Positions 1 through 37,191 of a stretch of DNA of 37,191 nt are shown piece after piece; position 1 is the first letter of the stretch, and each line of letters begins with the position of its first letter. The translations under genes were made by a program, and so were the position numbers. The notes below the pieces were generated by a model that was given only the letters and a program-made list of their open reading frames with translations, did not search any database and was not told the DNA's origin. The stretch comes from Methanomassiliicoccales archaeon. GTDB lineage: Archaea; Thermoplasmatota; Thermoplasmata; Methanomassiliicoccales; UBA472. The stretch covers positions 1 through 37,191 of the forward strand of contig DATKZX010000021.1 of assembly GCA_035527755.1 (NCBI GenBank). The letters are read 5' to 3'.

Positions 1-11
1 TGCAATCATTC

Positions 12-581
12 TCACTTCAATGTCACGATCTGATCGCATACCAAGGTCAGCATCTCACGAACCTCCGGTTTCATCTGCTCCTCCATACTGAGAAGCACCG
101 GATAGGCGCCTTTGCCTTTGGCACTGGCCATGAGCACCTGCATGAACTCGTAGAGTATCCTCACCTCGTTGTGCGCTGCCAGGGAGTTCACCGAGTCCAG
201 TATGACCATGAACTCTTCCCCCTTGCCTTTGCGGAACAGATACTCCATCTTGAGCACGATGTACTCCAGCATGGTGGGGCTTTCTACGAACACCGTCTGC
301 GCCTCGTCCGTTCCCATGCACTCCATGGTGGCGAAGGATATGCAGTCGATGAATCGTATCTTCGCTGTATCGATCTCCAATGACTGCAACGCCGAGATGA
401 TCGTTGATGACGGGACCGTTATCGAGATGTATATGCACGATAGTTTCTTTTTGTTGCAGAAACGGTCTATGAGCGTCGTCAGCGTATCAAAGTACGCCTC
501 AACACCGATGTTGAAATCGACAGAGACCGCTGGACCGAGCTCCTGTAATCGGTTTAGTATCTGCGGCGCGACCTCTTCCAT
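12..581 (-). CDS. KaiC/RecA-like protein lacking a P-loop
   Basis: This 189-residue protein resembles the second half of a RecA/KaiC-type ATPase core. A Walker-B-like strand is visible at FMVILDSVNSL (about residues 123-133), and a late beta strand ends the protein (CDQIVTLK). No GxxxxGK[ST] Walker A motif is present where one is expected near the N terminus, so it probably does not hydrolyse ATP itself. It lies one base after the stop codon of the P-loop-containing paralogue at 583-1293, so the two are almost certainly co-transcribed and may form a hetero-complex; that pairing is inferred. The ATG at 579-581 is the only good start. Just beyond its stop an ATG at positions 9-7 (-) follows a GTGAG-like ribosome site, so the operon may continue outside the window. 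Function is unknown. Confidence 0.75.
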   Translation of the reverse strand: MEEVAPQILNRLQELGPAVSVDFNIGVEAYFDTLTTLIDRFCNKKKLSCIYISITVPSSTIISALQSLEIDTAKIRFIDCISFATMECMGTDEAQTVFVESPTMLEYIVLKMEYLFRKGKGEEFMVILDSVNSLAAHNEVRILYEFMQVLMASAKGKGAYPVLLSMEEQMKPEVREMLTLVCDQIVTLK

Positions 582-582
582 G

Positions 583-1293
583 TCACACCCCCCTGAGCAT
601 CGGAGTGATGAGCATTCCTTCCGGCGTCAGGTCCATGACGTACTTGGCGCGCGAGTGCGCCGCTCCGGCCATCTTCACTATCTCCAGCACCTGGAAGTTA
701 TCTCCGCGCCTGACGGCGTTCCCCAATTTGATGATCCCGTCGGACATCATATGCTCTTGGGAATCGACGCCCTCGCCCTCGATGATCAGAAGAGCGGTGC
801 ACTCGGCCTCGAAGAGCGCTTTCGACAATGATAACAGGAACGATCTGGCGACCCATTCCTCCATCTCAACTACGATGGGGTTGGTGGCGTCCAGCACCAG
901 TCGGGTGATCTTACCGGTCTTGATCGCTTCAGCAATATCGGAGACCATGGCGAACGCTTCGGTTTTCGTGATCTTACCGTCGTCCCTCTCCCCGGACCCC
1001 ATCTCGTCGATGTGCTTCAGGACGACCGCCCCCTTCTCGAATATCTTGGGATCGGCGTAGTCCAGCTTCGGCAGGTAGGTCATCAGTTTATCCGTGCCAT
1101 GCACGGTGGAGATGTACATGCCTTTCTGACCGTTCATTCCCCCGCGGATAAGGTATTCCAAAGCGAAAAGCGTCTTCCCTGACCCACATGGACCGGTGAC
1201 GGATATCATCCCGCCAGCAGGGAATCCTCCACCCACTATGCGGTCGATGCACTCCATGCCGGTGCAGCATCTCGTCCCGGGGGATACGGCCAT
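583..1293 (-). CDS. RecA/KaiC-like ATPase (RadA/Rad55-like family)
   Basis: This 236-residue single-domain ATPase carries the Walker A motif GPCGSGKT at residues 34-41, preceded by the KaiC-type entry GGGFPAGG (residues 21-28). A Walker-B-like strand (ITRLVLDATNPI) lies around residue 130. The fold matches the KaiC/RadB-like group (COG0467-type) common in archaea, whose members serve signalling or recombination-accessory roles; which role applies here cannot be read from the sequence. It is the promoter-proximal gene of a two-gene unit with the P-loop-less paralogue at 12-581. The ATG at 1291-1293 sits about 29 bases from an A/T-rich TATA-like element at 1317-1326, which suggests a leaderless or near-leaderless transcript. 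Confidence 0.8.
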   Translation of the reverse strand: MAVSPGTRCCTGMECIDRIVGGGFPAGGMISVTGPCGSGKTLFALEYLIRGGMNGQKGMYISTVHGTDKLMTYLPKLDYADPKIFEKGAVVLKHIDEMGSGERDDGKITKTEAFAMVSDIAEAIKTGKITRLVLDATNPIVVEMEEWVARSFLLSLSKALFEAECTALLIIEGEGVDSQEHMMSDGIIKLGNAVRRGDNFQVLEIVKMAGAAHSRAKYVMDLTPEGMLITPMLRGV

Positions 1294-1316
1294 GCGGCCA
1301 TGATACCCATCTGGGG

Positions 1317-1326
1317 ATATATTAAT
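1317..1326. promoter_or_regulatory. shared TATA-like core between divergent genes
   Basis: The near-symmetric element atatattaat lies about 29 bases from the start of the KaiC-like gene (-) and about 49 bases from the ATG of the HPS-RraA gene (+). That fits an archaeal TATA box serving both directions, with a leader of roughly 20 bases on the + side. This is positional inference only. Confidence 0.45.
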
Positions 1327-1370
1327 TGTTGAACGAAAAGGTTAGTTATCCCGGTGGCGATAGACGGGGC

Positions 1371-2666
1371 ATGCAACCGGTACTGCAGGTCGCCTTGGAC
1401 CTCATGCATCTCAAACGTGCCATCGAGATCGCGCGAGAATCCCTGGAAGGAGGGGCGGACTGGATAGAGGCGGGTACTCCCCTCATCAAGAGCGAGGGAG
1501 CGGAATGCCTGCGCGCCCTGAAAAGAGAGTTCCCTGGGAGAACGCTCGTGGCCGACATGAAGACGATGGACGTCGGTGGCTTCGAGGTGGAGATCGCCGC
1601 CAAGGCCGGTGCGGACGTGATCACGGTGCTGGGACTGTCGGACGATGGGACCATTTCCGAAGCGGTGCTGGCCGCACGCAAATACGGGGCGGCGGTCATG
1701 CTGGACCTGATCAACGTTCCGGATAAGATCGCCAGAGCTAAAATGGCGGAGGAACTGGGGGTTTCGTACGTCTGCCTGCATGTGGGTATCGATGAGCAGA
1801 TGAAGGGCGAAAAATCCCCCTTTGACATCGTGTCCGGGGTCTCTTCGTCCATAAGCATACCTGTGGCCGTCGCCGGGGGCATTACTTCCGAGACCGCTCC
1901 GATCATGATAGAGCATGGCGCGTCGATCATCATAGTCGGCGGGGGCATAATCAAGACCGGGGACGTGAGAGGCGCGGCCAAGGCTGTCAAGGATTCCATG
2001 GCCACCGGAAAAGGGATGCCGAACGCCCTGGCCAGGAAATATTCGCAGGAGGATCTCTTCCTGGCTTTCGGGAAGGTATCCACCTCGAACATCGCCGACG
2101 CGGCGCATAAGCACGGAGTGATGAATGGAATAGTCCTTCGCAATGGTCATGGCGTGAAGACGGTCGGCCGGGCATTGACGGTTCAGACGGTAAAGGGCGA
2201 CTGGGCTAAACCGGTGGAGGCCATCGACCGGGCGTCCAAGGGAGATGTGATCGTCATCGACGCGGGGGGCAGCGACATAGCGGTGTGGGGTGAGCTGGCG
2301 ACCATGAGCGCCAAGATGAGAGGGGTGGCCGGCATCGTCATTGACGGAGCCGTGCGCGATCTGGAGGGAGTGATCGATCTCGGGCTGCCCATGTTCAGCC
2401 GACACGTCTCCCCGCATGCCGGGGAACCAAAAGGTTACGGGGGCATCGGTCTGGAGATCGTCTGCGGTGGCCAAATGGTTAGAACGGGCGACTGGATCGT
2501 GGGGGACGAAAGCGGCATCGTGGTCATCCCACAGGAGCACGCTGTGGAAGTGGCGAACCGTTCGGTCGACGTCTTTGAGCGCGAGGTGCGCATAAGAGAG
2601 GAGATCCGTCGAGGGGGAACCCTTTCTAGCGTTCAGGAACTGGAGAAGTGGGAACAGATCAAGTGA
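1371..2666 (+). CDS. bifunctional 3-hexulose-6-phosphate synthase / RraA-like protein
   Basis: This is a two-domain fusion of 431 residues. Residues 1-210 form an orotidine decarboxylase-type TIM barrel with the HPS signature D-x-K-x-x-D at D62, K64 and D67 (ADMKTMD) and the typical opening LQVALDL. Residues from about 215 match RraA/demethylmenaquinone methyltransferase-like proteins (GHGVKTVGRALTV, VIDGAVRDL). HPS interconverts ribulose 5-phosphate plus formaldehyde and hexulose 6-phosphate. In archaea without an oxidative pentose phosphate pathway it supplies ribulose 5-phosphate for nucleotides, or handles formaldehyde. The RraA-like part has no settled role in archaea. The ATG at 1371 is preferred because the family begins at this point; an in-frame TTG at 1326 would only add residues that look like leader. 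No hexulose isomerase gene adjoins it. Confidence 0.9.
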   Translation: MQPVLQVALDLMHLKRAIEIARESLEGGADWIEAGTPLIKSEGAECLRALKREFPGRTLVADMKTMDVGGFEVEIAAKAGADVITVLGLSDDGTISEAVLAARKYGAAVMLDLINVPDKIARAKMAEELGVSYVCLHVGIDEQMKGEKSPFDIVSGVSSSISIPVAVAGGITSETAPIMIEHGASIIIVGGGIIKTGDVRGAAKAVKDSMATGKGMPNALARKYSQEDLFLAFGKVSTSNIADAAHKHGVMNGIVLRNGHGVKTVGRALTVQTVKGDWAKPVEAIDRASKGDVIVIDAGGSDIAVWGELATMSAKMRGVAGIVIDGAVRDLEGVIDLGLPMFSRHVSPHAGEPKGYGGIGLEIVCGGQMVRTGDWIVGDESGIVVIPQEHAVEVANRSVDVFEREVRIREEIRRGGTLSSVQELEKWEQIK

Positions 2667-2696
2667 CGTTTTCTTAGGGCATGATCCCCCTCCTAT

Positions 2697-2707
2697 TCAT
2701 TTTTTTT
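2697..2707 (+). terminator. T-tract terminator after HPS-RraA
   Basis: A pyrimidine-rich stretch ending in eight T follows the stop codon by about 30 bases. Archaeal termination often needs only such a T-run. No strong hairpin precedes it. Confidence 0.4.
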
Positions 2708-2713
2708 ATAAAA
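2705..2713 (+). promoter_or_regulatory. possible upstream TATA box of amt-glnK
   Basis: The sequence TTTATAAAA is a good archaeal TATA match. If used, transcription would begin near 2735 and the dyads at 2768-2805 would lie just downstream of the start, a repressor-like position. A second candidate lies at 2841-2858, so which promoter is active is undecided. Confidence 0.35.
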
Positions 2714-2767
2714 ATTCCTTAAAGACTCTTCATTTTTAATCTGGCTAATGCGAAAATAATTACTATA

Positions 2768-2783
2768 GGAATAATATGATTCC
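2768..2783. promoter_or_regulatory. inverted repeat GGAAT-N6-ATTCC, candidate nitrogen-regulator operator
   Basis: Perfect 5-base arms (2768-2772 and 2779-2783) are separated by AATATG. NrpR, the nitrogen repressor of some methanogens, is known to bind GGAA-N6-TTCC or related dyads. Here GGAA and TTCC are 8 apart, so it resembles but does not equal that operator. Its place upstream of amt-glnK makes a regulatory role plausible. Confidence 0.4.
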
Positions 2784-2805
2784 AATACTACAAATGTACA
2801 GTATT
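2784..2805. repeat. inverted repeat AATACT-N10-AGTATT upstream of amt
   Basis: Six-base arms at 2784-2789 and 2800-2805 directly abut the GGAAT dyad. The interior TACA-AA-TGTA is also nearly symmetric. An outer 8-base pair CGAAAATA (2751-2758) and TATTTTCG (2802-2809) encloses both. The cluster could bind a regulator or fold when transcribed. Confidence 0.4.
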
Positions 2806-2840
2806 TTCGTAATCATTATTCATTTGATTATTGCAATAAC

Positions 2841-2858
2841 TATTTATTATACATATAT
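2841..2858 (+). promoter_or_regulatory. A/T-rich TATA-like element before the amt leader
   Basis: The stretch tatttattatacatatat ends an A/T-rich region of about 170 bases and would place a transcription start near 2875, giving amt a leader of about 260 bases. Confidence 0.4.
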
Positions 2859-2872
2859 CTACACTTTACTCA

Positions 2873-3142
2873 ATGCGCTCGATAAACATCTATTGGGACA
2901 TTAGGAAACGAGACAAACATCGGGGCTTAGTTCCTCCGCAGCGGAAAAGGAGCGTCGAGATCCGCTTCACCGCCGTGGGATGGATTGCGGCCATCGCCGA
3001 TGTCTCCCTGTTGGCCCAAGCCCCGGCTGGGGCGTACCCCCTGCTGTCTGATGCTTTATGGCGCATAAGCTCAAGCGAGTTGAAGCTGAAAATGAACTTG
3101 AACGATGTTGAATCAAAGATCGGAGGGGAGCTCGATGCGTAG
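2873..3142 (+). other. G/C-rich amt leader with a doubtful 89-codon reading frame
   Basis: Between the A/T-rich promoter region and the amt start lies about 260 bases of coding-like composition. It is open from an ATG at 2873 to a TAG at 3140-3142, overlapping the amt ATG by 8 bases. The 89-residue product is basic at its N terminus and resembles no family I recognise. Alternatively this is a structured 5' leader: gcccc-ggct-ggggc and tccgc-agc-gga can pair. Translational coupling to amt is possible because the frame ends right at the amt ribosome site. I cannot decide between a small gene, a decayed gene fragment and an RNA leader. Confidence 0.25.
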
Positions 3143-4553
3143 GTACTCTGTGTTCCTGCTGCTATTGCTCGGACTTCTGGTGTTGTTGCCGGCCACTACC
3201 ATGGCCGCCGATCCCAGTGGTGCCGGGAATCCCATCGATCTCGAAGGGGCTATGAACTCGATCGACTACGTGTGGGTACTGGTCTGCGCCTTCCTGGTGT
3301 TCTTCATGCAGGCCGGTTTCGCCATGGTGGAAGTCGGTATGGTCCGCGTTAAGAACGTGGCCAACGTCCTGATGAAGAACTTCATGGACTTCACCATAGG
3401 GACCATCGCCTTCCTGATAATAGGCTACTCCCTGCTTATGGGGAGCGATGTCGGAGGAATATTCGGAGATCCATCATCGAACTTCATGCTGTTCGGGGAA
3501 TCCTATGACGCAGGCAACATGCTGCTGTGGTTCTTCATGCTGGTCTTCGCCGCCACCTCGGTGACCATCGTCTCGGGTGCGATAGCGGAGAGGCCAAAGT
3601 TCAAGACATACCTCATATACAGCGCCGTAGTCACCGCTGTGATTTACCCTATCTACGGTCACTGGATATGGGGCGGCGGTTGGTTGGCGGCGTCGGACTT
3701 CATGGTGAACCTGGGTGGCGGCTACGGCGCTCTCGACTTCGCCGGTTCAGGCGTGGTGCACGCGCTCGGCGGACTATTGGCCCTGGCCGCTTGTATCGTC
3801 ATCGGGCCCCGCATTGGCAAGTACACCAAGGAAGGGAAGCCCCTACCGATCCCTGGTCACAACATGACCATGGTGATGCTGGGCGGGTTCATCCTTTGGT
3901 TCGGCTGGTTCGGCTTCAACGCCGGCAGCACCCTATCCGGGAACCAGCTGATCATCGCTAAGATATGCGTCACTACGGTCATCGCCGGTGCGGTGGGCGC
4001 TGTGACCGCGGTGCTCTTGTCCTGGAAGAGGGCCGGTACGCCCGATCTGGGCCTGGCGGTCAACGGTATGCTAGGCGGCCTGGTCGGCATCACTGCCGGT
4101 TGCGCCTGGGTGGAACCGTGGGCAGCGATGGTCATCGGCGCCGTTTCGGGTATCGTCGTCTGTTACGGCGTATGGTTCCTGGAGAAGAAAGGGGTCGACG
4201 ATGTCGTGGGCGCCATCAGCGTGCACGGCTTCAACGGCCTGTGGGGCCTTATCGCCCTGGGCCTGTTCGCCGACGGTACCTTCGGTGTATACACCGTGGA
4301 TGGCCCGCTGGTAACTGGCCTGTTATACGGCAACGCCGGTTTCTTCGCCGCGCAGATGATCAACGTGGTCGTCCTTGCCATATACGCTCTCGGTACTGGC
4401 TTCGCCCTGTTCTATGGGCTGAAGAAGACCGTGGGCATTCGGGTCAGTCCGGAGGAGGAGCTGCAGGGGCTGGACATCAGCGAGCACAACGTCTCCGCAT
4501 ATCCGGAGATGGTGACCAAGGAAGTAGCTATGACCCAGGAGGCGATCAAATGA
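3135..4553 (+). CDS. amt: ammonium transporter Amt
   Basis: This is a 472-residue Amt/MEP/Rh channel with a cleavable N-terminal signal (hydrophobic core LLLLLGLLVLLPATTMAA followed by a polar stretch) and about eleven membrane helices. Family marks include the helix-1 segment DYVWVLVCAFLVFFMQAGFA, the first pore-histidine segment VVHALGGLLALA, the segment GFNAGSTLSGN, and the second histidine segment VHGFNGLWGLIALGLFADG. Together the two histidines form the twin-His pore, so the conduction pathway looks intact. The ATG at 3135 is chosen because a strong ribosome site (GGAGGGGAG, 3122-3130) precedes it and the signal peptide begins there; an upstream in-frame ATG at 3105 lacks this. The stop overlaps the glnK start (ATGA), which implies coupled translation. 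The upstream dyads suggest nitrogen-dependent control. Confidence 0.95.
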   Translation: MRRYSVFLLLLLGLLVLLPATTMAADPSGAGNPIDLEGAMNSIDYVWVLVCAFLVFFMQAGFAMVEVGMVRVKNVANVLMKNFMDFTIGTIAFLIIGYSLLMGSDVGGIFGDPSSNFMLFGESYDAGNMLLWFFMLVFAATSVTIVSGAIAERPKFKTYLIYSAVVTAVIYPIYGHWIWGGGWLAASDFMVNLGGGYGALDFAGSGVVHALGGLLALAACIVIGPRIGKYTKEGKPLPIPGHNMTMVMLGGFILWFGWFGFNAGSTLSGNQLIIAKICVTTVIAGAVGAVTAVLLSWKRAGTPDLGLAVNGMLGGLVGITAGCAWVEPWAAMVIGAVSGIVVCYGVWFLEKKGVDDVVGAISVHGFNGLWGLIALGLFADGTFGVYTVDGPLVTGLLYGNAGFFAAQMINVVVLAIYALGTGFALFYGLKKTVGIRVSPEEELQGLDISEHNVSAYPEMVTKEVAMTQEAIK

Positions 4554-4888
4554 AAATGATACAGGCGATCATCCGGCACGAGAAGCTGGGAGACGTCAAG
4601 AGCGCCCTCACCGAGATAGGTGTGGTCGGCCTTAACGTAACCGAGATCCAGGGCCGGGGAGTGCAGAAAGGACAGACCCGGCAATGGAGGGGGGCGGTCT
4701 ACGATGTGGACCTGCTGCCCAAGATCAAGCTGGAAGTGGTGGTCGATGTAGAGATCGCGGATCTCACCGTGGACACCATCCAGAAGTCCGCCTTCACCGG
4801 CGACATAGGCGACGGGAAGATCTTCGTCTGGAACGTTGAAGAGGTGGTCCGGGTGCGTACCAATGAGAGGGGCAAGATAGCCATATGA
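4550..4888 (+). CDS. glnK: PII signal protein GlnK
   Basis: This is a PII trimer subunit of 112 residues, the usual length. It has the opening MKMIQAIIRHEKLGDVK, the T-loop region GRGVQKGQTRQWRGAVYDV (residues 35-53) and the C-terminal signature TGDIGDGKIFV with the conserved arginines in VRVRTNE. It senses ATP/ADP and 2-oxoglutarate and blocks Amt by inserting its T-loop into the channel. The tyrosine equivalent to the bacterial uridylylation site (Tyr51) is present, while residue 46, usually Tyr, is Trp; archaeal PII proteins are generally not uridylylated. The ATG at 4550 overlaps the amt stop by 4 bases. ATG 4556 is an alternative but would remove the conserved first strand residues. Confidence 0.95.
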   Translation: MKMIQAIIRHEKLGDVKSALTEIGVVGLNVTEIQGRGVQKGQTRQWRGAVYDVDLLPKIKLEVVVDVEIADLTVDTIQKSAFTGDIGDGKIFVWNVEEVVRVRTNERGKIAI

Positions 4889-4916
4889 GCTGACGATGAA
4901 TTGTGATCTCAACTCC

Positions 4917-4959
4917 GAGGGGAGGAGTGTTTTCTCCCCTCAAACCTTTTTTTATTTTT
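4917..4959 (+). terminator. hairpin plus T-tract terminator after glnK
   Basis: GAGGGGAG (4917-4924) pairs perfectly with CTCCCCTC (4934-4941) around a 9-base loop, followed within 5 bases by a run of eight T and further T-rich sequence. This looks like a bacterial-style intrinsic terminator closing the amt-glnK operon. Confidence 0.75.
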
Positions 4960-4969
4960 ACGAACAAGT

Positions 4970-4977
4970 GTTTATAT
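4970..4977 (+). promoter_or_regulatory. TATA box of the PHP gene
   Basis: The sequence gtttatat is centred about 30 bases before the ATG at 5004, consistent with a leaderless or very short-leader transcript. Confidence 0.5.
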
Positions 4978-5003
4978 CTTAGAGGGTGGGAATAAAGCGA
5001 TCG

Positions 5004-5705
5004 ATGCCGTTTCCCCGAATCAACCTCCACACCCATACGCTCTATTCCGACGGCGATTTCACTGTGGAGGAGGTAGTGCGATCGGCCTATGAGGGCGGAC
5101 TCACGCACGTGGCCATCACCGACCATTTCGAGACCTGCAAGATCATCAACCCCCTGCTGCGCATGGACTTTGACGTCTACTTGCGTAATATCCGGCAAGC
5201 GAGAGAGAAATATGCTGGCAAGATCGAAGTGTTGGCTGGAGTGGAGATCGACACCAACCCGGAGAGGTGCGAGCTGTACGACCTGCCATTCGATAAGCTG
5301 AACCAGCTGGACCTTCTGCTGTTCGAGTACGTCGAAGATCATTTGCAGGGAGGAATACCGCTGAACGAACTTCACCACCTGGCTGGGAACCTGAACATTC
5401 CCTTCGGCCTCTGCCATTGGGACATGGACCGCATCTTCCCTCAAAGAGACCCGGAGTGGTTGGCCGAGAGGTTGGCGGAATTGGGCGCTTTCATCGAAGT
5501 GCCGACCTCGCAGCACTACGCCCGCCAAGGGCGCTACCTCTTCGAGCACTCGGAACGCTTCTACAGAGCTTTCGATGGCAAGGTCAAGGTCTCCATTGGC
5601 ACCGACATGCATCACTCCCTGGGTGAAGTAAACAACATCGTCCGCGGCCTGCGTTTCCTGAGAGACAATCGATTATGCGGGCAGATGCTCTTCAATGACC
5701 TATGA
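5004..5705 (+). CDS. PHP-domain metal-dependent phosphoesterase
   Basis: This 233-residue protein is of the polymerase-and-histidinol-phosphatase (PHP) superfamily. Motif I is NLHTHTLYSDG near the N terminus, motif II is THVAITDHFE, further metal ligands are likely in LAGVEID and LCHWDMD, and the last motif is GTDMHHSLGEV near the C terminus. The family binds two or three metal ions and hydrolyses phosphate esters such as histidinol phosphate or nucleotide derivatives. No substrate can be assigned, and no histidine biosynthesis gene adjoins it. The ATG at 5004 fits the TATA distance; a GTG at 4986 is in frame and would add six residues. It stands alone between the glnK terminator and the convergent htpX. 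Confidence 0.85.
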   Translation: MPFPRINLHTHTLYSDGDFTVEEVVRSAYEGGLTHVAITDHFETCKIINPLLRMDFDVYLRNIRQAREKYAGKIEVLAGVEIDTNPERCELYDLPFDKLNQLDLLLFEYVEDHLQGGIPLNELHHLAGNLNIPFGLCHWDMDRIFPQRDPEWLAERLAELGAFIEVPTSQHYARQGRYLFEHSERFYRAFDGKVKVSIGTDMHHSLGEVNNIVRGLRFLRDNRLCGQMLFNDL

Positions 5706-5738
5706 TCGGTTCAAAAGAAGGGGATTTAAAAGGGGTTT

Positions 5739-6611
5739 TCAGTACTGGCCCATCTTATTCGCCATCTGTCGCAGGCGCTTGACCCTCTCGGCCATGGGCG
5801 GGTGGGTCGCGAAGATGGTCGCCAACCCCTTTGCACTGAACGGATTGACGATCCAAAGGCTGGATGAAGCGGGGTTGCCGAACTTCAGCGGGTTGCGCTT
5901 GTTGGCCGTTTCCAACTTCTCCAGCGCGCTTGCCAGGTACAGGGGTTTACCGATGAGCTTGGCGCCCTCGTAATCGGCCTTGTACTCCCGACTGCGGGAG
6001 ATGGCCAGTTGTACGATCATTGCGGCTATGGGCGCGGTGATCATGACCAGCAGGGCGATGATCAATCCTCCCTCGTTACGGCGGCCTCCACCGAACAGCA
6101 CCCCATAGAAGGCGAATCGGGAGGCGAAGGATATGGCTCCGGCAATGGTAGCGGCCACGCTCATGACCAGTATGTCCCGGTTCTTCACATGGGCCATCTC
6201 GTGCGCCAGGACGCCTAGCAGCTCGTCGTCGTCCAGCATGCGCATTATGCCCTCGGTGGCGCAGACCACGGCGTTCTTCGGGTTCCGTCCAGTGGCGAAG
6301 GCGTTAGGTGTTGACGTTGGCACTATGCCTATCTTGGGCATCGGGAGCCCGTTCATTGAGGATATTTGGCGCACCATGCGGAAAAGCCGCGGCGACTCTA
6401 CTTCGTTGACGATCCTGACCTTGTAGGACCAGAGGACGATCTTGCCGGAGTAGAAATATGATATCAGATTGATCAGACCGGCGAGTACCAGGAACACGAC
6501 GGTACCCACCACCCAATTGCCGATGAAGAACGAGCCCACCAGCCAACCGACGGCTATGAACAGGCCGAACATGAAGACGAAGAGCCCCATGGTTCTGATG
6601 GTAGCACCCAT
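5739..6611 (-). CDS. htpX: membrane zinc metalloprotease HtpX
   Basis: This 290-residue M48 family protease has two N-terminal membrane helices (about residues 8-28 and 32-52), the zinc motif HEMAH at residues 137-141, hydrophobic segments after it (about 150-200), and the glutamate ligand in the following SREYKADYEGA. The family degrades misfolded membrane proteins at the cytoplasmic face. The ATG at 6611 is preferred because AGGTGA lies 8 bases before it; the GTG at 6623 overlaps that ribosome site. Nearby PHP and SDR genes have no obvious functional tie. The gene is convergent with the PHP gene, with about 33 bases between stops. Confidence 0.93.
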   Translation of the reverse strand: MGATIRTMGLFVFMFGLFIAVGWLVGSFFIGNWVVGTVVFLVLAGLINLISYFYSGKIVLWSYKVRIVNEVESPRLFRMVRQISSMNGLPMPKIGIVPTSTPNAFATGRNPKNAVVCATEGIMRMLDDDELLGVLAHEMAHVKNRDILVMSVAATIAGAISFASRFAFYGVLFGGGRRNEGGLIIALLVMITAPIAAMIVQLAISRSREYKADYEGAKLIGKPLYLASALEKLETANKRNPLKFGNPASSSLWIVNPFSAKGLATIFATHPPMAERVKRLRQMANKMGQY

Positions 6612-6648
6612 TTTACTTTTCACCTATCGCGAATCATGATGGCGGCCG

Positions 6649-6657
6649 TATTTAAAA
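6649..6657 (-). promoter_or_regulatory. TATA box of htpX
   Basis: TATTTAAAA (nearly self-complementary) is centred about 42 bases before the htpX ATG, giving a leader of about 15 bases that contains the ribosome site. A separate element, ctataaaag at 6671-6679, may serve the divergent epimerase gene. Confidence 0.45.
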
Positions 6658-6766
6658 TTTGTTGATTGTTCTATAAAAGCGTATCTTAGAAAATCGATAG
6701 CCAGCTCATTTATCAACGGTCGCGCAATCATTATTAGTTCAGAGGCTTTCCCCATGGTCGATATAC

Positions 6767-7711
6767 ATGAAAACGGTGGTCACTGGTGCGGCGGGGTTCA
6801 TCGGCAGTACTCTAACCGATCTTCTCCTCAGTGAGGGGCATGAAGTGGTCGCGGTGGACAATTTTGACGATTATTATTCGGGCAAGATGCGCTTCCTCAG
6901 CAGGCACCTGGGCAACGACGCCTTCCGCCTGAAGGAGGTGGACATCCTAGACATCGATGCCTTGCGCCAGACCTTCGAGGATGCTGAGGTGGTCTTCCAC
7001 TTAGCGGCTCAGGCCGGGGTCCGTATCTCCGTGAAGGACCCGCTGAGGTCGCACCACGCAAATACCACTGGCACATTGAACGTCCTCTTGGCCGCCCGGG
7101 ACGAGGGCGTTCGCCGCGTGGTGAGCTCCTCCTCGTCCTCCGTCTACGGCAACGCCGTTCGCCTACCAGCAGGTGAGGGCGATCCCACCGTCCCGATCTC
7201 GCCTTATGCCGCCAGCAAGCTTGCGGCGGAATATTATTGCTCGTTGTTCTATAAATTATATGGCCTGGAGAGCGTCTCTCTGCGCTACTTCACCGTCTAT
7301 GGACCGAGGCAGCGACCGGACATGGCCATAAGGATATTCACCGATCGGGCGCTGGACGGAAAGCGTCCCCAGATCTTCGGGGACGGAGAGCAGACCCGGG
7401 ACTTCACCTTCGTCACGGATGTGGTCGATGCCATACGCCGGTGCGCCGACTGCCCCGACCCGAAGGGGGAGCCGTTGAACGTATGCAGTGGCTCCACCAT
7501 CAGCGTCAACCAGGTTGTGCGGTCGATACTGAAGGCCGTGGGCCGTGAGGACCTCCAACCGGAACACCTCCCCCCGCAGCCAGGCGATGTCGATCATACC
7601 TGGGGTGACAATACGAAGGCGAAGAGATTGCTGGGATGGGAGCCAAAAGTGATGATCGACGAGGGCCTGCGCCGGTTCGTCGATTGGTATAAAAATGAGG
7701 GAAAGGTCTAG
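6767..7711 (+). CDS. NAD-dependent sugar-nucleotide epimerase (extended SDR, GalE-like)
   Basis: This 314-residue extended short-chain dehydrogenase has the NAD-binding GAAGFIG at residues 7-13, the acidic end of beta-2 (VAVDNFDDYY), the HLAAQAGV segment near residue 79, a serine-rich catalytic strand (residues 120-125) leading to SVYG, and the YxxxK pair at Y147 and K151. The C-terminal RYFTVYGPRQRPDMA is typical of UDP-glucose or UDP-glucuronate 4-epimerases. It probably makes a precursor for surface glycans or protein glycosylation; the exact sugar is unknown. Its stop codon TAG lies inside the palindrome CTAG and overlaps the stop of the convergent gene at 7708. An out-of-frame ATG at 6754 is not used. 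Confidence 0.9.
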   Translation: MKTVVTGAAGFIGSTLTDLLLSEGHEVVAVDNFDDYYSGKMRFLSRHLGNDAFRLKEVDILDIDALRQTFEDAEVVFHLAAQAGVRISVKDPLRSHHANTTGTLNVLLAARDEGVRRVVSSSSSSVYGNAVRLPAGEGDPTVPISPYAASKLAAEYYCSLFYKLYGLESVSLRYFTVYGPRQRPDMAIRIFTDRALDGKRPQIFGDGEQTRDFTFVTDVVDAIRRCADCPDPKGEPLNVCSGSTISVNQVVRSILKAVGREDLQPEHLPPQPGDVDHTWGDNTKAKRLLGWEPKVMIDEGLRRFVDWYKNEGKV

Positions 7712-8304
7712 AGCGCCACGTAGACCACGCTGCGGCCCTTCTGCTCCGCCCGGATGACGCCTTTCTCCACCAGCTCCAACAGCCGTTGGGAGAGCTCTTC
7801 CTCCTCCATCGGGACAGCTTTGGAAAGCTCATGGAAAGTGCGGCCCTCCTTCAACTGCTCCATCAGGTTCTGGCGGGCGCGCTCGGCCATAAGTTTCTCC
7901 TCGGTGGCCTGGACCTCCTCCTGCCTCTCGGCCACGATGGAGTCCACATAGGCGCCGACCTTCTCCTGGACGACGGCCCTGAGCTTGGCCGTGTCCTCCT
8001 CCAACAGACCGCTGAGCTCCAGCGGCTCTAGGTTGAAGTCCCTGAGGCGGGAGAGACGTAGGCGATAGCCGACGGAGGGCTGGCCCTCCATGGTGCCCAG
8101 CGTGGGTATGTAACGGACCTTCAGCCCCTTCAGGGCCGAATGCAATTCCTCCAGGAGACCGCCCATCTCCCCCTCGTTCAGCACCTCGATCTCGTAGCCA
8201 GGGATGCCAGGGACCTTCTTGAACCCCTTACCGACGAAGACCTTGTCGATCTGGCCGGGAGAGCTGCCGTCACTGGAGTATATTACCCTAATATACGCTT
8301 TCAT
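7708..8304 (-). CDS. conserved-looking protein of unknown function with a C-terminal winged-helix-like domain
   Basis: I do not recognise a named family. The 198-residue protein has an alpha/beta N-terminal part (residues 1-90) and a strongly charged helical segment (about 100-150, rich in E, K, Q and A, probably coiled coil). The C-terminal 50 residues (EGRTFHELSKAVPMEEEELS, then LLELVEKGVIRAEQKGRSVVYV) look like a winged helix of the kind seen in archaeal transcription regulators. A DNA-binding role is inference. An A/T-rich stretch (about 8326-8334) lies about 26 bases from the ATG, consistent with a leaderless transcript. Its stop overlaps that of the epimerase gene. Confidence 0.7.
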   Translation of the reverse strand: MKAYIRVIYSSDGSSPGQIDKVFVGKGFKKVPGIPGYEIEVLNEGEMGGLLEELHSALKGLKVRYIPTLGTMEGQPSVGYRLRLSRLRDFNLEPLELSGLLEEDTAKLRAVVQEKVGAYVDSIVAERQEEVQATEEKLMAERARQNLMEQLKEGRTFHELSKAVPMEEEELSQRLLELVEKGVIRAEQKGRSVVYVAL

Positions 8305-8407
8305 GCCAATCGTGGCAAAATATCCTGAGTCGGTAATATAGTTTGGTATTCGCCGTTGCCCTTGGCGTCCTCGATCCGCATTACAACGTATTTATTCTGA
8401 ATAGAAC

Positions 8408-9622
8408 ATGAGGAAGGACGTGAACAGGGAGGTCGAGTTCGCCACCAATTGGTTCCGGGAATACTACCGGAGGTCGCCCCCGCCAGCGCCGATGGGGCTA
8501 CGGGACCGGGAGTTCGGGTTCATGTTCTTCGACCGGGATTTTGTCCGTAGGCATTTGGGGTTCCTAGAGGAGAACGATCTACGGCGATTCCTGTTGAACC
8601 AGGTACCCTCTCACGCCTATTTCTCCTCCGCTCTCTACGAAAGACCGTCCGCCCCCACCATGGACCTCAAGGGGTGGAAGGGCGCGGACCTGATATTCGA
8701 TCTCGACGCGGACCACATTCGCGGGGCGGAAGGCCTGTCGTACGAGGACATGTTGAAATTAGTGAAGAGAGAGACGGCCTCCCTGCTTGACCGCTACATC
8801 TTCGGGGAGCTTGGCTTCGATGAGAGGGACGTGCGAATCAGTTTCTCCGGGGGACGCGGCTACCATGTGCATGTGAGCCATCCCAAACTGCTGAAGTTGG
8901 GCTCGCATGAACGCGGGGAGATCATCGACTTCGTCACCGGCACGGACCTGGACCTGGAAACTGTGTTCCCCTCCACCGCCTCGATGAAGAAGGATTTCAA
9001 GGAACGGGTCAAGGTGGAGCGGGCGGTCAGTGTGCCAGGGGCGGACCAGGGCGGCTGGCGCCGTTTCGGCCGGGAGGCGCTAGAGAAGGTCGCTAACGAG
9101 GTGAAAGTAATGAACCATCAGGGGCTTCGAGAAAGATATCCCCTGCTTAGTAACGTCAGGGATAGCACTCTGGAAGAAATGAAACGCTCGCTGCACTCCC
9201 GCCGAGGAGAGTCCACAGGGTTGGAGCTGATCCTGAGGGATGACAGTCTGGAGTATCTTACTTCGGACCGCGTGAAGGAACTGTACATGCAGATGGTACA
9301 AGAGAGTCTGAAGGAAAGAGTGGCCGGTCAGATCGACGAACCTGTGACCAGAGATGTAAAGCGCCTCATACGCTTGCCTGGTTCGCTCCATGGCAAGACC
9401 GGATTGAGGGTCGTCACCGTCAGCCGGGATCAGCTCGATGATTTCGACCCGCTGCAGAACGCCGTGCCGGACGTGTTCCCGGATACTCTGGTGAAAGTGA
9501 GGGCCAAGGACAAGTTGGACATCAGGATAAAGGACTTCCAGATAAAGGGGGAGGGGGAGTTGGAGGTCCCCACATACGCCGCTTTGTTCCTGCTCCTACG
9601 TCGTTGGGCCTCCCTGAACTGA
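8408..9622 (+). CDS. priS: DNA primase small (catalytic) subunit PriS
   Basis: This 404-residue archaeal/eukaryotic-type primase (AEP) catalytic subunit has the metal-binding DLIFDLDADH at about residues 94-103 (D98 and D100 as ligands), the SGGRGYHVHVS motif around 150, and RLIRLPGSLHGKTGLRV in the C-terminal half, which completes the nucleotide site. With PriL it makes RNA/DNA primers at replication forks. PriL is not in the window. The ATG at 8408 starts a plausible N-terminal helix. The upstream A/T-rich element (8389-8396) is too close to be its TATA box unless the true start lies downstream, so the start is moderately uncertain. Confidence 0.93.
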   Translation: MRKDVNREVEFATNWFREYYRRSPPPAPMGLRDREFGFMFFDRDFVRRHLGFLEENDLRRFLLNQVPSHAYFSSALYERPSAPTMDLKGWKGADLIFDLDADHIRGAEGLSYEDMLKLVKRETASLLDRYIFGELGFDERDVRISFSGGRGYHVHVSHPKLLKLGSHERGEIIDFVTGTDLDLETVFPSTASMKKDFKERVKVERAVSVPGADQGGWRRFGREALEKVANEVKVMNHQGLRERYPLLSNVRDSTLEEMKRSLHSRRGESTGLELILRDDSLEYLTSDRVKELYMQMVQESLKERVAGQIDEPVTRDVKRLIRLPGSLHGKTGLRVVTVSRDQLDDFDPLQNAVPDVFPDTLVKVRAKDKLDIRIKDFQIKGEGELEVPTYAALFLLLRRWASLN

Positions 9623-9668
9623 GATGGGAACCTTTATTAAGTGACCAGTATATTTTTTCCCGGGCGCC

Positions 9669-10511
9669 ATGAAATTCGATAGCGGAAAATTTGAGGGAGG
9701 CTATCGTCTCTCGCACATACATCGAACGAGAAGATTCCTCATCATGGTGCAATCGGCGATCGTACTGGTCTTCGCCGTCTACCTACTGGTGGCGGGTGAG
9801 GGACTGAGCATCAAACCGTTCTTCTTCAACGTAAACTCCTTCCTGTTCTTCGTGCTCATCATGCTGCTGGTCATCGTCATAGAAGGGTTCATCTTCACCC
9901 TGCTGGAGATGCGCTTCATAAAAAGTGACAGCGCCAAGTTCATCGTGACACAACGAGGTTTCCGCTCTTCGATTGTCTGGATAGTCGTTATGCTGGTCGT
10001 TCTGTTGATATTGTGGCAGCCCATGCTGCCTGATGCGGTAGAAAAAAATCTGGGAGAGAGCGGCAGTCTCCTGGCCACCTCGAACACGTCTCCGGTCATG
10101 GCCACCATGTTCAACGGCGATGCCTTTGGGCTCACTGAGGTCGTGCACATGCAGTTCGAGTCCGATGGTTTGGCGGAGATCTTCATTATAACGGAAGAGA
10201 ACTACGATCTGTTCGCGAACAGTGGCAAGGATGTGCTCGGCGGATACCGGATCAATATCGCCGATTATCTAGCCGATATGTCCATATCCCTGGATTTCCC
10301 GGATACCGTTCACAGCAGGTTCTACATATTGGCGTACAGTGTGAACGATGTGCCGGTTGAGGTCGATTACACCATTACCAGCAACATATCGTCCGCCATG
10401 CAGACATACATCCCATTGATAGCCCTGATGTTCCTGGTCACGCACTTGGTCTGGGTAGCGTACACCTTCATGATAGGCAAACGCTACGTCCAGGACGGCA
10501 TCTACCGGTGA
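9669..10511 (+). CDS. four-helix membrane protein of unknown function
   Basis: This 280-residue protein has predicted membrane helices near residues 23-43, 56-80, 100-120 and 247-268. Between helices 3 and 4 lies a polar domain of about 125 residues with alternating strands (for example GLTEVVHMQF and SRFYILAYSV), likely an extracytoplasmic beta-rich domain. I recognise no family or catalytic motif. A TATA-like tttatta lies about 33 bases upstream (9633-9639). Its 3' end overlaps the end of the convergent radical SAM gene by 10 bases. Confidence 0.75.
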   Translation: MKFDSGKFEGGYRLSHIHRTRRFLIMVQSAIVLVFAVYLLVAGEGLSIKPFFFNVNSFLFFVLIMLLVIVIEGFIFTLLEMRFIKSDSAKFIVTQRGFRSSIVWIVVMLVVLLILWQPMLPDAVEKNLGESGSLLATSNTSPVMATMFNGDAFGLTEVVHMQFESDGLAEIFIITEENYDLFANSGKDVLGGYRINIADYLADMSISLDFPDTVHSRFYILAYSVNDVPVEVDYTITSNISSAMQTYIPLIALMFLVTHLVWVAYTFMIGKRYVQDGIYR

Positions 10512-11314
10512 AGGGCGCAACACCCTTGATGCCAAACACCTTTCCAGCCCCTCTCTTCGACCTCATTGATGATCGTGCTTGAAGGGCAGGCCATCCCGGA
10601 AGCGCCAGCCTCCAGAGCGGCCATCTCCACGTCCGAGTAGCCCCGGGGTCGCATGCACCCCAGAATAACTGGTCTACCTGTTCCGGTGGCGGCGCTCACC
10701 GCCCTCAACAACCTTTCATCCCAGCCTTCGACCTTCTTCCCCAACAACGATAACAAGATCAGACAGGGGACGTCCTCCGTCCCGGCCGTTCGTATGGCAT
10801 CGAGCTCGATATCTGGATCTCCCAACCCGAGCAGCACGTGCGGCGCCACCTTTCCCGGCGCGGCCCGGCACAGGGATCGGAATGAATGGATCACGTCCTC
10901 TGGCGTTCGGTCGAGGTGCATCCTTTCCCGGAGAACGTTCGGGTCGAGCACAAGATCGAATGAGATCCGGTCCGCGCCCGCCCGGCCCATCTCCTCCGCC
11001 TCCACATCGGACAGCAGGCCGGGGTGCATATTGATCTTCAAGTTCGTCGTCCTCTTGATGTGGTGCACAACCGGGAGAAACGGGGCCAGGGGTACCTTCC
11101 CGTCCTTGTCGCATCCGCCGCTGAGAAGGAATCCCGCGGCTCCTTGTTCCTGCATACGAACAGCTATCTCGAGCAGCTCCTCTGGCGATCTGGCAGGTAA
11201 CATTCCCTGGAGGTATCGGCCCTGACAGTGTTCACACATCAGCGCGCACTCCGCCCCCGTGACCGATATCGTGGGGAACGTCCTTCCGGGTCGATAGAAG
11301 GCGATGGTCCTCAT
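10502..11314 (-). CDS. radical SAM protein, biotin-synthase-like uncharacterised family
   Basis: This 270-residue radical SAM enzyme has the [4Fe-4S]-binding CxxxCxxC at C23, C27 and C30 (CALMCEHC) right after a first beta strand, then a glycine-rich SAM-binding stretch FLLSGGCDKDG near residue 60. The rest alternates strands and helices as a partial TIM barrel. It resembles the COG1856-type biotin synthase homologues found in archaea, whose reaction is unknown; no biotin or lipoate gene adjoins it. Additional cysteines occur near the C terminus (GMACPSS, GCCALHR). It shares an A/T-rich promoter core (11338-11349) with the divergent ribosomal gene. Confidence 0.85.
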   Translation of the reverse strand: MRTIAFYRPGRTFPTISVTGAECALMCEHCQGRYLQGMLPARSPEELLEIAVRMQEQGAAGFLLSGGCDKDGKVPLAPFLPVVHHIKRTTNLKINMHPGLLSDVEAEEMGRAGADRISFDLVLDPNVLRERMHLDRTPEDVIHSFRSLCRAAPGKVAPHVLLGLGDPDIELDAIRTAGTEDVPCLILLSLLGKKVEGWDERLLRAVSAATGTGRPVILGCMRPRGYSDVEMAALEAGASGMACPSSTIINEVEERGWKGVWHQGCCALHR

Positions 11315-11337
11315 GACTAGGGGAACGATGAACCACC

Positions 11338-11349
11338 AAAAGCTTTATT
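11338..11349. promoter_or_regulatory. shared promoter core of radical SAM gene and rpl18a operon
   Basis: The sequence aaaagctttatt is nearly symmetric. It lies about 30 bases from the radical SAM ATG (-) and about 40 bases from the rpl18a ATG (+), fitting TATA boxes for both. Confidence 0.45.
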
Positions 11350-11383
11350 CGGTGAAGCTCGTTCCTCGGCCGAGGCATTTCCG

Positions 11384-11626
11384 ATGAAGGCTTTTCAGGC
11401 AATAGGCTCCTATAACGCATGCAGAGGGAGCTACCGCAAGATCATTCAGAACTTCAATATCCAAGTGGCCGCCGTTGACGAGAAGGCGGCCATGGAGAGG
11501 GTGTTGTCCGACCTGGGCAGTAAGCACCGCATAAAGCGGGCAAACGTCACCTTCAAAGAGATCAAGGCAATGGCCACCGAGGACGTTACCGACCAGGTGG
11601 TAAAGCATCAGCTCGGTGAGAATTGA
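11384..11626 (+). CDS. rpl18a: large-subunit ribosomal protein L18Ae (LX)
   Basis: This 80-residue protein matches the archaeal LX/L18Ae family in length and layout: MKAFQAIGSY at the start, the helix DEKAAMERVLSDLGSKHRIKR, then ANVTFKEIKAM. It is a peripheral component of the 50S subunit. It begins the conserved archaeal order rpl18a-pfdA-ftsY. Its TGA stop overlaps the pfdA ATG by one base (TGATG). Confidence 0.9.
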   Translation: MKAFQAIGSYNACRGSYRKIIQNFNIQVAAVDEKAAMERVLSDLGSKHRIKRANVTFKEIKAMATEDVTDQVVKHQLGEN

Positions 11627-12051
11627 TGAACGAACAAGAGATGCGTCAGGGCATGGCCACCTTGGAGGCTTACAAGTCTCAGTCGGAGGCCATGAACGAA
11701 CAGGGGCAGCTATTACAGATGTCCTTGGAGGACTACTCCCGAGCTCGCGACACTCTAGATGCCATCTCCAAGGGCAAGGAGGGGGACGAGGTCCTGATGC
11801 CGGTGGGCGGCAGCTCCTACGTCTACGCCACCATCGCCCGCAACGACAGCGTCTTGGTAGGTATAGGTACTGGCATATCCATGAACAAGCCCATCTCCGA
11901 AGCGATCGCCACCGTCGGCGCCCGCATCGAAGAACTGATGGACGCCCTGAAAAAGGTCGGAGAGAGTCGCACGGTCATCGAGGCCAAGATGCAGCAGCTC
12001 TCCCAGATCCTACAGCAAGAATACCAGAAGATGCAGCAAGGCCTGAAGTGA
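11626..12051 (+). CDS. pfdA: prefoldin subunit alpha
   Basis: This 141-residue prefoldin alpha subunit has an N-terminal coiled coil (residues 3-45), the beta-hairpin centre (VLMPVGGSSYVYATI and DSVLVGIGTGISMNK) and a C-terminal coiled coil (about 90-138). With the beta subunit it makes the jellyfish-shaped hexamer that passes unfolded proteins to the thermosome. The ATG at 11626 overlaps the rpl18a stop, with GGTGA (11615-11619) as ribosome site; a TTG at 11623 is less likely. ftsY follows after 7 bases. Confidence 0.93.
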   Translation: MNEQEMRQGMATLEAYKSQSEAMNEQGQLLQMSLEDYSRARDTLDAISKGKEGDEVLMPVGGSSYVYATIARNDSVLVGIGTGISMNKPISEAIATVGARIEELMDALKKVGESRTVIEAKMQQLSQILQQEYQKMQQGLK

Positions 12052-12058
12052 TGGGGCC

Positions 12059-13000
12059 ATGTTCGATTCCCTCAAGAAGATACTGAGTCTGAAGAAGAAG
12101 GACATCGAGCCCTCCGCCCATGTGGAGGAGGTGGTCGGTGATTCTGGGAAAAAGATTTCCGAGAAGGACCTTGACGAACTTTTATGGGAATTGGAGCTTG
12201 TTCTATACGAAGCGGACGTGGCGCAACCGATAGTCCAAGAGATCAAGGACTCGGTGCGCTCCGATCTTTTGGGAAAGAGAGTGGACCGCTCCTACCGCGT
12301 GGAGGACGCCATCGAGCTTGCTCTTAAGAACGCGGTGCATAAGGTGCTGCAGGGCAGCGAGTTCGATTTCGACTCTTATGTCAAGGACCATGAGAAACCG
12401 GTCATCATCATGTTCCTGGGGATCAATGGCACAGGTAAGACCACTGCCATAGCAAAGATCACCAACCGCCTGCAGAAGCAGGGATTGAGCGTAGTGCTTT
12501 CCGCCTCCGACACCTTCCGTGCCGGAGCTATCGAGCAGATCACCATCCATGGTGACCGTCTTGGTAGCAAGGTGATCAAGCACCAGGCCGGAGGGGACCC
12601 CGCCGCGGTGGCCTACGACGCGCTGGATCACGCCAAGGCTCGAAAACGGGACGTGGTGCTGGTGGACACCGCCGGTAGAATGCAGACCAACGCCAACCTC
12701 ATGGACGAAATGAAAAAGATCAAGCGCGTGGTCAAACCGCACCTGACCGTCTTCGTCGGCGATTCGTTAGCCGGCAACGATGCCATCGAGCAGGCCCGCA
12801 CTTTCGAGAAAGAGATCGGCGTGGATGTGGTTATCTTGACCAAGATCGATGCCGACGCCAAGGGAGGCGCGGCGCTGTCCATAGCTCATTCCCTCAAAAA
12901 GCCCATAGCCTTCCTGTCGACGGGACAGGGGTACGAGGACATCATCAAGTTCGACAGCCAATGGATGGTCGATCGGTTGTTCAACGATAAAAAGGGTTGA
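12059..13000 (+). CDS. ftsY: signal recognition particle receptor FtsY
   Basis: This 313-residue SRP-type GTPase has an N domain (residues 30-110) and a G domain with GINGTGKTT at 121-129, the SDTFRAGAIEQ insertion-box motif, DTAGR, and the TKIDADAKGGA guanine-specificity and closing motif. It docks SRP-ribosome complexes to the membrane. The acidic A domain typical of bacteria is absent and the N terminus is short and basic (SLKKILSLKKKD), as in many archaea. It is the last gene of the rpl18a-pfdA-ftsY unit. A T-run just after the stop (about 13007-13012) may terminate transcription. Confidence 0.95.
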   Translation: MFDSLKKILSLKKKDIEPSAHVEEVVGDSGKKISEKDLDELLWELELVLYEADVAQPIVQEIKDSVRSDLLGKRVDRSYRVEDAIELALKNAVHKVLQGSEFDFDSYVKDHEKPVIIMFLGINGTGKTTAIAKITNRLQKQGLSVVLSASDTFRAGAIEQITIHGDRLGSKVIKHQAGGDPAAVAYDALDHAKARKRDVVLVDTAGRMQTNANLMDEMKKIKRVVKPHLTVFVGDSLAGNDAIEQARTFEKEIGVDVVILTKIDADAKGGAALSIAHSLKKPIAFLSTGQGYEDIIKFDSQWMVDRLFNDKKG

Positions 13001-13010
13001 AGAGGTTTTT

Positions 13011-14261
13011 TCAGACTTGGAACTGGCTGCCGTAACAAAGGGCCGCCAGGACCGTGGCGAACACTTTGGCGTCAGCAACCATGTTGTCCACCCGGCTGAA
13101 CTCATTGGGCTGGTGGGCCAGCTCCTCCACCGTCTGCCAGACATAGGCGTCGAAACCGGCCAGTCGGAAGAAGTTGGCACATGTGCCCCCACCTATACCG
13201 ACCGGCTTGAGCTCCACACCACGAACCTTTTCCACCGCCCATTTCAAGGCCTTCATGCCCTCCCCGTTCTGATCGGACGGTTTTCCGCTGTGGGTCATCT
13301 GCACCGGCTCCACCTTGATCTCGGTGCCGGTCTTCTGCTCAAAGATGTCCGCCACGGCTGTTATGTCGCTAAGCACGGTGTCGATACTATAGCTCGGCAA
13401 GATGCGGCAGTCGAAGTAGAATATGTCCTCCCCGGGGATGGTGTTGACGTTGCCCACGGTCTGCAAGCGCTTCGTCGGCTCGAACGTGGAGCGGTCGGGG
13501 GTGAAGAGCTCGTCCGTCCCTCCATACTTGCGCTGCAGGAAATCCTGCAGGAAGACTATGAGCTCGGACCCCATGCGCATGGCGTTGATGCCCTGGTCCG
13601 GCCGGGAGGCGTGGACCTGCTTACCGGTGACGGTGAACTTCAGCCAGAGTATATGCTTCTCCGCGATCTCGACCTCGTCGCCCCTTGGCGTTCCGTGGTC
13701 CGGAACGAAGATGATGTCACCCGGCTTGAACACGCCTTCCTGAAGCAGGAACTTGATACCTTTCTCGTTGCCGGCCTCCTCGTCGGCCACCAAGACCAGC
13801 CCCATGCCCCGCTCCAGCTCTACGCTCATGTCCATTAGGACCTCCGCGGCGAACAGCGCGGCGACCAGTGCCTGTCCGTTGTCCTCAGTGCCAAGACCGA
13901 ATATCTTACCATCCAAAAGGCGAGGGGAGAACGGTGGGGTTTTCCATGCGTTCAGATCTCCTGGCGGTACGGTGTCCATGTGGGCCACGATCCACACCGT
14001 CTGATCGTTCTTGCCACGACGGCGGGCCACGATATTGGGGCGCATCCTGAGCCGGACCCGCTCGTCCAGGGCGTCGTACATCTCCACATCGTCAAATTTG
14101 GAGTGGTCTAGGATGTCCCGCAGATAGCGGGCACGTTCCACTTCTCCGCTGCCCCCGCTCTCTGGACCGATGGCCGGTATCCTTATCAGTTCACTTAGGG
14201 CCTCGATCATTTCCTCGCGGTGCGACCCCACTTGGGCCAGAAGCTGTTCCAGATTAGGCAT
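13011..14261 (-). CDS. M20 family zinc metallopeptidase (ArgE/DapE-like)
   Basis: This 416-residue amidohydrolase/peptidase of the M20 family has metal ligands in AHMDTVPPG (H94, with D96 behind it), GTEDNGQ (D127), the DEEAGNEKG catalytic pair (E161 base, E162 ligand), PDHGTPRG, and a late histidine in ELAHQPNEFS. The dimerisation domain is inserted in the middle (about residues 195-310). Members cleave acyl groups or dipeptides, such as succinyl-diaminopimelate or acetyl-ornithine. The substrate cannot be assigned because no amino-acid biosynthesis gene adjoins it. A TATA element at 14289-14297 about 32 bases upstream suggests its own short-leader transcript. Confidence 0.88.
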   Translation of the reverse strand: MPNLEQLLAQVGSHREEMIEALSELIRIPAIGPESGGSGEVERARYLRDILDHSKFDDVEMYDALDERVRLRMRPNIVARRRGKNDQTVWIVAHMDTVPPGDLNAWKTPPFSPRLLDGKIFGLGTEDNGQALVAALFAAEVLMDMSVELERGMGLVLVADEEAGNEKGIKFLLQEGVFKPGDIIFVPDHGTPRGDEVEIAEKHILWLKFTVTGKQVHASRPDQGINAMRMGSELIVFLQDFLQRKYGGTDELFTPDRSTFEPTKRLQTVGNVNTIPGEDIFYFDCRILPSYSIDTVLSDITAVADIFEQKTGTEIKVEPVQMTHSGKPSDQNGEGMKALKWAVEKVRGVELKPVGIGGGTCANFFRLAGFDAYVWQTVEELAHQPNEFSRVDNMVADAKVFATVLAALCYGSQFQV

Positions 14262-14288
14262 TCGAATCGGGATTAATTGAAATTGCCC

Positions 14289-14297
14289 ATATAAAAC
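14289..14297 (-). promoter_or_regulatory. TATA box of the M20 peptidase gene
   Basis: The reverse complement of this site reads ttttatatg. Its spacing of about 32 bases to the ATG fits a leader of only a few bases. It lies in the short gap after the thiolase stop. Confidence 0.45.
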
Positions 14298-14310
14298 CGT
14301 ATGGGAACTG

Positions 14311-15492
14311 TTACCTCTGGAGATTTATCATCATTGATACAGCGTTCCCCCCGCCCAAGCATAGCGTAGCTAGACCGGTCCGCTTGCCCCGGTCCTTCAG
14401 AGCGTATATCAATGAGGTCAATAATCTGGCGCCCGAACAGCCGATGGGATGGCCGAGCGCAATGGCACCTCCGTTCACATTGAAACGGTCCTCTGGCACC
14501 CCGAGCGTGTCGCGCACCGCCACCGAGGCTGTTGCGAAGGCCTCGTTGTGCTCGAAGAGGTCCACATCCCCTATGCCCATGTCCAGTTTCTTCAGCAATT
14601 TCCTGGTGGTGGGTATGGGCGCCTCCATGATCCATTCCGGCTTGGTGCCACCGGTGGCATAGCCTACTATCTCTGCCAGCGGCTTTATGCCCCTCTCTTC
14701 GGCGAAACTGCGGGAGCAGACGATCAGGGCCGCCGCGCCATCACTGAGTTGCGAGGAGTTGCCAGCGGTTACCACGCCTTCCTTCCTGAAGGCCGGTGAG
14801 AGCTTGGCCAATGCCTCCATGGAAGTGTCTGCGCGTATGCCCTCGTCCTGGTCAAAGGTAGTGTCACCCTTCCTGCCCTTCATCACCACGGGTGTGATCT
14901 CCATTGCGGTCCTGCCCTCTATCTGGGCCTTCTGCGCCTTGGTGTGGCTTTGGAACGCCATCAGGTCCGCCTGTTCACGGGTGACCTTGAATCGTTCAGC
15001 AACGATCTCTGCGGTAATGCCCATGTGCATATCGTTAAAAATGTCCCACAGACCGTCGTGCACCATATGATCGACGATCTTGTTGTCGTTCAGCCTGTAT
15101 CCGAACCGAGCCTGCTTGAGCAGGTAGGGTGCGGCGTTCATGTTCTCCATGCCGCCAGCCACCAATACTTCATACTCCCCCGCCTTGATGGCGTTGGCGG
15201 CCAGCATGACCGCCTTCATTCCAGAGCCGCAGACCTTGTTTATTGTTGTGGAGCCGATCTCCACCGGTAGTCCAGCCCCGATGGCCGCCTGCCTTGCCGG
15301 GTTCTGACCGAGGGACGCGGACAGCACGTTGCCCATCAGGCATTCCTGGATATCCGAGGATTGCAGGCCGGAACGGCGAACCGCCTCCGCTACCGCCACC
15401 GACCCTAACTGGGTTGCCGGTACGTCCTTTAGCGATCCCCCGAACTTGCCGATGGCGGTCCTAGCCGCACTTAGTATGACCACGTCTTCCAT
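14311..15492 (-). CDS. acetyl-CoA C-acetyltransferase (thiolase)
   Basis: This 393-residue thiolase has the acyl-accepting cysteine C88 in NKVCGSGMKAV, the NEAFA motif, the catalytic histidine in ALGHPIGCSGAR and the second cysteine in CLGGGNAVS. Length and motifs match bacterial-type AtoB/PhaA thiolases, which condense two acetyl-CoA; many archaea instead use a thiolase paired with a DUF35 protein and HMG-CoA synthase, and neither of those genes is next to it. It could feed mevalonate synthesis or degrade acetoacetyl-CoA. The start at 15492 is chosen for its ribosome site (GGTGAGGT, 8 bases upstream) and because the family begins there; an in-frame ATG at 15534 would add 14 residues. Confidence 0.92.
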   Translation of the reverse strand: MEDVVILSAARTAIGKFGGSLKDVPATQLGSVAVAEAVRRSGLQSSDIQECLMGNVLSASLGQNPARQAAIGAGLPVEIGSTTINKVCGSGMKAVMLAANAIKAGEYEVLVAGGMENMNAAPYLLKQARFGYRLNDNKIVDHMVHDGLWDIFNDMHMGITAEIVAERFKVTREQADLMAFQSHTKAQKAQIEGRTAMEITPVVMKGRKGDTTFDQDEGIRADTSMEALAKLSPAFRKEGVVTAGNSSQLSDGAAALIVCSRSFAEERGIKPLAEIVGYATGGTKPEWIMEAPIPTTRKLLKKLDMGIGDVDLFEHNEAFATASVAVRDTLGVPEDRFNVNGGAIALGHPIGCSGARLLTSLIYALKDRGKRTGLATLCLGGGNAVSMMINLQR

Positions 15493-15544
15493 ATGAATTA
15501 CCTCACCAGCTTGCTGGATGGGTTTCGCTCTCATAGACCGAAGC

Positions 15545-15553
15545 CCTATAAAT
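15545..15553 (-). promoter_or_regulatory. TATA box of the thiolase gene
   Basis: The reverse complement reads aatttatag, about 57 bases before the preferred thiolase start. This leaves a leader of roughly 30 bases that includes the ribosome site. Confidence 0.45.
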
Positions 15554-15569
15554 TATTGTCGATAGGACC

Positions 15570-16877
15570 TTACGACTCATGACGATATTGACCCATCCTC
15601 TTCAGTGGTTTTCCCAGGTGTCGGCGGGCGCAGACCGGTGGTTCATACCAACCGGGCGCGATCTCCCTGACCTCGTCGATCGACCCTCCTGGTAGGTCGG
15701 TCTTGGTTCTGCATTTTTTGCAGCGGTATCCTCCTTGAGACCCCATGGATTTGGTCGGACCGCCGCATTCCGGACAGCGGGGGTTGGACACCTTTTTGAT
15801 ATGCTGCGCCGTTTCCAGCACCTGCAGCTTTTCCAGATTGAGCGTTCTAGGCTTGTCCCTCAGTTCACCGAACACCCGGATACGGTCCCCTGGCCGGAGC
15901 GCCCTGATGACGTCCCGGAACTCCTTGGATGGTTCGTAGGCCGCGCATTCCAAGGTACCGTTCGTAATGGACATCGGAACGATGACGTGCCCCCCGGTTA
16001 TGGTCCGGGGCGTGCCGACCACGGTCCCCAGCACTTCGTAGGACCTGTCCGGCAGTATCGGGGGCGTACGTAATATGTGATCGTCGGTACCCTGGTTACT
16101 GAGGAACATCAGCCATCGCGCTGGCCGTTCCGATCTTATGCTGAACACCGCGGCCATGAGGTCCTTGGGGTCGTCCCCTCGGACGCCGAAGAGCACCGGG
16201 CAGGGAGTGTGGGGGGAAATGGCCCTCCTCCCGGTCTGGTGATCGAAGTTGTTGAAAGTGGTGGTATGACGAAGGTCCATCTCCTTGATCGAGTCGTCGT
16301 CTAGTTCACGAGGCGTACCCCACCTATCTGGGTGACGATAGGTGATGATCTCATAGGTCCGGTCGTGAGGTCTCCAGGCCATGGCCGCGGACGCACCTAT
16401 AATGCCACGACCGCCCTCCCAGCCAACCGTGTCCGCGCCGATCCTTTGCAGCTCTCGGACCGTGTCATCCTTCTCCACGATACCTCGTACGGCCTCCCAG
16501 TACAATCGTTGAGCTGGTTTGACCACAGAGACCACCAACCCGGGGCTGGCCCCCTCGCTAGTGCGGGACCACTTTGCTACGATCCGTTTGGATGTTTCCA
16601 GCACGTTCCTGTGGTCCGCATCTTCATACATCCGTTCGTAACTATACACGGGTAGGCTGTCGATCTCCCCTATCATTCGGCATTCACCTTTGCCAACACC
16701 GAAGCACAGACACAGCGCCCCGTTCCCTCTGGTCTTCCAGGGGACCGCCGGGTTCAGGCGAACTAACCGAGGTAGGCCGATCAGATCGTATCCCATCATG
16801 GCCTTGATCAGTTCGGTCGCTAGGAAGGTGGTGCACATCGATTGAATGGAATCAGTGTCATCGAAGGCAACGAACAT
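15570..16877 (-). CDS. tiaS: tRNA(Ile2) 2-agmatinylcytidine synthetase TiaS
   Basis: This 435-residue protein makes agmatidine at position 34 of tRNA-Ile(CAU) so that it reads AUA, an archaea-specific modification. Visible marks are the N-terminal FVAFDDTDS, the glycine-rich GWEGGRGIIGASAAMAW region (about 150-170), an OB-fold with YEVLGTVVGTPRTI (around 285), and a C-terminal zinc ribbon with CPECGG and CKKC pairs. Length and domain order are normal for the family. The ribosome site GAGGGG, 5 bases before the ATG, lies within a small dyad (CCCC-N6-GGGG, 16883-16896) that could partly hide it in the transcript. Confidence 0.93.
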   Translation of the reverse strand: MFVAFDDTDSIQSMCTTFLATELIKAMMGYDLIGLPRLVRLNPAVPWKTRGNGALCLCFGVGKGECRMIGEIDSLPVYSYERMYEDADHRNVLETSKRIVAKWSRTSEGASPGLVVSVVKPAQRLYWEAVRGIVEKDDTVRELQRIGADTVGWEGGRGIIGASAAMAWRPHDRTYEIITYRHPDRWGTPRELDDDSIKEMDLRHTTTFNNFDHQTGRRAISPHTPCPVLFGVRGDDPKDLMAAVFSIRSERPARWLMFLSNQGTDDHILRTPPILPDRSYEVLGTVVGTPRTITGGHVIVPMSITNGTLECAAYEPSKEFRDVIRALRPGDRIRVFGELRDKPRTLNLEKLQVLETAQHIKKVSNPRCPECGGPTKSMGSQGGYRCKKCRTKTDLPGGSIDEVREIAPGWYEPPVCARRHLGKPLKRMGQYRHES

Positions 16878-16930
16878 GCTGTCCCCTCGAGCGGGGTGGG
16901 GATAGAAGAACTTTTCACCCCGTCTAAAGT

Positions 16931-16937
16931 AAATATT
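16931..16937 (+). promoter_or_regulatory. TATA-like element of the small membrane protein gene
   Basis: The sequence aaatatt is centred about 32 bases before the ATG at 16966, consistent with a short or absent leader. Confidence 0.4.
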
Positions 16938-16965
16938 GAATATCTGGTTTCATATCTCACCTTTC

Positions 16966-17313
16966 ATGTCCAAGCCCATCACTGTGGAGAAGGGGTTAGA
17001 ACTGTCCATCATCATAATGTTGGTCGGTGATTTTCTGTTCGTCGCAGGTCTGTCCGATGCGTTGCATTGGATATTGAGCTTGGGTGGTTGGGGGTTCTGG
17101 GCCGGAGGGTTGGGGATCCTGATGTCCTTGGTGGGAACGATCTGGTTAATTTTTATAATACTGAGGATCAAGAGATTCAAACTTCTTATGACCGAAAAAA
17201 GCAAGGCGGTCTTCGTAAGAGCATTGGATGATTTGGAATATACTGCTTGGCAGTTACCAGAAAAATATGCTCGGTTAGTTGATGAGAAGAAATCTCAAAT
17301 GGGTGTTAAGTAG
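16966..17313 (+). CDS. small membrane protein, possibly DUF3198-like
   Basis: This 115-residue protein has two or three hydrophobic segments (about residues 12-32 and 40-66) followed by a basic turn (RIKRFKLL) and a charged helical tail containing AVFVRALDDLEYTAWQLPEK. It resembles the small two-helix DUF3198 proteins described from Thermoplasmata, but I hold that only loosely. ATG 16966 is preferred over 16936 because the TATA element at 16931-16937 would otherwise overlap the start. The gene is more A+T-rich than its neighbours, as is hflX downstream, and it borders the origin-like region. Confidence 0.65.
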   Translation: MSKPITVEKGLELSIIIMLVGDFLFVAGLSDALHWILSLGGWGFWAGGLGILMSLVGTIWLIFIILRIKRFKLLMTEKSKAVFVRALDDLEYTAWQLPEKYARLVDEKKSQMGVK

Positions 17314-17317
17314 GGGA

Positions 17318-17338
17318 CACCCCATCATTTCCGATGGA
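17318..17338 (-). promoter_or_regulatory. origin-recognition-box-like element (left)
   Basis: Read on the - strand it begins TCCAtcGGAAA, then a 4-base spacer, then GGGGTG. This has the layout of an archaeal ORB: a short dyad TCCAnnGGA, an A-run and a G-string. Twenty of 21 bases match the element at 18781-18801 in inverted orientation. A perfect palindrome CGAAATTTCG (17340-17349) follows immediately and an A/T-rich stretch lies beyond it. It probably binds Orc1/Cdc6. Confidence 0.65.
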
Positions 17339-17370
17339 ACGAAATTTCGGCGTCGCCTTTCTGGATACTC

Positions 17371-17446
17371 GTATTTTTTCCAAATTTTATAGATTAATTT
17401 TTAACTTATGTTATATTATATATTGAATAAAAATCTATTATCTATC
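17371..17446. other. A/T-rich stretch, candidate DNA unwinding element
   Basis: About 75 bases composed almost wholly of A and T lie between the left ORB-like element and the hflX stop. The position, next to an ORB and near cdc6, is what a duplex unwinding element of an archaeal origin would occupy. The same T-rich sequence could also simply terminate transcripts of the small membrane protein gene. Confidence 0.4.
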
Positions 17447-18716
17447 TATCATCGATAGAATTCATTGTACTAGAAACGTCTTTGATACCCGGTAAGGAAT
17501 AGAGTTTATCCATTACAAGCTCCAGATCCTCCGATGCACATCGGAAGACCACCTTGACAATATTGGAATATTCAACAGATTCAACATAATAGGAATCATA
17601 GATACGAGATATCTCTGTCGCGGTCCGATCGGTATTGGCAGCTGAGAAACGTACTATGACTGGTGGACGAAAGTACTCATCGATCAGACCGAGCATGGTG
17701 TCGATACCATCTCCAGTCAAAGCTGATAAAGGAACTACAGCTATCGGGTCTAGGATCTCTCTGATCATATTGACCATGTCACCTATTCTGTCAGGGTCCG
17801 AATCACTTTTATTCAATGCGACCAAGATCCTATCGCCAGTGACCCCGTCACCCAATATCTCTTGCACCGTTATCATTTTCTCACTAATGTTGTATAATGC
17901 CTCGGACGAATCAACAACCAATACGACCAGGTCAGCGGAAAACACATCCTGTAGTGTATTGCGGAACGATTCCACCAGATAATGCGGAAGGTCCTTGAGG
18001 AAACCCACGGTGTCCGTTAACAGTATCTTGGAAAACCCCATCCTCCTGGTGGTCGTTCCTAGAGTAGAGAACATTCTATCAGCTACAAGGACCTCCTCTC
18101 CGGTCAACCTCCTCATCAACGACGATTTACCCGCATTGGTATAACCTGCCAAACAGATCGTTTTAAAACCTTTGTACCGGCGGACGCTCCTTCTAAGGTC
18201 TCCATCCTTTGCCAATCCATACAGTTCATCTTCGATCAGACCGATGCGCCGCCGTATGAGGTTGTAATACACATCTACGGCGTATTCCCCTCCCCCCAAA
18301 AAACCAGGATGCTCACCGGCCTTTGCGCTGTGAACCCATTCCCTTAATAAAGGGACCTGATACTTCAATCTGGCTCTCTCAACCTGGAGCTTGGATTCCC
18401 GGCTCTCCGCCCTCTTTGTGAATATATCCAATACTACACCCACTCTGTCCAGGCACTCGATCTTCAGACCGTTCTCCAGATTGAAATGTTGAGATGGTTT
18501 GAGGTCCCCATTGAAGATCAGAACCTCCACCGGGCTTTCATCCATCAGTTCCTTCAATTCCCGGAATCTCCCTCGGCCGATGAAATATGTCTGATCGGGA
18601 TGTGATCTTCTCTGTACGATCTCGTAGATGATATCGATGTCAGCGGACTGGCACAGTTCTTCCATCTCCGCAACGTCCCAATTCAAGCTTATCAATGCGC
18701 CCTTTCGCACCGGCAT
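17442..18716 (-). CDS. hflX: HflX-type ribosome-associated GTPase
   Basis: This 424-residue protein has an N-terminal HflX domain (about residues 1-175, with the family segment QTYFIGRGRFRELKEL, a linker helix with QVERARLKYQVP, and GFLGGGEY near 138-144), then a G domain with GYTNAGKSS (191-198), FSTLGTTTR (switch I), DTVGF (235-239) and NKSD. HflX binds and splits stalled or inactive 70S-type ribosomes. ATG 18716 is preferred because GGTGAAAGGAG directly precedes it; a GTG at 18728 is in frame. The gene is visibly more A+T-rich than the genes around it and lies exactly between two ORB-like elements. Confidence 0.92.
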   Translation of the reverse strand: MPVRKGALISLNWDVAEMEELCQSADIDIIYEIVQRRSHPDQTYFIGRGRFRELKELMDESPVEVLIFNGDLKPSQHFNLENGLKIECLDRVGVVLDIFTKRAESRESKLQVERARLKYQVPLLREWVHSAKAGEHPGFLGGGEYAVDVYYNLIRRRIGLIEDELYGLAKDGDLRRSVRRYKGFKTICLAGYTNAGKSSLMRRLTGEEVLVADRMFSTLGTTTRRMGFSKILLTDTVGFLKDLPHYLVESFRNTLQDVFSADLVVLVVDSSEALYNISEKMITVQEILGDGVTGDRILVALNKSDSDPDRIGDMVNMIREILDPIAVVPLSALTGDGIDTMLGLIDEYFRPPVIVRFSAANTDRTATEISRIYDSYYVESVEYSNIVKVVFRCASEDLELVMDKLYSLPGIKDVSSTMNSIDDR

Positions 18717-18780
18717 TTCTCCTTTCACCCCAATCCCGTCCCCTTGCTTTACCTTATTTGGTAACAGACCCTGTTAGGGC

Positions 18781-18801
18781 TCCATCGGAAATGAAGGGGT
18801 G
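18781..18801 (+). promoter_or_regulatory. origin-recognition-box-like element (right), upstream of cdc6
   Basis: Read on the + strand it begins TCCAtcGGAAA, then TGAA, then GGGGTG, continuing GG, which is close to known archaeal ORBs in dyad and G-string. It lies 145 bases before the cdc6 ATG and is the inverted partner of 17318-17338. It may serve as an origin element, as an autoregulatory site for cdc6, or both. Confidence 0.65.
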
Positions 18802-18843
18802 GGAGTGCATACACCCGATGAAAACCAAATCGACAGTTGACCG

Positions 18844-18875
18844 CCTTACTTATAGATTCAAGGATAAAAGTAAGG
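18844..18875. repeat. inverted repeat CCTTACTT-N16-AAGTAAGG before cdc6
   Basis: Perfect 8-base arms at 18844-18851 and 18868-18875 enclose A/T-rich sequence with TATA-like parts (cttatag, ggataaaag). It could bind a regulator or help open the duplex in the origin region. Confidence 0.45.
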
Positions 18876-18905
18876 TTCATGTAAAGGGAACCCCAATGTC
18901 CTTTC

Positions 18906-18920
18906 CCTGACCGGGTCAGG
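18906..18920. repeat. palindrome CCTGACC-G-GGTCAGG before cdc6
   Basis: Seven-base arms with a single central base end 25 bases before the cdc6 ATG, just at or before its likely promoter core (ccttattat, 18922-18930). This is an operator-like position for a transcription factor. Confidence 0.45.
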
Positions 18921-18945
18921 ACCTTATTATCAATATGAGGGCACC

Positions 18946-20184
18946 ATGGAATCTAACGTCTTTACGCAGCATCTGGATAGAAAGCAGATATTTAAAAAGA
19001 ACAACCGAGAGATCCTACGCCCCTCCTATATCCCGGAAGTGCTACCTCACCGGCAAGAGGAGATACAGTCCCTGGCGTCGGTACTGGTCACCGCCCTTAG
19101 GGGTGAAAGGCCTAGCAACATCCTTATCTTCGGCAAGACTGGAACGGGAAAGACCGCATGCGTCAAGTTCATCGGGAACGAGATCAAGAAGGCCGACGGC
19201 GAGAGTCACAAGGTGACGTTCATCTACATGAACTGCGAGGTGGTCGACACTGCCTACGGCGTATTGCAGAACATCGGAAACCAATTCGTCAAGGACTTCG
19301 ATCAAAGAATACCGTTCACCGGTCTGAGCATCATGCAGGTCTACAACATGTTGCGGGACAAGCTTGACGAGCAGGACCAGGTCATCATAATCGCCCTGGA
19401 CGAGATAGATAAACTGGTCTACAAGAGCGGGGACGATGTGCTGTACCACCTATCGAAGATCAATGACGACCTGAGCAAGGCCCGGGTCTCGGTCATCGGT
19501 ATTTCCAACGATCTACTGTTCACGGAGATGCTGGATCCCCGGGTCCGCAGCCGCATGGAGGGGGAACGGATGGTCTTCCCACCTTACAACGCCGACCAAT
19601 TGAAGGACATATTGCGGCAGAGGGTCATCCTGGCCTTTGACGAAGGCGTACTGGAGGAAGCGGTCATACCCCTATGCGCCGCCCTGGCCGCACAGGAGCA
19701 CGGGGACGCCCGCCGTGCATTGGACCTGTTGCGGATCGCGGCAGAGATCGCCGAGAGGGAGAATTCCGAGCGAGTCGCTGAACTGCACGTGCTCAAGGCC
19801 AAGAACAAAATGGAGCTCGACTGCGTCAGCGAGGCGATAAGGACGCTTCCTACGCAATCGAAGATGGTCCTCATGTGCATCGTGGCCAACGTCGAGCGCA
19901 GTGTCGGACGCTTGACCACCGGGGATGTTTACGAGACGTACAAGGAAATGTCCCGCATATTGGGCATGGGGCCGTTGACCCAGAGGAGGATAACTGACCT
20001 CATTTCCGAGCTGGACATGTTGGGCATCATTCATGCCCGCGTGCGCTCGTTCGGTCGCGGCGGGCGCACCAAGGAGATCGACCTCAGTGTGCCCATCGGT
20101 GAGACCAGGAAGGTGTTGGAGGAGGATGAGGTCTTCATCGGCCTCAAGCATTACAAACAAAGGAACCAGACCACGCTGATGTGA
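18946..20184 (+). CDS. cdc6: replication initiator Orc1/Cdc6
   Basis: This 412-residue AAA+ initiator has an N-terminal arm, Walker A GKTGTGKT at 63-70, Walker B with DEID at 152-155, a sensor-I strand ending ISNDL, the initiator arginine region DPRVRSRM, and a C-terminal winged helix from about 310 (SKMVLMCIVANVERS and the recognition-helix region GPLTQRRITDLISELDMLGI). It binds ORB sequences, and ORB-like elements lie 145 bases and about 1.6 kb upstream. Opposite the next gene, its stop abuts the signal peptidase stop with no spacer. ATG 18946 is the start; an ATG at 18935 is out of frame. Confidence 0.95.
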   Translation: MESNVFTQHLDRKQIFKKNNREILRPSYIPEVLPHRQEEIQSLASVLVTALRGERPSNILIFGKTGTGKTACVKFIGNEIKKADGESHKVTFIYMNCEVVDTAYGVLQNIGNQFVKDFDQRIPFTGLSIMQVYNMLRDKLDEQDQVIIIALDEIDKLVYKSGDDVLYHLSKINDDLSKARVSVIGISNDLLFTEMLDPRVRSRMEGERMVFPPYNADQLKDILRQRVILAFDEGVLEEAVIPLCAALAAQEHGDARRALDLLRIAAEIAERENSERVAELHVLKAKNKMELDCVSEAIRTLPTQSKMVLMCIVANVERSVGRLTTGDVYETYKEMSRILGMGPLTQRRITDLISELDMLGIIHARVRSFGRGGRTKEIDLSVPIGETRKVLEEDEVFIGLKHYKQRNQTTLM

Positions 20185-21072
20185 TCATTCCTTCGTTCGT
20201 CGCATCATTTCCTTTATACGGGCCCAGGGATCGATGCCCCTCTTCTTCAGCACGACCCCGGTCAGATCGATGGCTAAAGGTACAATTATCAACACGGCCA
20301 AGGTGACCATCAGCCCGGTCTTACTGTTCTCAGGGGTGTTCGAAGGCATGTTGCCGTTGACCCAGAGCTTGATCAGGCCAATCCAGGGGATCTCAAGCTT
20401 GGCCTCGCCCACGATCCATTCATCCATGATCGGCTCACGGCAGATGGTGGTGGTCGATTGATCATACACCCCCCCATTATGGTCCCCCAGCGTGATGATG
20501 CCACCATGGTCGAGGTTGTGGGCATCGTAATAGCTCAGCAGGTCGGAAAGGTCCACTCTGAGAAGGACGGACCGATACCCTATGTCATAGATCTCCACAT
20601 AACCTGAAAGGTTCCACCATCGCCCATCCTCCACAGGACCGTTTCCCCACTTATCGGCCGGCAGGAGCGCCAGGGAGGGGATATCAAAACTTAGGGCGGT
20701 GCTGTTGAATTCCAATCGCAGCATGGCCCGGTGTATGATGGGGGTGTACTCGGACCGCCCGTAGCGTTCATAAATGATCACGTCGCCGAAATCCCCGAAG
20801 CTACGATGGCCGTCAGGATAACATTCCACATAGGTCCTCACATCATCCCCACCTGTAGCCTGGACGACCACTAGGTCCCCGGTGTCGATGATCCCGAAAT
20901 CGCTCTCTGTATCACTATGCTGCATGCTTGCCGATTCCACAACGAAGACCGGGGGCCAAATACCGCTATAGGCCAAGAGGCCTCCAAGTAGCATCAGAAC
21001 GATGATCATTCCGCCAATGACGGCCTTGTAGCGCTTGACCACGCCCCATATCTTACCAGGAAGTTCGGACAA
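20185..21072 (-). CDS. S26B signal peptidase I-like protein
   Basis: This 295-residue Sec11-type signal peptidase has membrane helices at about 17-36 and 253-275. The candidate triad is Ser49 (VVESASMQHSD), His114 (TPIIHRAML) and Asp197 (LGDHNGG), fitting the archaeal Ser-His-Asp arrangement. The GDLVVVQ strand after the serine is conserved. About 82 residues separate the histidine and the aspartate, far more than the usual twenty to thirty, so a beta-rich insertion (roughly 120-190, with tryptophans and many hydrophobic strands) sits by the active site. It would remove signal peptides at the outer membrane face. A TATA-like gtataatta (21091-21099) lies just upstream. Confidence 0.85.
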   Translation of the reverse strand: MSELPGKIWGVVKRYKAVIGGMIIVLMLLGGLLAYSGIWPPVFVVESASMQHSDTESDFGIIDTGDLVVVQATGGDDVRTYVECYPDGHRSFGDFGDVIIYERYGRSEYTPIIHRAMLRLEFNSTALSFDIPSLALLPADKWGNGPVEDGRWWNLSGYVEIYDIGYRSVLLRVDLSDLLSYYDAHNLDHGGIITLGDHNGGVYDQSTTTICREPIMDEWIVGEAKLEIPWIGLIKLWVNGNMPSNTPENSKTGLMVTLAVLIIVPLAIDLTGVVLKKRGIDPWARIKEMMRRTKE

Positions 21073-21120
21073 CAGGCGACTTAACCGACTTCCGTATAAT
21101 TAATGATGACGAACGAGGGA

Positions 21121-21130
21121 ATTAATAATA
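21121..21130 (+). promoter_or_regulatory. TATA-like element of the deaminase gene
   Basis: The sequence attaataata is centred 26 bases before the ATG at 21151, the exact spacing for a leaderless archaeal transcript. This supports the shorter start. Confidence 0.45.
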
Positions 21131-21150
21131 TACGGCTATATTCGGAAAGG

Positions 21151-21609
21151 ATGAGCGATAGGCCGGACAACGACACCTACTTCATGCGCATGGCCGAGCT
21201 GGTAGCCACCCGTTCCACCTGTTTGAGGCGTAAGGTGGGGGCGGTCATCGTGAAGGAGAAGAGGGTTCTCACCACTGGCTACAACGGCGCTCCCCGTGGT
21301 CTTCGCCACTGCGAGGAGGTGGGCTGCGTCCGCCAGCAGAACAACATCGAATCGGGCACCAGGCACGAGCTCTGCCGGGGGGTCCACGCAGAACAGAACG
21401 CCGTCATTCAGGGTGCATATTTCGGGGCAAGCATCAAGGGCGCCACCATCTACACTACTAACTTTCCCTGTGTCCTCTGTGCCAAGATCCTGCTCAACGC
21501 CGGCATCGACGAGATCGTTTACCTGGACACATATGTGGATGAGCTGTCCAGAAATATCTTGGATGAAGCGGGCATTAAAGTAAGACGTTACGTAAGTCCG
21601 GTAATATAA
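21151..21609 (+). CDS. deoxycytidylate deaminase-like zinc enzyme
   Basis: This 152-residue cytidine/deoxycytidylate deaminase family protein has H79-A-E81 as the catalytic zinc and proton-shuttle motif and PCVLC (C107, C110) as zinc ligands. The [16 protein letters not shown] segment is the hallmark of dCMP deaminases (ComEB type). It probably converts dCMP to dUMP for thymidylate synthesis. The start at 21151 is chosen from the TATA spacing and because the family begins at this point; an ATG at 21103 is in frame and would add 16 residues. About 218 A/T-rich bases separate it from the ATPase operon. Confidence 0.9.
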
Positions 21610-21657
21610 TAGTCATTATTAATATAATATTGGTATTATTATATCATAAAGGTTCGA

Positions 21658-21678
21658 TTCTAATATTAATTATTAGAA
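21658..21678. repeat. inverted repeat TTCTAAT-N7-ATTAGAA upstream of the ATPase operon
   Basis: Perfect 7-base arms lie about 100 bases upstream of the atp TATA box within an A/T-rich gap. This could be a regulator site or part of a transcription terminator for the deaminase gene. Confidence 0.35.
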
Positions 21679-21703
21679 CGATAACACTGGATTCTGATTT
21701 AAT

Positions 21704-21718
21704 ATTCCTGTAAGGAAT
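21704..21718. repeat. inverted repeat ATTCCT-GTA-AGGAAT upstream of the ATPase operon
   Basis: Perfect 6-base arms surround a 3-base centre, about 60 bases upstream of the atp TATA box. The half-site resembles the GGAAT dyad upstream of amt with the arms in the opposite order. Confidence 0.35.
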
Positions 21719-21778
21719 CATAGATTTGTCGCTCATAATTAAATTTTATCAGCGTCCAGGGTACAAATTAACAAATGG

Positions 21779-21787
21779 TTTATATAC
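21779..21787 (+). promoter_or_regulatory. TATA box of the A-ATPase operon
   Basis: The sequence tttatatac is followed about 40 bases later by the GTG start of atpH, leaving a leader of about 20 bases that holds the ribosome site GGGGAG (21816-21821). Confidence 0.6.
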
Positions 21788-21827
21788 TTTGATTAAATTC
21801 CCAGACTAACCTTCCGGGGAGACGCCT

Positions 21828-22172
21828 GTGAATAGATCTGACATTCTTCTTCAAGTAAAGGACGCCGAGGCTAAGGCGCAGCAGATCGTCAAGGAGGCGG
21901 AAGAGAAGCAGAGGACCATCATATCCTCCGCTAGAAGAGAGGCCGCCACCCATATGAACGAAGCCGATGAGAAGCTTAGAACTGAGTTCGACGCTAGGTT
22001 CGCTAAGGAACGCGAGACAATCGCGGCCGAGAGGCAGACCTACCTGAACAAGGGGAAGGACGAGGCTGCGGCCATCAAGGTCAAGGCTGACGCCAAGGTC
22101 CCCGATGTTATCACCCATCTGATGCAAGGCTTCGAGAGGACTTTAGATGTTGCTGCCAAAAGGAATGAATAG
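21828..22172 (+). CDS. atpH: A-type ATP synthase subunit H
   Basis: This 114-residue protein is almost wholly helical and charged, with heptad-like repeats (AEAKAQQIVKEAEEKQRTII, then ARREAATHMNEADEKLRTEF). It is the peripheral-stalk partner of subunit E and belongs to the AhaH family. It starts at a GTG with ribosome site GGGGAG six bases upstream. Its 3' end overlaps atpI by 26 bases. It is the first gene of the operon H-I-K-E-C-F-A-B-D, the order seen in euryarchaea. Confidence 0.85.
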   Translation: MNRSDILLQVKDAEAKAQQIVKEAEEKQRTIISSARREAATHMNEADEKLRTEFDARFAKERETIAAERQTYLNKGKDEAAAIKVKADAKVPDVITHLMQGFERTLDVAAKRNE

Positions 22173-24192
22173 GGTCCTCATCGTAGGGTCCAGAGGGGCA
22201 TTGAAGGACACCATCGAGGTCCTATACCAGTTGGAATCAGCCCATCTCATCGATTTCAGCGCTGACGAGGTTGGATTCAGTCTCGGGGCGCCATTGCCAG
22301 CCTCATCCGATGCCTCACAGAAGCTCCTGAAGCTTCGGTCCCTGGAAAAAGACCTCGACCTAGAGTCGCTGGAGGTCAAGGACCAGATGGACGTGGCCAA
22401 GATCGAAGAGGAGCTCTCAGCTACCCTTATCGAGCTAGAGGGAGAGATGACCGGTGCCATGGAGTCCAAGAACAACTTCCAGGTCCGAATGAACGAGCTT
22501 GAGGCCGAGAAGGCCGTCATGCAGTACTTCCAGGGCATCCCTTTAAACCTAGAACTTTACCGAGATTACGATTCATTGAAGGTCTTCACCGGAAAGGTCC
22601 GTGGAGACCCCACCGTCGCACTGAAGGCCGCTTTGCCCCAGTACGAGCTATTCCTTTCCGAAGACAAGGGATTCGTCGCTTTATTCGTACCTAATGCTCT
22701 GGCCGAAGAGGCCCAGAAGGTCTTGGTCCAATTCGGTTTCACAGAGGTGACCGTACCTGCTGGGGGCGGATCACCACAAGATCTGTTGGCCAAGGCCGAT
22801 GACGAGCTGGTCACCCTTAAGGGGGGGATGGAGGACTCGGTCAAGAAGCTGGAAGAGCTCAGAGAGAAGCACGCCTCCTTCGTAAGGGCGGCCGACGAGC
22901 ACCTCAGCATAATAGTGGAAAAGGCCGAGACCCCATTGCGGGTAGGCACTACTGATTATACGTTCGTCATGGATGCATGGATCCCAACCGAGGACATGCC
23001 CAAGGTGGAGAAGGTCATCTCTGAGAAGCTTGGTGGCAGGGTCCACCTGGAATCGCTGGGGGTCATGTCCCGCAAAGAGACGCATGCCCATGGTGATGAG
23101 GTCGAGCAAGAGGAGGAGATCCCCACCAAGCTGGAGAATGGTAAGACGGCCAAGAAGTTCGAGTTCTTGACCAGATTGCTCTCCATGCCCAAATACCGGG
23201 AGATCGACCCTACCGCGGTCATGATGATCACTCTCCCCCTATTCTTTGGGCTGATGATCGGGGACATGGGTTACGGAATACCGTTCATTATCTTGGGCGC
23301 ACTAGGTCTCAAGAAGTGCACCTCCGACGAATGGAGGATCATCTCCACATTATTGTTCTTCGGAGGAATTTGGGCCACTGTATTCGGCTTCTTCCTGTTC
23401 GGGGAGGCCTTAGGAATGCACTTTGCATTGCAACCCGAGGACATCAGCTGGTCCTCGTTGCTGGGTGTTCAACTGCCACACGAGTTCAGTGTAGCCGGGT
23501 TCGAGCTACCTATCGGCATATACAGTAAGCTGCACAATGTGCGGGAGATCCTGTACATGACCGTGTGGATCGGTCTGATCCACCTGTTCATGGGATACTG
23601 CATAGGCTTCTACAACAAGTCCATCCGTTACGGTTTGGGTCACGCGATCAAAGAGCGCTTCAGCTGGCTTCTGATCGTCATCGGTGGCGCGCTTTTGCTG
23701 CTCTTCATCGTGGATGCCATGATCAGGGGCGTAGCGGTGGAGATCACCGATCTGCGCATTCTGATCGCCGTACCTCTCATGCTCGTAGGGGTCGTCCTGG
23801 CCTATATGGGTGAGGGAGCTGGCGCCATATTGGAGCTGCCCGGATTGATGGGCAACATCATATCATATACTCGTCTCGGAGCGATAGGAATGTCCAAGGC
23901 CGGTCTAGCACTGGCCTTTAACACCATAGCCTGGGAGTACATCTTCGGTCACAACCCGGAGATCTTAGGGTCCAACAGTGGGGACATCATCATGTTCATC
24001 GCCGCATTGGCCATATTTGCGATCGGTCATCTGACCATCTTCATATTGGCTATCATATCCGCGGGGCTGCACAGCCTCAGGTTGCACTACGTAGAGCTCT
24101 TCATGAAGTTCTACGAGGGCGGCGGTGTTGAATTCAAACCTTTGAAAGTGATTCGTAAGTACACAGTAGAGAAAAAAGGAGTAGGTGAGTAA
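22147..24192 (+). CDS. atpI: A-type ATP synthase subunit I (a subunit)
   Basis: This 681-residue protein has a large cytoplasmic N-terminal half with coiled coils (about 75-130 and 215-260) and a C-terminal membrane half starting near residue 355 with about seven helices. The ion-path arginine is visible as R576 in SYTRLGAIGMS, the conserved segment facing the rotor ring. The opening MLLPKGMNRVLIVGS matches the family, which supports the ATG at 22147 despite its overlap with atpH. It forms the half-channels for the coupling ion together with the K ring. Confidence 0.93.
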   Translation: MLLPKGMNRVLIVGSRGALKDTIEVLYQLESAHLIDFSADEVGFSLGAPLPASSDASQKLLKLRSLEKDLDLESLEVKDQMDVAKIEEELSATLIELEGEMTGAMESKNNFQVRMNELEAEKAVMQYFQGIPLNLELYRDYDSLKVFTGKVRGDPTVALKAALPQYELFLSEDKGFVALFVPNALAEEAQKVLVQFGFTEVTVPAGGGSPQDLLAKADDELVTLKGGMEDSVKKLEELREKHASFVRAADEHLSIIVEKAETPLRVGTTDYTFVMDAWIPTEDMPKVEKVISEKLGGRVHLESLGVMSRKETHAHGDEVEQEEEIPTKLENGKTAKKFEFLTRLLSMPKYREIDPTAVMMITLPLFFGLMIGDMGYGIPFIILGALGLKKCTSDEWRIISTLLFFGGIWATVFGFFLFGEALGMHFALQPEDISWSSLLGVQLPHEFSVAGFELPIGIYSKLHNVREILYMTVWIGLIHLFMGYCIGFYNKSIRYGLGHAIKERFSWLLIVIGGALLLLFIVDAMIRGVAVEITDLRILIAVPLMLVGVVLAYMGEGAGAILELPGLMGNIISYTRLGAIGMSKAGLALAFNTIAWEYIFGHNPEILGSNSGDIIMFIAALAIFAIGHLTIFILAIISAGLHSLRLHYVELFMKFYEGGGVEFKPLKVIRKYTVEKKGVGE

Positions 24193-24194
24193 AA

Positions 24195-24413
24195 ATGGCA
24201 GACAGTGGTTTAATAGCGCTTAGTGCTGGAATCGCAATTGGTGTGACTGGTTTGGCATCCGCCTGGGCGGAGAAGGAGATCGGTTCCGCCGCCATAGGCG
24301 CCATGGCCGAGAACGAGAAGCTCTTCGGTAAGGGACTTATCCTGACCGTCATTCCAGAGACTATCGTCATCTTCGGTATGGTCGTAGCGATTCTGCTTTG
24401 GCTCAACATGTGA
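24195..24413 (+). CDS. atpK: A-type ATP synthase rotor subunit K (c subunit)
   Basis: This 72-residue hairpin has two membrane helices (about 7-27 and 47-70) and the ion-binding glutamate E55 in TVIPETIVIFG. A single hairpin per polypeptide, without duplication, is the simple form of this subunit. Glutamine or other residues of a classical Na+ site are not obvious in helix 1 (AGIAIGVTGLASAWAE), so the coupling ion cannot be fixed by eye. It starts two bases after the atpI stop. Confidence 0.93.
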   Translation: MADSGLIALSAGIAIGVTGLASAWAEKEIGSAAIGAMAENEKLFGKGLILTVIPETIVIFGMVVAILLWLNM

Positions 24414-24459
24414 ACGCAGCGGAACGTAAAGGAACGCACAAAAGGTAAGAGGCCGACGC

Positions 24460-25017
24460 ATGGCATTGGATACTGTAGTTGAAAACATAATGGAGGGCGC
24501 CCGAGCTAATGCTGGGAAGTTCATCCAACAGGCGGAGAAGGAGAAGCGAACCATCCTCCAACAGGCGGACGAGAAGATCAGCTCCAAGAAGCTGGCCCAG
24601 CAGAAGGAGATGGAGATCGCTCTAAAGCGCCTCAAACAACAGGAGATATCCAGTGCCGAGCTCGAAGCGAAAAGGATAGTCCTGAACGCCAAGAAGGACG
24701 TCATGGACCGATCGTTCCAGGTAGCCCTTAGCTCACTGCTCAACATGGACGAAGGCAACCGTGGTAGAATGTATCGCAAGATACTGGAGAGCGGAAAGTC
24801 CGTCATCCAGTCTCCCAAAGTATATTGCCCCCGGGGCGAGTCCAAATTGATCAGTGCGGTGACCGGGTTGGTAAAGGTGGAAGAAACCGACATGGAGGCC
24901 GGGGTCATCATAGAGGATGCCTCGGGCAATGTTCGGTTGGACTGCCGCTTCCGGGTACTCCTGGGAAATGTTTGGGACAAGGAACTGAAGAACGTCTCAA
25001 ATATATTGTTCGGGTGA
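24460..25017 (+). CDS. atpE: A-type ATP synthase subunit E
   Basis: This 185-residue peripheral stalk subunit has an N-terminal coiled coil (residues 5-80, rich in K, E, Q and A) and a C-terminal globular domain with strands around SPKVYCPRGESK and GVIIEDASGNVRLDCRFRVLL. It pairs with subunit H and holds the A3B3 head. It is separated from atpK by 46 bases with no evident promoter, and followed by atpC after four bases. Confidence 0.92.
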   Translation: MALDTVVENIMEGARANAGKFIQQAEKEKRTILQQADEKISSKKLAQQKEMEIALKRLKQQEISSAELEAKRIVLNAKKDVMDRSFQVALSSLLNMDEGNRGRMYRKILESGKSVIQSPKVYCPRGESKLISAVTGLVKVEETDMEAGVIIEDASGNVRLDCRFRVLLGNVWDKELKNVSNILFG

Positions 25018-25021
25018 AAGG

Positions 25022-26083
25022 ATGTTGTCTATTTGGGTTAGCAAGGGTAATTATCCATACGTGACCGCCAGGGTCAAAGCGAAGAAGAGCCTGCTGATCT
25101 CGAAGGACAACTACCCCAAGCTAATGCTGATGGACCTGAACGAGATCGGCCGCTTCCTTGGTGAAACCCAGTATCAGGTCGAAATGACCGAACTGGCCAC
25201 CAAGTACGACGGCGTCAATCTAATCGAGCTCGGCACCAGCAGGAATTTAGCCAGGGTGTTCACGGACATACTGGGCTATAGCAAAGGGAACCTCCGCGAG
25301 ATGCTGGAGCGCTACCTGATGCGCTGGGATGTGTGGAACATCAAGACCGTGCTTCGCGGGAAATACTATGGCGCCTCCACGGAGGAGATCCAAGAGGACA
25401 TAGTCGCTGCGGGGAAGTTCGACGAGGAGTTCATTAACACACTGATATCCCTCGAGGACGTGGAAGCGGTCCTTAAGGAGCTGAGGAACAAGGAAGGACT
25501 GGGTATTCCCGACGAGGTCGTCAAGGAATACCAGGAGACCATGACCTTGGCCCCCATCGAGGATTATTTGGACAAACTATACTACGCTGAGGTACTTGCC
25601 TGTGTAAAGTGCCGGGACAAGGCCGAGCAGCTGTTCAAGCAGTTCCTCCGCAAAGAGGTGGACGTCACCAATTTGATGACCCTAATGAAGCTCAAGAAGG
25701 AGGGGCTTACCCCGGAGAACCCGGAAAAGTACTTCATCGAGGGCGGAGAAGAGCTGCAGATTAAGGCGTTGGTCGAGCTTAGCAAAGTGGAGACCATGGA
25801 CCGTCTGGTGAGCGAACTGACCAAGTATTCATTTTACATGGATATCAAGGACGCATTGGAGGAGATGAAGCAGACCGACTCTCTGAGTTCGGTAGGCCTC
25901 GCTATGCAGAAGCACCTCCTGAAGCGTACCCAGAAGTTCTCGCACATCTATCCGTTGTCCGTCCTACCCATCATGGACTACATGTTGAGAAAGAAGCAGG
26001 AAGTGGACAACATCAGGATAATCGCGAGATGCAAAGAGAGCGATCTGGCACCGGACCAGATAAAGAAGCTGTTGGTGATGTAA
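25022..26083 (+). CDS. atpC: A-type ATP synthase subunit C (d-like)
   Basis: This 353-residue helical protein of the V-ATPase d/AhaC family couples the central stalk to the K ring. Family features are the N-terminal YPYVTARVKAKKSLLI, the segment RYLMRWDVWNIKTVLRGKYY, and the end MRKKQEVDNIRIIARCKESD. The start ATG 25022 is preceded by GGTGAAAGG. Its stop overlaps the atpF ATG by one base (TAATG). Confidence 0.92.
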   Translation: MLSIWVSKGNYPYVTARVKAKKSLLISKDNYPKLMLMDLNEIGRFLGETQYQVEMTELATKYDGVNLIELGTSRNLARVFTDILGYSKGNLREMLERYLMRWDVWNIKTVLRGKYYGASTEEIQEDIVAAGKFDEEFINTLISLEDVEAVLKELRNKEGLGIPDEVVKEYQETMTLAPIEDYLDKLYYAEVLACVKCRDKAEQLFKQFLRKEVDVTNLMTLMKLKKEGLTPENPEKYFIEGGEELQIKALVELSKVETMDRLVSELTKYSFYMDIKDALEEMKQTDSLSSVGLAMQKHLLKRTQKFSHIYPLSVLPIMDYMLRKKQEVDNIRIIARCKESDLAPDQIKKLLVM

Positions 26084-26382
26084 TGGACATTGCTATCTTA
26101 GGCAACAACGAGTTCGTTCTGGGCTTCCGATTGGGTGGAGTGAAGCGTATCTACACTACCAAGCCCAACGATTACGAGGCCAAGGTTCTGGAGCTCATCA
26201 ACGACAGCACTATTGGCGTGTTAGCGATCGATTCCTCCGACATGGAGCTCATGAGCCCCAACGCCCGGAGGAAGGTAATGGAAAGCATTGCCCCCGTCGT
26301 GGTGATGGTGGGTAAGGCCGAGAGCGACCTGAGAGAGAAGGTCAAACGAGCTATCGGCGTTGATCTGTACAAAACTAATTGA
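26083..26382 (+). CDS. atpF: A-type ATP synthase subunit F
   Basis: This 99-residue alpha/beta protein of the central stalk has the opening [20 protein letters not shown], the strand [13 protein letters not shown], and the C-terminal helix [14 protein letters not shown], typical of the family and its length. The ATG at 26083 overlaps the atpC stop; the longer in-frame ATG at 26029 lies inside atpC and is rejected. Subunit F modulates rotation and ATP hydrolysis in the A1 head. Confidence 0.9.
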
Positions 26383-26392
26383 GGGGTATGAC

Positions 26393-28123
26393 ATGGGAAA
26401 GGAAGGCGTGATCTATAGAGTTGCAGGGCCTGTCGTTACGGCGGTCGGCATTTCGCCTAGAATGTATGACGTTATCCTGGTGGGCAAGGAGCAGCTCATG
26501 GGAGAGGTCATCAAGATCGTGGGCGATAAGACCGTCATTCAGGTGTATGAGGATACCTCAGGCGTGCGACCGGGAGAGAAGGTCGTCGATACTGGACAGC
26601 CCCTCGTAGCAGAGCTGGGCCCTGGTCTCCTGGGAAGCGTGTATGATGGTATCCAGAGACCGTTGCCGGTCTTGATGGAAAAGATGGGCAATTTCATTGA
26701 GAGAGGAGTTACGGCTCCTGGACTGGACCACAGTACCAAGTGGCCCTTCACCCCCGTGGTGAAGCAGGGCGACAAGGTGGAGGCGGGACAGACCATCGGA
26801 ACCGTACCGGAAAGGGCCATCACCCACAAGGTCATGGTACCCCCGGGCATCAATGGTCAAGTTGACATGATCAAACAGGGCGACTTCACTGTGGACGACA
26901 TCGTGGCCGTCATCGACGGCAAAGAGGTCCGCATGATGCAGAAGTGGCCCGTAAGGCGCGGTCGGCCGTTCGGAAAGAAGATGGCCCCCGACGAGCCGCT
27001 CATCACCGGACAGAGGGTGCTGGACACGTTGTTCCCTCTGACCAAGGGGGGCACTGGCGCCATCCCGGGCGGTTTCGGTACCGGCAAGACCGTTACCCAG
27101 CAGCAGCTGGCTAAATGGTCCGATGCCGAAATAGTGGTCTACATCGGTTGCGGCGAACGCGGCAACGAGATGACCGAGGTGCTGACCTCCTTCCCAGAAC
27201 TGGTGGATCCCAAGTCCGGCAAGCCGCTGATGAACAGGACCGTGCTCATCGCCAACACCTCGAACATGCCCGTGGCTGCTCGTGAAGCAAGCGTCTACAC
27301 CGGTATGACCATCGCCGAATACTTCCGTGATATGGGTCTTAACGTCTCATTGATGGCCGACTCGACCTCCAGATGGGCAGAGGCCATGAGGGAGATATCC
27401 TCTCGTCTGGAAGAAATGCCAGGTGAGGAAGGATACCCCGCTTACCTGTCCGCTAGGCTTTCCGAGTTCTACGAGAGGGCCGGCAAGGTCGTCACCCTAT
27501 CCGGTGGCAACGGGTCCATCTCCGTGGTCGGGGCAGTTTCCCCGCCTGGTGGAGATTTGAGCGAGCCGATCACGCAGAACACCTTGCGCATCGTCCGTGT
27601 GTTCTGGGCCCTGGATACTAAGTTGAGGGAGAGGAGGCATTTCCCCGCCATCAACTGGTTGACCTCGTACTCTCTGTACTCAGGACAGCTGGACGGATGG
27701 TACAAGAAGAACGTGGCCGAGGACTTCCCCGAGCTGCGTAACTGGGCCATTGAACTGTTGCAGAAGGAGGCCGAACTGCAGGAGATCGTACAGCTGGTCG
27801 GGTCTGATGCCCTCCCCGAGGAGCAGAAGCTGACCCTGGAGATCACCAGGATGATACGCGAGATATTCCTGCAGCAGAACGCCTATCACCCCGTGGACAC
27901 CTATTCGCCGATGGCCAGGCAGTACACCTACCTTAAGCTCATCAACCGTTTCTCGATCAACGCCAACAAGGCGGTGGAGAACGAGGTGCCGGTGGAAGAC
28001 ATAGCCAATATGGCCATCAGGAACCGTATGGCCAAGTCCAAGTTCGAGGATAACATCGACGACGAGCTGAAGGCCATCGCCGAGACCATGGACAAGGAGT
28101 TCGAAGCCCTGGGAGGTAAGTAA
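26393..28123 (+). CDS. atpA: A-type ATP synthase catalytic subunit A
   Basis: This 576-residue catalytic subunit has the P-loop GGFGTGKT at 226-233, the upstream non-homologous insertion (about 115-185, beginning [20 protein letters not shown]), and [22 protein letters not shown] in the C-terminal part. It binds and interconverts ATP and ADP. The ATG at 26393 is preferred over 26360 because it follows GAGGGG and matches the family start ([15 protein letters not shown]). No intein is present. Its TAA is followed at once by the atpB ATG. Confidence 0.96.
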
Positions 28124-29509
28124 ATGACATCCAAGGAATACCGCTCGATCACGCAGATCGCCGGGCCGCTGGTCTTCGTGGAGAAGACCGAGCCTGTAGG
28201 ATACAACGAGCTGGCCGTGGTCACCCTGCCTGACGGCACAGAAAGGATGGGACAGGTGCTGGACAGTTCCGACACCGTGGTCGTCATTCAGATGTTCGAG
28301 GGAACCTCAGGCATCCCCCGGACGGCAGGCGCCCGATTCTTGGGCGAGACCATGAAGATGCCGGTGTCCAAGGACATGCTGGGCAGGATCTTGTCCGGTT
28401 CCGGTAAGCCGTTGGACGGAGGTCCGGCCATAGTGCCAGAGGACCGTCTGGACATCGTCGGTGCCGCCATCAACCCCTGGGCTCGCGACAACCCGTCCGA
28501 GTTCATTCAGACCGGCATATCCACCATCGACGGCATGAACACCCTGGTCAGGGGGCAGAAGCTGCCCATCTTCTCCGGGTCTGGTCTGCCTCACAACGAG
28601 ATCGCTCTTCAGATCGCTCGTCAGGCGAAGGTGCTCGGGTCCACCGAAGACTTCGCCGTGGTGTTCGCCGCCATGGGAATTACCGCCGAGGAAGCTCAGT
28701 ATTTCATGAAGGACTTCGAGAGGACCGGCGCTCTGAAGAGGGCGGTGGTGTTCTTGAACCTGGCCGACGATCCCGCCATCGAAAGGATCATCACCCCTCG
28801 TTTAGCGTTAACCACCGCGGAGTACCTGGCATTCACCTTGGACATGCACGTGTTGGTCATCCTGACCGACCTTACGAACTATTGTGAGGCGCTGAGGCAG
28901 ATCGGCGCCGCCCGTGAGGAGGTGCCCGGCCGACGTGGTTATCCGGGGTACATGTACACCGATCTGGCGATGCTGTACGAGCGCGCCGGTAGGATCAAGG
29001 GCAAGAAGGGAAGCATCACACAGATCCCCATCCTGTCCATGCCAGGTGATGATATCACCCATCCGATCCCCGACCTGACCGGGTACATCACCGAGGGTCA
29101 GATCGTGGCCAAGAGGGAACTGTTGAGAGCGGGCATCTACCCGCCCATCGACGTCGGTTCCTCCCTTTCCCGTTTGATGAACGAAGGTATCGGCAAGGGA
29201 CGTACCAGGGAAGACCACAAGGCCGTCTCCGATCAGTGCTACGCCGCCTATGCGGAAGGACGCGATCTGCGCGGACTCGTGGCCATCGTTGGAAAGGAAG
29301 CTCTCTCCGAGAGGGACCGACATTTCCTGGACTTTGCTGACATGTTCGAGAAGCGCATCGTTAAGCAAGGCAAGGAAGAGGACCGCACCATCGAAGGTAC
29401 CTTGGACCTGATGTGGGATCTGCTAGCGTCCCTGGACGAGAGGCAGCTGACCAGGATCGACCGTAAGTACATCGAGAAGTACCATCCGAAGTACCGCAAG
29501 AAGGAATAA
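28124..29509 (+). CDS. atpB: A-type ATP synthase regulatory subunit B
   Basis: This 461-residue non-catalytic subunit lacks a standard P-loop; the equivalent site reads [19 protein letters not shown], as in the family. Other marks are [20 protein letters not shown] and [20 protein letters not shown]. It alternates with subunit A in the A3B3 head. It starts immediately at the end of atpA with no spacer, which implies coupled translation. Confidence 0.96.
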
Positions 29510-29511
29510 GG

Positions 29512-30147
29512 ATGCCAACCGCCGACGTCAAACCAACCCGCTCCGAGCTCCTGGAGATCAAGAAGAAGATCAAGCGGACCAAGTCCGGCTATAAGATCCT
29601 CAAGATGAAGAGGGACGGGCTGATCCTTGAGTTCTTCAAGATCCTGGAGCAGGCCAAGGACATCAGGGAGAAGGTCAACCATGATTACCAGGAAGCGATG
29701 GAGCGCATAGCTGTGGCCAAGGCGGTCGACGGCGCGATCGCGGTGCAGAGCTCCGCATTCGCTCTCAAGACCCACCCGGAACTGTCACTACGCTCCAAGA
29801 ACATCATGGGTATCGTGGTCCCGGAGATCGAGGCCACCTCGATCCGCACTCCCATGGACCAGCGCGGTTACGGCGTTATCGGTACTTCCGTCTACATTGA
29901 CGAGGCGGCCAAGTCCTTCGAGAACTTGGTGGAGACGGTCATCGAGGCGGCGGAGATCGAGACCACCATGAAGAAACTGCTGGACGAGGTCGAGAAGACC
30001 AAACGCCGGGTCAACGCTCTGGAGTTCAAGGTCATCCCCGAGCTGGAGGAGGCCCAGGCCTTCATCCGTTTGCGCCTCGAAGAGATGGAGAGGGAGAACA
30101 CCTTCCGGCTGAAGCGCATCAAGCAGAAGGCGGAAGCCCAAGGATGA
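29512..30147 (+). CDS. atpD: A-type ATP synthase subunit D (central stalk)
   Basis: This 211-residue rotor shaft is two long helices that form a coiled coil: residues 8-70 (SELLEIKKKIKRTKSGYKIL is the conserved opening) and about 115-200 (IETTMKKLLDEVEKTKRRVN). The sequence between contains the short strand part GIVVPEIEATSI. It follows atpB by two bases, and its stop overlaps the start of the 45-codon gene at 30144 (ATGA). Confidence 0.95.
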   Translation: MPTADVKPTRSELLEIKKKIKRTKSGYKILKMKRDGLILEFFKILEQAKDIREKVNHDYQEAMERIAVAKAVDGAIAVQSSAFALKTHPELSLRSKNIMGIVVPEIEATSIRTPMDQRGYGVIGTSVYIDEAAKSFENLVETVIEAAEIETTMKKLLDEVEKTKRRVNALEFKVIPELEEAQAFIRLRLEEMERENTFRLKRIKQKAEAQG

Positions 30148-30281
30148 ACATCGAAAGAATCATTTTAAAGCTCTTCGGAACTCCGGAGAAAAAGGCCCGC
30201 CTGATAAGGTGGACCTGGCTTATTTCCCTTTTAATGTTGCTCTTAGGGTACTTTCTCATCGTCATATTCTGGGACGGTTGA
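30144..30281 (+). CDS. 45-residue single-helix membrane protein closing the ATPase operon (AhaG-like position)
   Basis: The ATG at 30144 overlaps the atpD stop by 4 bases, and the frame runs 45 codons to TGA at 30279-30281. The product starts MNIERIILKLFGTPEKKARL, then RW, then one membrane helix from about residue 23 (TWLISLLMLLLGYFLIVIFW), ending DG. A basic N-terminal side suggests the N terminus is cytoplasmic. Methanosarcina has a small gene, ahaG, at the same place after ahaD; relatedness is inferred from position, not from sequence. It is two bases from the stop of the convergent carbonic anhydrase gene. It could be an assembly factor or a small extra subunit. Confidence 0.7.
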   Translation: MNIERIILKLFGTPEKKARLIRWTWLISLLMLLLGYFLIVIFWDG

Positions 30282-30283
30282 GC

Positions 30284-30847
30284 CTACAACAGGTCCAAAC
30301 GTCCGTCCTCAAGGTGGTATATCGCACCCAGGACATCGACCTCGGTCCTCGGCAGCACCTTTTTCAGAGTGAAGCGAAGCTCCCCTACCTGGCGCAGTAC
30401 CCATTCCTCGTCGGTGAGATGATGAAACCCGAACCAGTCACGAAGGTTTTCATTATGGGTCCCCAGGCGCTGTATTAATTCCTCCTCATCGACAAGTTCT
30501 ATCACCCGATCGTCAAGACCGGTCGGACAGCTCATGCCGCACTGGCTATGGCCGACCACCAGCACCTTCCGGCATTCCATTATGGTCAGGCATATTATCA
30601 GGGAGCGCAGCGCATCCGCGGTTACGGAATTACCCGCGTTCCTCACGATGAACACCTCGCCCGGGGAAAGCCCTAGCATCTCCAAAGGAGGTATTCTGGA
30701 ATCCATGCAGGTCAATATCACAGCCTTGGCCGAGCCATTGAACCGTGGCTGCCCTGGGTATGACGCTCTCCATCGTTCATTCCCGCGTTTCAGATTATCG
30801 ATAAAAAGATCGCTACCATCCTCTACACAGGGTGGGGCTGGGGGCAT
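30284..30847 (-). CDS. beta-class carbonic anhydrase
   Basis: This 187-residue protein has the zinc ligands of the beta class: C47 in LTCMDSR (with D49 and R51 as the conserved dyad) and H100-x2-C103 in GHSQCGM. VIVRNAGN-like sequence (FIVRNAGNSVT) follows the first ligand as in the family. It interconverts carbon dioxide and bicarbonate and would supply either to carboxylases. Length suits the small archaeal Cab type. Its last codon is two bases from the end of the ATPase operon on the other strand. Confidence 0.92.
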   Translation of the reverse strand: MPPAPPCVEDGSDLFIDNLKRGNERWRASYPGQPRFNGSAKAVILTCMDSRIPPLEMLGLSPGEVFIVRNAGNSVTADALRSLIICLTIMECRKVLVVGHSQCGMSCPTGLDDRVIELVDEEELIQRLGTHNENLRDWFGFHHLTDEEWVLRQVGELRFTLKKVLPRTEVDVLGAIYHLEDGRLDLL

Positions 30848-30867
30848 TAACTTCCAAGCAGGGGATG

Positions 30868-30875
30868 TATATTAA
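30868..30875 (-). promoter_or_regulatory. TATA box of the carbonic anhydrase gene
   Basis: The near-symmetric tatattaa is centred about 25 bases before the ATG at 30847, giving a leaderless transcript. It lies in the 40-base gap after the DP1 stop, so carbonic anhydrase has its own promoter. Confidence 0.5.
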
Positions 30876-30887
30876 AAACATTGCCCA

Positions 30888-32330
30888 TCAGAAAGCAGCT
30901 AACGAGGGCTTCCCGGTACCCAGATTCACCAGGGTCAACTTGGCCGGGTCCGGCACGAAGTTATGCATCTTCTGAAAGGAGGTCTGGTCCTGCCATGTCG
31001 AGGCATTGATGAGGCGGATTCCGTTATATGATGACACGCCGGCACCGTGAACGTGACCGGTGACGAAGATGTCTGGCACCTCGTCGATCACCAGATAGTC
31101 CCGCCTCTCCGGGGCGAAAGGGGTCTTCCCTCCGTAAGTGGGTGCCAAGTGCCGCCGCTTCAGCATTTCCTCCATGGCCTTCAGCGGTTGGGAGTATGAC
31201 AGACCTTTGATGCCGTTGACCATGTCATCGAAGCTCTTCCCATGGTAGGATAGGATGGTCCGCCCCTCTATACGCAGATACGCTGGGTTCCCGATCTGCA
31301 TGATGTTGGAATCGAAGAGCCTACTTACCTCACCGTTCAACGCTGGCTGAGGCTCCGCCGGACGCACCATGTCATGGTTCCCAGGCTGCATGACGATACG
31401 GATGTTGTCCGGTACCTCCTTAAGGTGCTCGGCCAAGGCCTTGTACTGATCTATTATGTCCTCGATGAGCAGCTCCTCCTCCTGACCTGGGAAGATGCCT
31501 ACGCCGTCCACGCAATCACCGGGGATCACGATGTACTGCAGGTTCAGATCTTCGGCCTCATCCTTTAGCCAGGAGATCATGTTCCTCCAACGTTCCTCCA
31601 AGAAGGTGTTGCTGCCTATGTGCACATCGGACATGAACGCGACCTGGGTGGTAGAATCGTTCTCCTCCATCCCCGATCGGATGGGAACGTCGGGACGGAC
31701 CAGTTTTTTCAGGATGATCTTACGGTCCTTCTGCGTCAGCTTGCCTATGATACCAACGACCTCGTCCTGCAATACCGAGTCCTGGATCAATTTATGGTCC
31801 TTCGGTACCATGACAGTGCAGCGGGCGGTATCGTCCTCGATATCCAGGATCATCTCCCCGCTGCGCGTGGTCCGCACCTCGTTGACCATGCCGATGACCT
31901 TGATCTCCTTGTTCGAATCAGAGGTCCGGTTGGGGTCCAACACCCTCTGGATGGTCTGCGCCCCGGCCAATTCCATACGACGCAGTAAGATCTGGCGCAG
32001 AGAGGCGTACCGATCTTGGAAATATCGGGCGAAACCCTCTACCGAGGCCAGGCATTCTGAGTGCGAGGTGATGTCGCGGAGGACCTCCACCTCACCGATC
32101 CTTCTCTTCCCTGAGGCCATCGGACGAGGCAAGCTCGTAAGCCGCGGGGTCTCAACCCGTACCACCGTACGCACATCCCTCATGGTCACCACCAATGGGC
32201 GGTGGACCATCTGGGATATGACCTGGCGGGCGAATTGCAATGGGGCGTCCTGACCCAGAATGTACTCCTCGGTCTCGTGGTCCAAAAGGAAACCATCATT
32301 GGCCAAGGCCTCAACGATCCTGCTGCGCAT
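30888..32330 (-). CDS. polB: DNA polymerase D small subunit DP1
   Basis: This 480-residue protein has an N-terminal helical region, an OB fold (about 140-215), and a calcineurin-like phosphoesterase domain whose motifs are intact: SDVHIGS (D235, H237), PGDCVDG (D272), PGNHD (N318, H319, D320) and GHVHG. This is the 3'-5' proofreading exonuclease that partners with the large subunit DP2 of the euryarchaeal replicative polymerase PolD. DP2 is not in the window. The start at 32330 lies about 28 bases from a TATA element shared with the divergent gene. Confidence 0.95.
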   Translation of the reverse strand: MRSRIVEALANDGFLLDHETEEYILGQDAPLQFARQVISQMVHRPLVVTMRDVRTVVRVETPRLTSLPRPMASGKRRIGEVEVLRDITSHSECLASVEGFARYFQDRYASLRQILLRRMELAGAQTIQRVLDPNRTSDSNKEIKVIGMVNEVRTTRSGEMILDIEDDTARCTVMVPKDHKLIQDSVLQDEVVGIIGKLTQKDRKIILKKLVRPDVPIRSGMEENDSTTQVAFMSDVHIGSNTFLEERWRNMISWLKDEAEDLNLQYIVIPGDCVDGVGIFPGQEEELLIEDIIDQYKALAEHLKEVPDNIRIVMQPGNHDMVRPAEPQPALNGEVSRLFDSNIMQIGNPAYLRIEGRTILSYHGKSFDDMVNGIKGLSYSQPLKAMEEMLKRRHLAPTYGGKTPFAPERRDYLVIDEVPDIFVTGHVHGAGVSSYNGIRLINASTWQDQTSFQKMHNFVPDPAKLTLVNLGTGKPSLAAF

Positions 32331-32352
32331 TCGAGATTCTCATGCCGCCCCC

Positions 32353-32362
32353 ATTTTAAATA
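32353..32362. promoter_or_regulatory. shared TATA core between DP1 and the UPF0201-like gene
   Basis: The sequence attttaaata is nearly symmetric and sits about 28 bases from both starts (32330 on - and 32386 on +), so both transcripts would be leaderless from one site. Confidence 0.55.
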
Positions 32363-32385
32363 GTTTCTTCAAATATCATTATTCG

Positions 32386-32769
32386 ATGGTTGATACTGTG
32401 GCCCGGGCCAGGTTGTTCCCGACCGAGGACCCTGAAAAGGTGAGGAAAGCCCTGTTGAATCTCTTCCCCGCGGCCGAGATGACGACGCAGGGGGATGAAA
32501 TGATCGGCCGCACAGAGGACCTGTCCCGTTTCAAGGAACTGATCCGCAACCACCGGATCTTGGACAGCACCAGAGCGGTCATGCTGCGCGGGGTTTCAGA
32601 GGGAACGATCATCTTCCAGCTGAACAAGCAGGCAGCATACGTTGGGAAAATAAGCTTCGCCGAGGGAAGGTCCCCGCTCGGCCCCATAACGGTCGTTATG
32701 ATCGTTTCGGACCCGGAGGCGACCGTCGATGACGTGGCTCCATCCACCGTGGACGGTTTAATTCCATGA
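32386..32769 (+). CDS. UPF0201 (COG1325-like) RNA-binding-fold protein
   Basis: This 127-residue protein resembles the archaeal UPF0201/DUF54 family: an opening strand (VARARLFPTEDPEKVRKALL), a second helix (LSRFKELIRNHRILDSTRAV) and the strand pair EGTIIFQLNKQAAYVGKISFA. The family has an RL5-like fold and is thought to bind RNA. The ATG at 32386 is chosen for its exact TATA spacing; earlier in-frame starts lie inside the promoter. Its stop overlaps the next gene by 4 bases (ATGA). Confidence 0.75.
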   Translation: MVDTVARARLFPTEDPEKVRKALLNLFPAAEMTTQGDEMIGRTEDLSRFKELIRNHRILDSTRAVMLRGVSEGTIIFQLNKQAAYVGKISFAEGRSPLGPITVVMIVSDPEATVDDVAPSTVDGLIP

Positions 32770-33536
32770 TAGCCATCTCTTCACCGCATATCTCCAGATG
32801 GGACTTCCCATACGCCATCGGGAAGGTTGCAGAGCATTACCAAGCATGGGAAATAGTTGCCGAAGGGCGGCATTTCCTTCGTGATATCATTGACGATTTC
32901 CTTGAACTGTCGCCTTCATACGATCTTCAGTACTCCATTCATGCCCCTCTGAGCGACATCAACATCGGGGGGCTCAATCCCCGGCTCAGGGAGGCGTCTC
33001 TGAAAGAGGTATTGGATTGTTTGGAGATCGCACACCGGATGGGGGTGGACCTAGTGACCATACATCCCGGTTTCATCTCCCCGCTGGCCAGGCTGGACCG
33101 CGAGGCGGCGGTGGCCGCCACCAAGTCATCGATGAAGGCCATAGATGCAAAGACCAAGGAACTGGGAATACGGGCCGCTCTGGAAAACATGCCAGAGATG
33201 CCAGTGGCCATGGCGAAAGACCCTAAGGAGCTGTGCCATTTCCTTGAGGGGACCGAACTGGGGGCGTGCTTCGACCTAGGTCACGCCAACACCGTTGGCA
33301 ACATCCCCGATTTCCTGGAGATGAAGGAACGGTTCATTAACATGCACGTACACGACAACGCCGGTGACCGGGACCAGCATCTGGTGATCGGGGAAGGCAA
33401 TACAGACTTCCGGAAATGGCTAGGGGCGTTTCGGCCATATGCGGGGAGATACGTCATCGAGGCTCGGGAGTTCGATCGCTCCCTGTTATCCCGAGACAGA
33501 TTGTCTGCCATCCTTTCCTCCTTGGATCGAGATTAA
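32766..33536 (+). CDS. TIM-barrel sugar phosphate isomerase / endonuclease IV-like protein
   Basis: This 256-residue protein is of the xylose isomerase-like TIM-barrel superfamily (COG1082 type). Likely metal-site strands are VTIHPGF, AALENMPE, CFDLGHANT, and MHVHDNAG, followed by RDQHLVIGEG near the C terminus. Relatives isomerise or epimerise sugars, or cleave abasic DNA (endonuclease IV). At this length, and without strong Nfo motifs, the isomerase side is more likely, but no substrate is visible. It is coupled by a 4-base overlap to the upstream UPF0201-like gene. Its stop shares TTAA with the convergent CPBP gene. Confidence 0.8.
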   Translation: MIAISSPHISRWDFPYAIGKVAEHYQAWEIVAEGRHFLRDIIDDFLELSPSYDLQYSIHAPLSDINIGGLNPRLREASLKEVLDCLEIAHRMGVDLVTIHPGFISPLARLDREAAVAATKSSMKAIDAKTKELGIRAALENMPEMPVAMAKDPKELCHFLEGTELGACFDLGHANTVGNIPDFLEMKERFINMHVHDNAGDRDQHLVIGEGNTDFRKWLGAFRPYAGRYVIEAREFDRSLLSRDRLSAILSSLDRD

Positions 33537-34846
33537 CTATCTTTTCCGCAGCGCGAGCATACGAAGCGACCTTCCTGGTAGCGAGCCTCGGTGCTGCCGC
33601 AGTTCATGCAGACGAAACCGAACGAGGGTCCGTACGCCGGTCCGGAATATGGTTGGTACGGCTGGGCCGATGCCATCGGCTGATAGTACGCGGCCAAAGG
33701 TCTCTTGCTCTCCCACACCAGGAAGGTCCTCCCACAGAAGAGCTCCAAGCCCCGGATGGAATAGTAGATCAGGTATACCGCCCCGACGATCATGGCCACC
33801 AGCAGGAACAATCCCATGGCTAGGTCGGTACCGTCTCCCTGCCAGACCTCCATGGGCATGGAGAGATAATCGATGAAGAAGTGCAACATGATGCTGGCAT
33901 AGATGCCATATTTTAGGAACAGGTATCCCAGTGCCAGTCCGGCCAGGAAGGTCGGTAGGACCTTGTAAAGGTCCCAGCTGAACACGTGGGCGAAGGCGAA
34001 CATGGCCGAGGAAAATATCAGGAACAACTTTTCCCAGGATCCTATCTGGAAACCTCCGCCAAGGATGTATCGGCGGTAGGGACCCGTTTTTCCCTTTACC
34101 GCGTACACGACCGCCAATGGCAGGCCTATGAAAAGTATGCGGCAGATTACCTCCTCCCAGACAGAAGCACGCAGAAGGCTGTAAAGCAGCTCCCAAAGCT
34201 CAGAACCGGCGGTGCCACCACTAGAAGGGTCGATCCCGAACAACCCCAGGGTCAGGTAATAGGCGGCGTTCATCGTCAGGACGGCCATGAACAACGTGCT
34301 GATGACGTAGATGGGGGAGTGCTTCGTGGGCAGGAAACGCAATTCCCTACTGAACTCCTTCCGGCTCAGGTAGAGCATGAACACGAACGATAGCAGCACC
34401 GAGGCCACCAATAGTATGTAGAAGATGACGAATGCCAGGCCAGGTAGGCTAAGGAAACGTACCAGCCAGGGAAGGGCGACGTAGAGCGAGGTCGTCTTGT
34501 CCCAAGCCTCGGGAATGACCAGGCCCATGCCCCATAACATAATGCCAACATTTAAGGACACCAGGGCCAGAATGATCAAGGTCATGACGGCGCCAATGCC
34601 CCGTATCACCTCCCGTGCGGTCTGTATGCTGCTCTTCTGTACGATCAACCGGGGTGGCGGGGCATAATAATCGTACTGTCGGGAGGCAGCCTCGTCCTGC
34701 AATGTCAACGGCATGCCGCAATGAGGGCAGAACATAGCGTCCTGCGGCATAGGCGACGCGCAACGTGGGCACGTGCGAGGCTCACCGTGGTCCATACCCC
34801 CTTTCATCTTGGGCGCTCTATTTTTAACTGTCGATTCAGACCCCAT
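33533..34846 (-). CDS. CPBP family intramembrane protease with zinc ribbons at both ends
   Basis: This 437-residue protein has three parts. Residues 25-45 hold a zinc ribbon with CPRC and CPHC pairs. Residues 80-370 hold about eight membrane helices with the CAAX-protease/bacteriocin-processing (CPBP, formerly Abi) motifs WEEVICRI (EExxxR), FAFAHVFSW (FxxxH) and HFFIDYLS. After a proline/tyrosine-rich linker (YYQPMASAQPYQPYSGPAY), the C terminus has a second ribbon with CMNC and CSRC pairs. The family cleaves within membranes (Rce1 is a member). The ribbons suggest a protein or nucleic acid partner in the cytoplasm. The start is uncertain: ATGs at 34846, 34807 and 34795 are in frame, and 34795 lies a TATA-like distance from ttaaaaata (34820-34828). 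Confidence 0.85.
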   Translation of the reverse strand: MGSESTVKNRAPKMKGGMDHGEPRTCPRCASPMPQDAMFCPHCGMPLTLQDEAASRQYDYYAPPPRLIVQKSSIQTAREVIRGIGAVMTLIILALVSLNVGIMLWGMGLVIPEAWDKTTSLYVALPWLVRFLSLPGLAFVIFYILLVASVLLSFVFMLYLSRKEFSRELRFLPTKHSPIYVISTLFMAVLTMNAAYYLTLGLFGIDPSSGGTAGSELWELLYSLLRASVWEEVICRILFIGLPLAVVYAVKGKTGPYRRYILGGGFQIGSWEKLFLIFSSAMFAFAHVFSWDLYKVLPTFLAGLALGYLFLKYGIYASIMLHFFIDYLSMPMEVWQGDGTDLAMGLFLLVAMIVGAVYLIYYSIRGLELFCGRTFLVWESKRPLAAYYQPMASAQPYQPYSGPAYGPSFGFVCMNCGSTEARYQEGRFVCSRCGKDS

Positions 34847-34918
34847 CCCTTGAAACTCAGTTTCTGAATATTTTTTTACCCATAAATAAGGCCAGTATGG
34901 AAAAGGCGCTAAGCAAAC

Positions 34919-34926
34919 CTTTATAG
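34919..34926 (+). promoter_or_regulatory. TATA box of the small unknown gene
   Basis: The sequence ctttatag would give a start near 34949, with a short leader before the ATGs at 34955 and 34970. Confidence 0.5.
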
Positions 34927-34969
34927 TTTTACTAAATGTTCCATAGGCAATATAATGGAGGCAACCGCA

Positions 34970-35221
34970 ATGGATGACGATGCGCCGGGTAAAAAAGTCG
35001 ATTTCGTTACAATGAGTTCTGAAAAGATCCCCTTTGGCCGCAACAACTTCATCGAGGTGGCGCGCAAGAAGGCTATCACCGATGATGGTGAGAACGAGTT
35101 CATTTCGCTCTCCCGGGGATATTACCTGCCCGACGGCACCGAGCGGTTCAAGAAATCCGTGACCATTCCAGATGATCCGGCGATCAAGAACTTCGTCATA
35201 GAGAAGATACGCTCGATGTGA
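34970..35221 (+). CDS. small protein of unknown function, PC4-like in layout
   Basis: This 83-residue protein is made of strands with one terminal helix: KIPFGRNNFIEVARKKAI, then NEFISLSRGYYLPDGTERFK, then KSVTIPDDPAIKNFVIEKIR. The order strand-strand-strand-strand-helix, with basic residues on the strands, resembles the PC4 single-stranded DNA-binding fold, but I do not recognise the family and this is speculative. The ATG at 34970 is preferred for its GGAGG ribosome site 8 bases upstream; ATG 34955 overlaps that site and would add five residues. It stands alone between divergent and convergent neighbours. Confidence 0.7.
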   Translation: MDDDAPGKKVDFVTMSSEKIPFGRNNFIEVARKKAITDDGENEFISLSRGYYLPDGTERFKKSVTIPDDPAIKNFVIEKIRSM

Positions 35222-35233
35222 GCGTTCTCAATC

Positions 35234-35749
35234 TTATTTTTCCATTATCAGTTCAAGATAGGACCGGCGTTCGTTCCCTTTTAGGCCAAGTTGTCGCTTC
35301 AACAGCATGATCTTCTCTTTACCGGCAACAAGGTCCTCGCCTTCGTACTCCAGTTCGACGTAATCACCCAGACCTTCCACCCGGTCCAAGCATATCTCCA
35401 CATCCTGGTACGAATATACCGTGCGGCTTTTAGCCACCCGTAAAAACGGTTTGAACCCCACCCTTTCCAGTACAGAGGACATGAGTGATAGGTCCTCCAC
35501 GCCCAGTTCGATCTCCTCTCGCATCTTTGTATCCGCGTCCATTTTCGGTCCCTTGTAGGTGATGCGAGATCGGTCGTTCTCCCTTCTCAGCCTCAGGGCC
35601 TCATCCGTGACCCCGAAATCACGTTCTGGGTGGGAGAAGTATACGTCTTCCTGATCAAGGTCCTCGACGTGCTCGGCGCCAAGTTCTTTCAGTCGGCGTT
35701 CCAACCCGTTCAGGTCCGGGCAGGGCACCTTTATCTCCAGCTCGATCAT
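35234..35749 (-). CDS. CYTH-domain protein (CyaB / thiamine triphosphatase-like)
   Basis: This 171-residue CYTH protein has the signature E-x-E-x-K at the N terminus (IELEIKV), then VYFSHPERDF, LRLRRENDRSRITYKGP, EEIELGV, VAKSRTVYSY, ICLDRVEGLGDYVELEYE, the tunnel-lining charged residues of this fold. Members hydrolyse or cyclise triphosphates (class IV adenylate cyclase, thiamine triphosphatase, tripolyphosphatase); the activity here cannot be told by eye. The ATG at 35749 fits the family start and the TATA box at 35775-35786; an in-frame ATG at 35776 lies on that box. Confidence 0.88.
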   Translation of the reverse strand: MIELEIKVPCPDLNGLERRLKELGAEHVEDLDQEDVYFSHPERDFGVTDEALRLRRENDRSRITYKGPKMDADTKMREEIELGVEDLSLMSSVLERVGFKPFLRVAKSRTVYSYQDVEICLDRVEGLGDYVELEYEGEDLVAGKEKIMLLKRQLGLKGNERRSYLELIMEK

Positions 35750-35774
35750 GGGCTCAATCCCTACTCCCGATTGC

Positions 35775-35786
35775 AATATATAAATT
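35775..35786. promoter_or_regulatory. shared TATA core between the CYTH gene and the adenosyltransferase gene
   Basis: The sequence aatatataaatt is near symmetric. It is about 31 bases from the CYTH ATG (-) and about 35 bases from the adenosyltransferase ATG (+), so one element can serve both. Confidence 0.55.
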
Positions 35787-35814
35787 ACTGGAATCTAATG
35801 AAGTATGTGATCGC

Positions 35815-36342
35815 ATGGAAAAGAACGAGCTGGGTCTGTTGCAGGTATACACTGGCGATGGCAAAGGTAAGACCACCGCTGCCATGGGTTTGGCGTTGCG
35901 CGCCTGGGGCCATGGCCTTCGTATCTGCGTTATCCAGTTCATGAAGAAAGGCGAAGATTACGGCGAAGTTCGCGGATTGCGTAAGATGGACGTGGACGTG
36001 TTCCAATTCGGTTCGGGGAAGTTGATCGTCAAGGGCCGCCACTGCCAGGACGACCTAGACTGCGCCCGCCACGCATTGGAATTTTCCCGCGAGACCCTGG
36101 CATCCGGGGAGTATGACCTGGTCATACTGGACGAGGTGAACGTGGCCGTCTATTTCGACCTTATATCATGTGACGATGCGATAAACATGCTACGGAAGAG
36201 GGACCGTGGTGTGGAGGTCGTATGTACTGGGAGGAACGCCCCCGAGGAACTGAAGAGGGAGGCGGACCTGGTGACCGTCATGGTCGTCGAGAAGCACCCT
36301 TACGACGGCGGCCTGGAAGCTAGAAAGGGCATAGAGTATTAA
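35815..36342 (+). CDS. cobA: cob(I)alamin adenosyltransferase (CobA/CobO/BtuR type)
   Basis: This 175-residue P-loop ATP:corrinoid adenosyltransferase has GDGKGKT at residues 14-20, the segment IQFMKKGEDYGE, a Walker-B-like DLVILDEVNVA, and EVVCTGRNAPEELKREADLVT toward the C terminus. It adds the 5'-deoxyadenosyl group to cobalt, completing coenzyme B12. Corrinoids are needed by methyltransferases and B12-dependent reductases in methanogens and relatives. No other B12 gene lies in the window. It has its own promoter, shared with the CYTH gene. Confidence 0.93.
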   Translation: MEKNELGLLQVYTGDGKGKTTAAMGLALRAWGHGLRICVIQFMKKGEDYGEVRGLRKMDVDVFQFGSGKLIVKGRHCQDDLDCARHALEFSRETLASGEYDLVILDEVNVAVYFDLISCDDAINMLRKRDRGVEVVCTGRNAPEELKREADLVTVMVVEKHPYDGGLEARKGIEY

Positions 36343-36370
36343 TTTATTATTTAATTCCAGGATACAAATA

Positions 36371-36395
36371 GTTAAATAGTAATTTGCTGACTATT
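36371..36395. promoter_or_regulatory. TATA box overlapped by inverted repeat AATAGT-N9-ACTATT
   Basis: The TATA-like gttaaatag (36371-36379) lies about 60 bases before the pilin-like ATG. The arms AATAGT (36375-36380) and ACTATT (36390-36395) overlap it, and a second pairing AGTAAT (36378-36383) with ATTACT (36393-36398) is nested. This is an operator-like arrangement over the promoter core. Confidence 0.45.
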
Positions 36396-36401
36396 ACTTA
36401 G

Positions 36402-36413
36402 TAGCACGTGCTA
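36402..36413. repeat. perfect 12-base palindrome TAGCACGTGCTA
   Basis: It is fully self-complementary and sits near the transcription start expected from the TATA box at 36371-36379. It may be a repressor site for the surface protein gene. Confidence 0.45.
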
Positions 36414-36419
36414 TCAATA

Positions 36420-36432
36420 GGCGGTGACCGCC
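36420..36432 (+). promoter_or_regulatory. hairpin GGCGGT-G-ACCGCC holding the ribosome site
   Basis: Six-base arms with a single central base end directly at the ATG at 36433 and contain GGTGA, the likely ribosome site. In RNA a one-base loop is too tight for full pairing, but a slightly shorter stem could still mask the site; as DNA it is an operator-like dyad. Confidence 0.4.
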
Positions 36433-37191
36433 ATGAGTAAATTCAACAAGAAGCTATCCAAATCAAGGTCCGGAGTATCCGATATAATCGGTAACCTATT
36501 AATCCTGGCCATCACCGTCTCTTTATTCTCCACTGTACTTTTCTTTGTCACTAGTATGCCCGCCCCCGTTGAGGCCACCTTCACAGATCTGGAACCAAGC
36601 ATATCTGCCGACATTGACGGCGTCCTCATCTCCGTCACCCATAAAGGTGGACAGACGTTGAACAACTGGTCCACAGGCATCTACATTTTCGTTAATGGTG
36701 CATATACTGGTGAATTGTATATCGCCAGTGGCGGGATAGCCGATGAAAAATGGGAGACCGGGGACGTATGGGTCTATAACCAAAGCTACAATGGCACTCT
36801 CGATTCCCTATCCATGCTCGTGGTGGACAAGAATTCCAATTCAATAGTGTGGCAATCCGATCTAATTGGAGGGGCCAGCGATATAGCCCTCCCTCCGATC
36901 ATTGGAAACCGCTGGACCGTGCCGATGATCGGTACCAAGAACAAACCTCTCACCTTCCACATCACCATCATAGATCCAAACGATGACCTGGATTATAGCA
37001 GCGCCAGACTTGACGCGTCATATCTGAACGGAGTTAGTAATGTTCCATTGATCTATAATGGGGGAAACATGTTCTCCGCGGTTCTCACTCCTACCGTGGT
37101 AAGTGAGGAAGGAACCACCGTGATCATTACCGCTAGCGACCTCGCTGGTAACACCGGCAGGGCTCTCATGTCCGTAGTGGTCTATGATTCT
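36433..37191 (+). CDS. type IV pilin-like surface protein, partial (3' end beyond window)
   Basis: The frame is open for 253 codons from ATG 36433 to the window edge. The N terminus has the class III (prepilin) form: a short basic stretch (MSKFNKKLSKSRSG) then VSDIIGNLLILAITVSLFST, a hydrophobic helix like those of archaeal pilins and flagellin-like proteins (DUF1628-type). The rest is beta-rich with many N-x-S/T sequons (for example NQS, NGT, NWS) and later resembles an Ig-like or cadherin-like repeat (TFHITIIDPNDDLDYSSARL; TTVIITASDLAGNTG). It is probably an adhesive pilus or cell-surface protein cleaved by a prepilin peptidase. An in-frame GTG at 36424 is less likely. Confidence 0.75.
   Translation, partial: MSKFNKKLSKSRSGVSDIIGNLLILAITVSLFSTVLFFVTSMPAPVEATFTDLEPSISADIDGVLISVTHKGGQTLNNWSTGIYIFVNGAYTGELYIASGGIADEKWETGDVWVYNQSYNGTLDSLSMLVVDKNSNSIVWQSDLIGGASDIALPPIIGNRWTVPMIGTKNKPLTFHITIIDPNDDLDYSSARLDASYLNGVSNVPLIYNGGNMFSAVLTPTVVSEEGTTVIITASDLAGNTGRALMSVVVYDS

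Follow-up and report, generated by a model that had tools for sequence, protein, structure and literature searches.

A pair of inverted origin recognition boxes (ORBs) that flanks hflX next to orc1/cdc6.1 very probably marks the chromosomal oriC1 of a Methanomassiliicoccales archaeon, in a wide form that encloses a gene. The window, that is, the whole stretch of DNA analyzed here, spans 37,191 nucleotides (contig DATKZX010000021.1). At the sequence level, the assignment is supported by the position, rarity, conservation and polarity of the boxes, by an A/T island within the pair, by an intact initiator gene and by a skew switch in relatives. The original prediction had named the locus a candidate replication origin, and the rarity of the motif, its conservation near cdc6 and, in relatives, the skew switch support this. 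We infer that binding, loading and firing take place at this predicted origin.

The left (distal) ORB, TCCATCGGAAATGATGGGGTG, occupies positions 17318–17338 on the minus strand, between the convergent 3′ ends of a DUF3198-like gene and hflX. The right (proximal) ORB, TCCATCGGAAATGAAGGGGTG, lies at 18781–18801 on the plus strand, between the probable promoters of hflX and cdc6. As originally claimed, the two boxes are identical at 20 of 21 bases in inverted orientation, including a 4-base spacer and GGGGTG; their layout is TCCA-NN-GGAAA-NNNN-GGGGT. Both G-strings point outward, that of the left box to the left and that of the right box to the right. The boxes are separated by 1,442 bp with hflX inside. 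The cdc6 gene follows the right box, as predicted, at a distance of 144 rather than 145 bases. Both boxes are a near-perfect fit to the ORB consensus published for Archaea and to that for Methanomassiliicoccales, printed as GTTCCAGTGGAAATGG-AGGGGTA (PMC4153887). The locus has the ORB motif (dyad, A-run and G-string) of an Orc1/Cdc6-dependent archaeal oriC1, and has the minimum of two ORBs in inverted orientation.

Scattering of the motif through the genome had been named as evidence against an origin; its only two copies lie at this locus. Pattern searches of the whole 1.68 Mb genome, a draft of 26 contigs, returned these two boxes and nothing else at up to three mismatches, and a reversed-pattern control in the same genome at the same threshold gave zero matches. 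A second orc1/cdc6 paralogue, on contig C26, has no box nearby, because the genome contains no third box. Applied to the window, a weight matrix trained on 60 boxes from other genera gives its two highest scores to this pair (31.9 and 30.1 bits), with the next site at 14.2 bits. This site, at 35455, was considered as a third ORB; it lacks the TCC and is taken as a chance match.

The enclosed hflX (17442–18728, minus strand) is an intact gene for a ribosome-associated GTPase (TIGR03156, 283 bits; cut-off 216.75). The initiator gene orc1/cdc6.1 (18946–20184, plus strand) is also intact (NF001625, 561.6 bits; Cdc6_C and AAA+). The closest solved chains to the window Cdc6 are 2qby_A (E 1.3e-106) and 2v1u_A, which are Sulfolobus Orc1-1 and Aeropyrum ORC1, the two structures bound to origin DNA (PMC4010727). 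The locus thereby has an adjacent, intact orc1/cdc6 of the Orc1-1 type. Cdc6 is 89–99% identical within the genus, and the related loci come from Methanomassiliicoccales MAGs. To the left of the left ORB lies a conserved gene for a DUF3198-like membrane protein (16936–17313, plus strand), which scores just under the Pfam cut-off. Downstream of cdc6 is a conserved signal-peptidase-like gene (20185–21072, minus strand), whose identity is suggested by its ESASMQHS motif; it has no Pfam or NCBIfam match.

Two further elements emerge from the genus alignment. Upstream of hflX, the conserved TTTACCTTATTTGGTAAC (18748–18765, minus strand) consists of a TTACC/GGTAA inverted repeat around an A/T core and is the probable hflX promoter. 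The conserved CCTTACTT ... GGATAAAAGTAAGG (18844–18875, plus strand), an inverted repeat over a TATA-like box, is the probable cdc6 promoter or operator; both functions are assigned from the sequence. The TTACC..GGTAA and CCTTACTT..AAGTAAGG inverted repeats flank the right ORB and are possibly operators for hflX and cdc6.

An A/T-rich stretch (17371–17452) lies just inside the left ORB and is a candidate duplex-unwinding element. It contains the least stable duplex: the weakest 70 bp of the region start at 17383 and are 89% AT, confirming the A/T-rich stretch that had been noted beside the left box. Its proposed role in unwinding is supported by position, since the weakest duplex lies inside the pair; such a position is a correlate of an unwinding element rather than proof of one. 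By position and stability, the locus thus has an A/T-rich candidate unwinding region between its ORBs. Each of the nine genomes of the genus has its weakest 70-bp duplex (74–89% AT) just inside the left box. Elsewhere the island moves: in family f6 the weakest duplex is near the start of hflX, between it and cdc6; genera g2 and g7 have it within the hflX coding sequence, at the NKID motif. Of 24 genera, 21.5 (with one counted as a half) have it between the boxes, where 0.33 would be expected by span; this excess partly reflects intergenic DNA, and the island position is not fixed across genomes. The A/T islands have no sequence motif common to most genera. In the g2 and g7 loci (L079, L081, L083 and L075), the hflX segment at about −1240 from cdc6 is 83–87% AT, with synonymous codons pushed to A/T. 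Compared with synonymous reshuffling, a 24-codon stretch in each of these four genes is enriched in A/T, with p values from <1/5000 to 118/5000.

To follow the layout beyond the window, the cdc6 loci of relatives were oriented and then scanned for ORBs. A pattern search found matches in 83 of 101 genomes, compared with 0 of 101 for the reversed-pattern control; most of the listed matches adjoin cdc6, and some genomes have lone extra ORBs. In the order Methanomassiliicoccales, 30 genomes from 15 genera have inverted, outward-pointing boxes on both sides of hflX, upstream of orc1/cdc6.1: one minus box beyond hflX and one plus box between hflX and cdc6. The hflX gene runs leftward in 29 of them. 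It is flipped in G024 (family f4), where the boxes are still inverted and outward. Across the order, boxes with a gene between them are 1.2–2.4 kb apart. Families f3–f6 and part of f1 have an additional plus box near −60, which is missing in the window's genus. Among the nine genomes of that genus, the boxes stand out as conserved islands in otherwise diverged intergenic DNA. The conservation near cdc6 on which the original prediction depended is therefore found across the order and beyond it. The layout had also been called unusual, which is true among described archaeal origins, whereas within the order it is ordinary.

The content of the pair varies. In family f2, genus g23 excepted, it encloses cdc6 instead, and its right box lies where cdc6 and the signal-peptidase gene converge; no hflX was detected in the genomes listed for this group. 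G026, which resembles M. intestinalis, lacks hflX, and its boxes are 254 bp apart around an 89% AT stretch. Outside the order, the same hflX-enclosing layout occurs in family f11 (G275). Two other Thermoplasmatota families (G116 and G109) have compact inverted pairs directly between a DUF3198-like gene and cdc6, so that this gene borders the pair there as it borders the left box in the window. In the DHVE2-like family f8, hflX is upstream of cdc6 in the same direction, and three of five loci have a plus box; hflX also adjoins cdc6 in other families of the phylum. Because the inverted pair is kept while its content varies, it appears to be a functional cis unit rather than the promoters of one gene. 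A compact origin may have acquired hflX, or the loss of hflX may have given rise to the compact form.

Left and right boxes of the same genome differ at a mean of 1.97 of 19 positions, compared with 3.49 between genera, and 0 of 2,000 shuffles reach the observed value. Such likeness suggests that the boxes coevolve with the local Orc1 or undergo gene conversion. The flanks are asymmetric: CCC comes after the left G-string in 29 of 30 hflX-layout genomes, and GGG after the right G-string, also in 29 of 30. The left string continues into CCCCC (GGGGTCCCCC) and the right into GGGGG; f2 has GGGGG after both. In G275 (L127), with boxes at −1716 and −273, left and right are identical over 25 bases, including an uncommon GGAAGC, which suggests gene conversion between inverted ORBs. 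The flipped gene of G024 (L085) is the outcome expected of recombination between inverted ORBs.

Compact archaeal origins usually have ORBs roughly 100–250 bp apart, although this spacing is not strictly defining. The present locus, with 1,442 bp between its ORBs, is not a compact intergenic origin of this kind, and what is new relative to canonical origins is this distance and the content, a gene. The Sulfolobus oriC1 (ORB3-DUE-ORB2) measures 130 bp in all; the boxes in the window are more than 10 times farther apart, with a gene between them. The inverted Sulfolobus ORBs are bound by Orc1-1, the closest solved relative of the window Cdc6, and neither ORB is dispensable in vivo (PMC12141716). 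For two opposed ORC sites in yeast, the reported optimal spacer is 70 bp (PMC12183775). The oriC1 loci of the haloarchaea Haloarcula hispanica and Haloferax volcanii have two inverted ORBs around an A/T-rich region, as here; those ORBs are intergenic with no gene between, whereas the present pair encloses hflX. Outward G-strings are implied for Haloarcula hispanica by its sites I (CCCCCC) and II (GGGGGGGG), taken in the order that a figure legend suggests (PMC3936714). According to another figure legend, the haloarchaeal oriC1 neighbors are a GTP-binding protein, cdc6 and a signal peptidase (PMC4010727). The signal-peptidase-like gene at 20185–21072 likewise lies downstream of cdc6.

For the order itself, Borrel et al. 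(2014) described origins with the same initiator, orc1/cdc6.1, and the same ORB motif (PMC4153887, Table 2). As in our genome, they found two orc1/cdc6 paralogues and paired ORBs near cdc6.1 only, so ORBs near orc1/cdc6.1 in Methanomassiliicoccales were already known. Their alvus ORB pairs, at 78–159 and 1977–2066, straddle cdc6.1 and thereby resemble the present f2 genomes, and their M. intestinalis pair, 256 bp apart, resembles the compact 254-bp pair of G026 (PMC4153887). For M. luminyensis, which shares the hflX layout, two cdc6-side sites were published, and the left box beyond hflX (G043:C21:75096-75115) is absent from the list (PMC4153887). Contig C21 of G043, which we take to be CAJE01000021, agrees with the published M. 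luminyensis ORBs in both sequence and position; the published ORB1 is a dyad read on the strand with the weak G-string, and the opposite strand gives the better reading. Unlike that study (PMC4153887), we note the hflX-enclosing layout, its conservation, the outward polarity and the A/T island. In the papers searched, a set outside subscription journals and origin databases, we found no description of the distal box beyond hflX, of a gene-enclosing inverted pair throughout the order and in one outside family, or of the flipped and gene-free states, the left–right asymmetry and concordance, and the intragenic A/T island.

Strand composition was examined in two relatives with complete genomes. 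In G015, of the same family and with the same hflX layout, 613 ORFs from 40 sampled 20-kb stretches gave a third-position GC skew (putative leading minus lagging) of −0.045 (bootstrap 95%, −0.061 to −0.029). The sign change was extreme at the cdc6 locus among 72 positions tried, the antipode being equivalent by construction. In G061, of family f2, 20 sampled 20-kb stretches gave +0.046 (0.019 to 0.072), with the extreme within about 70 kb of the locus. A skew switch is seen at the locus in G015 and, more weakly, near it in G061. Relative to cdc6, the sign of the skew is opposite in these members of two families of the order. With these opposite signs, the skew locates a replichore boundary but leaves it to the ORBs and cdc6 to distinguish the origin from the terminus. 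Within the window, the cumulative skew has a local minimum near 20–21 kb, which is confounded by gene strand and was set aside.

In Sulfolobus and haloarchaea, each ORB is bound by a single Orc1 of fixed polarity, whose AAA+ domain reads the G-string and whose winged helix reads the remainder of the box; MCM is recruited to the DNA between inverted ORBs with the N-tiers facing (PMC12141716, PMC7776575). By likeness to these solved relatives, the Orc1/Cdc6.1 from the adjacent gene would bind the two inverted ORBs, one monomer each, with a polarity set by dyad and G-string. Each Orc1 would recruit an MCM helicase on its inner side, as in other archaea, so that two helicases would face each other. 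The A/T-rich stretch next to the left ORB would be the first to unwind. The two sites might cooperate across hflX through helicase sliding or DNA looping, or each might load its own helicase independently. We tentatively propose the former kind of origin, bipartite and split by a transcribed gene, in which both distant Orc1 sites are needed to load opposed MCM and which persists where the enclosed gene has been inverted or replaced. If both sites must act, initiation would occur across hflX and, in some genera, inside its codons. In g2 and g7, the weakest duplex does lie in hflX codons, which are biased beyond synonymous expectation. The plus box near −60 in f3–f6 and part of f1 counts against the hflX-flanking pair as the oriC1 core in those genomes, where a cdc6-side pair could be the core.

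The same −60 boxes are an argument for a narrower origin, confined to the hflX–cdc6 intergenic region (the right ORB, plus the −60 ORB where present), with the left ORB as an auxiliary or titration site. This possibility, which we regard as rather unlikely, concerns the extent of the origin and not its status as one. Outlying ORBs are known elsewhere. The weakest duplex of f6, between hflX and cdc6, also fits a narrower origin, as do the exclusively cdc6-side ORBs given by Borrel et al. for M. luminyensis (PMC4153887). In the window's genus, however, the −60 box is missing, which would leave the right ORB without its partner, and all nine genomes have the A/T island next to the left ORB. The left box is moreover conserved as well as the right one, and where hflX is absent, the pair forms a compact inverted origin.

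It is improbable that the boxes are instead operators through which Orc1/Cdc6 or another regulator controls transcription of hflX and cdc6. The right box does lie between two conserved promoter-like elements, and some archaeal Orc1 paralogues are reported to be regulators (PMC9738581). The position of the left box, flanked by convergent 3′ ends with no promoter to be expected, argues against its being an operator, however. The f2 right box is likewise between convergent genes, cdc6 and signal peptidase, and the match is to the ORB consensus including the G-string. The right box may have an additional regulatory role.

It is very improbable that the boxes bound a mobile element with hflX as its cargo. 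Their arrangement as 21-bp inverted repeats around one gene that is present, flipped or absent, depending on the genome, would fit such an element. Yet there is no target-site duplication (gtagggga on the left, ggagtgca on the right), no transposase and no further repeat copy in the genome, which refutes the simple form of this explanation; the boxes also conform to the ORB consensus, and other taxa have cdc6 or no gene at all within the pair. Chance likeness of two 21-mers, for which only the small motif size speaks, has a negligible probability and is refuted by conservation: about 0.01 inverted 20/21 matches are expected anywhere in 37 kb (our own estimate, uniform bases), no other copy exists in 1.68 Mb at three mismatches, and the same places are kept in 30 genomes.

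Models of archaeal initiation assume ORBs about 100–250 bp apart around a short A/T-rich element. A methanogen order with inverted sites 1.2–2.4 kb apart is a natural test of the maximal separation of two opposed initiator sites and, with a working gene between them, of the way in which an origin deals with being transcribed. The locus also provides an origin position for a culture-poor order, and the ORB motif can be used for metagenome growth-rate estimates.

Lone perfect ORBs occur away from cdc6 in several genomes (for example G046:C5:17836, G083:C40:3401, G039:C1:48088 and G081:C16:39465; L185–L204). They have no common neighbor or partner gene. They are kept within genera, lie inside one gene in genus g16, and are possibly titration sites or dormant origins.
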